From Selenomonas sputigena (GTDB taxonomy: Bacteria > Bacillota > Negativicutes > Selenomonadales > Selenomonadaceae): DNA of 64,000 bases. Positions 1-64,000 of the stretch are shown here, in pieces. The notes under the pieces were generated by a model, which was not told the DNA's origin, ran no database searches, and was given only the letters and a program-made list of their open reading frames with translations. Positions within the stretch are counted from its first letter, which is position 1. Each line of letters starts with the position of its first letter. A program made the position numbers and the translations under genes. The stretch spans positions 2,243,255 to 2,307,254 of the forward strand of contig NZ_CP110383.1 of NCBI RefSeq assembly GCF_026015965.1, read 5' to 3'.

Positions 1-133
1 CAGGCTTCACGAGCCAGACCGAACCGCTCGTCGAATCCGTTGTGTAGAAGACCGTCTTTGTCGCCTTGTCGCCTGCCTTCGCCACCTCGTGAATCTTCCA
101 ATGACGCGTAGAAAAATCCTTGGTTACTTCCAT
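1..133 (-). CDS. N-terminal fragment of a cupin-like protein (cut by window edge)
   Basis: Reading leftwards from an ATG at 131-133, 44 codons stay open to the window edge. The start is preceded by a good ribosome binding site (AGGAGG about 9 nt upstream on the minus strand). The visible protein begins MEVTKDFSTRHWKIHEV and continues through FYTTDSTSGSVWLVKP. The last segment resembles the first strand block of small single-domain cupins, where a VKPG-type turn precedes the metal-binding histidines, but those histidines would lie outside the window, so the family call is tentative. It is co-directional with the peptidase gene upstream and 106 bp from it, so one transcript is possible. Confidence 0.4.
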   Translation of the reverse strand, partial: MEVTKDFSTRHWKIHEVAKAGDKATKTVFYTTDSTSGSVWLVKP

Positions 134-239
134 CTTTTCCGAACCTCCTCTTTCTGCTTAAATAATCCCTCTATGTTTGGTATCGCCACAGATATAAACT
201 GTCTTGATACAAAAATGAATACGCTCACTGCAATGCCCT

Positions 240-1274
240 CTATAGATACGGCGCCGGATTCACAGGTTCACCGTGGATGCGGACTTCATAATGCACATGC
301 GGCCCTGTAGAAAATCCCGTGCTGCCCATATAGGCGATGATCTGGCCGCGCCGCACATGCTGACCTGTGCGCACGACGATGGACTGCGCGTGTCCGTAAC
401 GCGTCATGATACCATTTCCATGATCGATGTCGACCTTGTTGCCATAGCCGCCGGCATTCCAGCCGGCGTCTGTCACCACGCCGTCGGCTGTCGCTACGAT
501 CGGCGTGCCGAAGTCGTTGGCGATGTCAATGCCCGGGTGGAAGTCCGAACCATTCCAACGCAAACCAAAGGGCGAACTGACCTCGCCGCGCGCAGGCCAT
601 ATAGAAGGAATCGTGACGGAGATGCCGGTCAAGGCATAGGGCGTATTTCCATAAGGGAGAAGCGCGGCCATTTCCTGCTGCTGCGCCTCCAAAACCTGCT
701 TGAGCTGCTGCAGGCTGGCACGGCGAACAGCCACGCGTTTCTCGATATTTTCAAGCGCCGCATCGACATTTTCCGCCTGCAGCTTTGTAATTGGTCCGCC
801 CTGCCCGTCCTGTGCCCCTGCTGCAGCATCCGCTCCATCTGCAGGCGCTCCCGCCGTATCGGGCGCTGCAACTGTCCCCGACATGCGACGCAAGTCGTTT
901 TCCATCTGTGTCAATTCATCCAATTCCTGCTGCAGGCCATCCGCTTTCTTGGAAAGCTGCAAAAGCTGCTCCTGCTGCATATTGCTGATCTGACGCATCT
1001 TTTCCAGTTCGGCGTCATCGCCCTTGACGAAAAATGTCGTATAGAGCGAATAGGACAGCGTCACACAGGAAATCAGCAAAACGACGACGAAAGAGATGAT
1101 ACCAATCTTCGCCATCTTTGCTGAAAGATGTATCGTATGAATGGTATCAGAAACATCGGGCACAATCTTGATGGTGAACCCATTTTCCTTATGCAAAAGC
1201 CCATCTCCAAACTGCACGGAAGACCCCTCTTCCATTGAACAAACTACACGCACAAACGTCCACTTTGTGGACAT
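240..1274 (-). CDS. Membrane-anchored M23-family peptidoglycan endopeptidase
   Basis: The 344-residue protein has one transmembrane segment at about residues 55-75, a coiled-coil stretch at about 85-130, an Ala/Gly/Asp-rich linker, a second helical stretch, and a C-terminal M23 (LytM/peptidase) domain. The zinc-binding signature is visible: HPGIDIAND for the first His and Asp, a later YGHAQ, and GPHVHYEV for the last His pair. Proteins of this build cut peptide cross-links in peptidoglycan or activate amidases at the cell surface; the coiled coil often docks to partners. The start was kept at 1274 because GTAAGGGCGG precedes it; an internal Met at residue 14 lacks a clear ribosome site. It lies downstream of parAB and DUF4446 but is separated from them by the tandem repeat. 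Confidence 0.85.
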   Translation of the reverse strand: MSTKWTFVRVVCSMEEGSSVQFGDGLLHKENGFTIKIVPDVSDTIHTIHLSAKMAKIGIISFVVVLLISCVTLSYSLYTTFFVKGDDAELEKMRQISNMQQEQLLQLSKKADGLQQELDELTQMENDLRRMSGTVAAPDTAGAPADGADAAAGAQDGQGGPITKLQAENVDAALENIEKRVAVRRASLQQLKQVLEAQQQEMAALLPYGNTPYALTGISVTIPSIWPARGEVSSPFGLRWNGSDFHPGIDIANDFGTPIVATADGVVTDAGWNAGGYGNKVDIDHGNGIMTRYGHAQSIVVRTGQHVRRGQIIAYMGSTGFSTGPHVHYEVRIHGEPVNPAPYL

Positions 1275-1293
1275 TGTGCGCCGCCCTTACATG

Positions 1294-1692
1294 AAAGAAC
1301 CAATCAGTCTGCGCCCTCTGGGCTTGACTTCTTGGACTTTCATGGTAAACTTTCAGGACACATGTTCAGCCGTGAAGCAAAGCGGCAGGACTTGCTTCCA
1401 CCGCCGCTTCTGACAACGGTGTCATCAAGGAGTCTCGCTGTACATATGTCCTCACGCCTTACAGAAGCCTAGCCGATCGGTCTGCGCCTTCGGCTTGACC
1501 TCTCGGGGCTTCATGGTAAACTTTCAGGACATATGTTCAGCCGTCATGCGAAGCGGCATGCGTTGCTTCACACCCGTTTCCTGCGACAGTTTCATCAAGG
1601 CGGCACGCTGTACATATGTCCTCACGCCTTACAGAAGCCTAGCCAATCGGTCTGCGCCTTCAGCTTGACCTCTTGGGGCTTCATGGTAAAAC
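1294..1692 (-). repeat. Tandem array of a ~170-bp structured repeat (2 full units plus part)
   Basis: The landmark CATGGTAAA recurs at 1341, 1512 and 1682, giving periods of 171 and 170 bp. Each unit has a block reading (minus strand) CCAAGAGGTCAAGCCCAAAGGGCGCAG or a close variant, which contains the small hairpin GCCC-AAA-GGGC, then GGCTAGGCTTCTGTAAGGCG. After this comes a segment bounded by inverted GGACATATGT...ACATATGTCC arms. The same unit occurs at 17656-17833, 32413-32478, 38951-39003 and, decayed, at 62585-62757. No open frame is convincing here. This explains the 436-bp gap between the peptidase and DUF4446 genes. Confidence 0.85.
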
Positions 1693-1710
1693 TTCCATTC
1701 TGCGCTATCG

Positions 1711-2223
1711 CTACTCCGGCCGCACGCTCATCGCCTTTTCGAGCGCTTCCGCCTCCTCACGCGTGAGCTTGTAACTCGAGCGTCCCGCCTCGATCGGCTT
1801 GACGTAGCTGCGCGAGTCCTCACGAGCGAAGATACTGGAAAAAATCACGCCGTTGTTGTGCGAATCCAACATGGCAACGGCATAGCTGAGATCGCTTCCC
1901 ATATCGGCAAAAGCGCTGAAACGCACGATACCAATGCGCGTCGTAGCCGTCTGCAAAAGTGCATCCAAGCGCCTGTTTTCCTCCTTGAGCTTTCGGCTTT
2001 GTTCAGCGACTCCCTTCATTTCCTTGATATGCGCGAGCAGCATACTTTCAAGATTCGCACCCTCGACCCCCCGCATCATTTCCTGGTAGCGGCTCTTCAT
2101 GCGTGATACGCTGTAAATCTGATAAATAACCAAAACCAAAAGTACAATGACCAAAACCAAAAGAAAAATCACCAGGAACGTCTCGTTGTTGCCCAAGAGT
2201 TCCGCCAGTTGTTTTGTATTCAT
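1711..2223 (-). CDS. DUF4446 family membrane protein next to parB
   Basis: This 170-residue protein has one N-terminal membrane helix (about residues 15-38, rich in Val/Leu/Ile), a helical coiled segment of about 50 residues, and a C-terminal domain with GIVRFSAFADMGSDLSYAVAMLD and SYVKPIEAG. These features match the DUF4446 family that commonly lies beside parAB in Firmicutes; its biochemical role is not established. The start was set at the MNTKQ methionine, 11 nt after AGGAG. The upstream in-frame ATG (MIGM) lies only 2 nt from that site. It follows parB in the same direction by about 107 bp and probably belongs to the same transcript, possibly linking segregation with the envelope. Confidence 0.8.
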   Translation of the reverse strand: MNTKQLAELLGNNETFLVIFLLVLVIVLLVLVIYQIYSVSRMKSRYQEMMRGVEGANLESMLLAHIKEMKGVAEQSRKLKEENRRLDALLQTATTRIGIVRFSAFADMGSDLSYAVAMLDSHNNGVIFSSIFAREDSRSYVKPIEAGRSSYKLTREEAEALEKAMSVRPE

Positions 2224-2307
2224 CCCAATCATTTCTCCTCTATCCGCACGGGGAGGCTGCACGTCTCTCCCATCGTTTCTGCAGCTTTTGCCACGCCAAA
2301 CAAAAGA

Positions 2308-2323
2308 TGTTTCACGTGAAACA
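2308..2323. other. parS centromere site 1
   Basis: A perfect 16-bp palindrome TGTTTCACGTGAAACA, identical to the canonical bacterial parS sequence bound by ParB. It sits immediately after the parB stop codon, in the parB-DUF4446 gap. Confidence 0.95.
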
Positions 2324-2330
2324 TGATACC

Positions 2331-3464
2331 TCAGACCGTGAATCTTTCTCCTGCAGAAAACTGACGCAAGGCCGCTTTCTTGTCCTCCAGCAGCCGGTTC
2401 TTCTTCTCCAACAACGAATCAAGGATGCGATTCAAGTCTTCTTCCGAGGAAAAATCGATCTCTATGCGATTCTTCTTGCCTCGCGAACGAATGCGCACCT
2501 GCGTGCCAAAAAACATCTTGAGCTTGTCTTCCGCTTCCCGCAGGAAGATCTTTTCTGTCTCCCCAGGTGATTCTGCTTCCTTCGCTTCTGCTTTTTCTTC
2601 CGCATTTTTCTGCAGACGCTTCACTAGCTCTTCAGCCTGACGTGCCGAACATTCGCGCGCCATGATGATGTCCGCCGCCTCCCGCTGCAATGCAGCATTC
2701 GTCAGGACGACGAGCGGCCTTGCCTGCCCCATGCTCAAACTGCCGTTTGCCAAGTATTCCTGCACATGTACGTCGAGCTTCAAGAGCCGCATCATATTCG
2801 TAATATGGGAACGGCTTCTTCCCACGCGCTCCGCCAAAGCTTCCTGTGTAAGCCCGAAGTTCTGCAAAAGATTGCGATAGGCATTGGCCTCTTCAATCGC
2901 ATTGAGATCCTCACGCTGCAAATTTTCAATCAGCGCAATCTCCGTGCTTGCCGCATCGCTCAAAGGACGGACAAGAGCCGGCACCGTTTCAAGACCGGCC
3001 AGTCTTGAAGCGCGAAAGCGACGCTCACCCGCAACAAGCTCATATCCCTTTCCTGCCGGAAGCTGTCGCACGAGAATCGGCTGCAGCACGCCATGCTGCA
3101 CGATGGATTCCTTCAACTCATCCAGAGCGCTCTCATCAAACTCATGACGGGGTTGATACCGATTGGCTTGTATCTCGTGCAAGGGAATTTGCTGCACAGC
3201 GATACCATTCATTCCTTTTGGTATCACATCACTTGCTTCATCATCTTCTATAGCAGCTTGCTGTATTCTCCCGCTTCCTTGCGGATTCTCGTTTCCTGCA
3301 CTTCTTTTTTCCGCTTCCTGTGGAGCTTCCGTACGCTTCTTTTCCTCAGCATCGGTATCAGATACTTGCGGGAGTTCTTGCTGCGATGCTTCGGGCGTTT
3401 TCAATTCTGTGGGAAAGAGTGCACCAAGCCCCTTGCCCAATGCCTGATGCTTCCTAGCTGTCAC
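2331..3464 (-). CDS. parB: Chromosome-partitioning protein ParB (Spo0J)
   Basis: ParB binds parS, spreads on DNA as a CTP-dependent clamp and recruits condensin. The 377-residue protein shows the ParA-stimulating N-terminal motif KGLGALF (11-17), an unusually long Glu/Gln/Ser-rich linker to about residue 85, the ParB/Sulfiredoxin fold with YQPR, the clamp motif GERRFRA and ENLQREDLN, then the parS-reading helix-turn-helix (TQEALAERVGRSRSHITNMMRLL). An acidic linker and a Lys/Arg-rich dimer domain follow. The start overlaps the end of parA by 11 bp, indicating translational coupling. Perfect parS sites flank the parAB pair. Confidence 0.97.
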   Translation of the reverse strand: MTARKHQALGKGLGALFPTELKTPEASQQELPQVSDTDAEEKKRTEAPQEAEKRSAGNENPQGSGRIQQAAIEDDEASDVIPKGMNGIAVQQIPLHEIQANRYQPRHEFDESALDELKESIVQHGVLQPILVRQLPAGKGYELVAGERRFRASRLAGLETVPALVRPLSDAASTEIALIENLQREDLNAIEEANAYRNLLQNFGLTQEALAERVGRSRSHITNMMRLLKLDVHVQEYLANGSLSMGQARPLVVLTNAALQREAADIIMARECSARQAEELVKRLQKNAEEKAEAKEAESPGETEKIFLREAEDKLKMFFGTQVRIRSRGKKNRIEIDFSSEEDLNRILDSLLEKKNRLLEDKKAALRQFSAGERFTV

Positions 3465-4230
3465 GCTCTATGACCTCCTTTGCCAAATCCATATAGACGA
3501 TGGCTCCCTTGCAGTTTCTGTCATAGGCAATGATGGGCTGCCCATAGGACGGCGCCTCGCTCAAGCGCACGGTGCGCGGTATGACCGTCCGATACACCTT
3601 GCTGCCGAAATGCGTGCGCACCTCTTCAGCGACCTGAACCGAAAGATTGGTTCTTGAATCGAACATTGTCAGAAGAACGCCCTCGACTTCCAATGCAGGA
3701 TTCAGATTGGTCTGAACCAATGTCATCGTATTCATCAACTGCGCCAAGCCCTCCAGAGCATAAAACTCGCATTGGATCGGCATCAAAACGGTATCTGCTG
3801 CTGTCAAAGCATTGAGAGTCAAGAGCCCCAAGGAAGGCGGGCAGTCGATCAAAATAAAGTCATACTGATCGCGCACAGCATCGACCGATCGCTTCAGACG
3901 ATTCTCGCGTGAGATAGCAGCAACAAGCTCGATCTCCGCCCCCGCCAGTTCGATATTGGCCGGCAGAAGATCGACCTCGTAACCCGTATGAAGAACTGCC
4001 TTCTCTATGGCAAGGTTGTCAATCAACACTTGATATATCGTAATCGTTAAATCCGACTTATTGATACCAAATCCGCTCGTCGCATTCCCCTGCGGATCGG
4101 AGTCAATGAGCAATACACGTTTGCCGAGTATGGCAAGACCGGCGCTCAAATTTACCGATGTTGTCGTCTTTCCTACGCCGCCCTTTTGATTGGCGACTGC
4201 TATGATTTTCGCCACATTCTTTTCCTCCAT
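3454..4230 (-). CDS. parA: Chromosome-partitioning ATPase ParA (Soj)
   Basis: ParA/Soj is a deviant Walker-type ATPase that positions the ParB-parS complex and, in Bacillus, modulates DnaA. The 258-residue protein has the signature KGGVGKTTT near its start, DSDPQGNAT, and the Walker B-like region FILIDCPPSLG, and has the usual family length. The open frame extends to 4287, but the ATG at 4230 (MEEKNVAKIIAV) was chosen because the extension is not family-like and has no ribosome site; the site upstream of 4230 is itself weak (AGGAAAAG). A parS site lies just upstream at 4300-4315. Confidence 0.97.
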   Translation of the reverse strand: MEEKNVAKIIAVANQKGGVGKTTTSVNLSAGLAILGKRVLLIDSDPQGNATSGFGINKSDLTITIYQVLIDNLAIEKAVLHTGYEVDLLPANIELAGAEIELVAAISRENRLKRSVDAVRDQYDFILIDCPPSLGLLTLNALTAADTVLMPIQCEFYALEGLAQLMNTMTLVQTNLNPALEVEGVLLTMFDSRTNLSVQVAEEVRTHFGSKVYRTVIPRTVRLSEAPSYGQPIIAYDRNCKGAIVYMDLAKEVIERDS

Positions 4231-4299
4231 AAGCTTTTCTTTTCCTATTATAGCATGATATACTGATGGGGGGAAGTTCTGCCCCATGAATAACTTCGA

Positions 4300-4315
4300 T
4301 GTTTCACGTGAAACA
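4300..4315. other. parS centromere site 2
   Basis: A second perfect TGTTTCACGTGAAACA palindrome in the 107-bp divergent gap between parA and the methionine synthase activation gene. It could also place ParB near the parAB promoter, allowing autoregulation. Confidence 0.95.
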
Positions 4316-4337
4316 TTGGCTAGGAAGAAGGAATCTT

Positions 4338-5030
4338 ATGCCCGTTTACAATAGCGTTTTGCTTGATATTGATGCAAAGGAAACGCGTCGCTATGCAGGA
4401 TTGAACAAAGCCAAGGATTTCGATGAAAAACTCATCGAAGAAGCCTGCCTGGAAGCGCGTCTTCTCGCTGAGCCGCGCGGTATATGGCAAATGTACGACT
4501 ATGATGCAGCCACTCAGACGGTACTCGCCGATCCGCCCTTCACCATGAAGGGGAAACTCATTGGCAAACATCTCGCCAAAGCACAGAAGGTCATCGTACT
4601 GTCGGCGAGCGTCGGCGATGCCATCGAGGAGCATGTGACGAAATACTTCGCCGATGGGCGCTACGCCTACTCCGTCATTCTCGATGCCGCCGCCACGGCG
4701 GCTGTCGAACAGGTAGCCGACGCGATGGAAAAAGCCATCGAGCCGAAGGTTGCGAAGGAAGGCTATACGATGCGCTGGCGTTTCAGCCCAGGCTACGGCG
4801 ATTGGCCACTCGATCAGCAGCCCGAAATGGTACGTCTCGCCGAAAGTGAGAAAATCGGTGTACATCTCAGCGACGCCTCCATGCTCGTACCGCGCAAATC
4901 CATCACTGCCATCATCGGCCTCGTACCGCAGCAAAAAGAGAAGGAAGCGCATACACCGAACGGCTGCGCTGCCTGCGATAAGTTCGACTGCCCTTCGAGA
5001 AAAGTTCCTGCCGGCGAAAGTAAGAACTGA
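4338..5030 (+). CDS. Methionine synthase activation-domain protein (stand-alone)
   Basis: This 230-residue protein resembles the C-terminal B12-dependent methionine synthase activation domain, which in large MetH binds S-adenosylmethionine during reductive reactivation of oxidised cobalamin. The best marker is MRWRFSPGYGDWPLDQQP, matching the family's R-x-SPGYG-W core. A Cys-rich tail (CAACDKFDCPSR) is present, as in some stand-alone forms. The open frame can be extended to 4299, but that part reads through parS. The ATG at 4338 follows GGAAGAAGGA and gives the expected start MPVYNSVLLDID. It lies 80 bp upstream of the MetH core gene, which lacks this domain, so the two probably work together. 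It is transcribed against replication direction. Confidence 0.85.
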   Translation: MPVYNSVLLDIDAKETRRYAGLNKAKDFDEKLIEEACLEARLLAEPRGIWQMYDYDAATQTVLADPPFTMKGKLIGKHLAKAQKVIVLSASVGDAIEEHVTKYFADGRYAYSVILDAAATAAVEQVADAMEKAIEPKVAKEGYTMRWRFSPGYGDWPLDQQPEMVRLAESEKIGVHLSDASMLVPRKSITAIIGLVPQQKEKEAHTPNGCAACDKFDCPSRKVPAGESKN

Positions 5031-5113
5031 ACCATATAGCAAGGACACCATCTTATTGATACCAAACATTAAGCAGGGCGAAAACCTATGATACCAAACC
5101 AAGGAGGATATTG

Positions 5114-7486
5114 ATGATCCATATTTTTGACGGCGCGATGGGAACGATGCTGCAGGAAGGAGGCTTGAAGCCCGGCGGCTGCCCCGAGCTCATGAATCTC
5201 GAACAGCCCGATGTCGTGCAAAAGATCCACGAAGCCTATATCGAAGCTGGCGCCACGATGATCGAGACGAACACCTTCGGTGCTTCCGCTTTGAAGCTCG
5301 ATCACTACGGTCTGGAAGACCGTGTAAAGGAAATCAATGAAGCAGCCGTAAAGATCGCACGCGAGGCTTCCAAAGGGCGTGCTAAAATTGTCGGCTCATT
5401 GGGGCCTACGGGGCGCTTCATCGTCCCTCTCGGCGATCTTGAATTTGAGGAGGCCTACCGAGCCTTCTACGAACAAGCGAAAGCGCTTGCCGATGCGGGC
5501 GCTGACTATCTGCTTTTTGAAACGTGCATTGACATACAGGAAATGCGTGCAGGCCTTCTGGCGGCAAAAGATGCGACAAGCCTTCCTATCATCTGCCAGC
5601 TCTCTTACAGCGAGGACGGGCGCACCGTCACGGGCACTGACCCGCAGACGGCCGCCATCACCTTGGAAGCACTCGGCGCCGACATCATCGGCGTAAACTG
5701 CTCGCTCGGCCCGCAGGAGCTCGTCCCCATCGTCAAGACTCTCGCAGAGAACTGCTCCGTTCCTATCAGCGTGCTGCCCAACGCTGGTATGCCACGATTG
5801 GAAAACGGCAGAACCATCTTCCCCATGGGGCCTGAGGAGTTCGCCTCATGGGGCGCAAAGCTCGTCGCTGCCGGTGCAACGTATCTCGGTGGCTGCTGCG
5901 GCACGACGCCCGCGCATATCAAAGCGCTCGCCGCTGCTGTCAAGAACTTGCCTCTCACCGAGCGCAAGAGCCCGGACAATCGCCTGCGCCTCACGAGCCG
6001 CAGCAAGACCGTCATCATCGACAAAGATCTCGCGACCACGCTGATCGGCGAGCGCATCAATCCGACGGGACGCAAGAAACTCGCCGAAGAAATCAAGAAT
6101 GGTTCGCTCTTCTCCGTCAAGCGCGAGGCCATCGATCAGGTGCGTGCGGGAGCGCGCCTTCTCGATGTCAACATGGGTGTCGGCGGCATTGACCAAGTCA
6201 AGGCAATGCACGATGCCATTCGCGAGGTATCCCAAATCACCGATGCACCTCTCGCGATTGATACCAGTGATACCAAAACATTGGAAGCCGGACTCCGAGC
6301 ATATCCGGGACGCGCTCTCATCAATTCCGTCAGCGCCGAAAAAGAGCGCATCGAAGAGTTCCTTCCGCTGGCGAAAAAGTACGGCGCGGCCATCCTCTGC
6401 CTGCCTATCACAGAGGACGGCGTGCCGAAGACAGCGGAAGATCGCATCAATGTCATCAACGGTATCATCAAAGAGGCAAAAAAGAATGGTCTCAAGGATG
6501 GGGACTTCCTGCTTGACGCCCTCGTCATGACCATATCGGCCGATCAAAATGCCTGCCTAGAAGTATTAAATACCTTGCGCCTCTACCGCAAGCATTTCGG
6601 CTATCCGGCCACGATGGGGCTTTCCAACATCTCTTTCGGCCTGCCGAACCGTCCTCTGATCAACAGCACCTTCTTCGCCATGTGCCTTGCCGCAGGGCTC
6701 GACGCGCCGATCATGAATCCCTATGACGAGAAGATGCAGGAAGCCCTGATGGCGAGCGCAGCACTCTTGGGAAAAGATCCGCGCGGCATCGACTTCAGCC
6801 GCAACGAAGTGAATCTCAAGACGCCGAAGAAAGCAGCCGAGGCCAAGCCTATGGAAGGCGATGTTCTAGCTGCCATCAAGCAAGCGGTCATCGACGGCGC
6901 TTCTGAGAGCATCGCCATGCTGACTGAGCGAGCGATCCGCGAAGGCCATTCCTCGAATGAGATCACAGAGAAGGCTCTGACGGCCGCCATGAACGATATC
7001 GGCATTGACTTCGGAGCAGGACGCGTCTTTCTGCCGCAAGTTCTTCTATCCGCCGAAGCAATGCGCGCTTCCTTCCAGAAGATCAAGGAACTTCTGCCCG
7101 CACAGCAGGAGGCGGACAGAGGAACAGTCGTCATGGCGACGGTCAAGGGCGATGTTCATGATCTCGGCAAAAACATCGTCTCCGCGCTCCTTTCAAACAG
7201 CGGCTTTAAGCTCATCGACCTCGGCAAGGATGTCGATGCTGATACCATTGTGCGCACAGCGCTCGAAAAGGAAGCCGACATCGTAGGGCTGAGCGCCTTG
7301 ATGACAACGACCATGACACAGATTGACAAGGTCATCAAGAAACTGCGTGAAGCCGGTTCAGAGGCGAGAGTCATCGTCGGCGGCGCCGCCGTGACCGAAG
7401 ACTATGCCACGAGCGCTGGCGCTGACGCCTATGCCAACGACGGTGTAAGCGCGGTCCAAATTGCCAAGGACTTCGTCGGCGAATAG
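5114..7486 (+). CDS. metH: Cobalamin-dependent methionine synthase core (no activation domain)
   Basis: It transfers a methyl group from methyltetrahydrofolate through cobalamin to homocysteine. The 790-residue protein has a homocysteine-binding barrel with zinc ligands (GVNCSLGP and GGCCGTTP), a pterin-binding barrel beginning LIGERINPTGRKKL at about residue 310, a cobalamin cap (about 580-670), and a B12-binding domain with DVHDLGKN, the D-x-H-x-x-G motif whose His ligates cobalt. It stops after this module, about 350-400 residues short of E. coli MetH; the missing activation domain is the neighbouring gene. The ATG at 5114, 6 nt after AAGGAGG, is preferred over the adjacent TTG at 5111. 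Three TGATACCA motifs lie inside the gene. Confidence 0.93.
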   Translation: MIHIFDGAMGTMLQEGGLKPGGCPELMNLEQPDVVQKIHEAYIEAGATMIETNTFGASALKLDHYGLEDRVKEINEAAVKIAREASKGRAKIVGSLGPTGRFIVPLGDLEFEEAYRAFYEQAKALADAGADYLLFETCIDIQEMRAGLLAAKDATSLPIICQLSYSEDGRTVTGTDPQTAAITLEALGADIIGVNCSLGPQELVPIVKTLAENCSVPISVLPNAGMPRLENGRTIFPMGPEEFASWGAKLVAAGATYLGGCCGTTPAHIKALAAAVKNLPLTERKSPDNRLRLTSRSKTVIIDKDLATTLIGERINPTGRKKLAEEIKNGSLFSVKREAIDQVRAGARLLDVNMGVGGIDQVKAMHDAIREVSQITDAPLAIDTSDTKTLEAGLRAYPGRALINSVSAEKERIEEFLPLAKKYGAAILCLPITEDGVPKTAEDRINVINGIIKEAKKNGLKDGDFLLDALVMTISADQNACLEVLNTLRLYRKHFGYPATMGLSNISFGLPNRPLINSTFFAMCLAAGLDAPIMNPYDEKMQEALMASAALLGKDPRGIDFSRNEVNLKTPKKAAEAKPMEGDVLAAIKQAVIDGASESIAMLTERAIREGHSSNEITEKALTAAMNDIGIDFGAGRVFLPQVLLSAEAMRASFQKIKELLPAQQEADRGTVVMATVKGDVHDLGKNIVSALLSNSGFKLIDLGKDVDADTIVRTALEKEADIVGLSALMTTTMTQIDKVIKKLREAGSEARVIVGGAAVTEDYATSAGADAYANDGVSAVQIAKDFVGE

Positions 7487-7494
7487 AACGAGCA

Positions 7495-7510
7495 TGTTTC
7501 ACGTGAAACA
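7495..7510. other. parS centromere site 3
   Basis: Perfect TGTTTCACGTGAAACA palindrome 8 bp downstream of the metH stop codon. It forms a close pair with the site at 7565. Confidence 0.95.
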
Positions 7511-7564
7511 TGCAGCTATGGAAAAAGCACGATATTCCTGAACAATCAAATGCAACAAAAGCAA

Positions 7565-7580
7565 TGTTTCACGTGAAACA
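7565..7580. other. parS centromere site 4
   Basis: Perfect TGTTTCACGTGAAACA palindrome, 70 bp from site 3 start to start, directly before the metH/pfkA terminator. Confidence 0.95.
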
Positions 7581-7584
7581 TCAA

Positions 7585-7630
7585 ATACAAAAGAAGAAGC
7601 CTCCCGCAAAGGAGGCTTCTTCTTTTGTAT
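7585..7630. terminator. Bidirectional intrinsic terminator between metH and pfkA
   Basis: A perfect 20-bp stem (arms 7585-7604 and 7611-7630, core GAAGCCTCC/GGAGGCTTC) with a 6-nt loop and A/T-rich outer flanks serving both strands. It ends at the pfkA stop codon and serves the convergent metH and pfkA genes. Confidence 0.93.
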
Positions 7631-8593
7631 TTATGCCAAAACCTTGGCAAGGCGCATGTATTCGGGATCGAGCTTCTTCTTGTTCGTCACGGCATCGTGC
7701 AAGTCGATGGCGACGACGTTGCCGCGATGGAAGCCGAAGACGACGTTAGAAAGACCCGAGAGAATCGCCAGAGCCGCCTTCTCGCCAAGCTGGCTCGCCT
7801 TCACGCGGTCGATGACGGACGGCGTACCGCCGCGCTGAATATGACCGAGAACCGAAACGCGCGTCTCAATATCCGTGTGCTCGGCGATAAAGTTGCCGAC
7901 CTCTATGCCGCTTCCTGCACCCTCGGCGACGACGACGAGGATGTAACGCTTGCCCTTCTTATAAGCTTCCTTGATCTCGTTGCTGATTTCTTCAAGATCA
8001 AAATCCTCTTCGGGCACGAGGATGTACTCAGCACCGCCAGAAATACCGCTCATCAGCGCGAGCCAACCGCAATGCCGGCCCATGACCTCAAGGACAACGA
8101 CGCGTCGATGCGCCGAAGCCGTATCGCGCAGCTTGTTGATGGCATCAATGATCGTATTCGCCGCCGTATCGCTGCCGATCGTATAGTCTGTACCCCAGAC
8201 ATCATTGTCAATCGTCCCCGGCAGCCCCACGATGGGAATGCCATGTTCTTCGCTCAAGAGCGACGCGCCGCGCAGACTGCCGTCGCCACCGATGATGACG
8301 AGTCCTTCGATGCCCCTCGCCTTGAGCTTCTCATACGCCTCTGCACGACCCTCGGGCGTCATGAAACGATGGCAGCGAGCCGTGCCGAGGAACGTGCCGC
8401 CGCGCTGGATGATGTCACCAACATCCTTTCGTTCCATCTTGAACATCTCACCGTCCAAGATGCCGCGATACCCGTTATGTATACCCCACACTTCTGCACC
8501 TTCAAAGAGCGCCGTGCGCACGACGGCGCGAGTCGTCGCATTCATGCCGGGGCTGTCGCCGCCGCTCGTCAAAACGCCGATACAATTCAACAT
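7631..8593 (-). CDS. pfkA: ATP-dependent 6-phosphofructokinase
   Basis: It phosphorylates fructose 6-phosphate to fructose 1,6-bisphosphate, the committed step of glycolysis. The 320-residue length is typical of the bacterial tetramer. The protein opens MLNCIGVLTSGGDSPGMNA with the ATP-binding GGDSPGMN, then GGDGS and GTIDND (catalytic Asp region), with GGTPSVIDR in the C-terminal effector half. The open frame runs further upstream, but the ATG at 8593 follows GGGAGGG at 8 nt and matches the family start. It is divergent from the riboswitch-controlled purH gene; a TATGAT-like -10 lies at 8662-8667 on the minus strand. Confidence 0.96.
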   Translation of the reverse strand: MLNCIGVLTSGGDSPGMNATTRAVVRTALFEGAEVWGIHNGYRGILDGEMFKMERKDVGDIIQRGGTFLGTARCHRFMTPEGRAEAYEKLKARGIEGLVIIGGDGSLRGASLLSEEHGIPIVGLPGTIDNDVWGTDYTIGSDTAANTIIDAINKLRDTASAHRRVVVLEVMGRHCGWLALMSGISGGAEYILVPEEDFDLEEISNEIKEAYKKGKRYILVVVAEGAGSGIEVGNFIAEHTDIETRVSVLGHIQRGGTPSVIDRVKASQLGEKAALAILSGLSNVVFGFHRGNVVAIDLHDAVTNKKKLDPEYMRLAKVLA

Positions 8594-8695
8594 CGTAAAA
8601 TCCCTCCCATACCCATGACGAAGAAGCCTCGCTTCCTCAATCAAAGTGAAACCTTTTCTACATCATACCACATTAGAGCTAGGAAATAAACGTAC

Positions 8696-8724
8696 TTGAC
8701 AAAAAAGAAAAGGAATGATACATT
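8696..8724 (+). promoter_or_regulatory. Sigma-A-type promoter for the purH transcript
   Basis: TTGACA (8696-8701), a 17-bp spacer and TACATT (8719-8724) just upstream of the riboswitch, predicting a start near 8731. Confidence 0.7.
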
Positions 8725-8732
8725 GAAAATAA

Positions 8733-8832
8733 GCTGCATAACTGACGGAAGTGGATGACCACAAGGGAGTGCAGCAGGAAAAGCCGACCGTCTGGGCAGC
8801 CGCAATGGCTCACTATGCCCACGGTCTTTTTT
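8733..8832 (+). promoter_or_regulatory. ZTP (pfl-type) riboswitch with terminator, upstream of purH
   Basis: The leader contains the elements of the pfl/ZTP aptamer in order: ACTGACGGAAGTGGATGACC with its GTGG/CCAC stem, then GGGAGTGC, then the conserved CCGACCGTCTGGGCA. The last part can instead pair with TGCCCACGGTC followed by TTTTTT, forming an intrinsic terminator, as expected for a transcription-control ON switch. ZTP riboswitches sense the purine intermediate ZMP/ZTP (AICAR phosphates), so high ZMP should permit expression of the downstream AICAR transformylase. Family assignment is by motif recognition only, not by covariance search. Confidence 0.88.
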
Positions 8833-8867
8833 GATTGCACAACAACTCATACAAAGGAGAGAATCTG

Positions 8868-10040
8868 ATGAAAGAACTCGAATTGAAATACGGCTGCAAT
8901 CCGAACCAGAAACCCTCTCGTGTTTATATGGAAAGTGGCGAACTTCCGTTCAAGGTCTTAAACGGAAAGCCCGGCTACATCAATCTGCTCGATGCCATGA
9001 ACAGCTGGCAGCTCGTGCAGGAACTCAAGGAAGCGACCGGCCTTCCTGCAGCGGCATCCTTCAAGCATGTGAGCCCTGCAGGCGCCGCCGTCGCCGTTCC
9101 CCTGTCCGATGCACTGAAGCAAGCATACTTTGTCGAAGGGATCGAATTGTCTCCCGTTGCGACCGCCTACATCCGTGCGCGCGGCGCTGACCGCATGTCG
9201 TCGTACGGCGATTTCGTCGCTCTCTCCGACCCATGCGACGCCCAGACAGCTTCCTTCCTGCAGCGCGAGGTTTCCGACGGCATCATCGCGCCCGCCTATT
9301 CCGAAGCCGCCTTGGAGATTCTCAAGACGAAGCGCAAGGGAAGCTACCTCGTCATACAGATGGATCCTTCCTACGTTCCTGCAGAAAAGGAAACGAAGAC
9401 CGTCTTCGGCGTGACCTTCGAGCAAAAGCGCAACGATGTCGCCATCACCGAAGACTGCCTGAAGGACGTCGTCACGAAAAATAAGGATCTGCCCGAAGAA
9501 GCCAAACGTGACCTTCTGCTCTCCCTCATCACCTTGAAGTACACCCAGTCCAACTCCGTTTGCTATGCCAAGGATGGGCAGGCAATTGGTATCGGCGCCG
9601 GCCAACAGTCACGCGTCCATTGCACGCGCCTCGCAGGAAATAAGGCCGATATTTGGTATCTGAGACAGAGCCCACAGGCTCTCTCCCTTCCCTTCAAAAG
9701 CGATGTGCGCCGCCCCGACCGCGACAATGCCATCGACGTCTACTTGTCCGACGAGTGCATGGATCTCCTCGGAACGGATGAATGGAAACGCATCTTTACG
9801 GAGAAACCTCCTGTATTCCTGTCCGATGAAAAAGCCAAGTGGCTCAAGACGGCAACGGGCGTCGCACTCGGTTCGGACGCTTTCTTCCCCTTCGGTGACA
9901 ACATCGAACGCGCACATAAGAGCGGCGTTACCTACGTCGCCCAGAGCGGCGGATCAATTCGCGATGACAATGTTATTGAGACGGCAGATAAATACGGCAT
10001 GTTCATGGCAATGACGCATATCCGCCTTTTCCATCATTGA
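8868..10040 (+). CDS. purH: AICAR transformylase (single-domain PurH)
   Basis: It catalyses formylation of AICAR (ZMP) by 10-formyltetrahydrofolate, the penultimate step of IMP synthesis. At 390 residues it corresponds only to the C-terminal half of classical bifunctional PurH; the N-terminal IMP cyclohydrolase domain is absent. Recognisable are KYGCNPNQKPSRVY at the start and SFKHVSPAGAA, which carries the catalytic Lys-His pair. The ATG at 8868 follows AAAGGAGAG at 7 nt; the longer frame starts inside the riboswitch leader. It is controlled by the ZTP riboswitch and followed by a terminator. The cyclohydrolase step must be encoded elsewhere. Confidence 0.92.
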   Translation: MKELELKYGCNPNQKPSRVYMESGELPFKVLNGKPGYINLLDAMNSWQLVQELKEATGLPAAASFKHVSPAGAAVAVPLSDALKQAYFVEGIELSPVATAYIRARGADRMSSYGDFVALSDPCDAQTASFLQREVSDGIIAPAYSEAALEILKTKRKGSYLVIQMDPSYVPAEKETKTVFGVTFEQKRNDVAITEDCLKDVVTKNKDLPEEAKRDLLLSLITLKYTQSNSVCYAKDGQAIGIGAGQQSRVHCTRLAGNKADIWYLRQSPQALSLPFKSDVRRPDRDNAIDVYLSDECMDLLGTDEWKRIFTEKPPVFLSDEKAKWLKTATGVALGSDAFFPFGDNIERAHKSGVTYVAQSGGSIRDDNVIETADKYGMFMAMTHIRLFHH

Positions 10041-10063
10041 TACCAATACGAACCAAAGTATGC

Positions 10064-10098
10064 GAAAAGGCTGCTGCATGATGCAACAGCCTTTTCTT
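10064..10098 (+). terminator. Intrinsic terminator after purH
   Basis: Stem GAAAAGGCTG...CAGCCTTTTC with an inner TGCAT/ATGCA extension and a T-rich tail, 23 bp after the purH stop. Confidence 0.88.
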
Positions 10099-10124
10099 AT
10101 GCCATCTATGGAATTTTACGCAAC

Positions 10125-10178
10125 TTATCCACATTTTTATCCACATATGAACCAATTCATAGCGTATTTTGTGGATAA
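10125..10178. other. Cluster of three perfect DnaA boxes, 8 kb from dnaA
   Basis: Two direct TTATCCACA boxes (10125-10133 and 10137-10145, 12 bp apart) and one inverted TGTGGATAA (10170-10178) in an AT-rich gap between the convergent purH gene and the Lys/Glu-rich protein gene. It could titrate DnaA, be a secondary unwinding site or act like a DnaA-reactivating locus; this is inference. Confidence 0.85.
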
Positions 10179-10200
10179 GTCTATATTAATCCCACAAGGC

Positions 10201-11139
10201 TCACAGTCCAATATTCAGCATATCAAGAACATCCGACGCAGAAGGAATCGCTACACCGCCGATGCTCGAAGAGCTTTTCGCCTTTTTCACAACAGCATGG
10301 TATATGTCATCTTCGACACTGCCCGGCACGAGATTTTCCCAATTCTGCGAGCTGTAAGGACGCTCCTTGATGGCGTTCGATGGCCTGCCTGTGACCTCTA
10401 ACTCGCAGAGGAACTGAATCTGCTTGCTCTTTGGATTGAGGTAATAATGCTCCAAATAGTACTTCCCCGCCTTGGCATCCTCCTCATCGGAGAAACTGTT
10501 CGGCTTGAGCTTCACCCAGACGTCGATCATACGATCCTGACGATTCGGGATAGGAACATTGCGCACGCTTCGCGTGTCCATATAGTAAATGAACGATTCG
10601 TCGCGGAAGATTTCCTGGAAGCGATCCTTCTCCTTACTCTTCTTGTTCTTCGTCTTGACAGCATCCTTGCTTTCCTGCGCCGACGCTTCCGTCTTTTTTC
10701 CCTGCAAAGGAACTTTTGATTCATCGGCTTTCTTCTGTACGGACGGTTTCGTCTCCTCTTTCTTCTTGTTCGAGACAAGCGGCTTCTGCTCTTCCTCCCT
10801 CTTCTGTGGAACGGGTGTCACCGATGCTTTAGCCGCTTCTTCTATGGTTTTCTTAGTGTCGCTGTTCTCTGCTTTTTTATCCTCCTTTTTTACGGAGGTT
10901 TCCGCCTTCTTCTCCTGGAAGTCCTTTACCTCTTTCTTCTTTTCATCCTTCGCATTGCCATGCTCCTTGGCATTTTCCGCCTTCTTTTCCTGCTTCTCAC
11001 CGGAATCTGCTGCTTTTTCTTGTGCGGCAAGATCCTCCATGCCGACATTGATGATATATGCCGAAGCTGTCGATCCAAACGTCAGACTGCCTGCTAAAAA
11101 AGTCATGCTTAGAGCAGCTGCCACCTTCTTCTTCCACAC
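10201..11139 (-). CDS. Exported Lys/Glu-rich protein of unknown function
   Basis: The 312-residue protein begins with a classical signal peptide (Lys-rich start, hydrophobic core, cleavage near STASA-YI). Residues of about 35-175 are a low-complexity, highly charged Lys/Glu/Ala/Ser region with many EKK and KKE runs, likely disordered. A folded C-terminal part contains FIYYMDTRSVR, IDVWVKLKP, YYLEHYYLNPKSKQIQFLCELEV and a Ser-rich tail. I do not recognise the family. The start is GTG at 11139 with AAGGAT about 11 nt upstream. It lies downstream of rsmG in the same direction, about 70 bp apart, so may be the end of that operon. Confidence 0.75.
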   Translation of the reverse strand: MWKKKVAAALSMTFLAGSLTFGSTASAYIINVGMEDLAAQEKAADSGEKQEKKAENAKEHGNAKDEKKKEVKDFQEKKAETSVKKEDKKAENSDTKKTIEEAAKASVTPVPQKREEEQKPLVSNKKKEETKPSVQKKADESKVPLQGKKTEASAQESKDAVKTKNKKSKEKDRFQEIFRDESFIYYMDTRSVRNVPIPNRQDRMIDVWVKLKPNSFSDEEDAKAGKYYLEHYYLNPKSKQIQFLCELEVTGRPSNAIKERPYSSQNWENLVPGSVEDDIYHAVVKKAKSSSSIGGVAIPSASDVLDMLNIGL

Positions 11140-11211
11140 CGTAGAGCACCATCCTTTCAGAATCCTTCTCCTCTTATATCGTCTTTTTTCCTGTGTATCT
11201 TTAACGGCAAC

Positions 11212-11928
11212 TCAAAGCAATGGTTCTTTCGCCGGCTTTCCTGCCTTGCGCGGATACGCTTTCGGCGTAGGCCTCTCCTTCTTTATGACGAGAACTGCAC
11301 GCTTGTCCGAAAGGCCGGGCAAGGCGACAGGAATCGACTCTATCGCTCTTCCGCCAAGAATCTTGACGGCTCTTTTCGCCTCTTTTGCTTCCTCTTCCGA
11401 ATGAAGCCCCTTGAGGGCGATCGCTGTGCCGCCGATGCGCACGAAGGGAAGAAGATATTCGGCAAGGACGGGCAGACGCGCCACGGCGCGAGAGGCGGCG
11501 ATGTCGAAGCGCTCGCGCAAAGCGCTTTGTCGCGCCGCTTCCTCCGCGCGTTCATGCAGGCACTTTACGCCTTCCAATCCCAACGCCTCAACAACAGTTT
11601 CGAGAAAATGCACGCGCTTCTTCAAAGAATCAAGAAGCGTCAGCTTCAAATCGGGGCGGACGATCTTCAGAGGAATGCCGGGAAATCCCGCGCCCGTGCC
11701 GACATCGATCAGACGCAGGGAATCCCTTTCCTCGATGCCTCGAAGCGCCGTCAGGGAATCAACGATGTGCTTGACGGCGACTTCCCGCGGTTCAGTAATC
11801 GCCGTGAGGTTCATCTTCGCGTTCCATTCGATGAGTAAACGATAGTAGATGCCGAACTTCTCAATCTGCTTTGCATCGAGCGGCAGTCCATAGAGAGCAG
11901 ACGCTCTTTCCAACTCCTGCTCAAACAT
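11212..11928 (-). CDS. rsmG: 16S rRNA (guanine-N7)-methyltransferase RsmG
   Basis: It methylates G527 of 16S rRNA using S-adenosylmethionine. The 238-residue protein has the family start ([15 protein letters not shown]), [19 protein letters not shown], and the SAM-binding loop [15 protein letters not shown], with family-normal length. It overlaps the mnmG end by 8 bp and belongs to the leftward jag-mnmE-mnmG-rsmG cluster. Confidence 0.96.
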
Positions 11929-13807
11929 CGTCTTCTCTCCTCCTGCGGCGTTCCTGCTCCAGCCAGATCAATAAGACCGATATATCCGCAGGCGACACGC
12001 CCGATATGCGGCTCGCCTGCCCCACGGAAAGTGGACGGACGGCAGCGAGCTTCTCTCGCGCTTCGTCCCTTAGGCTCGGCACGAGAGCGTAGTCGAGATC
12101 GACGGGCAGGCGACGAGACTCCAGATGTTCCAAGCGCTCGACCTGTTCCTGCTGCTTCTTGATATATCCTTCATAGCGAATGGTGACTTCCAGCTGCTCC
12201 TCGACTTCAGGCGCAAGGCGCTCCAAGCCAAAGAGCGAAGCCAACTTCGCATAATCCATCTCCGGACGACGCAAAAAATCGGCAAGCGACGTTGACGTGC
12301 GTATGGGCGCAAGTCCCGCCGATTCAAGACGAGCAAGATTTTCAACCGACGGATGAAGGACGGTATTCTCAAGCCTCTTCCTCGCCTCGATGATACCATT
12401 CTTCTTTTTCAGGAACTTCTGCCACCGATCCTCTTTGACAAGACCGACGGCGCGTCCCTTTTCCGTCAGGCGCAGATCAGCATTGTCCTGGCGAAGCAGC
12501 AGGCGATATTCGGCGCGAGACGTCATCATACGGTACGGCTCCTCCGTCCCCTTCGTCACGAGATCGTCGATGAGAACGCCGATATAGGCCTCCGCGCGAC
12601 TCAAGACGAAAGGAGCTTTGCCGCGGATATAATGCACAGCGTTGACGCCCGCCATCAAGCCCTGCGCCGCCGCTTCCTCGTAGCCCGACGTGCCGTTCGA
12701 CTGTCCCGCCGAGAAGAGTCCGCGAATCTTCTTGAACATGAGGCTCGGCAGAAGCTGCAGCGGATCGATGCAGTCATACTCGATCGCGTAGCCAGGGCGC
12801 ATGATGCGCGCCTTCTCCAAGCCCGGAATCGTATGCAGGAAAGCCTCCTGCACATCGATGGGAAGGCTCGTCGACATGCCTTGCACATAGACTTCCTGCG
12901 TGTGCCATCCTTCCGGCTCCAAGAAGAGCTGGTGGCGATCCTTGTCGGGGAAGCGGAGGATCTTCGACTCGATGGACGGACAATAGCGCGGGCCGATCCC
13001 TTCAATGATACCATTTGCCATCGGCGCCCGATCGATGTTCGCACGAATGATCTCATGCGTCTTCTCGTTCGTGTACGTCAGATAGCATGGAAGCTGCTCG
13101 CGCGTCCTTTCCTCCGTCATAAAGGAAAAGCTCTGCGCCTCCTCGTCCCCAGGCTGCAGCTGCATCTTCGCATAGTCAAGGGAACGTGCATCAAGACGCG
13201 CAGGCGTCCCCGTCTTGAAGCGCATGATCTTGATACCATTCTCTGCGAGAGAGCGCGACAATTCCCCTGCGGCTCGCTGCCCATTCGGCCCGCCGCTCGT
13301 CGTATGCTCACCGATGACGATGCGCCCTTTTAGATACGTGCCCGTCGCGAGAATGACAGCACGCGCGAGATACGCTTCCCCCGTCTCTGCCACTATGCCT
13401 CTCGCCTCTTTATTCTCGATGAGGATCTTTTCTGCCAGAAGCTGCCGGACTTCCAGCCCTTCCTGCTGCTCGCAGCGCTCCTTCATGCGAAACTGATAGG
13501 CTTTCTTATCCTCCTGCGCGCGCAAAGCATGGACAGCAGGGCCTTTTCCCGTATTCAAAAGACGATACTGCAGAGCCGCCTCATCGGCATTGATCGCCAT
13601 GGCGCCGCCAAGCGCATCGATCTCACGCACGAGATGGCTCTTTGCGGGGCCGCCGATCGAAGGATTGCAGGGCATGAGTGCGATATTGTCCAAGGAAAGC
13701 GTCGCCAGAAGCGTGCGGCAGCCGAGATTCGCTGCAGCGAGCGCCGCTTCGACGCCCGCATGCCCCGCACCGAGGACGATGATATCATATTCACCGGCAA
13801 TAAACAA
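11921..13807 (-). CDS. mnmG: tRNA uridine-5-carboxymethylaminomethyl modification enzyme MnmG (GidA)
   Basis: With MnmE it builds the cmnm5 group on wobble uridine 34 of several tRNAs, using FAD, glycine or ammonium and a folate one-carbon unit. The 628-residue protein has the FAD-binding motif [39 protein letters not shown], a second conserved region ([13 protein letters not shown]) and the C-terminal MnmE-binding helical domain ([13 protein letters not shown]). The open frame starts with a GTG overlapping mnmE, but a TTG at 13807, 5 nt after GAGGTGG, gives the family-typical start (M)FIAGEYDII and is preferred. Confidence 0.95.
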
Positions 13808-13818
13808 AGAAGGCCACC

Positions 13819-15198
13819 TCACTTGCCGACGCAGAAGCGCGAAAATATTTCATCCAATACATCATCTCCCACCGTTTCCCCCGTGATCTCCCCGAGTTTT
13901 TCCAAAGAAGAGCGCAGATCGATGGAGATGAAATCCAGCCCCAGTCCCTGATCCATCGTGGAAATTGCAGCGCTAAGATGATCTGCCGCCGCTTCCAAAA
14001 GATTCTTCGTGCGCAGGTCGGCAACTAACGAGCCTTCTCCCGACCTTTCCTCACCGTCATAAACCTTTTCCAAAATGGCGGCCGTCAAAGGAGAAAGCCC
14101 TTCCTCCTCCTTCGTCGTGATTTCAATCAGAGGAAGATGTACCAAGTTTTGCAGCCGTTCGATATCAAGAACGCGCGGCAGATCGCTTTTCGTCACGACG
14201 ATGAGCGCATCCTTTCCCTCAAGCAAGGCGAGAATCTCCTCATCCTCCGCCTCCAGAGGCCGAGAACCGTCAAAGAGGGCGAGTACGAGCGCGGCGCTTT
14301 TCACATGAGCACGCGCCTTATCCACGCCGATGCGCTCGACGGCATCCTCCGTCGCCCGTATGCCTGCCGTGTCGATGATTCGCAAAGGCACGCCGCCAAT
14401 ATCGGCATACTCCTCAATGGTATCACGCGTTGTTCCCGGGACGTCGGTGACAATAGCGCGATCTTCGCGCAGCAGGGCATTCAAGAGGCTCGACTTTCCC
14501 ACATTCGGTCTTCCGACAATCGCCGTTTCCAAGCCGTCGCGCAGGATGCGTCCCGTATGTGCCGTCTGCACGATGCGGCGCAGCGACGCATAGAGAGCCG
14601 ACACCTTTTCCCGCGCCTCTTCTACGACAATTTCATCGACGCCCTCCTCAGGAAAATCAATGACGGCTTCCAAATGGGCAAGAAGAGCCAAAATATCTTC
14701 ACGCATCGAGCGTATGCGCTCCGAGAAATGACCGGCCAGATGCCCCGCCGCCATTTCCAGCCCCTTTTCCGTCTTCGCCTGCACTACGTCCATGACGGCC
14801 TGCGCCTCGGCGAGATCGAGCCTGCCGTTCAAGAAGGCTCGTTTTGTGAACTCGCCTCGTTCCGCAGCCCGCGCTCCGTGACGATACGTCAATGCCAGAA
14901 CCTCGCGCAGGGAAACAGATCCACCGTGGCATTGCAATTCCACAACGTCTTCCTTCGTATAAGAATGGGGCGCACGCATGACGAGGCAAAGAGCCTCATC
15001 GACGAGGCGGCCATCCTCTCGCACGATTGTACCGTAGAGAAGATCTCTCGCACCTGCGTCGGCGAGCTTCCTGCCGCCCGCAGCACAAAACATGCGCGAG
15101 GCCGTCTCTATGGCAGAAGCACCAGAAAGGCGCACGATGCCGACGCCGCCTTCCCCGGCCGCTGTCGCAATGGCGCTGATCGTATCTGCCTGCTGCAA
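13819..15198 (-). CDS. mnmE: tRNA modification GTPase MnmE (TrmE)
   Basis: Partner of MnmG in wobble-uridine modification. The 459-residue protein has the N-terminal folate-binding domain ([21 protein letters not shown]), the helical domain, an inserted G domain with [30 protein letters not shown] and TKSD, and the invariant C-terminal CVGK (cysteine is essential in the family). The longer frame to 15267 crosses a terminator hairpin. A TTG at 15198 following AGGGGGGAAC is the likely start. Confidence 0.95.
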
Positions 15199-15216
15199 TT
15201 CGTTCCCCCCTGCAAG

Positions 15217-15250
15217 GAAAGAAAAAGGCTGTCGCTCGCTGCAACAGCCC
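15217..15250 (-). terminator. Hairpin terminator or attenuator between jag and mnmE
   Basis: On the minus strand GGCTGT...ACAGCC is followed by TTTTTC. It would reduce read-through from the rpmH-yidC-jag side into mnmE. Confidence 0.72.
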
Positions 15251-15263
15251 GATTTCAATCCAA

Positions 15264-16298
15264 TCAATAATCCTCTTCACGCATAGAACCGTCCATACGC
15301 GAAACGCGATGCTTCGGCTCAATGACGACCTTGCGAAAAGGCTCATCGCCCGCGCTGTAAGTCAAAACGCGATGATTCTCCTGCAGTGCAAGGTGAATGA
15401 TCTTGCGCTCATGGCGGTTCATCGGCTCCAAGACGACGCGCTGGTTCGTGCGGCAGCAGCGCTCCGCCAAGCGCGCCGCCAGACGGTAAAGCGTCTCCTC
15501 GCGGCGCTCGCGGTAATCTTCAATATCGAGGATGATGCGCACGCGCTCCTCCGTCAATCCCTGGTTGGCCGCGAGATTGACGAGATATTGCAAAGCATCG
15601 AGCGTCTGCCCGTGCTTGCCGATGAGTATGCCGAGATTGTGTCCTGAGAGATTCAGCTCAATCGAATGAGGCCGATCCTTTCTCTCGATGGCAACTTCAA
15701 GATCCATCGCTCGAAAAATCTGCTGCAGGAAATCCTCCGCCTTTTTGATCGGCACTGCAGCATCTGCAGGACTCAAGAAATTGCGAACCTTCTCCTCACG
15801 AAAGCGCCCGGCAGCCGAATCGGATGCGTAGGAACGTCTGGTCGAAGAGAAACGCTCGCGGCGTGGCTCAGAGTAAGAACGATTCTCCCTCGGGGGAGAG
15901 TAGGAAAAGCCGCGATCTACAATGGTTTCCCGCCTGCCCGACGTCGTATCATGGGAGACGATGGGCGCACTTTCGGACGCCTCGGACGACTCCTTCGTCA
16001 AAACAGGCGCCTCTTCCTTCTCTTCCGCACGCTCTTCTTCCCGTTCCTCACGGCGCTCCTCAAGAGCTTCTTCCTGCTCTTCTTTTTGCGGCAAAGACTC
16101 CTGCGGCTGCGGCAAAGGCTCTTCCTTCGCCGTCACGCGCACTTTCGCCGCACGCTTTCCAATCAAGCCAAAGAAGCCGTTCGACGGTTCTTCGATGACC
16201 TCCACCGTGCAGCGATCTTTCGGGAGACGCAGGGCGAAGAGTGCAGCTTCAATCGCTTCTTCCACCGTCTTTCCGGTTCTTTCCACGAAATCCGCCAT
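15264..16298 (-). CDS. jag: RNA-binding protein KhpB/Jag (Jag-N, KH, R3H)
   Basis: KhpB/Jag proteins bind RNA with KhpA and influence cell division and envelope growth in Gram-positives. The 344-residue protein has the N-terminal Jag domain (ERTGKTVEEAIEAAL ... GFFGLIGKRAAKV), a long Glu/Arg/Ser-rich linker (about 70-190), a type II KH domain (GILIGKHGQTLDALQYLVN) and an R3H domain (LAERCCRTN...PMNRHERKIIHLAL). The ATG at 16298 lies 9 nt after AAAGGAG and is preferred over the in-frame TTG at 16307. It adjoins yidC, its usual neighbour. Confidence 0.94.
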   Translation of the reverse strand: MADFVERTGKTVEEAIEAALFALRLPKDRCTVEVIEEPSNGFFGLIGKRAAKVRVTAKEEPLPQPQESLPQKEEQEEALEERREEREEERAEEKEEAPVLTKESSEASESAPIVSHDTTSGRRETIVDRGFSYSPPRENRSYSEPRRERFSSTRRSYASDSAAGRFREEKVRNFLSPADAAVPIKKAEDFLQQIFRAMDLEVAIERKDRPHSIELNLSGHNLGILIGKHGQTLDALQYLVNLAANQGLTEERVRIILDIEDYRERREETLYRLAARLAERCCRTNQRVVLEPMNRHERKIIHLALQENHRVLTYSAGDEPFRKVVIEPKHRVSRMDGSMREEDY

Positions 16299-16299
16299 A

Positions 16300-16968
16300 T
16301 CAGGCAACTCCTTTCTTTCCCATGCCGTCCTCGTTTCGGTACATCCACCACTGCTGCACGATCTGCACGAGATTCATCGTTACCCAATAGAGAACAAGTC
16401 CCGAAGCGAAATTCAAGCTGATCCAGCCGATGAAGATCGGCATGACGATCATCATGATCTTCATCTGTTGATTTGTTTCCGTCGAAGTCTGTTTCTGCAC
16501 GAACCACGTCGAAAGTGCGGAAAGCACTGGCAATATATAGTGTGGATCGGGCTCAGAAAGAGACGCGAGCCACAGAAAGGACGGCGTCCCCGAATACGCG
16601 TAACCCTGCAGCGCATAAAACATGCCCATGAGAATCGGCATCTGTATGAGGAGCGGCAGGCATCCCGCGAGAGGATTCACGCCGGCTTCTTTATACAGCT
16701 CGCCGATCTTCTGCTGCATCATCTGCGGATTGTCTTTATACTTTTCCTGCAGTTTCTTCATCTTCGGCTGCAGTTCCTGCATGCCCTTCATCGAGCGAAC
16801 CTGCTTGACCGTCAGAGGATAGAGGCATACCTTGATGAGGATCGTCAGCAAAATAATGGCAATCCCGTAATTTTCAAAACCGAAAAGACCTGTAAACGCA
16901 TACAGATTCTCCAACATAAACTGAATCACCGCAATGACGGGATGAAACAGCGACGATAAAAACTCCAA
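16300..16968 (-). CDS. yidC: Membrane protein insertase YidC
   Basis: It inserts and folds inner-membrane proteins with or without SecYEG. The 222-residue protein is the short Gram-positive type: an N-terminal helix, NYGIAIILLTILIKVCLYPLTVKQVRSMKGMQELQPKMKKLQEKY with the hydrophilic-groove Arg in the first core helix region, a cytoplasmic hairpin, and three further membrane helices ending near WVTMNLVQIVQQ. No lipobox is seen. It ends in the jag ribosome-site region, so the two are likely coupled. Confidence 0.95.
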   Translation of the reverse strand: MEFLSSLFHPVIAVIQFMLENLYAFTGLFGFENYGIAIILLTILIKVCLYPLTVKQVRSMKGMQELQPKMKKLQEKYKDNPQMMQQKIGELYKEAGVNPLAGCLPLLIQMPILMGMFYALQGYAYSGTPSFLWLASLSEPDPHYILPVLSALSTWFVQKQTSTETNQQMKIMMIVMPIFIGWISLNFASGLVLYWVTMNLVQIVQQWWMYRNEDGMGKKGVA

Positions 16969-16988
16969 ATCACCACATCCTAATTTTC

Positions 16989-17198
16989 CTATGGTACAGG
17001 GTCGTAGCCACCCTTATGAAAAGGATGGCAGCGCAGAATCCTCTTGATGGCAAGGAAACTGCCCTTTGCCGCCCCATATTTTTCAACAGCAATCATTGCA
17101 TACTCCGAGCATGTCGGAATATAGCGGCACGAAGGCGGCTTCAAAGGAGAAAGAAAACCGCGATAAAAGCGAATGAGCAGCAGAATCACGACTTTCAT
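16989..17198 (-). CDS. yidD: Membrane protein insertion efficiency factor YidD
   Basis: The 69-residue protein has the family signature [19 protein letters not shown] and a C-terminal [14 protein letters not shown]. YidD aids YidC-dependent insertion. It overlaps the end of rnpA by 4 bp and precedes yidC, the conserved gene order. Confidence 0.95.
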
Positions 17199-17581
17199 CT
17201 GCCGCGCCTTCTCTCTCTTTTAGAAACCTCTTTGTCTCCTGCCATGATTCCGGCTTTCCTTCCCAAAGCGAGGAAAGCTTTTTCCAAGTCCTGGCATTTG
17301 ATGTCGAGAGCCGCCTTCCTGCCCACGAGCAGGAGGGAAAAACCCTCCTCGATTTCAACCTGATGCAGACGATAAGACTCGCGGAGCAATCTCTTGACCC
17401 GATTGCGCTTCACGGCATTACCGAGCTTCTTGCCTGCGGCAAAACCGACTTTTCCTTGGAGTCCATGCGAACGAAAGACATAAAGCACGAGAAATCTGTT
17501 TGAATACGATTTTCCGCGGGAATAAACAGCCTGAAAATCCTTCCTCTTTTTCAAGATGCGGCTTCTAGGCAGACCCAACAT
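17195..17581 (-). CDS. rnpA: Ribonuclease P protein component
   Basis: Protein subunit of RNase P, which trims the 5' end of tRNAs. The 128-residue protein contains the RNR-type motif [16 protein letters not shown] and an N-terminal [16 protein letters not shown]. The ATG is preceded by GAAAGGG. It follows rpmH as usual, but a structured repeat separates the two genes by about 250 bp. Confidence 0.96.
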
Positions 17582-17655
17582 GCAAGAACCCTTTCATTAA
17601 AAATCAAAATGCTTTGTCATTTCATGAAAAAAGGTCACCGGAGTGACCTAGCGAG

Positions 17656-17833
17656 TGTTTACCATGAAACCCCAAGAGGTCAAGCCCAAAGGGCGCAGAC
17701 CGATTGGTTAGGTTTCTGTAAGGCGTTAGGACATATGTACAGCGTTTCCTGTGATGACGCCATCGCAGGAAACGGGCTCAAAAGCACGCCATATCGCTCC
17801 GTATGACGGCTGAACATATGTCCTGAAAGTTTA
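17656..17833 (+). repeat. Copy of the ~170-bp structured repeat between rpmH and rnpA
   Basis: It begins GTTTACCATGAAACCCCAAG, includes GCCCAAAGGGC (17683-17693) and GATTGGTTAGGTTTCTGTAAGGCG, then GGACATATGT and ACATATGTCC arms enclosing an inner hairpin GTTTCCTG...CAGGAAAC, and ends CTGAAAGTTTA. The last TTA is also the rpmH stop codon on the minus strand. It is reversed in orientation relative to the 1294-1692 array. Any rpmH-rnpA transcript must cross it. Confidence 0.85.
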
Positions 17834-17965
17834 CGCAGACAATTTCTTTCTGCCCTTTGCGCGCCTTCTCTTCAGGACGAGACGGCCGCCTTTCGTCTTC
17901 ATACGCTCGCGGAAACCATGCGTCTTCTTGCGCCAATGGTTATTCGGCTGATACGTCATCTTCAT
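17831..17965 (-). CDS. rpmH: 50S ribosomal protein L34
   Basis: The 44-residue basic protein reads [18 protein letters not shown] and then [20 protein letters not shown], ending KKLSA, the L34 signature. The first ATG at 17965 is 6 nt after GGGAGGTGG; starting at the second Met would give 42 residues. It is the first gene left of oriC. Its stop codon coincides with the border of the structured repeat. Confidence 0.95.
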
Positions 17966-18155
17966 TCAGATCCACCTCCCAAAAGAATTCTATAAATCGT
18001 CGATACATCGAGCGATTCATTCAGTCAAAATGCAAAAGAGCACAAAATGCCCCTACTATCGCTTTTAACTACGCTAAATTATAGCCCAGAGACAATCGAG
18101 TGTCAAGGATTTTCCATGGTTTGCGCGGAGAAGCCGTGCATTTTCCTGTCCTTCT

Positions 18156-18462
18156 TGTGGATAAACGAGCCTTTCCTCTTTTTAGGAACGAATTGCCTGT
18201 TGATAACTCTTTTGCAGTCTGCTAAGATATTCATAGCCAACTGACCATTTATACACAGAGATATGCACATTATCCACAGGCAGAGGAGATATTTCCACAA
18301 GAGTTTTTATCCATTTCCTTCATTATATAAGGGGAAATATTTTTTCCGCCTGATTGCACGTCGTTCCTGCCATTTCCCCGGCGTGCGCCGTCCCTCTTTT
18401 TTTACATTTTATCCACAGTATGTGAATAAAAATGTGGATAAAATGCACGCAAATTATACACA
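18156..18462. other. oriC: Chromosomal replication origin oriC (rpmH-dnaA region)
   Basis: The 530-bp gap between rpmH and dnaA holds perfect DnaA boxes TGTGGATAA (18156, 18433) and TTATCCACA (18270, 18409), plus TTATACACA (18249, 18454) and the weaker TGTGAATAA (18421). An AT-rich stretch (ATTATATAAGG...ATATTTTTTCC, about 18322-18348) is a possible unwinding element. Gene strand bias changes here, and the polar TGGTATCA motif flips here. The location matches oriC in most Firmicutes. Confidence 0.92.
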
Positions 18463-18498
18463 TGTGCATGAAATTTGTTGACAAGAAAGGACAGATCC

Positions 18499-19965
18499 AT
18501 GGAACAATTCGAACTGCAGGCGATTTGGGAGCAAATCCTGCAGAAAGTTCTCGAACAGCGCTCATTGACGGAACTTGCTCTCAACGACTGGCTGCGCCCC
18601 GTAAAGCCACTTTCCCTTTCCGACACCACTCTCGTGCTCGGCGCACCGACATCGCTCGCCAGGGAATGGATTGTAAAACGTTACATTCCTTTTCTGGAAG
18701 ACGCCGTACTCGATATTGCAAAGAAAAAACTCAAGATCGAAATCAAAAACCTCAACATCGAACCTGCCCCAAATTCTCCTCCTGTTCAGGAAACGCTTCT
18801 GACGGAAACGGACACGAATTCTTCCCCACAGGAAGTCAAGGATACAAAAAAAATTCCCGTTTCGTCACAAAATACAGAGCCAAAAAAAGAAGACGGCAGC
18901 CGCGCCTATGAAACGCCGGGCATGATTGCTCCCGGCGACGCCTCGTCCTTGAACTCGCACTACACCTTCGACACCTTCGTCACGGGCAATTCCAACCGCT
19001 TCGCCCATGCGGCTGCGCTCGCCGTCGCCGAATCGCCGGGCAGAGTATACAACCCCTTCTTCATGTACGGCGGCGTAGGACTCGGCAAGACACATCTCAT
19101 GCACGCCATCGGACACAAGATCCTCGAAAAATTTCCCCAGATGCGCGTCCTCTACATTTCGAGCGAAAAGTTCACGAATGAACTCATCAACTCCATCCGA
19201 GACGGCAATCCCGAATCCTTCCGCCAAAAATACCGCAATATCGACGTTCTGCTCGTCGACGACATCCAATTCCTCTCGAAGAAGGAGCACACGCAGGAAG
19301 AATTCTTCCATACGTTCAACACGCTGCACGACGCCAACAAACACATCATCCTGTCGAGTGACCGTCATCCGCGCGAGATTCAAACGCTTGAAGATCGTCT
19401 GCGCTCACGCTTTGAATGGGGTCTCATCACGGACATCCAGGCGCCCGATCTCGAAACGCGCATAGCGATTCTCCGAAAGAAAGCCGCACTTGAGCACCTC
19501 GACGTGCCGAACGACGTGATGTTCTCCATCGCCAACCGCATCGACAACAACATCCGCGAGCTGGAAGGCGCATTGACGAGGGTCGTCGCCTACGCCTCAC
19601 TGACACAGCAACCCGTCACGACGTCCCTTGTCAACGAGGCTCTCGCCAATATCTTCCCGGAGGAAAAGACGCGCGAAGTGACCATGGAACTCATCCAGGA
19701 AGTCGTCGCTTCCTACTTCAAGCTGCGTCTCGATGACCTGCACGGCAAGAAGCGGACGAGAAACCTCGCCATGCCGCGCCAGATTGCCATGTACCTGTGC
19801 CGCGAGCTGACGGGTAACTCCCTGCCGCAAATTGGCAATTCCTTCGGCGGGCGCGACCACACGACGGTCATACATGCCTGCGAAAAAATCGGCAAAGAAC
19901 GAAAAGAGGACAGCAAACTTGACCGCACGATCGAGCAGCTAATGCAGCGCATCGAAAGCCTCTGA
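18499..19965 (+). CDS. dnaA: Chromosomal replication initiator protein DnaA
   Basis: DnaA-ATP binds DnaA boxes and unwinds oriC. The 488-residue protein has domain I (about 1-80), a Pro/Glu-rich domain II, the AAA+ domain with [16 protein letters not shown] and [22 protein letters not shown], and domain IV with the [17 protein letters not shown]-binding signature. The ATG at 18499 (MEQFELQ) follows GAAAGGACAG; an upstream in-frame ATG at 18475 is less family-like. Confidence 0.98.
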
Positions 19966-20255
19966 ACCATTCTCTGTCACGTCCGTGCATAACCCTGTGG
20001 AAAAGCACCGTGAAATCCTGTGTCCAATATGTGCACAATTTCCATCTTCGTTTTCCCCTGTGGAAATGTGGATATTCCAGTACGCCTTATCAACATCTTT
20101 CCCACAAGGCTTCTCCATTGGTATCAAAAGTAGCAGAAGCCTTTTCCACATTTCCACAGCCCCTACTACTATTACGGCTATGCTTTTCTATATTCTTGTA
20201 CTATAAGTCAATAAGGTGCATCCCACAAAAACGACTCATCAAAAAGGAGAACCCC
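19966..20255. other. dnaA-dnaN intergenic region with degenerate DnaA boxes
   Basis: This 290-bp gap contains several near-boxes (TGTGGAAAA, TGTGGATAT, TTATCAACA) and one TGGTATCA motif at 20119. It may form the second half of a bipartite origin, as in Bacillus, but no perfect box is present. The dnaN promoter should lie here; I could not single one out. Confidence 0.5.
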
Positions 20256-21368
20256 ATGAAATTCACCTGCCATAAGAATGAACTCGCTCAAGCGATTCAA
20301 CTCGTTTCCAAAGCCATTGCCAACAAACCTCAGACACCGATTCTCTCAGGCATATATATGGAGGCCACAAACAATCAAGTGGAACTTCATGCCACAGACA
20401 ATGAAATGGGCATCATCAGCATCATCCCTTCCGAAGTGGAACAGGAGGGAAAACTTGTCCTATCGGGACGCTACATGCAGGAGGTCATTCGACGCCTGCC
20501 TGGAGAAACCGTCACAATCTCCCAAGAAATCGACGAAAACATCAGCAAGATCCAATCGGCTGCTTCCAACTTCACACTTCTTTCCATGCCGGCCAATGAC
20601 TTTCCGACGGTAAAGCGTCTGGAAGACGGCATCCGTTTCAAAATTCAGGACAACGTGCTTCGAGATATCATCAAGAAGACGGTCTTCGCCTGCTCGACAG
20701 ATGAAGCGCGTCCTGTCTTTACCGGCTGCCAGATGGAAATCAACGGAGAAACTCTGAAGATGGCGGCGACGAACACGCATCGTCTCTCTGTAAAAAAAGA
20801 AGTGATTGCAAACCTTTCAGGCGATCTTCATATCATCATTCCCGCAAAAATACTCAATGAGCTTTTGCGCGCCTTGAATTCCGACATGCCCATCGAGGTT
20901 GACGTCTGCTGCTCGTCGAACCAAGCAAGCTTCCAGTTCGAGAACGTCGTATTGATGTCCCGTCTGATCGAAGGGCAATTCCCGAATTATGACAGCGTCA
21001 TACCGAAAAACTTCGCTACGACGGTAACGCTCGACACGGAAGACTTCCTTGCCGCTGTCGACCGCGTATCCTTGATCTCGCGCTCCGCCGACTACAATAT
21101 CATTCGCCTGGAATTTGGCGGAAATCAAGTTCATATCTCGTCGAACAGCCCTGATATAGGAAAGGCCGATGAAATCGTCGCTGCTTCCATCGATGGCCCT
21201 GATGTCAATATCGCCTTCAATGCGAAATATGTCACTGACGTTTTGAAGAACATCAATAGCAAAAACTTTCGTTTTCTCTTGAATCAAAGCCTGCAGGCGG
21301 CAGCTGTGCGCGAGGAGGACAATCCCACTTTCGTTTATATCGTTACGCCTGTGCGCACGCAGAATTGA
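20256..21368 (+). CDS. dnaN: DNA polymerase III beta sliding clamp
   Basis: The ring-shaped clamp tethers the replicative polymerase and many repair proteins to DNA. The 370-residue protein has the three-fold clamp architecture: MKFTCHKNELAQAIQLVSKAI at the start, a central ATNTHRLSVK and a C-terminal FVYIVTPVRT. The ATG at 20256 follows AAAAAGGAG; the longer frame starts far upstream in non-family sequence. Confidence 0.97.
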   Translation: MKFTCHKNELAQAIQLVSKAIANKPQTPILSGIYMEATNNQVELHATDNEMGIISIIPSEVEQEGKLVLSGRYMQEVIRRLPGETVTISQEIDENISKIQSAASNFTLLSMPANDFPTVKRLEDGIRFKIQDNVLRDIIKKTVFACSTDEARPVFTGCQMEINGETLKMAATNTHRLSVKKEVIANLSGDLHIIIPAKILNELLRALNSDMPIEVDVCCSSNQASFQFENVVLMSRLIEGQFPNYDSVIPKNFATTVTLDTEDFLAAVDRVSLISRSADYNIIRLEFGGNQVHISSNSPDIGKADEIVAASIDGPDVNIAFNAKYVTDVLKNINSKNFRFLLNQSLQAAAVREEDNPTFVYIVTPVRTQN

Positions 21369-21374
21369 TGTGCG

Positions 21375-22484
21375 ATGAAAGCAAAGAGCCTCCGTCTGAA
21401 ATGTTTTCGCAACTATGAAGAGCTTGACCTCAGTCTGTCTCCCAATATCAACGTCTTTCTTGGCGAAAACGCGCAGGGAAAGACGAATATTGCGGAGGCT
21501 CTTTACTATGCGGCGATCGGTCGTTCGCATCGAACGAATGCAGATGCCGATCTCATCGCTTGGGATGCTCCTGCAGCGAAAATTGAGCTTCTTTTTGAGC
21601 GTCTTGACGTGGAAAATACGCTGGAATTTCAATTTCAACGCGGCAGACGCCGTTCCATCCGCAAGAATGGCGAGCCGATCAAAACAAAGGAGCTTTTCGG
21701 CGTATTCAATGCCGTCCTCTTCTCCCCCGAGGATCTCTTTCTGATCAAGGGGGCGCCCGCTGAGAGAAGACGCTTCCTCGACGGGGAAATCTCCCAGGCA
21801 AGCCCCGCCTACGGCCATGAACTGATGCAGTATACGCGGATTCTCACGCAAAGGAACAGCCTGTTGAAGAAGATTCGGGAGCGCCGTGCGGGAAAGGAAA
21901 TGCTTTCCCTCTGGGATGAGCAGCTTGCCAAAAGTGCCGCGCATATCGTCGAGAAGCGTTTTCTCGCCGTCAAAAAGCTCAACATGCTGGCAAACCTCAT
22001 GCAAAGGCGTATTTCTGCAGGGAAAGAGAATCTTTCCCTTTCATATGAGCTTTGCGGTGCAGAGGAAGAGCCGCCTTGCGTGACAGAGGAGCTTGTTCCA
22101 TGGTATAATAAGAAGTTGGAGGAGTCCTTGGATCTTGACATTCTGCGCGGCTCGACGAGCGTCGGCCCGCAGAGGGATGATATCCGGCTTGAAGTGAACG
22201 GCGTCAACCTTCGCTCTTTCGGTTCGCAGGGGCAGCAGCGCACGGGCGTCCTCGCCCTGAAGCTTTCCGAATTGGAGTTTCTTCGCTCAGAGACGGGAGA
22301 ATATCCAGTGCTTCTGCTCGATGACGTCATGAGCGAGCTGGATGGCACGCGCAGGGAGAAACTCCTGGACTTCATCGGCAGAGAGCATATACAGACCTTG
22401 CTCACGGCGACGGATGCCGCATATCTGCCGGAAAAATTTATGGGAAATATCTTCCATGTGCGAGCAGGAAAGATATTTTTTTGA
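21375..22484 (+). CDS. recF: DNA replication and repair protein RecF
   Basis: An SMC-like ATPase that helps load RecA at gaps with RecO and RecR. The 369-residue protein has the Walker A FLGENAQGKTN, the ABC signature region (SFGSQGQQRTGVLALKLSE) and Walker B (VLLLDDVMSELD). It starts 6 bp after dnaN without a strong ribosome site, suggesting coupling. Confidence 0.96.
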   Translation: MKAKSLRLKCFRNYEELDLSLSPNINVFLGENAQGKTNIAEALYYAAIGRSHRTNADADLIAWDAPAAKIELLFERLDVENTLEFQFQRGRRRSIRKNGEPIKTKELFGVFNAVLFSPEDLFLIKGAPAERRRFLDGEISQASPAYGHELMQYTRILTQRNSLLKKIRERRAGKEMLSLWDEQLAKSAAHIVEKRFLAVKKLNMLANLMQRRISAGKENLSLSYELCGAEEEPPCVTEELVPWYNKKLEESLDLDILRGSTSVGPQRDDIRLEVNGVNLRSFGSQGQQRTGVLALKLSELEFLRSETGEYPVLLLDDVMSELDGTRREKLLDFIGREHIQTLLTATDAAYLPEKFMGNIFHVRAGKIFF

Positions 22485-22548
22485 TATTGTATAGAATATA
22501 TTTCCATATGGTATCAGAAAAAATCCTTACTTTTGGGAAAGGCAGACC

Positions 22549-23544
22549 ATGAAACGCTCCTATCGCCGCAATCCCGGCATGGAAAAAATCAATCAGGTGA
22601 TACCAAAAAGCATCCATGCGCTGGGCAAGAAGATCGAGCGCACCTATCAGGAGCGCTTCGTCCTCGCGCGTTGGCCGGAAATCGTCGGTGAAGGCATCGC
22701 CGCGCACGTCCAGCCGATTGGCATCGAAGGCGAAAAGCTCCTGCTCCATGCCTCTGTGCCCGCCTGGCGCAACGAGATCACGCTCATGCAGATGACGATA
22801 CTCGCGCGCTTCAATACCTTCGCAGGTTTCGAGATGGTGAAGGAACTCGCCTTTTCCTGGAAAAAAGACGACGTCGCCCTCTTTCAGGCTTCGGGGCGTG
22901 TGCAGGCAGAAGAAGCCGACGAGCAGGAAGCATACCGAAAGGCTCTGCGGGAGATTACATTGACCAAGGAGGAGCAGGAAGCGTGCGAAAAAAGCGTTTC
23001 TCTCGTCGGCGAGGAACGTCTGCGAAGGAAACTTCGTCATATTTCTCTGAGGCGAAAGAAGCGTGAGAAAGCGCTGCGTGTGCTCGGTGAGAAGCCTTGT
23101 CCTCAATGCGGCAAGCTGTTTTCCGGCGAAGGGATGTGCCCTTCCTGCACCTGCAGGGAGCGGCGCGAAAGACGACGCTCGATCCGCCGCCATTTGCTCG
23201 ATCTTCCGTGGGCGCGCTATGCAGATATCAAAGATCATCTTCGCTGCACGCCCGCCATGGTCGCTTCCGAGCGTACGCGTCTCGTGCAGGAGCTCGCCCG
23301 CCGCATCGAATTCGGCGATTGGGAGAGTCTGGAGGCGAAGACGCTCGTCATGCTCTACCGCTCGCTGCGGCCGGAGCAGCTCACGGAAGACATCGTGCGC
23401 CGCACGCTTTACGATCTTCGCCGCGAGATGGCAGAAGGAACGGTGTTCCGTCCCTTCCCCAAGCGTTCGGAGGTCATGAAAAAGACGGCAAAAAGGGGAG
23501 CGAAGAGCGGGGAGGGATTCCATGTATCTGCACCTAGGCGATGA
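22549..23544 (+). CDS. dciA: DciA-like protein (DUF721) with zinc-ribbon C-terminal extension
   Basis: DciA is the ancestral loader of the replicative helicase DnaB. The N-terminal ~110 residues fit DUF721 (RWPEIVGEGIAAHVQP, GEKLLLHASVPAWRNEI). The remainder is unusual: a basic helical part, a zinc-ribbon motif CPQCGKLF...CPSCTC at about 184-203, and a helical C-terminal domain (LPWARYADIKDHLRC ... LVMLYRSLRPEQLTEDIVRRTLYDLRREM). At 331 residues it is about twice the usual DUF721 length. The start overlaps no gene and follows GGGAAAGGC. It lies between recF and remB/gyrB. Confidence 0.82.
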   Translation: MKRSYRRNPGMEKINQVIPKSIHALGKKIERTYQERFVLARWPEIVGEGIAAHVQPIGIEGEKLLLHASVPAWRNEITLMQMTILARFNTFAGFEMVKELAFSWKKDDVALFQASGRVQAEEADEQEAYRKALREITLTKEEQEACEKSVSLVGEERLRRKLRHISLRRKKREKALRVLGEKPCPQCGKLFSGEGMCPSCTCRERRERRRSIRRHLLDLPWARYADIKDHLRCTPAMVASERTRLVQELARRIEFGDWESLEAKTLVMLYRSLRPEQLTEDIVRRTLYDLRREMAEGTVFRPFPKRSEVMKKTAKRGAKSGEGFHVSAPRR

Positions 23545-23788
23545 CAGCTTGGTTGCCGTTTCCAGCATATTGGCGATTCTTGACATAGAGATATATCGAG
23601 AGGCGTCCGGAAATTCTCTCTGTAAGAAGGATATTGCAAAGGGTGCCGCGATGAGAAAAGAGCCGCGTTCCGTCATCGTTACGGATGAAGGGCTTTATTT
23701 CTCGGTGATTTCCGCGCAGTCTTTGAAAAGGCGCATACAATCGCCCGCTTATGGAGTGAACCTGCATGATTTTGCAGTGCAGGCATAG
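23522..23788 (+). CDS. remB: RemB-like regulator (DUF370-related, YaaB family)
   Basis: The 88-residue protein begins MYLHLGDDSLVAVSSILAILDIE and has RSVIVTDEGLYFSVISAQSLKRRI, the extracellular-matrix regulator RemA/RemB family pattern; YaaB/RemB occupies the same position between recF and gyrB in Bacillus. Its start lies inside the end of the DciA-like gene (23-bp overlap) with GGAGGG ahead. A regulatory role in matrix genes is inferred only from family. Confidence 0.85.
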   Translation: MYLHLGDDSLVAVSSILAILDIEIYREASGNSLCKKDIAKGAAMRKEPRSVIVTDEGLYFSVISAQSLKRRIQSPAYGVNLHDFAVQA

Positions 23789-23804
23789 ATGTTTTGAGGA
23801 ATGA

Positions 23805-25895
<2,091 letters not shown>

Positions 25896-25905
25896 GAGTG
25901 TATAG

Positions 25906-25973
25906 AAAAAAATGGAATCCATTCCTTTGAAATCATGATATAATGATGAAGAAGGAATAGATTCCATTTTTTA
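25906..25973 (+). other. Long inverted repeat holding a -10 element, between gyrB and the AAA+ ATPase gene
   Basis: Arms 25906-25927 and 25952-25973 (AAAATGGAATC...ATTCCTT and AAGGAAT...GATTCCATTTT, one mismatch) enclose a loop with inner ATCAT/ATGAT pairing and a perfect TATAAT at 25939-25944. It ends in T residues, so it can act as the gyrB terminator, while the TATAAT may drive the downstream ATPase gene. No good -35 was found. Confidence 0.7.
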
Positions 25974-25992
25974 TTATCACAAGGAGAATATC

Positions 25993-27207
25993 ATGAAACT
26001 GATCGAGCGTGCATCTTATATGGATTTCCTGCAGCGCAATCGTGAGCGTCCGATCATCAAGGTGGTATCGGGCGTGCGCCGCTGCGGTAAATCCACGTTG
26101 TTTTCCCTCTACCAGCATCATTTGCTGCAAGACGGCGTGACAGAAGAGCAGATTCATGTCATCAACTTCGAGAATCTGGAATTTGAAGACCTGCAAGAGT
26201 ATCATGCTCTGTACCGCTATGTATGCGAAAGGCTCGTGCCGGGAAAGTGGAATTACGTCTTTCTCGATGAGATACAACATGTGCCGCAGTTTGAAAAGGC
26301 CGTGGACAGTCTCTTCATCAAGGAAAAAGTGGATATCTATATCACGGGATCGAACGCTTATTTCATGTCGAGCGATCTGGCAACCTTGCTTTCCGGCCGC
26401 TATGTGGAACTTCGTATGCTTCCTTTGTCCTTTCGTGAATTCTGCAGCCGCGAGATGCTGCAAGAAAGGTTCAGTCTGCGGGAGCTGTACGAAAAGTATA
26501 CGAGAGAAAGTTCCTTTCCCTATGCCATGCAGCTTGACGGACGAGAGAAGGACATCAACGAGTATATGCAAGGCATATACAGCACGATTCTTTTGAAAGA
26601 TATCGTGGCGCGTCTGCGCATTGCTGATGCCAAGATGCTCGAAAGCGTTACGAAGTATCTCTTCCTTCATGTAGGAAGCCTGCTTTCTCCCAAGAAGATA
26701 GCGGATTCTATGACGAGTGCGGGAAGAAAGATCGACGCCAAGACGGTGGAGCGATACTTGCAGGGACTGCAGGATGGATTTCTCGTCTATCAAGCTGATC
26801 GCTTTAACCTTGTCGGCAAGGAAGTGCTGCGCATCAACTCAAAATACTATGTGGTCGACGCTGCCATGCGCTTTTTCCTCATCGGCAGGAAGGGGCAGGA
26901 TACGGGGCATGTACTGGAAAACATCGTCTATTTGGAGCTTCTGCGGCGTGGTTATCGCGTCTACGTCGGTGCTCTGCCGAGCGGCGAAGTCGACTTCGTA
27001 GCGCAGAATGAAAAAGGTCATGTCTACATCCAAGTGGCAGAATCGACCCAGCAGCCGGAGGTTCTGGAACGTGAGCTGAAATCCTTGCGATCGATCAAGG
27101 ATAATTACCCGAAATATCTTCTTACCTTGGACGAAGTGAATGCGACGGCAGATTACGACGGAATAAAGAAGAGGAATGTCCTGCGCTGGTTATTGGAAGA
27201 GGAATGA
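25993..27207 (+). CDS. AAA+ ATPase of the AAA_14/DUF4143 family
   Basis: The 404-residue protein has Walker A GVRRCGKSTLF (about residues 30-40), Walker B YVFLDEIQHV, a sensor-like ITGSNAY and the LSGRYVELRMLPLSFREF motif typical of the family. A winged-helix-like middle and a DUF4143 C-terminal part with SGEVDFVAQNEKGHVYIQVAES follow, the last resembling a PD-(D/E)XK nuclease core. The function of these ATPases is unresolved; they are often in variable or mobile regions. The ATG follows ACAAGGAG. Its position right behind gyrB and its flanking inverted repeat suggest insertion. Confidence 0.85.
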   Translation: MKLIERASYMDFLQRNRERPIIKVVSGVRRCGKSTLFSLYQHHLLQDGVTEEQIHVINFENLEFEDLQEYHALYRYVCERLVPGKWNYVFLDEIQHVPQFEKAVDSLFIKEKVDIYITGSNAYFMSSDLATLLSGRYVELRMLPLSFREFCSREMLQERFSLRELYEKYTRESSFPYAMQLDGREKDINEYMQGIYSTILLKDIVARLRIADAKMLESVTKYLFLHVGSLLSPKKIADSMTSAGRKIDAKTVERYLQGLQDGFLVYQADRFNLVGKEVLRINSKYYVVDAAMRFFLIGRKGQDTGHVLENIVYLELLRRGYRVYVGALPSGEVDFVAQNEKGHVYIQVAESTQQPEVLERELKSLRSIKDNYPKYLLTLDEVNATADYDGIKKRNVLRWLLEEE

Positions 27208-27253
27208 AATAGGGCTGTGCCAACATCTCCACGATGTCGGCACAGCCCTATTT
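27207..27253. terminator. Bidirectional terminator between the ATPase gene and dhaM
   Basis: Stem AAATAGGGCTGTGCC (27207-27221) pairs with GGCACAGCCCTATTT (27239-27253), with inner ACATC/GATGT pairing. It serves the two convergent genes. Confidence 0.9.
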
Positions 27254-27269
27254 GCTGGACGATTTTTCC

Positions 27270-27656
27270 CTATATCTCGATCTTGTGCATATCGCGCGCC
27301 TGCTGCATCTTTCCCGCCAAGTCTTCGAGCGCGGTTCCTGAAGCAGCTTCGACGGCGGCGAGGACGACGCCCTCGACGAGCGGGGCGTCGATGAGCTTCA
27401 GGCGGCGGTCTGACATGGATTCGAGGACCATTTCCGCCGTCATGACAGCGCTTCCCATATCCATGAAGAGGGCGACGCCGTCGTCCGTATAGGCCTTGTC
27501 GATGGCGGCGGCGATCTTCTCATAGCTTGTGCCGAGACTGCCGTCCTCCGTGCCGCCGGCGGCGACGATCGTTACATCGCGTGCCATCATTTTGGCGACT
27601 TCGGCGACGCCTTCCGCAAGTTTTTCGCTATGGGAAACAACGACGATGCTGAACAT
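27270..27656 (-). CDS. dhaM: Dihydroxyacetone kinase phosphotransferase subunit DhaM (EIIA-like domain only)
   Basis: DhaM passes phosphate from the PTS to ADP bound on DhaL, so DhaKLM phosphorylates dihydroxyacetone at the expense of PEP. The 128-residue protein has the mannose-EIIA fold start IVVVSHSEKLAEGV, whose His is the phosphorylation site, plus DDGVALFMDMGSA. It lacks the HPr and EI-like domains of E. coli DhaM. The ATG at 27656 follows AAGGGGGCGG; the longer frame overlaps dhaL. It is the last of the leftward dhaK-dhaL-dhaM genes. Confidence 0.92.
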   Translation of the reverse strand: MFSIVVVSHSEKLAEGVAEVAKMMARDVTIVAAGGTEDGSLGTSYEKIAAAIDKAYTDDGVALFMDMGSAVMTAEMVLESMSDRRLKLIDAPLVEGVVLAAVEAASGTALEDLAGKMQQARDMHKIEI

Positions 27657-27669
27657 GATGCCCGCCCCC

Positions 27670-28290
27670 TTACATGGCGTCTGCCATGGCACGCAGCATG
27701 AAGGAGGAGGATACAGCGCCCGGATCTCTGTGGCCGAGACTGCGCTCTCCGAGGTAACTCGCGCGTCCCTTGGTGGCGACGAGATCCTTCGTGCGTTCCG
27801 CGCCCTTTTCAGCGGCGACAGCGGCGGCTTCCAAGGCCTCCTTGAGTGTCTTCTTCGCTTCTATGGCTTCACGCATGGCACGTTCGGCAGGGCAAAGGGC
27901 GTCGAGCATGGTCTTTTCCCCGATGGTCGATTTGCCGCGCATCTTTATGCCCGCGACGGAAGCGGAAAATGCTGTGAGAAAGTCTTCGGCGGAAAGATCC
28001 ATCTTTCCCTTGAGCGCGTCGCCCGCCTTCATGAAAGCCGTGCCGTAGAGAGGGCCCGAAGCTCCGCCGACGCTCGATACGACGGCCATGCCGATTCCCT
28101 TGAAGATGGCGCCGCTGTCCTTTCCGATGAGCGAAGGAAGTTTTTCCATCACGGTTTTTGCGCCGCGCGCCATATTGATGCCGTGATCTCCATCGCCGAT
28201 GGCGCTGTCCAGCTCGGTCAGGACATCCTTTTCCGCTTCGATTTTTTCAGAGATCGCTTTCATGATTTCCAGCAGCTTTTTCGTATCCAT
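27670..28290 (-). CDS. dhaL: Dihydroxyacetone kinase ADP-binding subunit DhaL
   Basis: DhaL holds ADP/ATP as a cofactor and transfers phosphate to dihydroxyacetone bound on DhaK. The 206-residue protein has the nucleotide/Mg site motif LDSAIGDGDHGINMARG and the C-terminal TKGRASYLGERSLGHRDPGA. The ATG at 28290 (MDTKKLLEIM) follows GAAGGGG at 7 nt. It lies 13 bp upstream of dhaM and 52 bp downstream of dhaK. Confidence 0.94.
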   Translation of the reverse strand: MDTKKLLEIMKAISEKIEAEKDVLTELDSAIGDGDHGINMARGAKTVMEKLPSLIGKDSGAIFKGIGMAVVSSVGGASGPLYGTAFMKAGDALKGKMDLSAEDFLTAFSASVAGIKMRGKSTIGEKTMLDALCPAERAMREAIEAKKTLKEALEAAAVAAEKGAERTKDLVATKGRASYLGERSLGHRDPGAVSSSFMLRAMADAM

Positions 28291-28342
28291 ACATTGCCCC
28301 TTCATTCTTTGTTCCATCCCGTTTCAAAGAGTTGTTTCCGGT

Positions 28343-29332
28343 TTATTTTTTCCAGGCAAGCGTATCGGCTTTGGCGTCGTAAAGACGCTTCATGTCCTCG
28401 TCAAGACGCAGGAGCGTCAGGGAGAATCCCGCCATCTCGATGGCTGTCATATAGTTGCCGACCATCGTGTCGTATACCTTGACGCCCTTTTCCTTCAAGT
28501 AGTCCTGCACGAAGCTGTTGATGATGTAAAGCTCCATCAAGGGGGTTGCGCCCATGCCGTTGACGAGGACGACGACCTCTTTGCCGGAGTAGTCGAGGTC
28601 GGCAAGAATGGTATCAAGTAGTCTCTTCGCCGCTTCGTTGGCCGAGAGCATCTTCTCGCGGCTCGTGCCCGGCTCGCCATGGATGCCGATGCCGATCTCG
28701 ACTTCGTCTTCTGCGAGCGTGAATCCGTGCTTTCCAGCAGCGGGAACGGTGCATGGGGCGATCGCCATGCCCATCGAGCGGACGTTCTTGATGACGCTTT
28801 CGGCGCACGCTTTGACCTCGGCGAGGGAGGCGCCCTCTTCGGCACGCGCCCCTGCGATCTTATGGACAAAGATCGTTCCGGCGACGCCGCGCCTGCCCGT
28901 CGTATAGAGGCTGTCCTTGACGGCGACATCGTCGTTGACGATGACGTAGTCGGCGTTGACGCCTTCATCCTTCGCCATGTCAATCGCCATTTCGAAGTTC
29001 AGGACATCGCCCGTATAATTCTTGACGATTGCGAGGACTCCCGCATCGGTGGCGACGGCCTTGATTCCTTCATAAATCTGATCGGGCGTCGGCGAGGTGA
29101 ATACGGATCCTGCCACGGCGCAGTCGAGCATGCCGCTGCCGACGTAGCCGCCATGCGCCGGCTCGTGACCGCTGCCGCCGCCGGAGACGAGTGCGACCTT
29201 GCCTTCTTTTTTCGGAGTGCGCACGATGATGTTTCCTTCGTCGAGCTTTCGGAGCTTTTTAGGTGCTGCCTTGGCGAGGCCTTCAATCATCTCGCGCTCG
29301 ACATCGTCCACCTTGTTGATGAGCTTTTTCAT
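28343..29332 (-). CDS. dhaK: Dihydroxyacetone kinase substrate-binding subunit DhaK
   Basis: DhaK binds dihydroxyacetone covalently through a histidine hemiaminal. The 329-residue protein has the conserved VSGGGSGHEPAHGGYVG near residues 50-65, which contains the substrate His, followed by SVFTSPTPDQI and KNYTGDVLNFEMA. The ATG at 29332 (MKKLINKVDDVEREMIEGL) is family-typical and follows AAAGGCGG; the longer frame was trimmed. First gene of the dha set. Confidence 0.95.
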   Translation of the reverse strand: MKKLINKVDDVEREMIEGLAKAAPKKLRKLDEGNIIVRTPKKEGKVALVSGGGSGHEPAHGGYVGSGMLDCAVAGSVFTSPTPDQIYEGIKAVATDAGVLAIVKNYTGDVLNFEMAIDMAKDEGVNADYVIVNDDVAVKDSLYTTGRRGVAGTIFVHKIAGARAEEGASLAEVKACAESVIKNVRSMGMAIAPCTVPAAGKHGFTLAEDEVEIGIGIHGEPGTSREKMLSANEAAKRLLDTILADLDYSGKEVVVLVNGMGATPLMELYIINSFVQDYLKEKGVKVYDTMVGNYMTAIEMAGFSLTLLRLDEDMKRLYDAKADTLAWKK

Positions 29333-29392
29333 CCATATACCGCCTTTCTCTCTTGTCATCCTATATTGCAAAGCCGATATGGTTCGTATCGA

Positions 29393-30904
29393 TCATCTTT
29401 GAAATGCACTGCAATCAAGCGAAGCAAAGCCGTCAAGCAAGCTTCTGACCTTTTCGGCGATGACGCGAACACCGTCCTTTTTGCGGCTCTCGATGTTCAG
29501 CGGCATGTTCGGGTCGTGCAGCGACATGCGCAGGAGCGCCCAGCCGTCGGGGAATACGAGCCGCACGCCTTCGTAGGACGGTTCGGCCATCTTGATACCG
29601 TTCTCCTTGGCGCGTCGGGCGACGGATTCAAGCACATCTGCCGCATAGCTGCGGGCATCTTCGACTCCTATGATCTTCAAGCGATATTCGCGCGCTTCCA
29701 ACGGGTGCGCGAGCTTTTCAATGAGCGAGTGAAGCGTGCGCCCATTTCTCTTCGCTTTGGCCGCTGCGATGAGGAGTTTCACGGCGAGGTATGCGCCGTC
29801 GTCGAGATAGTAGTTCTCGGAAAGCGCGCCATGCCCCGAGGTCTCGATGGCAAGCGGTGATACCGTTCCTTCTTCGTTGAGGCGCATGCATTCGTTGATG
29901 ACGTTCTTGTAGCCGCGCTTGAAGCGATGGTGACGGAGGTGAAGCTCGTTTTCCAGAAAGTCGGTCAGCTCGTCGGAAGTGATCGAATCCGTGACGATCG
30001 TCGACTTCGGATAGTCGGGCGCTAGGATGGCCGCCATCATGGCGATGAGCGCATTGCGGTTGATTTCCTCGCCCGTGGGCAGGACGGCGCTCATGCGGTC
30101 GACATCGGTATCAAAGATCAGGCCGAGATCGGCGTGATTTTCGAGGACGGCTTCCTTGATGGCGGCCATCGCTTCGCGGTTCTCGGGGTTCGGGATATGG
30201 TTCGGGAACATGCCGTCCGGCTCTAAGTAGCGGCTGCCCGTAGTGTCTGCTCCCAGCGGGGCGAGCACCTTCGTGGCAAAGAAGCCGCCGCTGCCGTTGC
30301 CGGCGTCGACCGCGATGCGCATGCCGGCAAGAGGTTTCTCCTCGGGCGCGGCGGAAAGCCCCTCGCGAATCTTCTTCTGCAGATGAGCGGCATAGACGGA
30401 GATGAGGTCAAACTTCTCAGCTTCTTTTTCGTCTCCTTGAACCAAGGGATTCTTCGAGGCGTAGGAAAGAACCTGCTTGATGTCGCTCGCTTCGAGTCCG
30501 CCATTTTTTGTGAAGAACTTCATGCCGTTTCGGTTGTAGGGCAGATGGCTCGCCGTGATCATGATGGAGCCGTCGGCCCTTGTTTCATCGAAGAGGATGG
30601 ACATGAACATCGCGGGCGTGGACGAAAGGCCGCAGTCGAGCGCTCGGACGCCGCGGGAAAGAAGAGCGGCGAGTATGGCACGCTTCAGGCAGGGAGCGGA
30701 AATGCGCGAGTCGTGTCCGACGGCGATCGTCATTTCCTGCGCTTTCCTGCCGATCTTCTCTTCAAAGAAATCTACGAAGCCGTTCGCGATGCGGCCTGCG
30801 GCCTCTTCCGTCAGATTGACGGGCTCGTCGGCGACGCCGGATACGGCAACGCCGCGCACGTCGCTGCCGTTCTGCAATTTCATCCATTGTTTTTCCGCAA
30901 TCAT
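29393..30904 (-). CDS. Phosphoglucomutase/phosphomannomutase family protein
   Basis: It probably interconverts hexose 1- and 6-phosphates for envelope or exopolysaccharide precursors. The 503-residue alpha-D-phosphohexomutase has GSDVRG at the start, the phosphoserine loop as ITASHLPYNRNGMKF (ASH-type), the metal loop DTDVDRMSA, the sugar-binding ETSGHGAL and the C-terminal phosphate-binding region. The ATG at 30904 follows GGGGGGATT at 5 nt. It is longer than common PMMs (~450), in line with the subgroup seen in Negativicutes and plants. Substrate preference cannot be read from sequence. Confidence 0.88.
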   Translation of the reverse strand: MIAEKQWMKLQNGSDVRGVAVSGVADEPVNLTEEAAGRIANGFVDFFEEKIGRKAQEMTIAVGHDSRISAPCLKRAILAALLSRGVRALDCGLSSTPAMFMSILFDETRADGSIMITASHLPYNRNGMKFFTKNGGLEASDIKQVLSYASKNPLVQGDEKEAEKFDLISVYAAHLQKKIREGLSAAPEEKPLAGMRIAVDAGNGSGGFFATKVLAPLGADTTGSRYLEPDGMFPNHIPNPENREAMAAIKEAVLENHADLGLIFDTDVDRMSAVLPTGEEINRNALIAMMAAILAPDYPKSTIVTDSITSDELTDFLENELHLRHHRFKRGYKNVINECMRLNEEGTVSPLAIETSGHGALSENYYLDDGAYLAVKLLIAAAKAKRNGRTLHSLIEKLAHPLEAREYRLKIIGVEDARSYAADVLESVARRAKENGIKMAEPSYEGVRLVFPDGWALLRMSLHDPNMPLNIESRKKDGVRVIAEKVRSLLDGFASLDCSAFQR

Positions 30905-30985
30905 GGCAATCCCCCCATGGTGCATTCCATTTTCTTCAGGGTATATTATACCATATTTTTAGAATAATTTGCGTTTTTTATTCTG

Positions 30986-31645
30986 TCATTTATCATTCGT
31001 ACCAAAAAATTCTTCTTCAGCCGCTATGCAAAGAGCATGATAAATCGGCAGGTGAAGTTCCTGTATGCGGTATGTTTCCTTGTCGGGAACGGCGAGAAGA
31101 ATGTCGGTCAGAGCGCGCAGCTTGCCGCCGCCCATGCCCGTCAGAGAGATGACGGAGATGCTGAAAGCGCGCGCGACCTGCGCGGCATAGAGAACATTCT
31201 GCGAATTGCCCGACGTGCTGATGGCGAGAAGGACGTCGCCCTCCCTGCCAAGACCGAATACCTGCTGGGCGAAGACGAGATCGGGCGCCTGATCGTTGGC
31301 AAACGCCGTGCCGAGGGCAATTTGGTTGACGAGGGAAAGAGCGGGCAGGGCTTCCTGCAGGTTCTCGATGAGGTACGCCGCATCTTCGGGGCAGGCGTCC
31401 ATGAGCTTCTGCCTCTTTTCCTCGCCCAGGTGGCGCGGCAGCAGGAAGCCCTTCATCAGCTCTCCCGTGATATGCTCGGCGTCGGCTGCGCTGCCGCCGT
31501 TGCCGCAGATGAGCAGTTTGCCGCCTTTTCTGTAGCAGTTGACAATCGTTTCGACAGCGGCTTTCAGCGGCTCTTCCATGGGAGCAAGTACAGGATAGCG
31601 CTCGATCAGATGGTCGATCGTGGCAAGTGTCGTTTCTTTGGCCAT
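30986..31645 (-). CDS. SIS-domain phosphosugar isomerase, GmhA-like
   Basis: The 219-residue protein has the sugar isomerase fold: LLICGNGGSAADAEHITGELMKGF near residue 45 and DVLLAISTSGNSQNVLYAA near 135, the phosphate-binding loops of sedoheptulose-7-phosphate isomerase (GmhA). GmhA makes the first heptose intermediate for lipopolysaccharide inner core, which fits a Gram-negative-type envelope of Negativicutes. An insertion (about 70-105, EEKRQKLMDACPEDAAYLIENLQEALPAL) resembles the DiaA/phosphoheptose isomerase-like subgroup, so a DnaA-binding DiaA-type role is a less likely alternative. Confidence 0.78.
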   Translation of the reverse strand: MAKETTLATIDHLIERYPVLAPMEEPLKAAVETIVNCYRKGGKLLICGNGGSAADAEHITGELMKGFLLPRHLGEEKRQKLMDACPEDAAYLIENLQEALPALSLVNQIALGTAFANDQAPDLVFAQQVFGLGREGDVLLAISTSGNSQNVLYAAQVARAFSISVISLTGMGGGKLRALTDILLAVPDKETYRIQELHLPIYHALCIAAEEEFFGTNDK

Positions 31646-31660
31646 ATTTATACCCCTCCT

Positions 31661-31984
31661 CTATGCGTTTTTCTTCTTGTGGAAATGCTTCCAGCCGATT
31701 CGTGCAAGGAAAACGGCGGCGACGAGCAGGGCGATTCTCCAGGCGGCCTTGAAAATGTTGTCGCTCACGCTTTCTGTCGCGTCTGCCGCCTTGTCCTCAC
31801 TGTCGTCTCGTGCCGCCTCCTGATAGCGCTTCGTCGGCGTAGGGCACGATGCTGCGTGTGCGACGGAGACCGTGGAAATACATGCTGTGTTTGCGCCCGC
31901 AACAAAGATAGGAGCCATGCCGCCGGCAAAAGCTCCCATCATGAGTGCAGCAATGATTTTTTTTCGGTAAGGAATAAAATGCAT
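31661..31984 (-). CDS. Small exported or membrane protein of unknown function
   Basis: The 107-residue protein has a signal-like N-terminus (YRKKIIAALMMGAFAGGMAPIFVAGA), a short hydrophilic, acidic middle (residues about 50-75), and a C-terminal membrane helix followed by a basic tail (HFHKKKNA). The ATG at 31984 follows AAGAGAGAAT; the frame extends upstream without family support. It precedes the isomerase gene by 15 bp and is probably co-transcribed. Family not recognised. Confidence 0.65.
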   Translation of the reverse strand: MHFIPYRKKIIAALMMGAFAGGMAPIFVAGANTACISTVSVAHAASCPTPTKRYQEAARDDSEDKAADATESVSDNIFKAAWRIALLVAAVFLARIGWKHFHKKKNA

Positions 31985-32075
31985 AATTCTCTCTTCTTTT
32001 CTAGAGGAGCGCTGAAATATCAATGCGCATCCCTTGCATAAGCAAAAACTGTAAAAGACAAACTTCAAGAGAGCC

Positions 32076-32234
32076 TCAAGGCTTGAATTTTTCCTGGTCG
32101 AGCACCTTTTGCAGGGTACGAACCAGAAAGAGATGCGTCTCATAGTCGAGATCGTTCGCATCATAGAGCATGCGCTTCTTGAGGGCGTCGATCTGCTTTT
32201 GCAGTTTTTGCCGCGTCTCATCCGTCAGACTCAT
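32076..32234 (-). CDS. Small hypothetical protein (52 aa)
   Basis: A short frame beginning MSLTDETRQKLQKQIDALKK with a mostly helical, charged composition and ending VLDQEKFKP. Its start codon overlaps the stop of the preceding 49-aa frame (ATGA), which argues for translational coupling. Family not recognised. Confidence 0.55.
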   Translation of the reverse strand: MSLTDETRQKLQKQIDALKKRMLYDANDLDYETHLFLVRTLQKVLDQEKFKP

Positions 32235-32380
32235 GCGTTGTGTCCGTTTTCTTCCAACATCATCTGTTGTTGGGCACGACTATCCCAGCCCTCTTCCTGC
32301 AGCTTTTCGGGCGCAGGGGAGAGCCTGTCGAGGATTTCCTGAGTCTCCGGATCCATCTCATCAAAATCCGCTTTATTCAT
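32231..32380 (-). CDS. Small hypothetical protein (49 aa)
   Basis: A short acidic frame starting MNKADFDEMDPETQEILDRL and ending MLEENGHNA, with a ribosome site AGGTGG 9 nt before the ATG. It overlaps the next small gene by 4 bp. The pair sits between the leftward isomerase operon and a repeat copy. Family not recognised. Confidence 0.55.
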   Translation of the reverse strand: MNKADFDEMDPETQEILDRLSPAPEKLQEEGWDSRAQQQMMLEENGHNA

Positions 32381-32412
32381 TTTGACCAGCCACCTTTATA
32401 CTTCATATTCTA

Positions 32413-32478
32413 CTCGTGAAACCCCAAGAGGTCAAGCCCAAAGGGCGCAGGCTGATTGGCTAGGTTTTTGTAAGGACG
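32413..32478 (+). repeat. Partial copy of the structured repeat family (first half)
   Basis: It carries CGTGAAACCCCAAGAGGTCAAG, the hairpin GCCCAAAGGGC, and GATTGGCTAGGTTTTTGTAAGG, then diverges into the separate inverted-repeat element that follows. The ACATATGTCC-bounded half is missing. Confidence 0.82.
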
Positions 32479-32496
32479 CAGGGCCAATCGGATATG

Positions 32497-32659
32497 AAGG
32501 AAGCGCTGATAAAATGAGGTCGCCCAGATTTGCACAGATGCGCTGTATCTATCGAGGAGACAAACCGCAGGCGTAGCGGTGCTACGTCGAGGATTTGTCG
32601 ACGACGAGAGGACAGCGCAGATGTGTGAAGATGGGCGGCTGAATTTATCAGTGATTCCT
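32497..32659. repeat. 163-bp near-palindromic element (MITE- or BIME-like)
   Basis: Two arms of about 80 bp fold on each other around a GGT loop at about 32578-32580. Left AGGAAGCGCTGATAAA pairs with right TTTATCAGTGATTCCT; further matches are CGCCCA/TGGGCG, GCGCTGT/ACAGCGC and GGCGTAGC/GCTACGTC. No open frame is inside. Together with the repeat at 32413-32478 it fills the gap up to the SRP RNA promoter. Confidence 0.8.
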
Positions 32660-32668
32660 GAACAGCGG

Positions 32669-32698
32669 TTGACGGCTTCTGCCTGTCTATGCTACAAT
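32669..32698 (+). promoter_or_regulatory. Promoter of the SRP RNA gene
   Basis: TTGACG (32669-32674), 18-bp spacer, TACAAT (32693-32698), directly after the palindromic element. Confidence 0.7.
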
Positions 32699-32741
32699 CA
32701 AAGAACGCAATGGGCGTTTTCTATGCTGCTCTTTTGAGAAG

Positions 32742-32884
32742 CCTTTTCCAGTTCGGAGCGCGGCGCTTTGGTCTTGCGCAATGGAGTCTCGTGAACCCCG
32801 TCAGGTCCGGAAGGAAGCAGCGGTAAGCGAATCGCTTCATGTGCCGCGAGGGCGCCTGGGGGTCGCGCCCCGAAGTGGAAAAGG
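32742..32884 (+). ncRNA. ffs: Signal recognition particle RNA (4.5S-like)
   Basis: It contains the diagnostic S-domain tip GAACCCCGTCAGGTCCGGAA followed by GGAAGCAGCGGTAAGC. Outer arms CCTTTTCCAGTTCGG...GCGC and GCGCC...CCGAAGTGGAAAAGG pair to form the long hairpin. The RNA binds Ffh for co-translational targeting. The exact 5' end is uncertain; the promoter would allow a start near 32705. It is followed by a terminator and dnaX. Confidence 0.92.
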
Positions 32885-32891
32885 AGTATTT

Positions 32892-32932
32892 GCTGCTGTG
32901 CGGAGTTTCGGCTTGGTGCGGCAGCTTTTTTC
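32892..32932 (+). terminator. Terminator after the SRP RNA
   Basis: GCTGCTGTGC pairs imperfectly with GTGCGGCAGC, followed by TTTTTT, 8 bp after the SRP RNA and ahead of dnaX. Confidence 0.7.
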
Positions 32933-32976
32933 TATGGATTCGTTTGCAATTTTCTATGCGTTCAAGGAGGGACGAT

Positions 32977-34971
32977 ATGGCGTACATCGCGCTCTACCGC
33001 CAATGGCGGCCGGGGAGCTTCAAGGATCTCGTGGGGCAGACGGCCGTATCGAGGACGCTTTCCCATGCGATTTCCGCAGGACGCATCGCCCATGCCTACC
33101 TCTTTTCTGGCCCGCGCGGCACGGGCAAGACGAGCACGGCGAAGATTCTCGCGAAGTCGCTGAATTGTGAGAAGGGGCCGACGCCCGAGCCTTGCGGCGT
33201 CTGTAAAAATTGCACGAAGATCGCCGACGGCACGGCGCTCGACGTCTTTGAGATCGACGCGGCGTCGAACCGCGGCATCGACGAGATGCGGGACTTGCGC
33301 GAGAAGGTGAAATTCACGCCCGCCGAAGGGCGCTACAAGGTCTACATCATCGACGAAGTGCACATGCTGACGACGGAGGCATTCAATGCGCTTTTGAAGA
33401 CGCTCGAAGAGCCGCCCGCCCATGTCGTCTTCATCCTCGCGACGACAGAGCCGCACAAGGTGCCGGCAACGATCCAGTCGCGCTGCCAGCGCTTCGACTT
33501 TCGGCGCATCACGGTCGAGGAGATCGAAGCGAGGCTCGCCTATGTGGCACGGGAGATGAAGATCCCGTGCGAGAAGGAAGCGCTTCGCCTCATCGCGCGG
33601 CAGGCGGACGGCGGCATGAGGGACGCGCTGTCGCTGCTTGACCAGTGCGCGAGCTTGGACGGCGATACATTGACGGCGGCATGTGTCGAGGAGAATCTCG
33701 GCCTCATTGGACATGAGCCGATCTATCGCCTGACGAAGTCGATCGGCGAGCGCGCGAAGGGCGAGGTCTTGGAAACGATCGCGGAGCTTCTCGCGCTCGG
33801 TAAAGATCCGATGCAGCTTTTGGCGGAATTGACGCTTCATCTGCGAAGCCTCATGATCTACGAGGCGGCGGGCGCTATTGCGGCTCTCAATCTCGTGGAC
33901 GACACCGGAGCTGCGCTCGAAGAGCAGAAAGCGCTTTTCACGCAGGCGCAGATCATGGCGATGATCGCGCGTCTGCACGAGGCGATGGCGGAGCTTCGCT
34001 GGACGCCGCAGCCGCGCATCACGCTTGAGGTCGCGCTGCTTTCGCTCTGCCGTGAGAATGTGGAAGATGGCGCAGAAGGTGCACCAGCACCCACCCACCC
34101 CGCAGCGCCCGCCCCCGCCGAAGTGGCGCGCGTCGCCCGCCTTGAGGCGGAGCTTGCCGTCCTCAAGGCGCAGCTTTCGGCGCAGCCTGCGAGAGCAGCC
34201 GCGCCTGCAGCATCTCCTCTTCCAACCGCGAGAAGACGGGCGGCAAGTCGCACGAACGAAGCGGCTTCTTCCGGCACGCCGGCACGCAATAGCGCACCGC
34301 TTGCCTCTTCCGCTCCTGCCGCACAGGCCACGCCGAATCCCGAGGGAGAGAAGATCTACGCCGAACTTCTCTCCCGCCTGCAGGAGAAGCAGCGCATCTC
34401 CGTTCTCGCTTGCCTCAAGGGCGCATCTTTCTTGTCAAGCGGCGCGGGCACGTTTCGCCTGCATTTTTCAAGTCCTTTGCTCGCGCGGCGCACAATGCGC
34501 GACGACTACCGAAAGATCATCGAAGAATTGCTCGCCGAGATCGCAGGCACACCGCTTGCAATCTCGTGCGAAGCGCAAGCTGTGCCGCCTGCCGCGCCGC
34601 CTCCTGCGCCGAAGAAAAAGCCGCCGTTGGCGGCGCTCGACGAGATCGAGCCGCGAGGGCTTTCACCGAAACCGCTGGAGATCGACGAGAACGAGCTTTC
34701 GCCCGAAGAGCGAAGTCGTCTGCAAAATGCCGTTTCGCTCCTCGGCGGACATCTCGTCGACCTGCCCGAAGAGCAGCGCATCGCCGCCCTCGCCGCGAGC
34801 GGCAAGGCAGTCGCTAAGTCCGTGGCCGAGACGGCAGAAGGCGAGGACGCGCCGCCGCTCGATGACGCGCCGGTGTTTGATGACATTTCGCTGCCCGATG
34901 ATGCGCCGGTGCCCGATGACGTGCCGCCGCCGGATGATGGCGATGCGCCGCCGCCGCAGGAAAACAGTTGA
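32977..34971 (+). CDS. dnaX: DNA polymerase III subunits gamma/tau
   Basis: Clamp-loader ATPase. The 664-residue protein opens MAYIALYRQWRPGSFKDLVGQ and has Walker A SGPRGTGKTSTAKILAKSLNC, a four-Cys zinc module (CEKGPTPEPCGVCKNC), Walker B YIIDEVHMLT and the sensor motif ILATTEPHKVP. Domain III follows, then an Ala/Pro-rich linker (about 360-450), a tau-type region and an acidic proline tail with repeated DDAP/DDxP units. The ATG at 32977 follows AAGGAGGG; the longer frame enters the SRP RNA. No convincing frameshift signal for a gamma form was found. Confidence 0.96.
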   Translation: MAYIALYRQWRPGSFKDLVGQTAVSRTLSHAISAGRIAHAYLFSGPRGTGKTSTAKILAKSLNCEKGPTPEPCGVCKNCTKIADGTALDVFEIDAASNRGIDEMRDLREKVKFTPAEGRYKVYIIDEVHMLTTEAFNALLKTLEEPPAHVVFILATTEPHKVPATIQSRCQRFDFRRITVEEIEARLAYVAREMKIPCEKEALRLIARQADGGMRDALSLLDQCASLDGDTLTAACVEENLGLIGHEPIYRLTKSIGERAKGEVLETIAELLALGKDPMQLLAELTLHLRSLMIYEAAGAIAALNLVDDTGAALEEQKALFTQAQIMAMIARLHEAMAELRWTPQPRITLEVALLSLCRENVEDGAEGAPAPTHPAAPAPAEVARVARLEAELAVLKAQLSAQPARAAAPAASPLPTARRRAASRTNEAASSGTPARNSAPLASSAPAAQATPNPEGEKIYAELLSRLQEKQRISVLACLKGASFLSSGAGTFRLHFSSPLLARRTMRDDYRKIIEELLAEIAGTPLAISCEAQAVPPAAPPPAPKKKPPLAALDEIEPRGLSPKPLEIDENELSPEERSRLQNAVSLLGGHLVDLPEEQRIAALAASGKAVAKSVAETAEGEDAPPLDDAPVFDDISLPDDAPVPDDVPPPDDGDAPPPQENS

Positions 34972-35007
34972 CCTAAGAGCCGCTTTGCGGCTATAATCGA
35001 AGGAAAA

Positions 35008-35030
35008 GCGCAGGCGAAGCGCCTGCTTTT
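35008..35030 (+). terminator. Small GC hairpin before ybaB (attenuator-like)
   Basis: GCAGGCG (35010-35016) pairs with CGCCTGC (35020-35026), followed by TTTT, 16 bp upstream of the ybaB start. It could lower dnaX-to-ybaB read-through. Confidence 0.55.
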
Positions 35031-35045
35031 GAAAGGAGAAACGCA

Positions 35046-35381
35046 ATGTTTGGTGGAATGGGAAACATGGGCAATATGCAGGGTATGATGAAGAAGGTGC
35101 AGAAGCTTCAAAATGACATGAAGAAGATGCAGGAGGAGCTGAAGAAGAAGACCGTCGAGGTGTCGGCGGGCGGCGGCGCTGTCAAGATCGTCATGAACGG
35201 CGAGAAGGAAGTGCAGTCGCTTCATATCGATCCCGCTGCCGTCGATCCCGAGGATGTCGAGATGCTGCAGGATCTCCTCTCGGCTGCCTTCAACGAGTCG
35301 GTCAAGAAGGTCGACGACATGATGGCGGGCGAGATGGGCAAGCTCACGGGCGGCCTCGGCCTTCCTCCGGGCATGTTCTGA
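35046..35381 (+). CDS. YbaB/EbfC nucleoid-associated protein
   Basis: Members bind DNA as dimers and are encoded between dnaX and recR. The 111-residue protein has a Met/Gly/Asn-rich start (MFGGMGNMGNMQGMMKK), a coiled-coil arm, the conserved VSAGGGAVKIVMNGEKEVQSLHID core and the acidic EDVEMLQDLL segment. GAAAGGAG precedes the ATG. It ends 1 bp before the recR start. Confidence 0.95.
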   Translation: MFGGMGNMGNMQGMMKKVQKLQNDMKKMQEELKKKTVEVSAGGGAVKIVMNGEKEVQSLHIDPAAVDPEDVEMLQDLLSAAFNESVKKVDDMMAGEMGKLTGGLGLPPGMF

Positions 35382-35382
35382 G

Positions 35383-35988
35383 ATGCAGTACATCGCACCG
35401 CTGGCAAAACTCATTGAACACTTTCGCGCACTGCCGGGCATTGGCTCCAAGACGGCAGTGCGTCTTGCTTATCACGTCCTCGACATGGATGCAGCGAAGG
35501 CGCGGGCGCTCGCTGAGGCGATCGTCGAAGCGCGGGAGAAGATCGGCTTTTGCAGCGTCTGCTGCAACCTCTCAGACCAAGATCCATGCGCGATCTGCGC
35601 GTCGGAAAAGCGCGACCGCTCGAAGATCTGCGTTGTCGAGCAGCCGCAGGACGTCGCCGCCGTCGAGCGCATGAAAGACTACAAGGGTCTTTACCATGTG
35701 CTGCACGGCTCGCTTTCGCCGCTCTCGGGCGTAGGCCCTGAGAACCTTCGCGTGAAGGAGCTTCTGCATCGGCTGGAAGGAGAGGCGGGCGCTGAGGTGC
35801 AGGAGATCATCATGGCGACGAATCCCACGGTCGAGGGCGAGGCTACGGCGATGTACCTCGCGCGGCTCTTGAAGCCCGCAGGACTCAAGGTCACGCGCAT
35901 CGCGCACGGCCTGCCCATCGGCGGCGATCTCGAATACGCTGACGAAGTCACGCTCGCCAAGGCGCTCGAAAACAGAAAGGAAATCTAA
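35383..35988 (+). CDS. recR: Recombination protein RecR
   Basis: RecR works with RecF/RecO in recombinational repair. The 201-residue protein has the helix-hairpin-helix (ALPGIGSKTAVRLAYH), a four-Cys zinc finger (CSVCCNLSDQDPCAIC), the TOPRIM domain (ICVVEQPQDVAAVE, EEIIMATNPTVEGEATA-like region) and a Walker B-like tail. It is the third gene of dnaX-ybaB-recR-bofA. Confidence 0.96.
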   Translation: MQYIAPLAKLIEHFRALPGIGSKTAVRLAYHVLDMDAAKARALAEAIVEAREKIGFCSVCCNLSDQDPCAICASEKRDRSKICVVEQPQDVAAVERMKDYKGLYHVLHGSLSPLSGVGPENLRVKELLHRLEGEAGAEVQEIIMATNPTVEGEATAMYLARLLKPAGLKVTRIAHGLPIGGDLEYADEVTLAKALENRKEI

Positions 35989-35990
35989 AT

Positions 35991-36233
35991 ATGCTCGAAA
36001 TCATCGCATCGCTCGCCGTCGGCATTCTGCTTCTTTCTATTGCGGCGAAGCTCCTAGACTTGCCCTTGCGCCTTTTGAAGAAATTCATCGTCAACAGCGT
36101 TATCGGTGCGGTGCTGCTCTCCATCGTCAAGCTTCTGGGCTTTCATGTGACGATCAACATCTTCACGTCGCTCGCTGCAGGAATCTTCGGCGTCCCCGGC
36201 GTGCTCATGGTGCTCGCGTGGAGCTATTTGTAA
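35991..36233 (+). CDS. bofA: BofA-family membrane protein (pro-sigma-K processing inhibitor homologue)
   Basis: The 80-residue protein has two or three hydrophobic helices and the family features FIVNSVIGAVLL and the C-terminal AGIFGVPGVLMVLAW. In Bacillus, BofA holds the SpoIVFB protease inactive during sporulation. It lies 2 bp after recR, the conserved position. Selenomonads are generally non-sporing, so it may be a relic or have another role in regulated membrane proteolysis. Confidence 0.88.
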   Translation: MLEIIASLAVGILLLSIAAKLLDLPLRLLKKFIVNSVIGAVLLSIVKLLGFHVTINIFTSLAAGIFGVPGVLMVLAWSYL

Positions 36234-36314
36234 GAAAAAGTACATTGGGCAGACGGCGCTGCTGGGTGTATTCGTGTTTTCTAAACATCTTGAAACAATG
36301 AAGAAGGCAAGACA

Positions 36315-37487
36315 TTGAACGAAGAAAAAGCAAGGAATGTGGAAACGCTCTGGACGGCGGAATTCATCGGCATGAGCGCCACGAATTTTTTTCACCTCAT
36401 GGCACAGTACATCCTCATCGTCGGACTGCCCATCTACATCATGAACGAGATGAAGGGCGGCGAGCTGGAAGCGGGGCTTGCCATGACCTTCTTCCAGATC
36501 GGCGCCGTCTCCTCGCGCCCGTTTGCCGGCCGGCTCATCGACAGCCTGCATAAGGGCAGACTGCTCCTTGGCGCGACGCTCGCCTTCTTCGCCATCATGC
36601 TCGCCTTCTGCTTCGCGCATACGGAAGAAGCGCTCTACACGCTGCGCCTTCTGCAAGGCATCGAATTTGCGCTCGGCACGACGGCGGCGGCCACCTTGGC
36701 GGCGCTCGTCCTTCCCGCGGCGAAGAAGGGAACGGGCATCGGCTACTTCGCGCTCTCGACGAATCTCGCGATGGTTGTCGGGCCTCTTACAGGCCTCCTC
36801 ATCATACGCTCCTTCGGCATGATGGCACTCTTCGTCTTCCTTGCGGCGAGCGCCCTTTTCACGCTCTGGCTCGCAAACCGCAGGAAGCTTCCCGATGAGA
36901 TTGTTGTGCCAAAAGAGAAAACTGGTCGGGGATTCTCCCTCGTCGAGCGGCAGGCGCTTCCTGCGGCTCTCATTGGCGGACTCATGTTCTTCGCTTACGG
37001 CGGCGTCCTGACCTTCATCCCGCTCTATGCGCGCACGCTCGGCATGGAAGAGGACGTCAGCGCCTTCTTTGTCATATTCGCGCTCATCATCGTCGTGACG
37101 CGCCCCTTCATCGGCCGCATCTTCGATCAGCGCGGTGCCGACTATACGGTTTATCCGGGACTTCTCCTCTTCTTCCTCGGTTTCCTGTGCTTTGCCGCAG
37201 CCGAGTCATCTGCGGCCTTTCTCGCTTCCGCCGCGATTCTAGGCGCGGGCTTCGGCTCTGCAAGCCCCGCCTTGCAGACGCTCGCCGTCGCGAGCGTCGC
37301 GCCCGCGCGTGCGGGACTTGCGACGGCGACCTACTTCTGGGCGCTCGACATCAGCGTCGGCCTTGCTGCCGCGACCTTGGGACTCGTCGCCGCCCATTTC
37401 GGCTATGCGGCGCTCTACGGTCTCCTCTGCCCTGCCGTCCTCGTCCTCGCCGTCCTCTTCTATACGATTTGGCGCAGGAGACGATAG
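36315..37487 (+). CDS. Major facilitator superfamily transporter
   Basis: The 390-residue protein has about twelve hydrophobic helices and the MFS loop-2/3 motif near residue 70 (FAGRLIDSLHKGRLLLGATL, a G-x-L-x-D-x-x-G-R-R-x-L variant) with the second-half equivalent RPFIGRIFDQRGADY. This suggests a drug or metabolite efflux MFS of the 390-aa YfkF/AraJ-like class; the substrate is unknown. The likely start is TTG at 36315 (NEEKARNVETLWTAEFIGMS) with AAGGCAAG ahead. It stands alone between bofA and the lipoprotein gene. Confidence 0.85.
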   Translation: MNEEKARNVETLWTAEFIGMSATNFFHLMAQYILIVGLPIYIMNEMKGGELEAGLAMTFFQIGAVSSRPFAGRLIDSLHKGRLLLGATLAFFAIMLAFCFAHTEEALYTLRLLQGIEFALGTTAAATLAALVLPAAKKGTGIGYFALSTNLAMVVGPLTGLLIIRSFGMMALFVFLAASALFTLWLANRRKLPDEIVVPKEKTGRGFSLVERQALPAALIGGLMFFAYGGVLTFIPLYARTLGMEEDVSAFFVIFALIIVVTRPFIGRIFDQRGADYTVYPGLLLFFLGFLCFAAAESSAAFLASAAILGAGFGSASPALQTLAVASVAPARAGLATATYFWALDISVGLAAATLGLVAAHFGYAALYGLLCPAVLVLAVLFYTIWRRRR

Positions 37488-37552
37488 GATTTTTTCCTTT
37501 TGCGACGAATACAAAGATTTAGGATATTTCGTCAATATAAAGGAGGCGCGTC

Positions 37553-38869
37553 ATGTTTCACAAAAAGAAATTTTTCATTCTTCTTCTCCTCGTCATCTCC
37601 GTCATGGCGAGCGGCTGCTTTCGCATCAGCAGCGATACCGCCATCCACAAGGATGGAAGCGTGGATATAAAAAACACGATGGTCGGCGTGCCTCTTCTTG
37701 CAGAGCAGATCCAAGAAGCGCGTGAATCGGCAAAGAAGAATCATCCGAACGCTTCGCTCAAGGACGTTCAGGACGGCAATATGTCCGGGATCGAGGAAAC
37801 GACGCATTACAAGACGATCGACGAGATGGCGAAGGCCGATGGCAATATGTTCAAGACCGTTGAGGGCAAGGCGAAGGGCGTGCAGCAAAGGAAGGGCTGG
37901 CTCTACGATACCTATGCGGTCGATGTGCTCTTTGAAGGAAAGAAGGACACGCAGGCAAATATGGATCAGGATGAGCGCGCCATGATGCAGGCGATGCTCT
38001 CCTCCGTGCGTGCCGACGTTTCCCTGTCGCTTCCCTATGCGGCGGAGAGTCACAACGCAGACAAGGTCACGGACGGCGGAACGACCTTGGTCTGGGATCT
38101 CGCTTCTACCTTGATGAATGGAGGCGACAAGTCCATACAGGCGACGTTTCTCATCTGGAATATGACGCATATCTACATCACGATTGGCATCGCTGTTGTA
38201 CTCACGCTTGTTTTCTTGGGCTGCTTGATCGGCGGCTTTTTCTGCCGCAAGGGATCGCCGCTTCAATTCAGTGTCTTCGGATTGGGACTCATCGCCCTTC
38301 TCGCGCTTCTGGGCATTGGCGGATTTTCTCTCTATTCCGTCACGAATCTGCCTGCGCTGAAGGATCAGGACATCGTATCTGCAACGGCCGCCAAGTCTTC
38401 CATCAATCAGCTGCAGGATGCACTCGGCTCTTCCGCGAACGATCAGGCATTGTCCAAGGCGAAGAAGGGCGCCCTGTCGAATTCTTCTTCTGCCAAGACG
38501 AAGGCACAGACGCCGGCCGCTCCGAATCCTGCGCCCGCGTCCTCTGGTTCTCAGGATGCTGTTCGGACATTCGAAAACTTTCATCGCAATATCACGAATC
38601 GCAATCTGCGCGCCGCTTACAATACATTGGGTTCTGAGATGCAGTCGCAAATGACCTACGAGGGATGGGCGCCGGGCTTCAATACGACGGTCAGCAGCAC
38701 GCCGCTCAACGTCGAAGTGCAGAGCGCCACGCAGGATCGTGTCGCCGTGACCTATACGCTGCGTGCAGTCGACAACCCCGGCGGCACGCGCTATTTCAAC
38801 GGCAGAGCCGTTCTCACCAGACACGGTTCGGTCTGGAAGATCGACGAGATCGTCAACAAGCCGAAGTGA
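37553..38869 (+). CDS. Lipoprotein with LppM-like domain, central membrane helices and C-terminal NTF2-like domain
   Basis: The 438-residue protein has a lipoprotein signal peptide ending at MASGC (Cys about residue 22). The next 180 residues (SDTAIHKDGSVDIKNTMVGVP ... TTLVWDLASTL) resemble the LppM/DUF3153 type of surface lipoprotein. Two membrane helices follow (about 205-230 and 240-265), then a Ser/Ala/Pro-rich linker. A C-terminal domain (RTFENFHRNITNRNLRAAYNTL ... VWKIDEIVNKPK) looks like an NTF2-like fold. The middle membrane segment in a lipoprotein is unusual. Ribosome site AAGGAGG precedes the ATG. Confidence 0.7.
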   Translation: MFHKKKFFILLLLVISVMASGCFRISSDTAIHKDGSVDIKNTMVGVPLLAEQIQEARESAKKNHPNASLKDVQDGNMSGIEETTHYKTIDEMAKADGNMFKTVEGKAKGVQQRKGWLYDTYAVDVLFEGKKDTQANMDQDERAMMQAMLSSVRADVSLSLPYAAESHNADKVTDGGTTLVWDLASTLMNGGDKSIQATFLIWNMTHIYITIGIAVVLTLVFLGCLIGGFFCRKGSPLQFSVFGLGLIALLALLGIGGFSLYSVTNLPALKDQDIVSATAAKSSINQLQDALGSSANDQALSKAKKGALSNSSSAKTKAQTPAAPNPAPASSGSQDAVRTFENFHRNITNRNLRAAYNTLGSEMQSQMTYEGWAPGFNTTVSSTPLNVEVQSATQDRVAVTYTLRAVDNPGGTRYFNGRAVLTRHGSVWKIDEIVNKPK

Positions 38870-38885
38870 TGTAATCTACAAAAAA

Positions 38886-38938
38886 GGAAAAGGCTGTGCA
38901 AAAGTCGAAGCCATCGACTTTTGCACAGCCTTTTCCCA
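38886..38938. terminator. Strong bidirectional terminator after the lipoprotein gene
   Basis: Perfect 23-bp stem, GGAAAAGGCTGTGCAAAAGT...ACTTTTGCACAGCCTTTTCC with AGCCA in the loop, flanked by A and T runs. Confidence 0.93.
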
Positions 38939-38950
38939 TGTATGTGATTT

Positions 38951-39003
38951 TACTATGAAAGTCCAAGAAGTCAAGCCCGAAGGGCGCAAACTGATTGGGT
39001 AAC
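38951..39003 (+). repeat. Degenerate partial copy of the structured repeat family
   Basis: TACTATGAAAGTCCAAGAAG, TCAAGCCCGAAGGGCGCA (hairpin GCCC-GAA-GGGC) and CTGATTGGGTAA match the first half of the repeat. It lies between the lipoprotein terminator and the mqnA end. Confidence 0.75.
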
Positions 39004-39022
39004 TTCATTAAGTGCGCGTAGT

Positions 39023-39862
39023 TTATATTCTCTTTACATCGGCGAAGCAGAGCTTTGGCACATGGTTGATGAGGTTCCATTCATGCGCCTTTCGATAGAA
39101 CAATTCCAGACCTTCAAGATGCTCGTCCTTCAAATCCCAACGGATGACCTGCAGGTATTCTTCAAGCTGCTGGAAGGTGAAGTCCTTCTCTTCACGCACG
39201 GATTCGATCGTTGCGTACTTGTTGGCGACTCCTTCCGCCATGCCTCGGACGAGACGCTCGTAGACGAGCTGCAGCTTTTCGGGCGATTCCCTCGCGAAGG
39301 TGCGGTTCGCTGTCCAAAGAGAATAGACCATGCCGAGTCCCGTGAGCTTGTGCCACTCGGCGCCGAGATCGTAGTAGTGGAGATCCTCGCGGCGGTGGTG
39401 GTAGAGCCAGAGCGCGTCGTCGCCGATGAAGAGCGAGCCTGCCGCGTCGTCGGGCACAGGGTTCTGTGGCACGATGTGGCGCACATAGTAGTTGGGGCTT
39501 GCGTCGTATCCTTCCTTGAGGATGATCTTCAAGAGGCAGTGGCTCGTCGCCGATTTCGCCGTGAGGATGATGCGGTCATCCTTGATTTCTTCCAGAGGCT
39601 TTTTCGTCACGAGGAGGATGCTCGTGACCTCCTTGTCCGTGCGCACGCAGATGTCGGGCAGGATCACAAGGCTTTCGTCGCCCTGTGCATAGATGATGGA
39701 TGATATGCCGCTCACATCGAGCCTGCCCGCCAGAAGTTCGCGGTTCAGCTCCGCCGGCACGCCCGGCACGAGGTGCAGCCCTCGATTTCCACCGTGCGCG
39801 AAGCTCCAGGTGAGAGGCAGGATATTGAGAAAATGGATGTGCCCGACCCTTGGCTCTGCCAT
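39023..39862 (-). CDS. mqnA: Chorismate dehydratase MqnA-like (futalosine menaquinone pathway)
   Basis: MqnA removes water from chorismate to give 3-enolpyruvyl-benzoate, the first step of menaquinone synthesis via futalosine. The 279-residue protein has the substrate-binding-protein fold and family features: GHIHFLNILPLTW at the start, LDVSGISSIIYAQ (the SS motif), and FIGDDALW. No other mqn gene is in the window, so the pathway cannot be confirmed. It is followed leftwards by a repeat copy and lies 41 bp from thiD, in the same direction. Confidence 0.85.
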   Translation of the reverse strand: MAEPRVGHIHFLNILPLTWSFAHGGNRGLHLVPGVPAELNRELLAGRLDVSGISSIIYAQGDESLVILPDICVRTDKEVTSILLVTKKPLEEIKDDRIILTAKSATSHCLLKIILKEGYDASPNYYVRHIVPQNPVPDDAAGSLFIGDDALWLYHHRREDLHYYDLGAEWHKLTGLGMVYSLWTANRTFARESPEKLQLVYERLVRGMAEGVANKYATIESVREEKDFTFQQLEEYLQVIRWDLKDEHLEGLELFYRKAHEWNLINHVPKLCFADVKRI

Positions 39863-39903
39863 AAACGTCTCCTTTCGGAAGAATGAAAAGATTCAGCGCT
39901 TCC

Positions 39904-40695
39904 TTACATATACTCCCACATGTGAAGCAAAGGACCGCGCCCTTTGCCAATATCGAGTCCTGCGCGGATGGCGCCCGTGATGTACGCCTTGGCGTCCTCG
40001 ACGGCAATCGTCAGGGGTTTTCCCTCTGCAAGGCCGCAGGCGATTGCCGTCGAGAGCGCACAGCCCGTGCCATGCGTATTCTCGTTGTCGATGCGCGTCT
40101 GCTTGTACCAACGCGCCTTGCCGTCTGCATAAAGCAGATCGTCGGCGCTCTCTACGAGGTGGCCACCCTTGATGAGCACGGCGATCGGAAACCTCTCGGT
40201 CAGGACTTTGGCGGCCTTGAGCATGGAATCTTCGTCGGTGATGGCGACGCCCGTGATGGCTGCAGCCTCGGGCAAATTCGGCGTGACGATGTCGACGAGC
40301 GGCAGAAGCTCGTCGACCATCGCGAAGAGCGTGTCGCTCGTGATCAGATCGCAGCCGCTCGTCGAGGCGATGACGGGATCGAGCACGATGTTCTTCGCGT
40401 CCTTTTCCCTCAGTTTCTCGGCGATCGTACGCACGATTGCGTCGTTTGCCACCATGCCGACCTTGACGGCGTCGGGGCGGATGTCATCGTAGATAGCGTC
40501 AAGCTGCGCCGCGATGAAGTCTGGAGGAATGACGAAGGTATCGCGGATTCCCGTCGTATTCTGCACGGTGAGTGCCGTCGAGATGTTCATCGCGTACATC
40601 TTGTGTGCCGTGATGGTCTTGATGTCCGCCTGTATGCCTGCGCCACCGCTCGGATCCGAGCCTGCGATCGTCAGAACCTTTCGGATGTCCTTCAT
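39904..40695 (-). CDS. thiD: Hydroxymethylpyrimidine/phosphomethylpyrimidine kinase
   Basis: A ribokinase-fold enzyme that phosphorylates HMP and HMP-P in thiamine synthesis or salvage. The 263-residue protein begins MKDIRKVLTIAGSDPSGGAGIQADIKT, the ThiD signature, and has the anion hole motif NTHGTGCALSTAIACGLA. The ATG at 40695 follows GGGAGGAAT. No TPP riboswitch was recognised upstream. A pyridoxal-kinase-like activity is possible in this family. Confidence 0.92.
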   Translation of the reverse strand: MKDIRKVLTIAGSDPSGGAGIQADIKTITAHKMYAMNISTALTVQNTTGIRDTFVIPPDFIAAQLDAIYDDIRPDAVKVGMVANDAIVRTIAEKLREKDAKNIVLDPVIASTSGCDLITSDTLFAMVDELLPLVDIVTPNLPEAAAITGVAITDEDSMLKAAKVLTERFPIAVLIKGGHLVESADDLLYADGKARWYKQTRIDNENTHGTGCALSTAIACGLAEGKPLTIAVEDAKAYITGAIRAGLDIGKGRGPLLHMWEYM

Positions 40696-40780
40696 GCTGC
40701 ATTCCTCCCAAAGAAAGACCGAATGGATGGAGTCTTCCAAAGATACTCATATATTATCTGTCTATAGTATACCATAAAGA

Positions 40781-41494
40781 TTAAGGTTCTTGCCATAAAT
40801 CGTACAGGGCGATCATGTTCCTGAGGCGTCGCTTCTCCTCGCTCGTCAGCGTATGGCTGATGGATTTTCCCTCCGCCTTCGACCAGTAGATGAAACGCGC
40901 TGTGCGGGCATTTGACGCACGGCGAAGGATAAAAGACCCCTCTTCGCCCAAGGCGATCTGGGAGCGTTCCGTCAGAAACTCGACGTCCTTGTCGAGATGG
41001 TCGCGTCGTTTCTTTTCCTCGATCTCCCAAGTGCGTCGCTCTCCGTCCGCCTCGATGGCGAAATGGTCGCCGAAGATCCAGCCGCGCATGCTGCTTTCGT
41101 GCATCGAATAGTAGTAAAGGATGTTGCAGCGAAACGTCGAGTCCCGACTGTGTCCGAGGAGCGGCTGGACGTAGAGGCCTCCTGCGAGCTTCTTTTCCTC
41201 GGGATAGCTGTACCACGTATAGGCTCCCGAGTCTGTGCGTTCCATGCCCTCCTTGAGCTTTTCGATGCGAGCCTCACGCTCTTTTCTTCGCGCCTCTTCG
41301 GCAAGACGTTCTGCCTCGCGTGCTTCGCGCTGCGCCGCTTCCTGTTCTCTTTCTTCAGGCGAAAGCGTTTCCTCTTCGAGGAGTGCGAGCGCTGACTGCG
41401 TTTCATCGCGGTGCGTGCTGCTGTAATAGAGCATCGCACCCGTAAAGAGGGCGACGAGCACGCAGAACAAGATCGCATAGCGGACAATTCTCAC
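40781..41494 (-). CDS. Membrane-anchored protein with charged coiled coil, unknown function
   Basis: The 237-residue protein has one N-terminal membrane helix (residues 5-25), a Glu/Arg/Ala-rich coiled coil (about 38-85) and a C-terminal domain with YTWYSYPEEKKLAGGLYVQPLLG, RCNILYYYSMHES, GWIFGDHFAIEADGERRTWEIE and RFIYWSKAEG. No family was recognised. The start is GTG at 41494 with AAAAGGAG 8 nt upstream. It is probably expressed alone or with thiD, 85 bp further left. Confidence 0.65.
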   Translation of the reverse strand: MRIVRYAILFCVLVALFTGAMLYYSSTHRDETQSALALLEEETLSPEEREQEAAQREAREAERLAEEARRKEREARIEKLKEGMERTDSGAYTWYSYPEEKKLAGGLYVQPLLGHSRDSTFRCNILYYYSMHESSMRGWIFGDHFAIEADGERRTWEIEEKKRRDHLDKDVEFLTERSQIALGEEGSFILRRASNARTARFIYWSKAEGKSISHTLTSEEKRRLRNMIALYDLWQEP

Positions 41495-41606
41495 GCTGCT
41501 GACTCCTTTTCACAAGGTGATTTTCCTTGACTTGTTGATTCTTTCTATTATACACGGAATCCGCTTCATTTGCACAAAAAAATTGTGCAGTTTATCCCGT
41601 GCATAC

Positions 41607-41635
41607 TTGACAATAGGTCTATGGAATTATATGAT
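41607..41635 (+). promoter_or_regulatory. Promoter upstream of the FIST-GGDEF gene
   Basis: TTGACA (41607-41612), 17-bp spacer, TATGAT (41630-41635), giving a start near 41642 and a leader of about 100 nt. The rest of the 41495-41740 gap is AT-rich without other features. Confidence 0.78.
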
Positions 41636-41740
41636 ACTCGTGTAACTTCATATCGCAAATTTGCTGAATCTATATAGCATCTGTGATTTTTGGAATAAAG
41701 TGCTCTTTGATTTTTATCGAAAAGAAAGGAATGATACGCC

Positions 41741-43510
41741 TTGAAGCAATTCTCCTTCTTGCTTTATAAGGAAGAGGATCTTGCTCTGTGTTTGCAGGAG
41801 GCAAAGGATGTTGTCGCCTCCATGGCGCACATTTCCGATCTTCTCGTGACGCTTTTCGCCTCGGAACTTTCCGTTCATACGATGGAGGATTTCGAACGAG
41901 CGACAAGGAAAATTTTCCCTCAGGCGAAAGTCGTGGGGCTTGCGGCGGAATGCGGCTTTGCCAAAGGCAAGATGTGGAGCGGCGAGGACGATTTGCCCGA
42001 TGCGGCGAGCGCCGTCGTCACCTTTACTTTTTTCTCCTCTTCACGTGTCATTCCCCTGGCGTTCGATGAGCAGTCCGACATATCGGCTGCGGCGAAGGGA
42101 CTTGTTCAGACGATCTCGCAGGAAAAAGCGACGAAGGCTGTCGGTCTGTTCTTCGCGGCGCAGGTGCCGGGCATCATGAATCTTCTGGACGCCCTTTCGG
42201 ATGTGGATGAGGAGATCGTGCTCTTCGGTGGGCTTCTTTCCGATCAGATGGACGAGAGACGCATCACGATCGATCTCGCGGGACACAGGATGTCGCGCGG
42301 CTTTCTTGCCGTCGTCTTTGTCGGCGAGGAGCTTCACGCCAAGGCACAGATTTCATTCGGCTGGAAGCCCTTCGGCCCTGAAGTGCAGATTACGCGCATG
42401 GCAGATGAGCGCACGATCGTCGAACTCGACGAAAAGCCCGCGAGTGAATTCTTCTCCCACTATCTTGGCATACGCCATTGCTGGGAATCGCTTGCGAGCG
42501 TCGAGACCTTCCCCATGTGCCTGAAACGAAACGGCGCGACGCTGGCACGCCGCCTCATGGACATTCATGCCGACGGCTGCGTCTATGTCAGCGCCGACCT
42601 TCGAGAGGGAGAGCGTCTGCGCATCGCGTCGGGCGATCCCATCGCCATCATCAGCGAAGCGCAGAGGACGCATGCGGAACTTTGCGAATTCTCGCCCGAA
42701 GCCGTCTTCATCGTCAACTGCATGGGGCATTACGTCATGCTGCAGAAGAATAATATTTACGAATATGCTGCTATCTCGCGTGCCGTGCCCACGCATGGAT
42801 TCTATTCCTACGCGGAGTTTTTCCGCAGCAGGGGCAAGTTCATGAAGACGAACCTCATGATGGTCAGTGTCGGCTTCCGTGAGGGTGAGCCGAAAGAAAC
42901 GTCGATCTACAAGCCTGTGTCGCCGCAGTTCGGCGAGCAGACTTCGATCATTGCCCACCTCGTACACTTCGTTGACGCCATGACGAAAGAGTGGGAGTCG
43001 GCGCACAGCAAGCTCGTCGTCCTCGCCGAGCGCGATGCGCTCACGGGTCTGATGAACCGTCGCGCTATGGAGCGCTCTTTCAAGGACATCCTGCACGATG
43101 CGCTCGCCTCGGATATTCCGTTTGCCGTCATGATGCTCGATATGGACGACTTCAAGGGCATCAATGATACCTTTGGTCATGCCATGGGCGACGAGGCGCT
43201 CGTGGCGCTCGCCGACATCCTGCGCTCGTCCGTGCGCAGCGTGGACATCGTGTCGCGCTGGGGCGGAGACGAGTTCTTCGTCATCCTGACGCATGCCAAC
43301 CGTGCAGCAGCCGAGCGCGTGGTCGAGCGAATCCATCGCGGCGCGTCTTCCCTCTCCCTCTTGATGCCCGACAAAAGATCCGTCGGCTTGAGCATTGGCG
43401 TGACGCTCTCAAGTGCGCACGATACGCCGGAAAGCGTCTTTCAGCGTGCCGATGCGGCTCTCTACGAATCGAAGCGAACGACGGGCAAGAACAAGGTCAC
43501 CTTTCGCTGA
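41741..43510 (+). CDS. FIST sensor-diguanylate cyclase fusion
   Basis: The 589-residue protein has an N-terminal FIST domain (about 20-200), a FIST_C domain (about 215-390, with FPMCLKRNGATLARR and VFIVNCMGHYVM) and a C-terminal GGDEF domain (RDALTGLMNRRAMERSF, DMDDFKGINDTFGHAMGDEAL, WGGDEFFVIL). FIST domains are thought to sense small molecules; the intact GGDEF motif predicts cyclic-di-GMP synthesis. No transmembrane segment is seen, so a cytosolic sensor is likely. The start is TTG at 41741 after AAAGGAATG. An RxxD inhibitory site is not evident. Confidence 0.92.
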   Translation: MKQFSFLLYKEEDLALCLQEAKDVVASMAHISDLLVTLFASELSVHTMEDFERATRKIFPQAKVVGLAAECGFAKGKMWSGEDDLPDAASAVVTFTFFSSSRVIPLAFDEQSDISAAAKGLVQTISQEKATKAVGLFFAAQVPGIMNLLDALSDVDEEIVLFGGLLSDQMDERRITIDLAGHRMSRGFLAVVFVGEELHAKAQISFGWKPFGPEVQITRMADERTIVELDEKPASEFFSHYLGIRHCWESLASVETFPMCLKRNGATLARRLMDIHADGCVYVSADLREGERLRIASGDPIAIISEAQRTHAELCEFSPEAVFIVNCMGHYVMLQKNNIYEYAAISRAVPTHGFYSYAEFFRSRGKFMKTNLMMVSVGFREGEPKETSIYKPVSPQFGEQTSIIAHLVHFVDAMTKEWESAHSKLVVLAERDALTGLMNRRAMERSFKDILHDALASDIPFAVMMLDMDDFKGINDTFGHAMGDEALVALADILRSSVRSVDIVSRWGGDEFFVILTHANRAAAERVVERIHRGASSLSLLMPDKRSVGLSIGVTLSSAHDTPESVFQRADAALYESKRTTGKNKVTFR

Positions 43511-43545
43511 AATCCATCGCAGTCGACATCATATCGGATACGCGG

Positions 43546-43577
43546 CTCCCCAGATTGATTGTCTGGGGAGTTTTTGT
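43546..43577 (+). terminator. Terminator after the FIST-GGDEF gene
   Basis: CTCCCCAGA (43546-43554) pairs with TCTGGGGAG (43562-43570), followed by TTTTTGTT. Confidence 0.92.
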
Positions 43578-43589
43578 TGTCCAGTTTTC

Positions 43590-43618
43590 GTGACAGCGGA
43601 CGTTTTTCGCTGTATAAT
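43590..43618 (+). promoter_or_regulatory. Promoter of the APC permease gene
   Basis: GTGACA (43590-43595), exactly 17 bp, TATAAT (43613-43618); start near 43625. Confidence 0.78.
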
Positions 43619-43693
43619 ATCTTCCATACCACTTCTGGGTGTTGCGAATAAATTTTTCAGCGCTCAAATTCTTTGCAAGGGAAGAAAAATATC

Positions 43694-45106
43694 ATGGATC
43701 TCTTTCGCAGGAAAAGCATCGACGAGCTGCAGGCTGCGGCTGCGGCCTCGGGCATGCTCAAGAATCTTGCCGCCGTCGACCTCCTGATGCTCGGCATCGG
43801 CGCTGTCATCGGCACGGGCATCTTCGTGCTCACGGGCGTCGCTGCCGCCAAGTACGCAGGGCCTGCCGTGCCGCTTTCGTTTATCCTCTCGGGACTTACA
43901 TGTGCGCTCGCGGGTCTCGCCTACGCGGAGTTTGCCTCCATCGTGCCCGCTTCGGGAAGCGCTTACACCTACGCCTATGCGTCCTTAGGTGAGTTCATCG
44001 CCTTCATCGTCGGCTGGAATCTCATTCTCGAATACACGGTGACGTCGAGCGCCGTCGCTGTTGGCTGGTCGGGCTACGTCGTCGGACTCTTCGCCTCGGC
44101 GGGACTCGTACTGCCGCATGAACTCGTCGTCGCGCCAGCAGAAGGCGGCATCTTCAACCTGCCCGCCGTCCTCATCACGCTCTTTTTGTCGTTTCTCCTC
44201 GTGCGCGGTACGAAGGAGAGCGTCAAGCTCAACCGCATCCTTGTCTTCGTCAAGCTCGCTGCGATCTTCCTCTTCCTCGTGCTCGCTGCACCGCATGTCG
44301 ACGCCACGAATTGGGAGCCGTTTTTGCCGTTCGGCTACAGCGGCGTCGTCTCGGGCGCGGCCATCGTCTTCTTCGCCTACATCGGCTTCGATGCCGTCGC
44401 GACGACGGCGGAAGAGTGCCGCAACGCCGCAAGGGATCTGCCCGTTGGCATCATCGGATCGCTCTTTATCTGTACGCTGCTCTATGCCGTCGTCGCCGCC
44501 GTCCTCACGGGCGTCGTGCCGTATTCGATGCTCGACACGGCGGAGCCTGTCGCCTTCGCACTGCGCCACATCGGCTACAACGTCGGCTCCGCCATCGTCG
44601 CCGTCGGCGCGATCTGCGGCATCACGACGGTGCTGCTCGTGCTCCTCTACGGCCAGTCGCGCATCTTCTTCGCGATGAGCCGCGACGGCATGGTGCCGGC
44701 GAACGTCTGTAAGATCCATCGTCGCTTTCATACGCCGTACCGCGTGACGATCCTCGGCGCGATCTTCGTCTCCGTCATCGCGGGCGTCTTCCCCATCGGC
44801 ATGATCGCAGAGATGGCGAACATCGGCACGCTCTCCGCCTTCCTCATCGCCTCCATCGGCGTCATGGTACTCCGAAAGACGGAGCCTGACCTCAAGCGCA
44901 ATTTCAAATGCCCCGCCGTCTGGCTCATCGCGCCGCTCGCTGTCGTCTCGTGCGGTTACCTCATGGCAAATCTGCCGCTCGCCACATGGCATCGTTTCGG
45001 CTTCTGGATTCTCTTCGGTCTTTGCGTCTACTTCGGCTACAGCCGCGCCCACAGCGTCATCGGCCGCCGCGCGGCGGAAGAAGCGGCAAGGTCAGGGAAG
45101 CGATGA
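43694..45106 (+). CDS. APC-family amino acid permease
   Basis: The 470-residue protein has about twelve membrane helices and the cationic-amino-acid-transporter type start (RRKSIDELQAAAAASGMLKNLAAVDLLMLGIGAVIGTGIFVLTG). The GAVIGTGIFV motif lies in helix 1, with SGLTCALAGLAYAEFASIVPASGSAYTY and FFAYIGFDAVATTAEECRNAARDLP further on, as in YfnA/CAT-like transporters. The substrate is likely an amino acid, not resolved further. The ATG at 43694 follows AAGGGAAG; a TTG at 43673 is in frame but less likely. Confidence 0.92.
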   Translation: MDLFRRKSIDELQAAAAASGMLKNLAAVDLLMLGIGAVIGTGIFVLTGVAAAKYAGPAVPLSFILSGLTCALAGLAYAEFASIVPASGSAYTYAYASLGEFIAFIVGWNLILEYTVTSSAVAVGWSGYVVGLFASAGLVLPHELVVAPAEGGIFNLPAVLITLFLSFLLVRGTKESVKLNRILVFVKLAAIFLFLVLAAPHVDATNWEPFLPFGYSGVVSGAAIVFFAYIGFDAVATTAEECRNAARDLPVGIIGSLFICTLLYAVVAAVLTGVVPYSMLDTAEPVAFALRHIGYNVGSAIVAVGAICGITTVLLVLLYGQSRIFFAMSRDGMVPANVCKIHRRFHTPYRVTILGAIFVSVIAGVFPIGMIAEMANIGTLSAFLIASIGVMVLRKTEPDLKRNFKCPAVWLIAPLAVVSCGYLMANLPLATWHRFGFWILFGLCVYFGYSRAHSVIGRRAAEEAARSGKR

Positions 45107-45176
45107 ACCGCCTTGCAAAACGGGAGGACTTGCTCTTATAGGAATAAGGAGAAGATTGCTAAAAATATAATTCCCA

Positions 45177-45205
45177 TTGATTTTCTATAATAAAGGTATT
45201 ATGAT
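45177..45205 (+). promoter_or_regulatory. Promoter upstream of the MetE-like gene
   Basis: TTGATT (45177-45182), 17-bp spacer, TATGAT (45200-45205), 37 bp ahead of the start codon. Confidence 0.65.
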
Positions 45206-45241
45206 GGAAACATCACTGGAAAATTAGGAGGAGGATTTCTT

Positions 45242-46360
45242 ATGGCAAATGCAAAAAATCGGCCGCCGTTCCGTTACGATATCGTGGGCAGCTTCCTGCG
45301 GCCTGAAGCGCTGAAGGAAAAGCGTGAGGCGTTCACTGCCGGAAAAGCTGCGGCGGAGGAGCTGAAAGAAGCTGAAGATACGGCGATCCGCGATCTCGTG
45401 GCGAAGGAGAAGGAAGTCGGACTCAAGGCGGTGACGGACGGTGAATTCCGCCGTCGCTACTGGCATCTCGACTTTCTCGCCGCCTTGGGGGGCATCGAAG
45501 AAGTCGGAGCAGAGCATTGGTCCGTGGCGTTCAAGGGCGCACAGCCGAAGGCGGCGACGGTGAAGATCGTGGACAAGGTGGACTTCGGCGATCATCCGTT
45601 TATCGAGCACTTCCGCTATCTGCAGTCTCTTGCGGGCGACACGCTCGCGAAGATGACGATCCCTTCGCCGAGCATGCTGCATCTCATCTGCTGTGTGCGT
45701 GCGACGGACTATGTGCCGATCGAGCGCTATGAGGATGAAGCGCGTCTCTTTGAAGACATTGCGCTCGCCTATCAGAAGGCCGTTCGCGCCTTCTACGAGG
45801 CAGGATGCCGCTATCTCCAGCTCGACGACACGTCGTGGGGCGAGTTCTGTGATCCCGAGAAGCGCAAGGCATACGAGGCGCGCGGTTTCGATCTCGACAA
45901 GATTGAGCGCGCCTATGTGACGATGATCAATCGCGTGCTGGAAGCGAAGCCTGCGGACATGACGATCACGATGCACATCTGCCGTGGCAACTTCCGCTCG
46001 ACATGGTTCTCCTCGGGCGGCTATGATCCTGTCGCCGAAATCCTCTTCGGCGGCTGCCATGTCGACGGCTTCTTCCTCGAATACGATTCCGACCGTGCCG
46101 GCGGCTTTGAACCCTTGAAGCACATCAAGGATCAGCGCGTCGTGCTCGGCCTCGTGACGTCCAAGACGGCGGATCTTGAGAACAAGGACGACATAAAGAA
46201 GCGCATCGAAGAGGCGGCAAAGTTCGTGCCGCTCGATCAGCTCTGCCTCAGCCCGCAGTGCGGCTTCTCTTCGACGGAAGAGGGTAATATCCTGACGGAG
46301 GACGATCAGTGGAAGAAACTGCGCCTGATCCGCGAGATTGCTGAGGCGGTCTGGCACTGA
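45242..46360 (+). CDS. Short cobalamin-independent methionine synthase-like protein (MetE C-terminal type)
   Basis: The 372-residue protein matches the catalytic C-terminal barrel of MetE: DIVGSFLRPEALKEKREAF, LKAVTDGEFRRRYWHLDF, YLQLDDTSW, a metal-ligand region TITMHICRGNFRSTW, and a C-terminal LCLSPQCGFSSTEEG carrying the zinc-binding Cys. It lacks the N-terminal half of classical MetE (~750 residues). Such core proteins may use another methyl donor, such as methylcobamide, or act in sulfur-compound metabolism. A B12-dependent metH is also in the window. It is monocistronic, followed by a terminator; the ATG follows AGGAGGAGG. Confidence 0.87.
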   Translation: MANAKNRPPFRYDIVGSFLRPEALKEKREAFTAGKAAAEELKEAEDTAIRDLVAKEKEVGLKAVTDGEFRRRYWHLDFLAALGGIEEVGAEHWSVAFKGAQPKAATVKIVDKVDFGDHPFIEHFRYLQSLAGDTLAKMTIPSPSMLHLICCVRATDYVPIERYEDEARLFEDIALAYQKAVRAFYEAGCRYLQLDDTSWGEFCDPEKRKAYEARGFDLDKIERAYVTMINRVLEAKPADMTITMHICRGNFRSTWFSSGGYDPVAEILFGGCHVDGFFLEYDSDRAGGFEPLKHIKDQRVVLGLVTSKTADLENKDDIKKRIEEAAKFVPLDQLCLSPQCGFSSTEEGNILTEDDQWKKLRLIREIAEAVWH

Positions 46361-46422
46361 GAGGCCTCGGCTCGATGCATTTCGCTTGATGTTGTTCCTA
46401 TGAAGATAATATGAAGATAAGA

Positions 46423-46500
46423 AGCGACGTCTCTCGCCTGCAGTTGACTCTCGTCAGCCGGCCGGGCATTGAAAGGGCGTCGCTTTTTTGTTTATCTATA
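46423..46500 (+). terminator. Terminator after the MetE-like gene
   Basis: AGCGACG (46423-46429) pairs with CGTCGCT (46488-46494), followed by a T run; the long loop has inner pairing. Confidence 0.75.
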
Positions 46501-46535
46501 ATGAACAGAACATCCGTATGATCAAATTTTGTCGA

Positions 46536-47435
46536 TTATAGTCGACAGAATTTACAAAATCTTATGGATTGTCGTCTATTCTTGAACATCTGATTCAGGC
46601 GCATGGCGAGGGATTTCTTCATGTAGGTTTTGGAAATATCGGTCATTCCCTCCGTCGCATCAATCAGCGCGTCAATGCGCGGTGCCGCGAGCTTGATTCT
46701 TGGGACGATCTCCAAAATCGACCGATGCAGGTCAGCCGGAGGCGTTTTCAAGATTTCATGGTAGAAGATTCGCTTTCCTTGATGGCGATAGACAGAGCAC
46801 AAGTTATACTCTTCTATCTTCATCAAATTTTCATCTTTAAGTAGTAAATCCTTTCGCTCGTCCGATGATAACGGAGATAACGATGAGCCACAGTCATATA
46901 CAGGCGCAGGCTTTATTCTACCTGCTGAATCTTCCAAGAGTCCCCAGTTATCCAGATGGCGATCTGGATTGCCAAGCAAGGCATCAACGACAAACATATT
47001 CCAAAAATGTTTTTTTATAGCGAATTTATTTACTGGAAAATCAAAGCGCTCGATAATTTCGTAAACATCTTCAATCGTTGTCGTATATGTTTTGTCGCTT
47101 CCTGTATCATGATGCCCAATCTTACTGAACTCTAAAAGACGATTACCATTCTGACAAAAATCTTCGCAAACAACGACGATTTTTTCTTTTCCAGTCACAG
47201 GCTCACAATATTTTGCCAAGAATGTATTTTGTGCCGGAATCTGCAAAGCTTGAAATATTTGGCAGCCGATATGCTCCGAAAACTGATTGCCTATATAGCT
47301 GACAGAGGTTTTCTTAGAACGTGGCGGTTCGGGAAATTTAACCATATAGATTTTTCCGTCAAAAAGAAGTGTCCTCTTTTTTTCAGAGCCACCATAACGA
47401 TTAGGACGCCACTTCGCATGTGTCAGATCAACCAT
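46536..47435 (-). CDS. HipA/CtkA-like serine/threonine kinase
   Basis: The 299-residue protein resembles the C-terminal kinase lobe of HipA-family toxins, and especially stand-alone CtkA-type kinases. Visible motifs are the ATP-lysine region GKIYMVKFPE, the catalytic loop GNPDRHLDNWGLL (HipA N-x-D-R-H-x-x-N pattern) and the metal site APVYDCGSSL in place of DFG. No N-terminal HipA domain is present. It is markedly more AT-rich than its neighbours, suggesting transfer. The start lies inside the upstream small gene's stop region, 7 nt after GGAGGG, so the two are translationally coupled. It probably acts as the toxin of a toxin-antitoxin operon; this is inference. Confidence 0.83.
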   Translation of the reverse strand: MVDLTHAKWRPNRYGGSEKKRTLLFDGKIYMVKFPEPPRSKKTSVSYIGNQFSEHIGCQIFQALQIPAQNTFLAKYCEPVTGKEKIVVVCEDFCQNGNRLLEFSKIGHHDTGSDKTYTTTIEDVYEIIERFDFPVNKFAIKKHFWNMFVVDALLGNPDRHLDNWGLLEDSAGRIKPAPVYDCGSSLSPLSSDERKDLLLKDENLMKIEEYNLCSVYRHQGKRIFYHEILKTPPADLHRSILEIVPRIKLAAPRIDALIDATEGMTDISKTYMKKSLAMRLNQMFKNRRQSIRFCKFCRL

Positions 47436-47649
47436 CTATCAACCCTCCGAAATATGTCAACATTTCCTCCCGTGTGCCTGATGAAATATCGCCTTCCTTC
47501 ATGGCGTATTTTGTTTCAGAATAAAGATGGTGCATCGCAACAATCATTCCTATATCATTCTTTTCCTCATGCGCTCGATAAAACTCTTCCATATAGTCGC
47601 GAAGAAGTTCTTCGTAATCTTGCGGATTGTACTTATAGATTGCTTCCAT
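47428..47649 (-). CDS. Small acidic protein coupled to the HipA/CtkA-like kinase (paralogue A)
   Basis: The 73-residue protein shares the pattern K-YNP-x-DY ... M-x-x-F ... MY/LY-x-x-TK-x-AMKEG-x-x-S ... R ... L-x-Y with the 74-residue protein encoded just upstream, so they are paralogues. It has no recognisable DNA-binding helix-turn-helix. It overlaps the kinase start by 8 bp and supplies its ribosome site, the usual layout of an antitoxin gene. GAGGG precedes its ATG. Family name not known to me; the antitoxin role is inferred from position. Confidence 0.75.
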   Translation of the reverse strand: MEAIYKYNPQDYEELLRDYMEEFYRAHEEKNDIGMIVAMHHLYSETKYAMKEGDISSGTREEMLTYFGGLIDG

Positions 47650-47694
47650 GATGAATCCCTCATTTCGCCGAATCGTCCGAGTGATTCGTATGCC

Positions 47695-47708
47695 ATTCTA
47701 TATAGAAT
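47695..47708. promoter_or_regulatory. 14-bp perfect palindrome, candidate operator
   Basis: ATTCTATATAGAAT lies 45 bp upstream of paralogue A and 1 bp from the stop of paralogue B. It overlaps sequence that could serve as a -10 region for an internal transcript. Confidence 0.6.
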
Positions 47709-47709
47709 A

Positions 47710-47934
47710 TCAAGCATTCGGAATCAAATCGTCATAATAGAAAAGTATATCATCGCGGTCTTTGGGAGACAGCATTCCTTCCTTCATCGCCTGTTTCGTG
47801 TCGTTGTACATGCGCCGCCATGCGTGTTCCATGAGGAATACGTCTCCCGCCTGCATCGCTTCGGCGAAAAGCGTCATGCTTTCTTCCAGATAGTCGACGT
47901 AATCCTTCGGATTGTATTTGATTCGCTGCTCCAT
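47710..47934 (-). CDS. Small acidic protein, first gene of the HipA/CtkA-like module (paralogue B)
   Basis: The 74-residue protein aligns along its length with paralogue A (MEQRIKYNPKDY versus MEAIYKYNPQDY; TKQAMKEGMLS versus TKYAMKEGDIS). The ATG at 47934 follows GAAAGGAGCGG, so the longer frame to 47997 was trimmed. A TATAAT -10 (47972-47977, minus strand) lies about 40 bp upstream. It probably heads the three-gene operon. Family not recognised. Confidence 0.75.
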   Translation of the reverse strand: MEQRIKYNPKDYVDYLEESMTLFAEAMQAGDVFLMEHAWRRMYNDTKQAMKEGMLSPKDRDDILFYYDDLIPNA

Positions 47935-48063
47935 TTTGCCGCTCCTTTCTTCGCGTACTTCTCTTTTTCTTATTATACCACAGACAACGAGCAACAAAAC
48001 AGCAGCATCATTTGAACGGCACGACTCGGGAAGTTGTAAAATAAATTGACGTAAAGTTTCCTC

Positions 48064-48140
48064 TTGAAAAAAATCTTCATATCGTTGATAATGAGGAAGA
48101 CACTTTTTAGGAAGCGCTGAATCTGTCCGCGCTTCTTTTA
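48064..48140 (+). promoter_or_regulatory. Promoter and hairpin leader of the clpX-like gene
   Basis: TTGAAA (48064-48069), 17 bp, GATAAT (48087-48092). The leader then forms GAAGCGC (48111-48117)/GCGCTTC (48129-48135) followed by TTTTA, an attenuator-like hairpin 16 bp before the start codon. The rest of the 47935-48155 gap is the divergent upstream region of the small-protein operon. Confidence 0.65.
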
Positions 48141-48155
48141 CGTGAAGGGAGAATC

Positions 48156-49451
48156 ATGATGTCTGGACAAGAACCGATCAAGCATACCTGCAGCTTCTGC
48201 AAGCGCAAAGTCACGGTGCACGATCAGTACGATATGCCGATCTTTGACCCGAACACGGGATTTGCCATCTGCAAGGACTGCGTCAAGGACATATACAATT
48301 TCATCGAGGAGCACGAGGCGGCGAGCGTCGAGAAGGAGAAGCTCGACTTTGCCGGCCAGCTCGACGAGATCTTGAAGAAGAACAAGCCGCATATCATCAA
48401 GGCGTATCTCGACGAGTACATCATCAATCAGGACCGCGCGAAGAAGATCCTCTCCGTCGCCGTCTACAACCATTACAAACGCATGAAATACGGCTACATG
48501 AACGAGGATGGCACGGACATCGAGAAGTCGAACGTCATCATGCTCGGCCCTTCGGGCTGCGGCAAGACGGCGCTCCTCTCACACCTGTCGCGCCTCCTCG
48601 ACATCCCGTTTGCCGTGACGGACGCGTCGAGTCTCACGGAAGCGGGCTTCGTCGGCGCGGATGTCGAGGTCGCCGTTCGCAACCTCTACTATGCGGCGGA
48701 AAAGGATATCGAGAAGGCGGAACACGGCATCATCTATCTCGACGAGTTCGACAAGATTGCGCGAAAGTCGGGAGCGAACAACTCGATCACCGCCGATCCC
48801 GGGCACGAGGGCGTACAGCAGGCGCTCCTCAAGATGCTCGAAGGCTCCGTCGTCGAGTTCACGGCGCGCGGCCAGAGGAAGCACCCCGAAGCACCGACGA
48901 TCAAGGTCGATACAAAGAACATTCTCTTCATCGTCGGCGGTGCCTTCGTCGGCATCGAGGACGTCATAGCCAAGCGTCTTAAGAAGGACGCGGCGGGCAT
49001 CGGCTTCGGTGCGGAAGTAGAGGGCAAGGAGAAGGATGCGGCGAAACGCTTCGACGAGCTCATTCACAAGGTGCGCCCCGAAGATCTCATGCAGTACGGC
49101 ATCATTCCCGAGATCATCGGACGTCTGCCCGTCATCTGCACGCTTGAAACGCTTTCCGAGGACGACCTCCTGCGCATTCTGACCGAGCCGAAGGACGCGC
49201 CCGTCAAGCAGTACGAAAAGCTGCTCGCTATGGACAATGTCGAGCTGATCTTCGAAGAAGACGCTCTCCGCGCCGTCGCCAAGAAGGCAATCGAGCGAAA
49301 GACGGGCGCGAGAAGCCTCAAGGGCATCATCGAGGACACGATGCTCGACGTGATGTTTGAGATCCCCAAGTCCGAAGAAAAGCGCCGCGTGACGATCACG
49401 AAGGAATGTCTTGAAGAAGGAAAAGAGCCGAAGATTGAAGTGATTGGATAG
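48156..49451 (+). CDS. Divergent ClpX-type AAA+ unfoldase without an adjacent clpP
   Basis: The 431-residue protein keeps ClpX architecture: an N-terminal zinc-binding domain (CSFCKRKV ... CKDC), Walker A GPSGCGKTALLSHL, the pore loop as GFVGADVE (GYVG in canonical ClpX), Walker B IIYLDEFDKIARKSG, VQQALLKMLEG, a ClpP-docking IGF loop (GIGFGAEVEG) and the C-terminal arginine-finger region. Several positions differ from housekeeping ClpX: GPSGCGKT versus GPTGSGKT, DEFDK versus DEIDK, GQRKHPEAPT. No tig or clpP is adjacent, so it is probably a second, specialised ClpX. The first of two adjacent ATGs follows GAAGGGAG. Confidence 0.88.
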   Translation: MMSGQEPIKHTCSFCKRKVTVHDQYDMPIFDPNTGFAICKDCVKDIYNFIEEHEAASVEKEKLDFAGQLDEILKKNKPHIIKAYLDEYIINQDRAKKILSVAVYNHYKRMKYGYMNEDGTDIEKSNVIMLGPSGCGKTALLSHLSRLLDIPFAVTDASSLTEAGFVGADVEVAVRNLYYAAEKDIEKAEHGIIYLDEFDKIARKSGANNSITADPGHEGVQQALLKMLEGSVVEFTARGQRKHPEAPTIKVDTKNILFIVGGAFVGIEDVIAKRLKKDAAGIGFGAEVEGKEKDAAKRFDELIHKVRPEDLMQYGIIPEIIGRLPVICTLETLSEDDLLRILTEPKDAPVKQYEKLLAMDNVELIFEEDALRAVAKKAIERKTGARSLKGIIEDTMLDVMFEIPKSEEKRRVTITKECLEEGKEPKIEVIG

Positions 49452-49593
49452 GGCGATGCGTTTTTTCGCTTGTCTGCACTGAAATCATCGGGGTTGAGAG
49501 ATTCAGCCACCTCGAATCGCTTGCACACATACAATGAATATGCTACACTGAATGTGGCAGGAATGAAAGAACAACTTTCACAGCATGTACACG

Positions 49594-49630
49594 AAAATCC
49601 CCCCAAGTCGCCTCTTGGGGGGATTCTTCT
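49594..49630. terminator. Terminator between the clpX-like gene and glcF
   Basis: AATCCCCCCAAG (49596-49607) pairs with CTTGGGGGGATT (49614-49625), loop TCGCCT, followed by CTTCTT. It serves both convergent genes. The preceding 140 bp (49452-49593) shows nothing else. Confidence 0.88.
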
Positions 49631-49635
49631 TATGC

Positions 49636-50970
49636 TTATGCGATTTCCGTGCGCTTTTTTGCGCCGCGATACGATTCGGCGAGAATCTGAATCGGGTGGT
49701 AGACGACCTGCGGCATGTTGTTTTGGACGACGCCGTCCGTGATGTGCATGCGGCAGCTCGGGCAGCTCGTTGCCACGAGGTCTGCGCCCGTCGCTTTGAT
49801 GTTGTTGCACTTGCGGTCGTTGATCTCACGGCTCATCTCATAGTGCGCCATGCAGAAGGAGCCGCCGGAGCCGCAGCAGCGGTCATGCTCTTTCATCTCA
49901 ACGAACTCCAAGTCTGGAATGGCCTTCAAGACTTCGCGCGGCTGTTCCGTGATGCCAAGGCCGCGAACCATGTGGCACGGATCGTGCATCGTGACCTTCT
50001 TGTTGACCGGCGAGAGGTTGTCGGTGCGGAAGCCTTTCTCGATGAGCAGTTCGCTGATCTCTCGTACCTTCGCCGCCATCTTCTCGGCGCGAGGACGCCA
50101 TTCGGGATCGTCTTTCAGCCATTCGGGATAGTGCTTCAAGGCTTCGACGCAAGAACCGCAGGCGCCGACGATGTAGTCGACGTCGAGAGCTTCGAAGACG
50201 CGGATCGTATTGCGTGCGAGCTGGTTCGCGAGGTCGAAGGCGCCCGATACATGAATCGGCGTGCCGCAGCAGTGCTGCTTGGACGGCAGAACGACCTCGA
50301 TGTCGTTCGCCTTGAGAACGTCGATGACGGCATCGCCCATGTCCGTGTACATGTAGTTGATCGTGCAGCCCGTGAAGAAGGCGACGCGGAACTTGGGGTT
50401 CGCCACCTTGATGACCTCGGGATATTGGCTGCGCAGTGGGCGCGAGGCCAAGGGCGGGGTCGCGCGGTTCGGATCCATGCCCGGCATAGGCAGACGCGAC
50501 TTCACAGCATTTTTGCCCGGCACTTCCTTGAAGGACATCCAGCCGAACATGCCGCCGAGCTTCAGCGCTGCATCGAAGAGTGGGCGGTTCTGCAGGAGAC
50601 GGAAGACATTCTTCTTGATCGGGTGCAGGCCGCGCGCCTTGACAGCGGCGTTCCTGCCGCGCAGGATCAGCTCGTCAGCCGCGACGCCGCACGGACAGTT
50701 CGCCGCGCAGCTCTTGCAGTTCAGGCACATCGCCATGATGTGGTCAAATTCCGCCGAGATGGGAATCTTGCCCGAAAGATATCCCTGCATCAGAGAGATC
50801 TTGCCGCGCGCGACCATCTGCTCTTTTTTCGTCTCGCGGTAGATCGGACAGACGGCTTGGCAGTTGCCGCATTTCATGCAGTTCGCCAACGCGTCCTCGA
50901 TGTCTGCGAGGAGCGATGTGTCCTGCTTGTTCAGGTCTGCCGCCGTAAACTTTTTCGTTTCTTCAGCCAT
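49636..50970 (-). CDS. glcF: Glycolate/lactate oxidase iron-sulfur subunit (GlcF-like)
   Basis: The 444-residue protein has two N-terminal 4Fe-4S motifs (CMKCGNCQAVCP at about 31-42 and CLNCKSCAANCP at about 87-98) followed by two CCG-type cysteine-rich domains (HCCGTPIH, CGSCVEALKHYP; RCCGSGGSFCMAHYEMS). This matches the electron-transfer subunit paired with FAD-linked 2-hydroxyacid oxidases. It starts 3 bp after the glcD stop, so it is co-translated. Electrons likely pass to menaquinone or another membrane acceptor; the substrate (glycolate or lactate) is not certain. Confidence 0.9.
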   Translation of the reverse strand: MAEETKKFTAADLNKQDTSLLADIEDALANCMKCGNCQAVCPIYRETKKEQMVARGKISLMQGYLSGKIPISAEFDHIMAMCLNCKSCAANCPCGVAADELILRGRNAAVKARGLHPIKKNVFRLLQNRPLFDAALKLGGMFGWMSFKEVPGKNAVKSRLPMPGMDPNRATPPLASRPLRSQYPEVIKVANPKFRVAFFTGCTINYMYTDMGDAVIDVLKANDIEVVLPSKQHCCGTPIHVSGAFDLANQLARNTIRVFEALDVDYIVGACGSCVEALKHYPEWLKDDPEWRPRAEKMAAKVREISELLIEKGFRTDNLSPVNKKVTMHDPCHMVRGLGITEQPREVLKAIPDLEFVEMKEHDRCCGSGGSFCMAHYEMSREINDRKCNNIKATGADLVATSCPSCRMHITDGVVQNNMPQVVYHPIQILAESYRGAKKRTEIA

Positions 50971-50973
50971 AGG

Positions 50974-52359
50974 TCAGCACTCTCCAATCAATTTGCCCGG
51001 GTTCAGAATGAGATTCGGGTCGAGTGCGCGCTTGATCTGGCGCATGGCCTCCATGCCTTCCTTGCCGTGCTGCAGCTCCATCCAGGGCAGCTTGCCGAGG
51101 CCGATGCCGTGCTCGCCCGAGAGCGTGCCGCCGAGCTCGACCGCACCGCGGAAGATGTCGTCCATCGCCTCGTGGACGCGCTTCGTCTCCTCCTCGTCGC
51201 GCAGGTCGCAGACGATCGTCGGGTGCATGTTGCCGTCGCCTGCATGACCGAACGTGCCGATCGTGACGTTGTGATCCTTCGCCGCCTTCTTGACGATGGC
51301 GAGGAATGCCGGAATCTTGCTTCTCGGCACGGTCGCATCTTCGACGAACGTCGTCGGACGCAGCTTCGCAAGGCACGGAAGCGCCATGCGGCGAGCCGTC
51401 CAGAGCTGTTCCTTGTGCTTCGCGTCGCGGGCAAGCGTGACCTCGCGTGCGTTGTTTTCCTTCAGAACCTTCATGACCTTGTCCGCCTCGTCCTCGACGA
51501 CCACAGGATGACCGTCGACCTCGATGAGGAGGATCGCGTCAGCGTCCGTCGGCAGGCCGACGTGCATGAAGTCCTCGACCGTGCGGATCGTCGCGTTGTC
51601 AAGGATTTCGAGCGTCGCAGGGATGATCTTCGCGGCGATGATGCCCGAGACGGCGCGTCCCGCATCCTCGATCGTATCGAAGATCGCGACCATGCTCTTC
51701 GTCTTCTCCGGCGCAGGAACGAGCTTCAAGAGAGCCTTCGTGACGACGCCGAGCGTGCCTTCCGAACCCGTGAAGAGCTTCGTCATGTCGTAGCCCGAGA
51801 CATCCTTGACGTTCTTGCCGCCCGTATGCAGCACATCGCCGTTCGCGAGGACGACTTCGAGACCCTGCACATAGTTCTTCGTGATGCCGTACTTGAGGCC
51901 GCGCAGACCTCCCGAGTTCTCCGCGATCGTGCCGCCGAGGCTCGCCGTCTTGACCGTGCCCGGATCGGGAGGGTAGATGAGGCCGAACTGTGCGATATGG
52001 TCGTTGATGTCCTGCACGACGACGCCCGCCTCGACCTCGGCAATGAGGTTTTCGAGATCGACGTCGATGATCTTATTGAAGCGGAGCATCGAGAGGACGA
52101 TGCCGCCCTTCAAAGGCGCCGTGCCCGCCGAGAGATTCGTGCCGGAACCGCGCGTGTAGACGGGGATCTTGTGCTCGTTCGCGACCTTCAAGACCTTCGA
52201 GACTTCCTCCGTCGTGCCGGGGCTGACGACGACGTCCGGCATGTAGATGTGGCCTGGCGTAGCATCATAGGCGTAGGAGTAAAGTTCCTCTTCTTTCGAC
52301 TGAACATTATCCGCGCCGACGATCTTCGTCATTTCTTCTACCAGCTGCTGCTTTTCCAT
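50974..52359 (-). CDS. glcD: FAD-linked 2-hydroxyacid oxidase/dehydrogenase (GlcD-like)
   Basis: The 461-residue protein is of the FAD-binding type-4 (vanillyl-alcohol oxidase) superfamily: PDVVVSPGTTEEVSKVL, YTRGSGTNLSAGTAPLKGGIVLSM, PPDPGTVKTASLGGTIAENSGGLRGLKYG, and the C-terminal GTFGHAGDGNMHPTIV and GEHGIGLGKL. It oxidises glycolate, D-lactate or a related acid. It is the first gene of a two-gene operon with glcF. Confidence 0.92.
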   Translation of the reverse strand: MEKQQLVEEMTKIVGADNVQSKEEELYSYAYDATPGHIYMPDVVVSPGTTEEVSKVLKVANEHKIPVYTRGSGTNLSAGTAPLKGGIVLSMLRFNKIIDVDLENLIAEVEAGVVVQDINDHIAQFGLIYPPDPGTVKTASLGGTIAENSGGLRGLKYGITKNYVQGLEVVLANGDVLHTGGKNVKDVSGYDMTKLFTGSEGTLGVVTKALLKLVPAPEKTKSMVAIFDTIEDAGRAVSGIIAAKIIPATLEILDNATIRTVEDFMHVGLPTDADAILLIEVDGHPVVVEDEADKVMKVLKENNAREVTLARDAKHKEQLWTARRMALPCLAKLRPTTFVEDATVPRSKIPAFLAIVKKAAKDHNVTIGTFGHAGDGNMHPTIVCDLRDEEETKRVHEAMDDIFRGAVELGGTLSGEHGIGLGKLPWMELQHGKEGMEAMRQIKRALDPNLILNPGKLIGEC

Positions 52360-52432
52360 TTAGTGTGCACCTCTTTCATGATGGTGTTAGTCATAGATAA
52401 AAACTATAGGGAGATAAACTTCCTATAATCTA

Positions 52433-52460
52433 AGTATCGCACATTTTTCGTATTTGTCAA
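52433..52460 (-). promoter_or_regulatory. Probable promoter of glcD-glcF
   Basis: On the minus strand TTGACA (52455-52460), 16 bp, GATACT (52433-52438), about 75 bp ahead of glcD. The rest of 52360-52717 is AT-rich with no frame or structure I could support. Confidence 0.55.
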
Positions 52461-52717
52461 TGGAAAATTGCGACTTTTTTCGATAATTCCGATGGTTTTT
52501 CTATGAACGATTGGCTTTAAAAGTCATTCCGCATATTTCTGCATTTACAAATAGAGGCGCATGGTATATATTTATTGTTGACTTGACCAAGGAAGCAGTA
52601 TGAAGGATTCGGAGTTGAAACGTTCCCCCCGCGCGTCATGATGGACAGTAAGTCAAGACGGGCACGCTTGAAGCTATCATGAAACAAGCTGGATTGAAAT
52701 GAAGAGGAGGTGGTGTC

Positions 52718-52990
52718 ATGCGTCATCATGGCGACAAGATTGCGTACTTTCTCATCGCCTTGGCCGTCTGCCTCATCCTCATGGCGCTGTCGACGTACAA
52801 GACAACGCGCATGGCGAACACGATCCTCTATACTTCCGTCGCCATCTCGCTTCTTGCGGAGAACGTCCCGAAGGTCGTGGAGATTCCGCTGCATTACGCA
52901 TATCCTGTGAAGTGCATCGAGTACTTCATGTTCTTCCTCGCCGTCCTCTGCTTCATCACGGTTCTTCTGCGCCATCTTCATCTGTTTTAG
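52718..52990 (+). CDS. Small membrane protein of unknown function
   Basis: The 90-residue protein has hydrophobic segments at about 9-27, 35-47 and 66-86 and short basic ends (MRHHGDK, RHLHLF), so it likely spans the membrane two or three times. GAGGAGGTGG precedes the ATG, a strong ribosome site. It stands alone between divergent glcD and a terminator. No family recognised. Confidence 0.65.
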   Translation: MRHHGDKIAYFLIALAVCLILMALSTYKTTRMANTILYTSVAISLLAENVPKVVEIPLHYAYPVKCIEYFMFFLAVLCFITVLLRHLHLF

Positions 52991-53056
52991 GCAGAAGGGT
53001 CGATTCATCCATAAGGATTTGCTGTATAAGGCTTGCTGATGAATCACATGCCGGCT

Positions 53057-53173
53057 TGCCTACAAAATCAAGCGCCTGCGATTTTGTGGGCGTTATGGAA
53101 CAATCTGCTGAGGTATGCTATATTTCAATAAGGGAATAGAAAAACCCCCAAGAGTGCAACTTGGGGGTTTTTC
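53057..53173. terminator. Hairpin and bidirectional terminator between the small membrane protein and cobT
   Basis: A first hairpin GCCTACAAAATC (53057-53068)/GATTTTGTGGGC (53079-53090) lacks a T run. A second, GAAAAACCCCCAAG (53139-53152)/CTTGGGGGTTTTTC (53160-53173), is a proper two-way terminator for the convergent genes. Nothing else was seen in the 266-bp gap. Confidence 0.8.
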
Positions 53174-53256
53174 GTGTACTGGTTTTGACCATAATAACGT
53201 TTGCCATCTATAGTATAGCATATTCGGTTGTCTGTGTGCAAGAGCACTTGTGAAAG

Positions 53257-55296
53257 TCAGCTTTGCCGTCCTTTCCCGGGACCGTCTGCGGCTACGGCGA
53301 CGGCGGTTTCGGCGAAAGTCTTCATATCGTTTTCCATGTGGAGCGCGGCATCGACGAGGCGCATGCCGAGCGAGGCCGCGACGCCGCAGCTTGCAGGAAG
53401 GGCGAGCGCGGGATAGTCGGACTGAACGTGCAGGAGGTAAGGCTTGAGCGTGGGCGCGAGGGTTTCGGCGAGGTGCGCGACGCTTTCCGTCGCGGGATCG
53501 TCGAGGAGGACGAGGCAGCGGCTTTCGGCGGCGTCACAGAGGGCGCCGAGGAGGGCGGCGGCTTCTCTTTGGAGTGCGGGTGAAAGATTCTGCAGCAGGT
53601 TGAGGATCGCTGTGCCCTCCTTTGCCGGGCGGAATGCTTCGTCATAGCGTGCAGCCTTCTCTCTTGCCTTCTCATCCGTCTCCGCGGCAAGTGACAGCCC
53701 GAGGAGCGAGCCGTCTGCGGCAAGCTTCCGCGCGATCTTCTTCCCGAAGGCGAAGGCTTCGGCAGGCTTGCTGTCTTGGTTGAGCAGCGCGAGCGTCACG
53801 GGCACTTCGGCGTGCGCGGCAAAGGCGGATATGAGCCGCTTCTGCCGCGCGGAAGGTTCTTTTGCCGCGAAGATGAGCAGCGCTCGCCGCGCGCCGAGCG
53901 GCGGCCGCGCCTCGCCCGTGACGCCTGCGAGGCGCACGGCCAGTTCTTCGAGTCGTCCGAGGCTGTAGATGGGCTTGGCGAGGCTGTCGATGCGCTTTTG
54001 GCAGGAGGCCATGGCGAGAGTGTCGAGCGCGGGGAAGGCGGGCAGAGCGAGGTCGTCGAGCGCATCATCCGCGTCATCGGACATGCTTTTCGACAGGAAG
54101 CGATACGGCATCGCCTTCATCTCGTCCTGCGCATCTTCTGCTTGCGCCGCATCCGCCGCAGCGTTTCGCTTCCATGCGTGCGCTCCCTTGCCGTCGCTTG
54201 TCGCCGCATCCTCTGCGAAGAGGCTTTTTGCAGCTTCGATCGCGGCATCGAGGAAGTCAGCGACGATGGACGATCCCGTCGCTTCGCCGAGGCGAAAGCG
54301 CATGTCCATATAAGGCGTGAGGCCGAGCTTCTTGAGAATGGCGGCGTGCGCCGGCTCTGCCGCGAGGTGCGAGGGCAGAAGGTAGCCCGTGACTGCGGGC
54401 GCGAGCGCCTCGGCTACGAGCGCCGCCGCGCCCGTGTTGAAGCCGTCGAGGATGACGACGGCTCTTTTTCTCGCCGCACCGAGAATGAGTCCTGCGATGC
54501 AGCCAAGCTCGAAGCCGCCGACCTTCTGCAGCACGTCGATGCCGTCGCTCGCGTCGGGGCGGTTGACGGCGAGGATTTGGCGCACGACTTCGATCTTCTT
54601 TTTCAGGCGTTCGTCGGAGATGTTCGTGCCGCGCCCTGTCGCCTGCTCGGGCGTAAGATGGCACAGGCAGGCGGCGATTGCCGCACTTGTCGTCGTGTTC
54701 GATATGCCCATTTCGCCCGGCAGGAAGCAGCGGCAGCCTTCGGCGGTGAAGTCTTCGGCGAGGCGGATGCCGACGGCGAGCGAGCGGAGCGCTTCCTCGC
54801 GCGTCATGGCGGCTCCCTTGGCGGAGTTCTTCGTGCCGTGCGCGATCTTGCGGTCAATGAGCGAAGGGAGCGGCGGCAAAGGCGCCTTGATGCCAAGGTC
54901 GGCGACATGAAGATCGCTTCGGGCGAAGTTTGCGAGCGCATTGGCGACTGCACCCTTGGCGAGCAGGTAGTTCGCTGTCATCTGCGCCGTCGTCTCGGGC
55001 GGATAGGCGCTGACCTGCATTTCGGCGACGCCGTGATCGGCGCAGCAGATCAGCGTGCATTTCTTCGGCTTTTCGAGATGCTCCCATGTACTCTTCGTCG
55101 CGCACATATAGCGGTCGAGGAGGGCTGCGAGTGCGCCGAGACCGACGCCTCGCGGCAGCTTTTCCTGCAGGGCGCACTGCATATTCTCGCCCGCTTTAAC
55201 GTCGGGCGGCTCGATGGCGCGAATGGTATCGTGCACGAGAGCGGCGTCGTCCGTCCGGCGCAGATCGCCTCCTAGGGGGGCGGCAGTTTGCTTCAT
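53257..55296 (-). CDS. cobT: CobT phosphoribosyltransferase fused to a second, degenerate CobT-like domain
   Basis: CobT activates a lower-ligand base such as dimethylbenzimidazole with nicotinate mononucleotide for cobamide assembly. The 679-residue protein is about twice the family length. Residues 1 to ~365 form a full CobT with CCADHGVAEMQVSAYP, GEMGISNTTTSAAI, LDGFNTGAAAL and MDMRFRLGEATGSS, which holds the catalytic Glu. After a charged linker, a second copy starts at about 430 (RIDSLAKPIYSLGRLEELAVRLAG), but its equivalent of ADHGV reads AAKEPSA and its end reads GMRLVDAALHME, with no catalytic Glu. The ATG overlaps the tex stop (ATGA), with AAGGAGG inside tex. Confidence 0.88.
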   Translation of the reverse strand: MKQTAAPLGGDLRRTDDAALVHDTIRAIEPPDVKAGENMQCALQEKLPRGVGLGALAALLDRYMCATKSTWEHLEKPKKCTLICCADHGVAEMQVSAYPPETTAQMTANYLLAKGAVANALANFARSDLHVADLGIKAPLPPLPSLIDRKIAHGTKNSAKGAAMTREEALRSLAVGIRLAEDFTAEGCRCFLPGEMGISNTTTSAAIAACLCHLTPEQATGRGTNISDERLKKKIEVVRQILAVNRPDASDGIDVLQKVGGFELGCIAGLILGAARKRAVVILDGFNTGAAALVAEALAPAVTGYLLPSHLAAEPAHAAILKKLGLTPYMDMRFRLGEATGSSIVADFLDAAIEAAKSLFAEDAATSDGKGAHAWKRNAAADAAQAEDAQDEMKAMPYRFLSKSMSDDADDALDDLALPAFPALDTLAMASCQKRIDSLAKPIYSLGRLEELAVRLAGVTGEARPPLGARRALLIFAAKEPSARQKRLISAFAAHAEVPVTLALLNQDSKPAEAFAFGKKIARKLAADGSLLGLSLAAETDEKAREKAARYDEAFRPAKEGTAILNLLQNLSPALQREAAALLGALCDAAESRCLVLLDDPATESVAHLAETLAPTLKPYLLHVQSDYPALALPASCGVAASLGMRLVDAALHMENDMKTFAETAVAVAADGPGKGRQS

Positions 55297-57476
55297 ATCG
55301 CTGCCTCCTTTGGCACCTGTTTCAAGGAGAGGCCGATGCGCCCGCGCTCTTCGTCGACCTTGATGACCATGACGTTTACGATGTCGCCGACGGATACGAC
55401 GTCGAGCGGATGCTTGACGCGCTTCTTGCTGAGCTCTGAGATGTGGATGAGTCCCGCCGTCTTGATGCCGATGTCGACGAATACGCCGAAGTCCGTGATG
55501 TTGCGCACCGTGCCGCGCATGACGGCGCCTGCCTTGATGTCGGAGAGCTTGACGATGGCCTGACGCGTCAGGGGCGCGGGCAAGTCTTCGCGCGGGTCGC
55601 GCCCCGGCTTCTTGAGCGCGTCGATGATGTCGCGCATGGTCGGAACGCCTGCCGCAAGTTCCTTGGCAAGCGTTTCGGCATCGGCGAGGCGGAGCTTTGC
55701 GCCGAGCGTTTCGAGCGCTTTCTTGTCGCTGAGGCCGTCAAGCGAGAAGCCCAGGCGGTCGAGCAGCTTTTCGGCGAGCGCGTAGGATTCGGGATGGACG
55801 GGCGTGTTGTCGAGGGGGCTTTTGCCGCCTGCGATGCGCAAAAAGCCCGCGCACTGCGTGAAGGCGGCAGGGCCAAGGCGCGGCACCTTGAGGAGCTGGC
55901 GGCGGCTGGCGAAAACGCCGTTTTCGTCGCGCCAGTCGACGATGTTCTTCGCGATCGCCTTCGTGACGCCCGCGATGTGCGAGAGAAGAGTCGCCGAAGC
56001 CGTGTTGAGATTCACGCCGACATGGTTGACGGCGGATTCCACGACGGCGTCGAGCGCGGCGGCAAGCTCCTTTTGATTCACATCGTGCTGGTACTGGCCG
56101 ACGCCGATGGCCTGCGGGTCGATCTTCACGAGTTCGGCGAGGGGATCCTGCACGCGCCGCGCGATGGAGACGGCGCCGCGAATCGTCACGTCGTATTCGG
56201 GAAGCTCCTCTTTCGCGAGCTTCGAGGCCGAGTAGACGGATGCGCCCGCTTCGTTCGTGATCAGGTAGTGAACGGGCAATTTGTTCTCGCGAATGAGATT
56301 CGCCGTGAATTCTTCCGTTTCGTAGGAAGCCGTGCCGTTGCCGATGGAGATGAGCGTCACGCCGTGCTTCTTGATGAGCGCGAGCACCTTTTTTGCCGCT
56401 TCGGCGCGGCGCTCTTCGCTCATCGTGAGGTAGAGAACACCGTGGTCGACGACTTGCCCCGTGGGACTGACAACGGCCATCTTGCAGCCCGTGCGGTAGC
56501 CGGGATCGAGTCCCATGACCGTGTGGCCGGCGAGCGGCGCTTCCAAGAGGAGCTGCTTGAGGTTTGCACCGAAGACATGGATCGCCTGTTTTTCGGCGTT
56601 TTCTGTCAGAAGAGCGCGAAGCTCGCGCTCCATGGCGGGGAAGAGCAGACGTTTATAGCCGTCCTCGATCGCTGCCTTCAGCGATTCGCGGAAGATGGAA
56701 TCGCTCTTTGCCAGCCCGTCGAAGATTTCCGCCGCAAGCTTCTCATGGTCGCATTGGAACGTGACCTTGAGGCAGCCTTTCTTCTCGCCGCGGTTGACGG
56801 CGAGGATGCGATGCGAGGGCAGCGTGCGAAGCGGCTCCTTGTAGTTCTGATACATGAGGAAGGTCTGCGCCTCCTCGGCCTCTTCGTCGAGCGCAGTCAC
56901 GAGTTCTGCCCGCTGCCAAAGCTCCTTGCGCATCTTCTGGCGCAGCGCAGCGCCCTCGGAAACGGTCTCGGCGACGATGTCCATCGCGCCGGAGAGCGCG
57001 TCCTCCGCCGTCTCTACGCCCTTTTCCGCATCGATGAACTGCGCGGCATATTCTTCCGCCGTGCCGCTTTTCTCTTCCTGTGCGAGAATCGCGAGCGCCA
57101 GCGGCTCAAGCCCCTTTTCCCGCGCGACGCCCGCACGCGTGCGCCGCTTCTGCTTGAAGGGCAGGTAGATGTCTTCCAGCTCCTGCATCTTCAGCGCCCG
57201 GTCGAGCGCTTCCTTGATCTCGGGCGTGAGCTTTCCCTGCTCCTCGATGCTCTTTTCGATCTCCTGCTGGCGCTTCGCGAGATTTCTGAGGCGCGAAAGC
57301 TCTCTCTCGACGGAGCGCACCTGCTCTTCGTCGAGTTCGCCCGTCGCCTCCTTGCGGTAGCGCGAGATGAAGGGCACGGTGTTTCCCTCGTCGAGGAGCG
57401 CGATCGTCGCCTCCGCCTGCTTCGCTCGGATGCCCAAAACGCGCGCAATAGCCGCGCCGATGTTTTCTTCTTTCAT
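55293..57476 (-). CDS. tex: Tex-family transcription accessory/RNA-binding protein
   Basis: The 727-residue protein has Tex order: an N-terminal helical region, a YqgF-like RNase H fold (VMGLDPGYRTGCKMAVV at about residue 320), helix-hairpin-helix motifs (GVNLNTASATLLSHIAGV) and a C-terminal S1 domain (GAVMRGTVRNITDFGVFVDIG). Tex/YhgF proteins act on RNA and transcription complexes; the exact role is unclear. Its last codons hold the cobT ribosome site. No promoter was picked out upstream. Confidence 0.94.
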   Translation of the reverse strand: MKEENIGAAIARVLGIRAKQAEATIALLDEGNTVPFISRYRKEATGELDEEQVRSVERELSRLRNLAKRQQEIEKSIEEQGKLTPEIKEALDRALKMQELEDIYLPFKQKRRTRAGVAREKGLEPLALAILAQEEKSGTAEEYAAQFIDAEKGVETAEDALSGAMDIVAETVSEGAALRQKMRKELWQRAELVTALDEEAEEAQTFLMYQNYKEPLRTLPSHRILAVNRGEKKGCLKVTFQCDHEKLAAEIFDGLAKSDSIFRESLKAAIEDGYKRLLFPAMERELRALLTENAEKQAIHVFGANLKQLLLEAPLAGHTVMGLDPGYRTGCKMAVVSPTGQVVDHGVLYLTMSEERRAEAAKKVLALIKKHGVTLISIGNGTASYETEEFTANLIRENKLPVHYLITNEAGASVYSASKLAKEELPEYDVTIRGAVSIARRVQDPLAELVKIDPQAIGVGQYQHDVNQKELAAALDAVVESAVNHVGVNLNTASATLLSHIAGVTKAIAKNIVDWRDENGVFASRRQLLKVPRLGPAAFTQCAGFLRIAGGKSPLDNTPVHPESYALAEKLLDRLGFSLDGLSDKKALETLGAKLRLADAETLAKELAAGVPTMRDIIDALKKPGRDPREDLPAPLTRQAIVKLSDIKAGAVMRGTVRNITDFGVFVDIGIKTAGLIHISELSKKRVKHPLDVVSVGDIVNVMVIKVDEERGRIGLSLKQVPKEAAI

Positions 57477-57523
57477 GGCAATACCTCTTGTCTTTTAGAT
57501 TGTAGCATGATATTTTATTGGAT

Positions 57524-58390
57524 TTACTGTTGTTTTAATTTTTCTGTGATTTGTTTAAAAAACTCCGCGTTCCATATATCGAGTGCGGAAGTATTATGGA
57601 TAAACGGCTTCACGTCCTGTTTCGCCTGTGAAAAATTGATGGCGTCAAAGTGGTCGCGAAGCATTCTTTTTATATCATCCAGTGTACAGGTGTCTTCTTT
57701 GCGAATGTAACCGGAATCAATCAACCGTTCGTGCAGATGTGCAAGGTTGACGGCAGCATCGCGGGAAAGGTAGAAAACATAGTCGTAGAGGTCTCTGCCC
57801 TTGATCCGGTTTCGCCACGCCCTTGCCAGAACGGCATGAATCTTTCCGGCGAATAGGGAAGGCATATCGTATAATTTGATCTCATAGGGGGAAGGCAAAA
57901 GACGATATTTGTGCTCGAATGCAGCGTATTTTGGAGGATCTACATCCACCTCGAATTTGATTTTTACAGCTTCCGTTTTCACAACACTTCCTGCAATCTG
58001 TTCATTTCCGTAGAACAAGAGCAGGTGTTCTTTTGTATTCCCTTTCAAAAAGGCGGAACGGATATGACTGTCGTTTGCTTTTACTTTTTCTGAAACAGTC
58101 ATATTTAAACCGAAGGATCTCACTTCCTTTTCCAGAATAGGGAAATACTTTGACAAATCGAAAGCAGGATTTTTTGTTTCTAAGGAAAAGTCCAAATCCT
58201 CGGAGAACCGATCAAGTCCGTAGAAAATACGCAGCGCCGTTCCCCCGTAAAAAGCTGCTTTTTTGAAAAAACCTGCGCGAGAGAGTCCGCAAAGAACAAT
58301 CTCCTGCAAGATCTCTTTCATAGCATTTTTTCGATCATATAGATTTTCAACACTATATGCTTGCAGCATTTGTTCCAGTGAAGCGTTCAT
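57524..58390 (-). CDS. AbiEii/AbiGii-type nucleotidyltransferase toxin
   Basis: The 288-residue protein has the nucleotidyltransferase core FYGGTALRIFYGLDRFSEDLDFSL with the GG...D-x-D pattern needed for metal binding, then KIKFEVDVDPPKYA and the KIHAVLARAWRNRIKGRDLYD motif typical of AbiEii. Such toxins modify tRNA or other targets and, in phage-resistance loci, arrest growth. It begins 1 bp after the antitoxin gene, so the pair is coupled. It is AT-rich compared with tex next door, suggesting transfer. Confidence 0.92.
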   Translation of the reverse strand: MNASLEQMLQAYSVENLYDRKNAMKEILQEIVLCGLSRAGFFKKAAFYGGTALRIFYGLDRFSEDLDFSLETKNPAFDLSKYFPILEKEVRSFGLNMTVSEKVKANDSHIRSAFLKGNTKEHLLLFYGNEQIAGSVVKTEAVKIKFEVDVDPPKYAAFEHKYRLLPSPYEIKLYDMPSLFAGKIHAVLARAWRNRIKGRDLYDYVFYLSRDAAVNLAHLHERLIDSGYIRKEDTCTLDDIKRMLRDHFDAINFSQAKQDVKPFIHNTSALDIWNAEFFKQITEKLKQQ

Positions 58391-58391
58391 T

Positions 58392-58973
58392 TCATAGTCT
58401 CCTCAATAACGTACAGAGTTTCCTGATATTTGTTGCATGATATTTGTCATACAGCTCGGCGATCGTTTTCAGGTTCATCTTCCGAAGCTCCGATTCATCG
58501 ATTCGAAGGTCATCAAAAAGCAAGGAGGCAAGTTCTTTTGTATTTTTGGCCGGACGCATAATATACAGTTCATCGCACAATGCCTTTTCGAAGGATGCAA
58601 TCCGATACCAGTAGTCTCCCTCATGGCGGATCTCAATGTATAGGGGGAATGCTGCAGAGGGGATATCTTGGTAGGTAAAAGTTCCGAAAGGCGTATCATA
58701 CTTCTTCTTCTTTTTCTTTTCAAAAGTAGCACATGTGATGGTATAGACGGCTTCCGGGATCAATCCGTAATGAGAGAGAGCATATTCGAAGGAAATATAG
58801 GACGGACCATAGATGCTCCCGGCCAGAAGATGTGCAGATACATGTTGATTTGTTTCATAAAGACCTTTTCGGATCTGAAAGCATTCTCCTTTTTGAACCA
58901 TTCGGGACAGTTTCGTTTTTGGGGAAGCATAATCGGATAATTTCGCTAAAAGCATTTCCGTTGTTTTTATCAT
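58392..58973 (-). CDS. AbiEi-type antitoxin/transcriptional regulator
   Basis: The 193-residue protein has the AbiEi layout: an N-terminal winged helix (TTEMLLAKLSDYASPKTKLSRMVQKGECFQIRKGLYET), then AGSIYGPSYISFEYALSHYGLIPE and a C-terminal domain (ASFEKALCDELYI). AbiEi antitoxins also repress their own promoter. The ATG at 58973 follows GGGAGGTG; the longer frame was trimmed. The KKKKKK run in the middle comes from an A-rich stretch that could slip. Confidence 0.9.
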   Translation of the reverse strand: MIKTTEMLLAKLSDYASPKTKLSRMVQKGECFQIRKGLYETNQHVSAHLLAGSIYGPSYISFEYALSHYGLIPEAVYTITCATFEKKKKKKYDTPFGTFTYQDIPSAAFPLYIEIRHEGDYWYRIASFEKALCDELYIMRPAKNTKELASLLFDDLRIDESELRKMNLKTIAELYDKYHATNIRKLCTLLRRL

Positions 58974-58992
58974 AATTGCACCTCCCAGTACA

Positions 58993-59021
58993 ATTATATG
59001 CAACTAATTGGAGAGAATCAA
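58993..59021 (-). promoter_or_regulatory. Promoter of the AbiEi/AbiEii pair
   Basis: Minus strand TTGATT (59016-59021), exactly 17 bp, TATAAT (58993-58998), 20 bp ahead of the antitoxin start. Confidence 0.8.
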
Positions 59022-59051
59022 GTGTTTTGGAAGCATATACGCGCAGAATGC

Positions 59052-59080
59052 GTGAAAAATCATCCATGTCCTGCTATAAT
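59052..59080 (+). promoter_or_regulatory. Promoter of the ferredoxin-like gene
   Basis: GTGAAA (59052-59057), 17 bp, TATAAT (59075-59080), 50 bp before the TTG start. It lies back to back with the AbiEi promoter. Confidence 0.6.
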
Positions 59081-59129
59081 ATAATGAAAGAGTTTTGAAT
59101 CGTTTAGGTATGAGAAAGGGGCCGTCGCA

Positions 59130-60203
59130 TTGGAAAAGATCCGCTTGGCGGCGGCAAGGTGCATCAAGGGGCACCTGCAGCCGCCGTGCCGCGCGTGTGA
59201 GGATGTCTGTCCCGTCGGTGCGTTCCGCTGGGGCGTGCCGCATCCCGATCTCTGTATCGACTGCGGCCTCTGCACGGCCGTCTGTCCGGCCGCCGCCGTC
59301 GAGACGCGGCTTGATTATGCGGCGAAGCTGACGGCTGTTGTAGCTGACGATGCGCCAGATGTGCGCCTCGCATGCGCGAAAAGCGCGTCAGATTCCGCTC
59401 TTCCGTGCCTCGGCTTTCTCACGCGCGGCGTCCTCTGGGCGATCGCCTCGCAGAGGGAAGTGCAGCTCGACATCGGCACTTGCCGTGCGTGCCTGCCTGC
59501 CGTCCACGCGCACCTCGCACGCGAGGCTGCCGCCGTCGATGCGGCTCTTGCAGCGGCGGGGCGAGCGCCGCTTCGCTTGCTTGACGCTGAGCCTGCCGCA
59601 CGCGAGTATAGTCGCCGCGATTTCTTCCGCCGCTTTCGCGATGTGGCGAAAGAGAAGTTCGGTCAGAGAGATGCAGCAGGCGGTGCGGAGGGGAGTGCGG
59701 CGGCAGGGGCGCACGACGTTGGGCTTGTCGATCGTATGGCGTGCGGCACTGCAAGCGCGGCGCGTGCGGGCACAGCATCGGCAGAGGCGGATGACGTTTT
59801 GCCGCCGGATGCAGCGGGAATGGGGCAAGACTCCATGCTCCCTGCACTCGCCGCGTTCTCCTCTCCCGCATGGGCATTCGCTCATGGCGCACAGCCCGCC
59901 GCCGTGCACGCCGATCTCGCGCTCTACAGCGGCTGCAATGCCTGCGGCTTCTGTGCACGCCTGTGTCCGCACGGAGCGCTGCAAGCAGGTGTCGAGGGCG
60001 AGGACTTCGTGCTCGCTTTCACGCCGCAGCTCTGCACTGCCTGCGGACTTTGCACCGCACGCTGCCCGAAGAGCGCCCTGCGCCTCGCCGCCTCCCCCGC
60101 TGCCAAGCGCTGGCGCATCCCCCTGCCGCGCTGCGAATCCTGCGGCGCTCCGTTTCAGCCGATTGGCGCGAGCAAGGTCTGCCGCGCGTGCATGGAGGGA
60201 TGA
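59130..60203 (+). CDS. Multi-cluster ferredoxin-like protein with C-terminal zinc ribbon
   Basis: The 357-residue protein has an N-terminal pair of 4Fe-4S motifs (CRACEDVCPVGAF and CIDCGLCTAVCPAAAV), a ~200-residue Ala-rich middle with a single CRACLP, a second 4Fe-4S pair (CNACGFCARLCPHGAL and CTACGLCTARCPKSAL), and a terminal CESCG...CRAC zinc-ribbon-like motif. It presumably transfers electrons in the cytosol; the partner is unknown. The start is TTG at 59130 with AAAGGGG upstream. It appears monocistronic, ahead of the exopolysaccharide promoter. Confidence 0.8.
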   Translation: MEKIRLAAARCIKGHLQPPCRACEDVCPVGAFRWGVPHPDLCIDCGLCTAVCPAAAVETRLDYAAKLTAVVADDAPDVRLACAKSASDSALPCLGFLTRGVLWAIASQREVQLDIGTCRACLPAVHAHLAREAAAVDAALAAAGRAPLRLLDAEPAAREYSRRDFFRRFRDVAKEKFGQRDAAGGAEGSAAAGAHDVGLVDRMACGTASAARAGTASAEADDVLPPDAAGMGQDSMLPALAAFSSPAWAFAHGAQPAAVHADLALYSGCNACGFCARLCPHGALQAGVEGEDFVLAFTPQLCTACGLCTARCPKSALRLAASPAAKRWRIPLPRCESCGAPFQPIGASKVCRACMEG

Positions 60204-60245
60204 AGGCAAGGGTTTGACATGCGCATGAGAGGTCGCTCCACGGTG

Positions 60246-60309
60246 GTCAAAAGTCTTCGGTATAAAGGGAAGATTGACTTTTGACACTGCGCCTGAGGTA
60301 TGGTATTCT
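60246..60309 (+). promoter_or_regulatory. Promoter of the exopolysaccharide genes with overlapping inverted repeat
   Basis: TTGACA (60281-60286), exactly 17 bp, TATTCT (60304-60309). The perfect 10-bp inverted repeat GTCAAAAGTC (60246-60255)/GACTTTTGAC (60276-60285) has its right arm on the -35, suggesting an operator or the terminator stem of the preceding gene; it lacks a T run. Confidence 0.65.
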
Positions 60310-60349
60310 AAACGAGATATATGAAATTATCGTGAAGGAGTGTCGGTCT

Positions 60350-61183
60350 ATGAAAAAACGCAACCTGCTCGCTTTGACTGCGGCGCTCGCGCTCAGCAGC
60401 AGCGCTGCGTTCGCCGCGTCGTCGGCGCAAGACGCTGCAGCGGAAGCGGCTTCGGCTGCGCCTGTCGCTGTGCAATCTGCTCCTACGCAGTCATATGCGC
60501 AACGCACGACTTCATCGAAGGATGAAAAGACAAAAGAGACGGCGGTAACTCCAAGCTACATTGAGGCGCCGGAAGAATTCGAGATTGCTTCCCTTGGGCG
60601 TCCGTCGACAGTGCAAAACTATCGGCTTTTCAAAGGGGATACGATGCGCATTTTGCCCATCGGCTTCACGGAAGACATAAAGGTTGAAGAGATTCCAGTT
60701 GGTGTCGATGGCTGCGTGCAGCTCCCTTATGTCGGCAGTGTCAAACTGGAAGGCATGACGCTGGATGAGGCGAAGGAAGCGCTTCTGGAAGCCTTCGGTG
60801 AGTACATGCGCATCCCTGATATCTCTATCTTCGTCACGAAATATGGAAAGCGCAAGGTCTACGTCATGGGTGATGTGACAAAACCCGGCATTCAGGAGAT
60901 GGATGCCGATAATATGAATGCCTATGCTGCCCTAGCAAGCGCTGGCAGTTGGACGGATCGCGGGCGCAGCACGCGCATCCAGGTCATCCGCGTGCGCGAC
61001 AATGTGATGTATTACCGTACGCTGAATATGAAGGACTATGTGAAGAAGCATGACATTACACAAAATGTTTTCCTTGAAGATGGAGACATCGTCTATGTGC
61101 CGGCGACAAATGGCATCAAATTCCAAGAAGATATTTTGCCGTATATCAACGTGTGGGCGCTGTATAAATCTTTGACGGACTAA
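60350..61183 (+). CDS. Polysaccharide export protein (Wza/SLBB type)
   Basis: The 277-residue protein has a signal peptide (MKKRNLLALTAALALSSSAAFAAS), an Ala/Ser-rich stretch, a poly_export domain (YRLFKGDTMRILPIGFTEDIKVEEIPVGVDGCVQLPYVGSVKLEGMT) and an SLBB domain (KVYVMGDVTKPGIQEM). It would form part of the periplasm/outer-membrane channel for exopolysaccharide or capsule. No lipobox Cys is seen, unlike E. coli Wza. The ATG at 60350 lies 9 nt after AAGGAG. It is followed after 26 bp by the chain-length regulator. Confidence 0.9.
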   Translation: MKKRNLLALTAALALSSSAAFAASSAQDAAAEAASAAPVAVQSAPTQSYAQRTTSSKDEKTKETAVTPSYIEAPEEFEIASLGRPSTVQNYRLFKGDTMRILPIGFTEDIKVEEIPVGVDGCVQLPYVGSVKLEGMTLDEAKEALLEAFGEYMRIPDISIFVTKYGKRKVYVMGDVTKPGIQEMDADNMNAYAALASAGSWTDRGRSTRIQVIRVRDNVMYYRTLNMKDYVKKHDITQNVFLEDGDIVYVPATNGIKFQEDILPYINVWALYKSLTD

Positions 61184-61209
61184 CTTCGTGAATTAGGAGA
61201 GAAGCTGCA

Positions 61210-62556
61210 ATGGAACAAAATGAGGATACGATTGACCTCTCGAAGCTTTTTCATATCATGGGCGCACGCTGGAAGGTGGTTGTGACGCTCATCCTTGCAT
61301 GCACGGTCGTGGCATTGGCACTTGCCTTCATCTTGCCGAAAGAGTACGAGTCCACTACACTGGTGCAGACACGCAATGCAGGGAAGGTTGACGTTTCCGG
61401 CGCTGCCGCAGCTTTGGCGGCTTTTGGTGTAGGCGGCGGATCTGTGTCTTCGCCGACGATGAACTACATTGAGCTGATGAAAACTCGTACGGTGCTTGAG
61501 CCGATTATAGAAGCACTGAATTTCCCGCAGGATGAGAAACCGGATGCAAAAAAGTTCGCAAAAAAGTATCTTGATATCAAGAATACGAAAGGAACGAACT
61601 TGATCGAGGTGACTGCCCGTGGCAGGACACCAGAGGAAGCGCAGATGATTTCACAGACGGTCGTTGATAACTTTCTCCTCATGCAGACGGATATGAACCA
61701 AGAGACGCAGTCTTTGCTCGTGAAGTTCCTTGACAAGCGCATTGCAGAAAGCAAACGAGAATCTGAAGAGGCGGAAGAAAAACTGGCGACTTTCAGCAAA
61801 GAGCATAAGATATACAGTCCCGATGATCAGGTCAAGGCAGCAATTGAACAGATGGCTGCCTTCGACAAGGCAATCAGCGCGATCGAGGTTCAGCAAAAGT
61901 CTGCGAGAGCCGAGCTTGATACGGCTGAGGCGAAGCTTGCCGAACAAAAGATGAAGAGCAAGGAGTACCGTGTTTCGGACAATAGCGTCGTGCAGAAGAT
62001 TCGCGATCAGATTGTTGCAAAGCAGGTGGAAATCGTAGGTCTTGAGCAGCGCTATACGGACAAGCATCCGAGCGTACAGCAGGCGAGAAATGAGCTGCAG
62101 CAGCTGCAGGAAAGTCTCAATGCTGAGGTTGTGGCAAGCGTTGATTCGAATGCGGCGACGCTGAATCCGGCGCATTCGGAACTTTTGAAAGAGCAAGCTT
62201 TAGCTGCCGTCCATCTGGCGGTTGCTGAAGCGGGAGAAAAGAAACTCAAGGAGCAGCACGATAAAAAAGAAGCCGAAATCGGTCAGCTTCCCGATAATGT
62301 GTTGGAGTATGTGCGCCTCGAACGTGATGCAAAGATCAAGAGTGAGGTCTATTTGAACCTCGTTAAGCAGAGCGAGCAGAGCAAGATTCAGGAAGCGATG
62401 GACAGTATGGATATCCAGATTGTCGATTCGGCGAACCTGCCTGATGAGGACAAGCCTGTTGCTCCGAGAAAGAAATTGATCGCTGCGATTGGTTTTGTGC
62501 TCGGCGTGCTTCTGGCTATGGGATATGGGTTGATCCTTTACAGAAGAGAGATATAG
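61210..62556 (+). CDS. Polysaccharide chain-length/co-polymerase protein (Wzz/GumC type)
   Basis: The 448-residue protein has two membrane helices, near residues 20-42 (VVVTLILACTVVALALAFILP) and 420-442 (AAIGFVLGVLLAMGYGLILY), enclosing a long periplasmic coiled coil. The start (DTIDLSKLFHIMGARWKVV) and PRKKLIAAIGFVLG at the end are Wzz signatures. There is no cytosolic kinase domain, so a separate BY-kinase is expected. TAGGAGAG precedes the ATG. It forms an operon with the export protein. Confidence 0.93.
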   Translation: MEQNEDTIDLSKLFHIMGARWKVVVTLILACTVVALALAFILPKEYESTTLVQTRNAGKVDVSGAAAALAAFGVGGGSVSSPTMNYIELMKTRTVLEPIIEALNFPQDEKPDAKKFAKKYLDIKNTKGTNLIEVTARGRTPEEAQMISQTVVDNFLLMQTDMNQETQSLLVKFLDKRIAESKRESEEAEEKLATFSKEHKIYSPDDQVKAAIEQMAAFDKAISAIEVQQKSARAELDTAEAKLAEQKMKSKEYRVSDNSVVQKIRDQIVAKQVEIVGLEQRYTDKHPSVQQARNELQQLQESLNAEVVASVDSNAATLNPAHSELLKEQALAAVHLAVAEAGEKKLKEQHDKKEAEIGQLPDNVLEYVRLERDAKIKSEVYLNLVKQSEQSKIQEAMDSMDIQIVDSANLPDEDKPVAPRKKLIAAIGFVLGVLLAMGYGLILYRREI

Positions 62557-62584
62557 ATGTTTTCGAGAGAGATAGTTTCTATAA

Positions 62585-62757
62585 ATTTTTAAGATATATG
62601 TTCAGTCGATATGCAAGAGTACGTGAGAGGATTTTAAGTCTATCTTTAGCAATGGTATCCTCAAAAAGCACACTGTGCATGTATCTTTATACATTACTGG
62701 AGCTTAGCCGATTAGTCTGTGCGCTTCGGGTTTGATTTCTTGGTCTTTTATAATAGA
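62585..62757 (-). repeat. Decayed copy of the ~170-bp structured repeat
   Basis: ATATATGTTCAGTCG, then TTAGCCGATTAGTCTGTGCGC, TTCGGGTTTGATTTCTTGG match the 1294-1692 units in the same orientation, with many substitutions. It fills most of the 286-bp gap between the Wzz gene and the CapD-like gene; the remainder, to 62842, shows nothing clear. Confidence 0.65.
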
Positions 62758-62842
62758 CGGCAAAGTCATTTTGTATTTTGCGCTCGCTTTGAGCATTTTC
62801 TTGTGAGATTTGGTTTCTGCCGAAAGGAAGCGTAAATTCGTT

Positions 62843-64000
62843 ATGATGTCGTTCATTTATGTGAAGGAAAAGTTTAAACTTATTTTCCTTGACTTTGTTA
62901 TTTTAAGTGTCATGCCAGTGTTGGCTGTGCTTTTGCGATTTGATGGTGCTTTGCCGGAGTACGAGGCTGCAGTCTTGCATGTATGGCTTCTTCCTTCTGC
63001 TGTTCTTGGAGTAGGCATTTTTTATCTTTTTGGCATGTATCATCGAATTTGGCATTATGCACGTATTCGGGATCTCAATGCGATTGTCGGAGCTGTCACA
63101 TTGTCTTCGGCTGGAACATTTCTTCTTCTTTTCTTGGTTGGAAAAGATGTGCCAAAAAGTGTTTTTCTGATTTCATGGATGCTCGTTCTGGGCGGTATCG
63201 GTTTGAGCCGCTTGGCGTTTAAAATCAATTTGGATATGCTTTCCGGTGCTCAAACAGGACAACGGGCAGTGTTGATTATTGGTGCTGGTGATGCTGGTGC
63301 TATGCTTGTGCGAGAAATCGAACAAAATGATGCGGCGAGTGTTCGTATTGTCGGATTCGCAGATGATGACGTGAAGAAGATAGGCAATCGTTTGTCGGGA
63401 TTTCCCGTTTTGGGATCGATTGATCAAGTCCCTAAAATTGTTGAGACGCAAAATGTAGAGGAGATTATCATTGCAACGCCTTCAGCAGAAGGCGATGAGA
63501 TTCGTCGAATTACAGATATATGCCATCGCGTATCCTGCAAAGTCAAAACAATGCCCGGTCTTTATGAAATGATGGAAACGGGCAAGCGAAATATCGGTTT
63601 ACAGCAGCTTCGTGAAATACGCTTGGAAGATCTCTTGCGGCGCGATCCGATCAAACTGGATTTCGATAAAATCACACATTATATCGCAGGAAAGACGGTT
63701 CTGATCACAGGAGCGGGCGGCTCGATCGGGTCGGAACTTTCTCGTCAACTCAGTCATGCCGGAGCAAAGGAAATCTTGCTCTTGGGACGTGGGGAAAACA
63801 GTATTTATGAAATTTATCAAGAGTTGAAAGTAAAATTTCCAGAGCAATCCTATCGTACCGTTATCGCTAATATCACAGATAAAGCTCGTATGGAAGAGGT
63901 GTTTCGCAACTATAAGCCAGAGGTTGTCTTTCATGCAGCGGCGCATAAGCATGTTCCTCTGATGGAGATTCAACCAGTGGAGGCTGTTCAGAATAATGTG
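62843..64000 (+). CDS. CapD/WbpM-type nucleoside-diphosphate-sugar dehydratase (cut by window edge)
   Basis: 386 codons remain open to the window end. The N-terminal ~130 residues hold four membrane helices (FIYVKEKFKLIFLDFVILSV, LPSAVLGVGIFYLFGMYH and others). A first Rossmann fold (RAVLIIGAGDAGAMLVREIE) follows, then a linker with RNIGLQQLREIRLEDLLRRDPIKLD, and a second, catalytic NAD-binding fold (KTVLITGAGGSIGSELSRQL ... FHAAAHKHVPLME). This is the FlaA1/CapD family that makes 6-deoxy-4-keto sugars for surface polysaccharides. Start ATG at 62843 (or 62846), with GAAAGGAAG upstream. The gene is AT-richer in codon use than the origin genes. Confidence 0.92.
   Translation, partial: MMSFIYVKEKFKLIFLDFVILSVMPVLAVLLRFDGALPEYEAAVLHVWLLPSAVLGVGIFYLFGMYHRIWHYARIRDLNAIVGAVTLSSAGTFLLLFLVGKDVPKSVFLISWMLVLGGIGLSRLAFKINLDMLSGAQTGQRAVLIIGAGDAGAMLVREIEQNDAASVRIVGFADDDVKKIGNRLSGFPVLGSIDQVPKIVETQNVEEIIIATPSAEGDEIRRITDICHRVSCKVKTMPGLYEMMETGKRNIGLQQLREIRLEDLLRRDPIKLDFDKITHYIAGKTVLITGAGGSIGSELSRQLSHAGAKEILLLGRGENSIYEIYQELKVKFPEQSYRTVIANITDKARMEEVFRNYKPEVVFHAAAHKHVPLMEIQPVEAVQNNV

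Follow-up and report, generated by a model that had tools for sequence, protein, structure and literature searches.

Two paralogous small proteins and a CtkA-like kinase in Selenomonas sputigena: a probable toxin-antitoxin module

A stretch of 64,000 nucleotides from Selenomonas sputigena (contig NZ_CP110383.1, positions 2,243,255 to 2,307,254; hereafter the window, with coordinates counted from its first nucleotide) contains a HipA-like kinase gene preceded by two small genes that resemble each other. This raises the question of whether the small proteins are antitoxins of the kinase and, if so, why there are two of them.

The three genes and the kinase

Both the coordinates and the strand given for the three open reading frames in the preliminary description were borne out. 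All lie on the minus strand and are read in the order small protein B (47710-47934; 74 aa from an ATG, with a GGAG ribosome-binding site), a gap of 60 nt, small protein A (47428-47649; 73 aa) and the kinase, the proposed toxin (46536-47435; 299 aa). The kinase start lies 8 nt inside the end of A, and translational coupling of these two genes is therefore plausible. A possible -10 box upstream of B (TATAAT, 47972-47977, minus strand), preceded by TG as in an extended -10, was recognised by eye and is absent from the list returned by a consensus scan. That the three genes form a low-GC operon was likewise upheld, the module having a GC content of 42.4% against 54.8% for the window, which places it in the lowest 0.6% of equal-size stretches. 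Two genes flank it, read as clpX-like and methionine-synthase-like, and no secretion genes were found among the window's reading frames adjoining it. Comparison with a sister species (genome G030) indicated purifying selection on all three genes, with dN/dS values of about 0.18 (A), 0.22 (B) and 0.13 (kinase).

The kinase had been described as carrying HipA catalytic motifs without the HipA N-terminal domain, on which Pfam, a phmmer search of the PDB and alignment all agreed. It matched Pfam HipA_C with 43.3 bits (cutoff 30.5), as expected of a HipA-homologous kinase, and its best PDB match was CtkA (JHP0940) of Helicobacter pylori (PDB 3akj; E 1.2e-36, residues 2-281, nearly full length), the next best being a weak, HipT-like one (E 8.5e-4), which places it on the CtkA branch. 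Like CtkA, it is a short HipA-type kinase lacking the N-terminal HipA subdomain (N-subdomain-1), its alignment beginning at the Gly-rich loop (GGSEKK), followed by the ATP lysine (YMVKFP), catalytic (GNPDRHLDNWG) and metal-binding (PVYDCGSS) motifs. In a 15-row alignment the Gly-rich loop, ATP lysine, helix-C glutamate, GNxDRHxxNWG and YDCG were common to the relatives with few departures, and because the catalytic motifs are kept across these fifteen relatives the window kinase should be active. Its C-terminal tail is altered: it ends MFKNRRQSIRFCKFCRL, where close relatives end LLPALKK, so that the relatives' tail has been lost. The corresponding 3' end of the gene (46536-46590) is unlike that of all close relatives, which suggests a rearrangement near the stop codon, and the altered C-terminus may impair the window kinase. 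Used as a single sequence, the kinase found no match in genome contigs or viral contigs; an alignment of kinases did.

The small proteins and their linkage to HipA_C kinases

A and B are indeed paralogues, as had been proposed, with 71 residues aligned at 39% identity (E 2e-14 for a single comparison), and both contain the shared motifs already picked out, which read YNP[QK]DY and TK[YQ]AMKEG. Neither had a match in the Pfam, NCBIfam, PHROGs or PADLOC libraries. An AlphaFold2 model of A built with 24 homologues was an all-helical three-helix bundle (pLDDT 93.6). The view that the small proteins do not look like HipB also stood, there being no helix-turn-helix (HTH) family match for A or B and no HTH in the confident model of A; identity with a HipS-type or HTH-type antitoxin was rejected on the lack of a family match and on the all-helical model. 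The family is acidic, with a net charge of -2 to -10 over 22 rows (-9 for A and -6 for B). Structural neighbours of the small protein, S20-like and other three-helix bundles, were set aside, as this arrangement is common and uninformative on function (best Z 10.4, Foldseek E above 0.3).

Wide occurrence of the small proteins away from the kinase would have spoken against a module, and a small-protein profile was run against 189 genomes from the taxonomic family, 380 from the class and 398 from the phylum. Every strong match lay at a HipA_C kinase or its remnant; among the 380 class genomes these numbered 21 of 21 places, in 11 genomes. At one of them (G030:740098) an intact small protein precedes a kinase remnant comprising the first 20 residues. 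Two weak matches in another family (E 1e-4 and 7e-4) were small reading frames overlapping CtkA-like kinases, and as that search made no use of the kinase they independently confirm the linkage. Two other weak matches (L166 and L170) fell inside long open frames, and in one genome (G018) the small protein precedes a different HipA_C kinase, which is longer (366 aa). The basic unit consists of one small protein and one kinase, with the small gene upstream and an overlap of 4-8 nt in nearly all cases across the clade. Both features, a partner strictly linked to the toxin gene and a coupled gene pair with the small partner first, are those of type II toxin-antitoxin systems. The toxin-antitoxin assignment made in the preliminary description is thus well supported by comparative sequence evidence, and the locus is probably a type II module with a CtkA-branch HipA-like kinase as toxin, B as its cognate antitoxin and A as a retained paralogue from a second module.

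Decayed copies offered a further view of the pair. In one copy (L002) the reading frame of the kinase breaks after about codon 50 and B is frame-shifted, with A intact; in another (L024) a split kinase accompanies an intact small protein; and in a third (L050) the kinase is deleted and the small protein intact. Among the Selenomonadaceae loci of the clade to which the window kinase belongs, every intact kinase seen came with an intact small protein of its own type, a contig-end fragment aside. CtkA is reported as a secreted pro-inflammatory kinase of a tfs3 element, working with a type IV secretion system (PMC5536186), from which it might be supposed that the small proteins activate, chaperone or help to secrete an effector kinase and are not antitoxins. 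Such a role is highly improbable, however, given their persistence where the kinase is broken or deleted, the HTH fusions of phage relatives described below and the lack of secretion genes beside the window copy.

Two other copies in the window's own genome have distinctive surroundings. One module (L003:3224-3715) adjoins a ThsB-like TIR protein (PADLOC ThsB, E 1e-64) and a small membrane-like protein, and a degraded copy (L002/L004, first 900 nt) adjoins a CRISPR-like array with seven copies of the repeat core, mostly about 66 nt apart.

Two putative antitoxin types before one kinase

Duplicated possible antitoxins ahead of a single kinase had been noted as an unfamiliar layout. The layout does recur in Selenomonadaceae, but the norm is one small protein and one kinase, and the order of the genes varies; an intrinsically tripartite module as a general rule was rejected, as most relatives have a single small protein. 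Kinases of the B type were found in the window, L005, L006, L008 and plasmid locus L172, and those of the A type in L002, L007, L009, L010, L022 and L023, each with a small protein of its own type in the locus. A is also present in four of the five B-type loci. The order is B-A-kinase in the window, L002 and L008, A-B-kinase on the plasmid and B-kinase-A in L006 (genome G119), and the fifth B-type locus, in G030, which shares its chromosomal site with the window module, consists of B with one kinase followed by A with a second. The plasmid operon (L172, NZ_CP017043.1) is carried by a mobilizable Selenomonas plasmid, close to a ParM partition gene, and the annotation of its B-type protein as imidazolonepropionase looks mistaken.

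For two B-A-kinase loci, the distances of the kinase to single-partner loci correlated with those of B at r 0.94 and 0.97, and with those of A at 0.50 and 0.65. Kinase phylogeny and distances thus say that B, and not the adjacent A, is the predicted cognate partner of the window kinase. Between the window and G030, A is nearly the same (dS 0.13), compared with dS values of 0.73 for B and 0.78 for the kinase, and A was therefore exchanged separately. The simplest history is one of two tandem modules in which one kinase was lost or converted and both small proteins were retained. Selection on A suggests that it is still functional, for example in neutralising A-type kinases.

It could instead be argued that A and B act together, as a heteromeric antitoxin or sensor or in a two-step control, so that the double layout is functional and no relic. 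The purifying selection on both genes and the recurrence of doubles in several Selenomonadaceae loci, including the plasmid, are in keeping with this. However, the variable order of A and B, the prevalence of single-partner relatives and the history of A, which differs from that of B and the kinase, make joint action unlikely. Retention of A from a second module is therefore preferred, and the natural A-B-kinase and B-A-kinase operons make partner specificity directly testable.

The wider kinase family and the proposed mechanism

A search with the kinase alignment, using one genome per species, returned at least 566 relatives, of which the best 80 were kept together with four viral-contig loci. 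In a tree of 105 sampled kinases, made by a quick method and with some long branches, the window kinase fell in a 26-row clade (support 98) from Selenomonas, Centipeda, Defluviitaleaceae, Oscillospiraceae and Bacilli, almost all of which have the same small partner upstream. The exceptions were one locus with no recognised partner (L093), one with a different 94-aa reading frame in the same 8-nt overlap (L160) and one fragment. Another, more distant group of CtkA-like kinases has a related small protein, S, which matched the window-type small proteins in a profile-profile comparison (probability 83%, E 8.5e-6) and has the same predicted three-helix layout. In three phage loci (L163, L164 and L174, the HTH of the last by reading) a protein with a Cro/C1 HTH as its N-terminal half and an S domain as its C-terminal half is encoded directly before the kinase. 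HTH fusions are typical of autorepressing antitoxins. This classical, HipB-like antitoxin layout is the best indication that small proteins without an HTH neutralise their kinases.

Comparison with known systems defines what is new at the locus. Like HipBST, it has three genes, with a short HipA-type kinase and a small antitoxin candidate just upstream and overlapping it (PMC6581861, PMC8262856); HipS, however, resembles HipA N-subdomain-1 and HipB carries an HTH, whereas A and B are paralogous three-helix bundles (A as modelled), and the module contains neither a HipS nor an HTH-bearing HipB. With HipBA it shares the HipA_C catalytic core, and the HTH-fused relatives in phage loci recall HipB, but A and B have no HTH and the kinase has no N-subdomain-1. 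The short kinases HipM, HipI, HipJ and HipG (about 280-320 aa) also have adjacent putative antitoxins, which differ in being HipN, HipS, resolvase-like or Stl-like and, for HipM, HipI and HipJ, in lying downstream (PMC8262856). In that survey of Hip kinases by Gerdes et al. CtkA is absent from the main text, and a DNA-binding partner is generally required (PMC8262856). CtkA itself differs from the proposed toxin in its reported role as a secreted, pro-inflammatory kinase, and no small antitoxin of it is described in PMC5536186. A search of published open-access papers found none that treats PDC-M03, links HipA_C with CtkA or describes a small protein as a partner of CtkA. The claim of a new module accordingly holds for the partner proteins and not for the kinase, whose family is already known from CtkA and as a PADLOC candidate. 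The small proteins point to an uncharacterised antitoxin family absent from the profile libraries searched, and CtkA-type kinases, so far studied as a gastric-disease effector, would gain a likely origin as intracellular toxins.

The PADLOC candidate is PDC-M03, a candidate phage-defence system whose PDC-M03A profile the kinase matched (E 1.7e-30); the small proteins match no PADLOC model. The kinase might thus serve in phage defence, as an effector that the small protein restrains until infection frees it; this would be compatible with the toxin-antitoxin reading as one use of the module. The ThsB-like gene and CRISPR-like array beside sister copies and the existence of phage and plasmid relatives fit such a use, but the neighbours of the window copy are ordinary, and defence is a possibility that we regard as somewhat doubtful.

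For the toxin-antitoxin module itself, we infer toxicity, direct binding, a target and a role for A as follows. The small acidic three-helix protein would be made first and in excess by means of translational coupling, and would bind and silence the kinase, either replacing the missing N-subdomain-1 or sitting at the active site. Loss or displacement of the small protein would release the kinase, which would then phosphorylate an essential protein of the host, with an aminoacyl-tRNA synthetase the likeliest candidate, and growth would stop. A translation enzyme is proposed as the target by analogy, because HipA, HipT and Caulobacter HipA proteins act on aminoacyl-tRNA synthetases (PMC6581861, PMC7029023, PMC8262856). 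B would be the cognate antitoxin of the window kinase, and A would be an A-type antitoxin that stems from a neighbouring A-kinase module, as a leftover or a copy, and has been maintained by selection, perhaps because it neutralises A-type kinases encoded at other places in the genome or brought in by plasmids.

A clostridial sister clade comprising 62 of the 105 sampled kinases has no small partner, and the kinase fold alone is therefore not necessarily toxic. These solitary kinases adjoin housekeeping genes, as might be expected if the window genes, too, were a benign, non-toxic kinase-regulator pair. Such a pair is very unlikely, however, in view of the patchy distribution (21 strong places in 11 genomes, with 189 family genomes searched), the low GC content, the multiple copies, the carriage by plasmids and phages and the decay of the kinase in several copies. 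Returning to the toxin-antitoxin reading, a broader and rather speculative extension is that CtkA kinases make up a large branch of toxins within the Hip superfamily, with its own antitoxin superfamily, a three-helix domain used bare or behind an HTH. Selenomonas might then keep one kinase with a pair of antitoxins that differ in specificity, the second giving protection from foreign or sibling modules, and the solitary clostridial branch might have turned into regulators of lysyl-tRNA synthetase.

Seven of the 62 partnerless kinases (L112, L123, L131, L136, L143, L147 and L157) lie directly downstream of lysS, with a 4-nt overlap in L123, and two further members of the clade lie one downstream of gltX and one upstream of valS (L100 and L111). 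A reading of the gene downstream of the kinase in L108 as trpS was rejected as wrong. The lysS neighbourhood requires five changes on the kinase tree. These lysS, gltX and valS neighbourhoods may in part reflect chance or shared ancestry; they hint at aminoacyl-tRNA synthetases as possible targets, and the pairing of lysS with a kinase gene suggests a candidate substrate.
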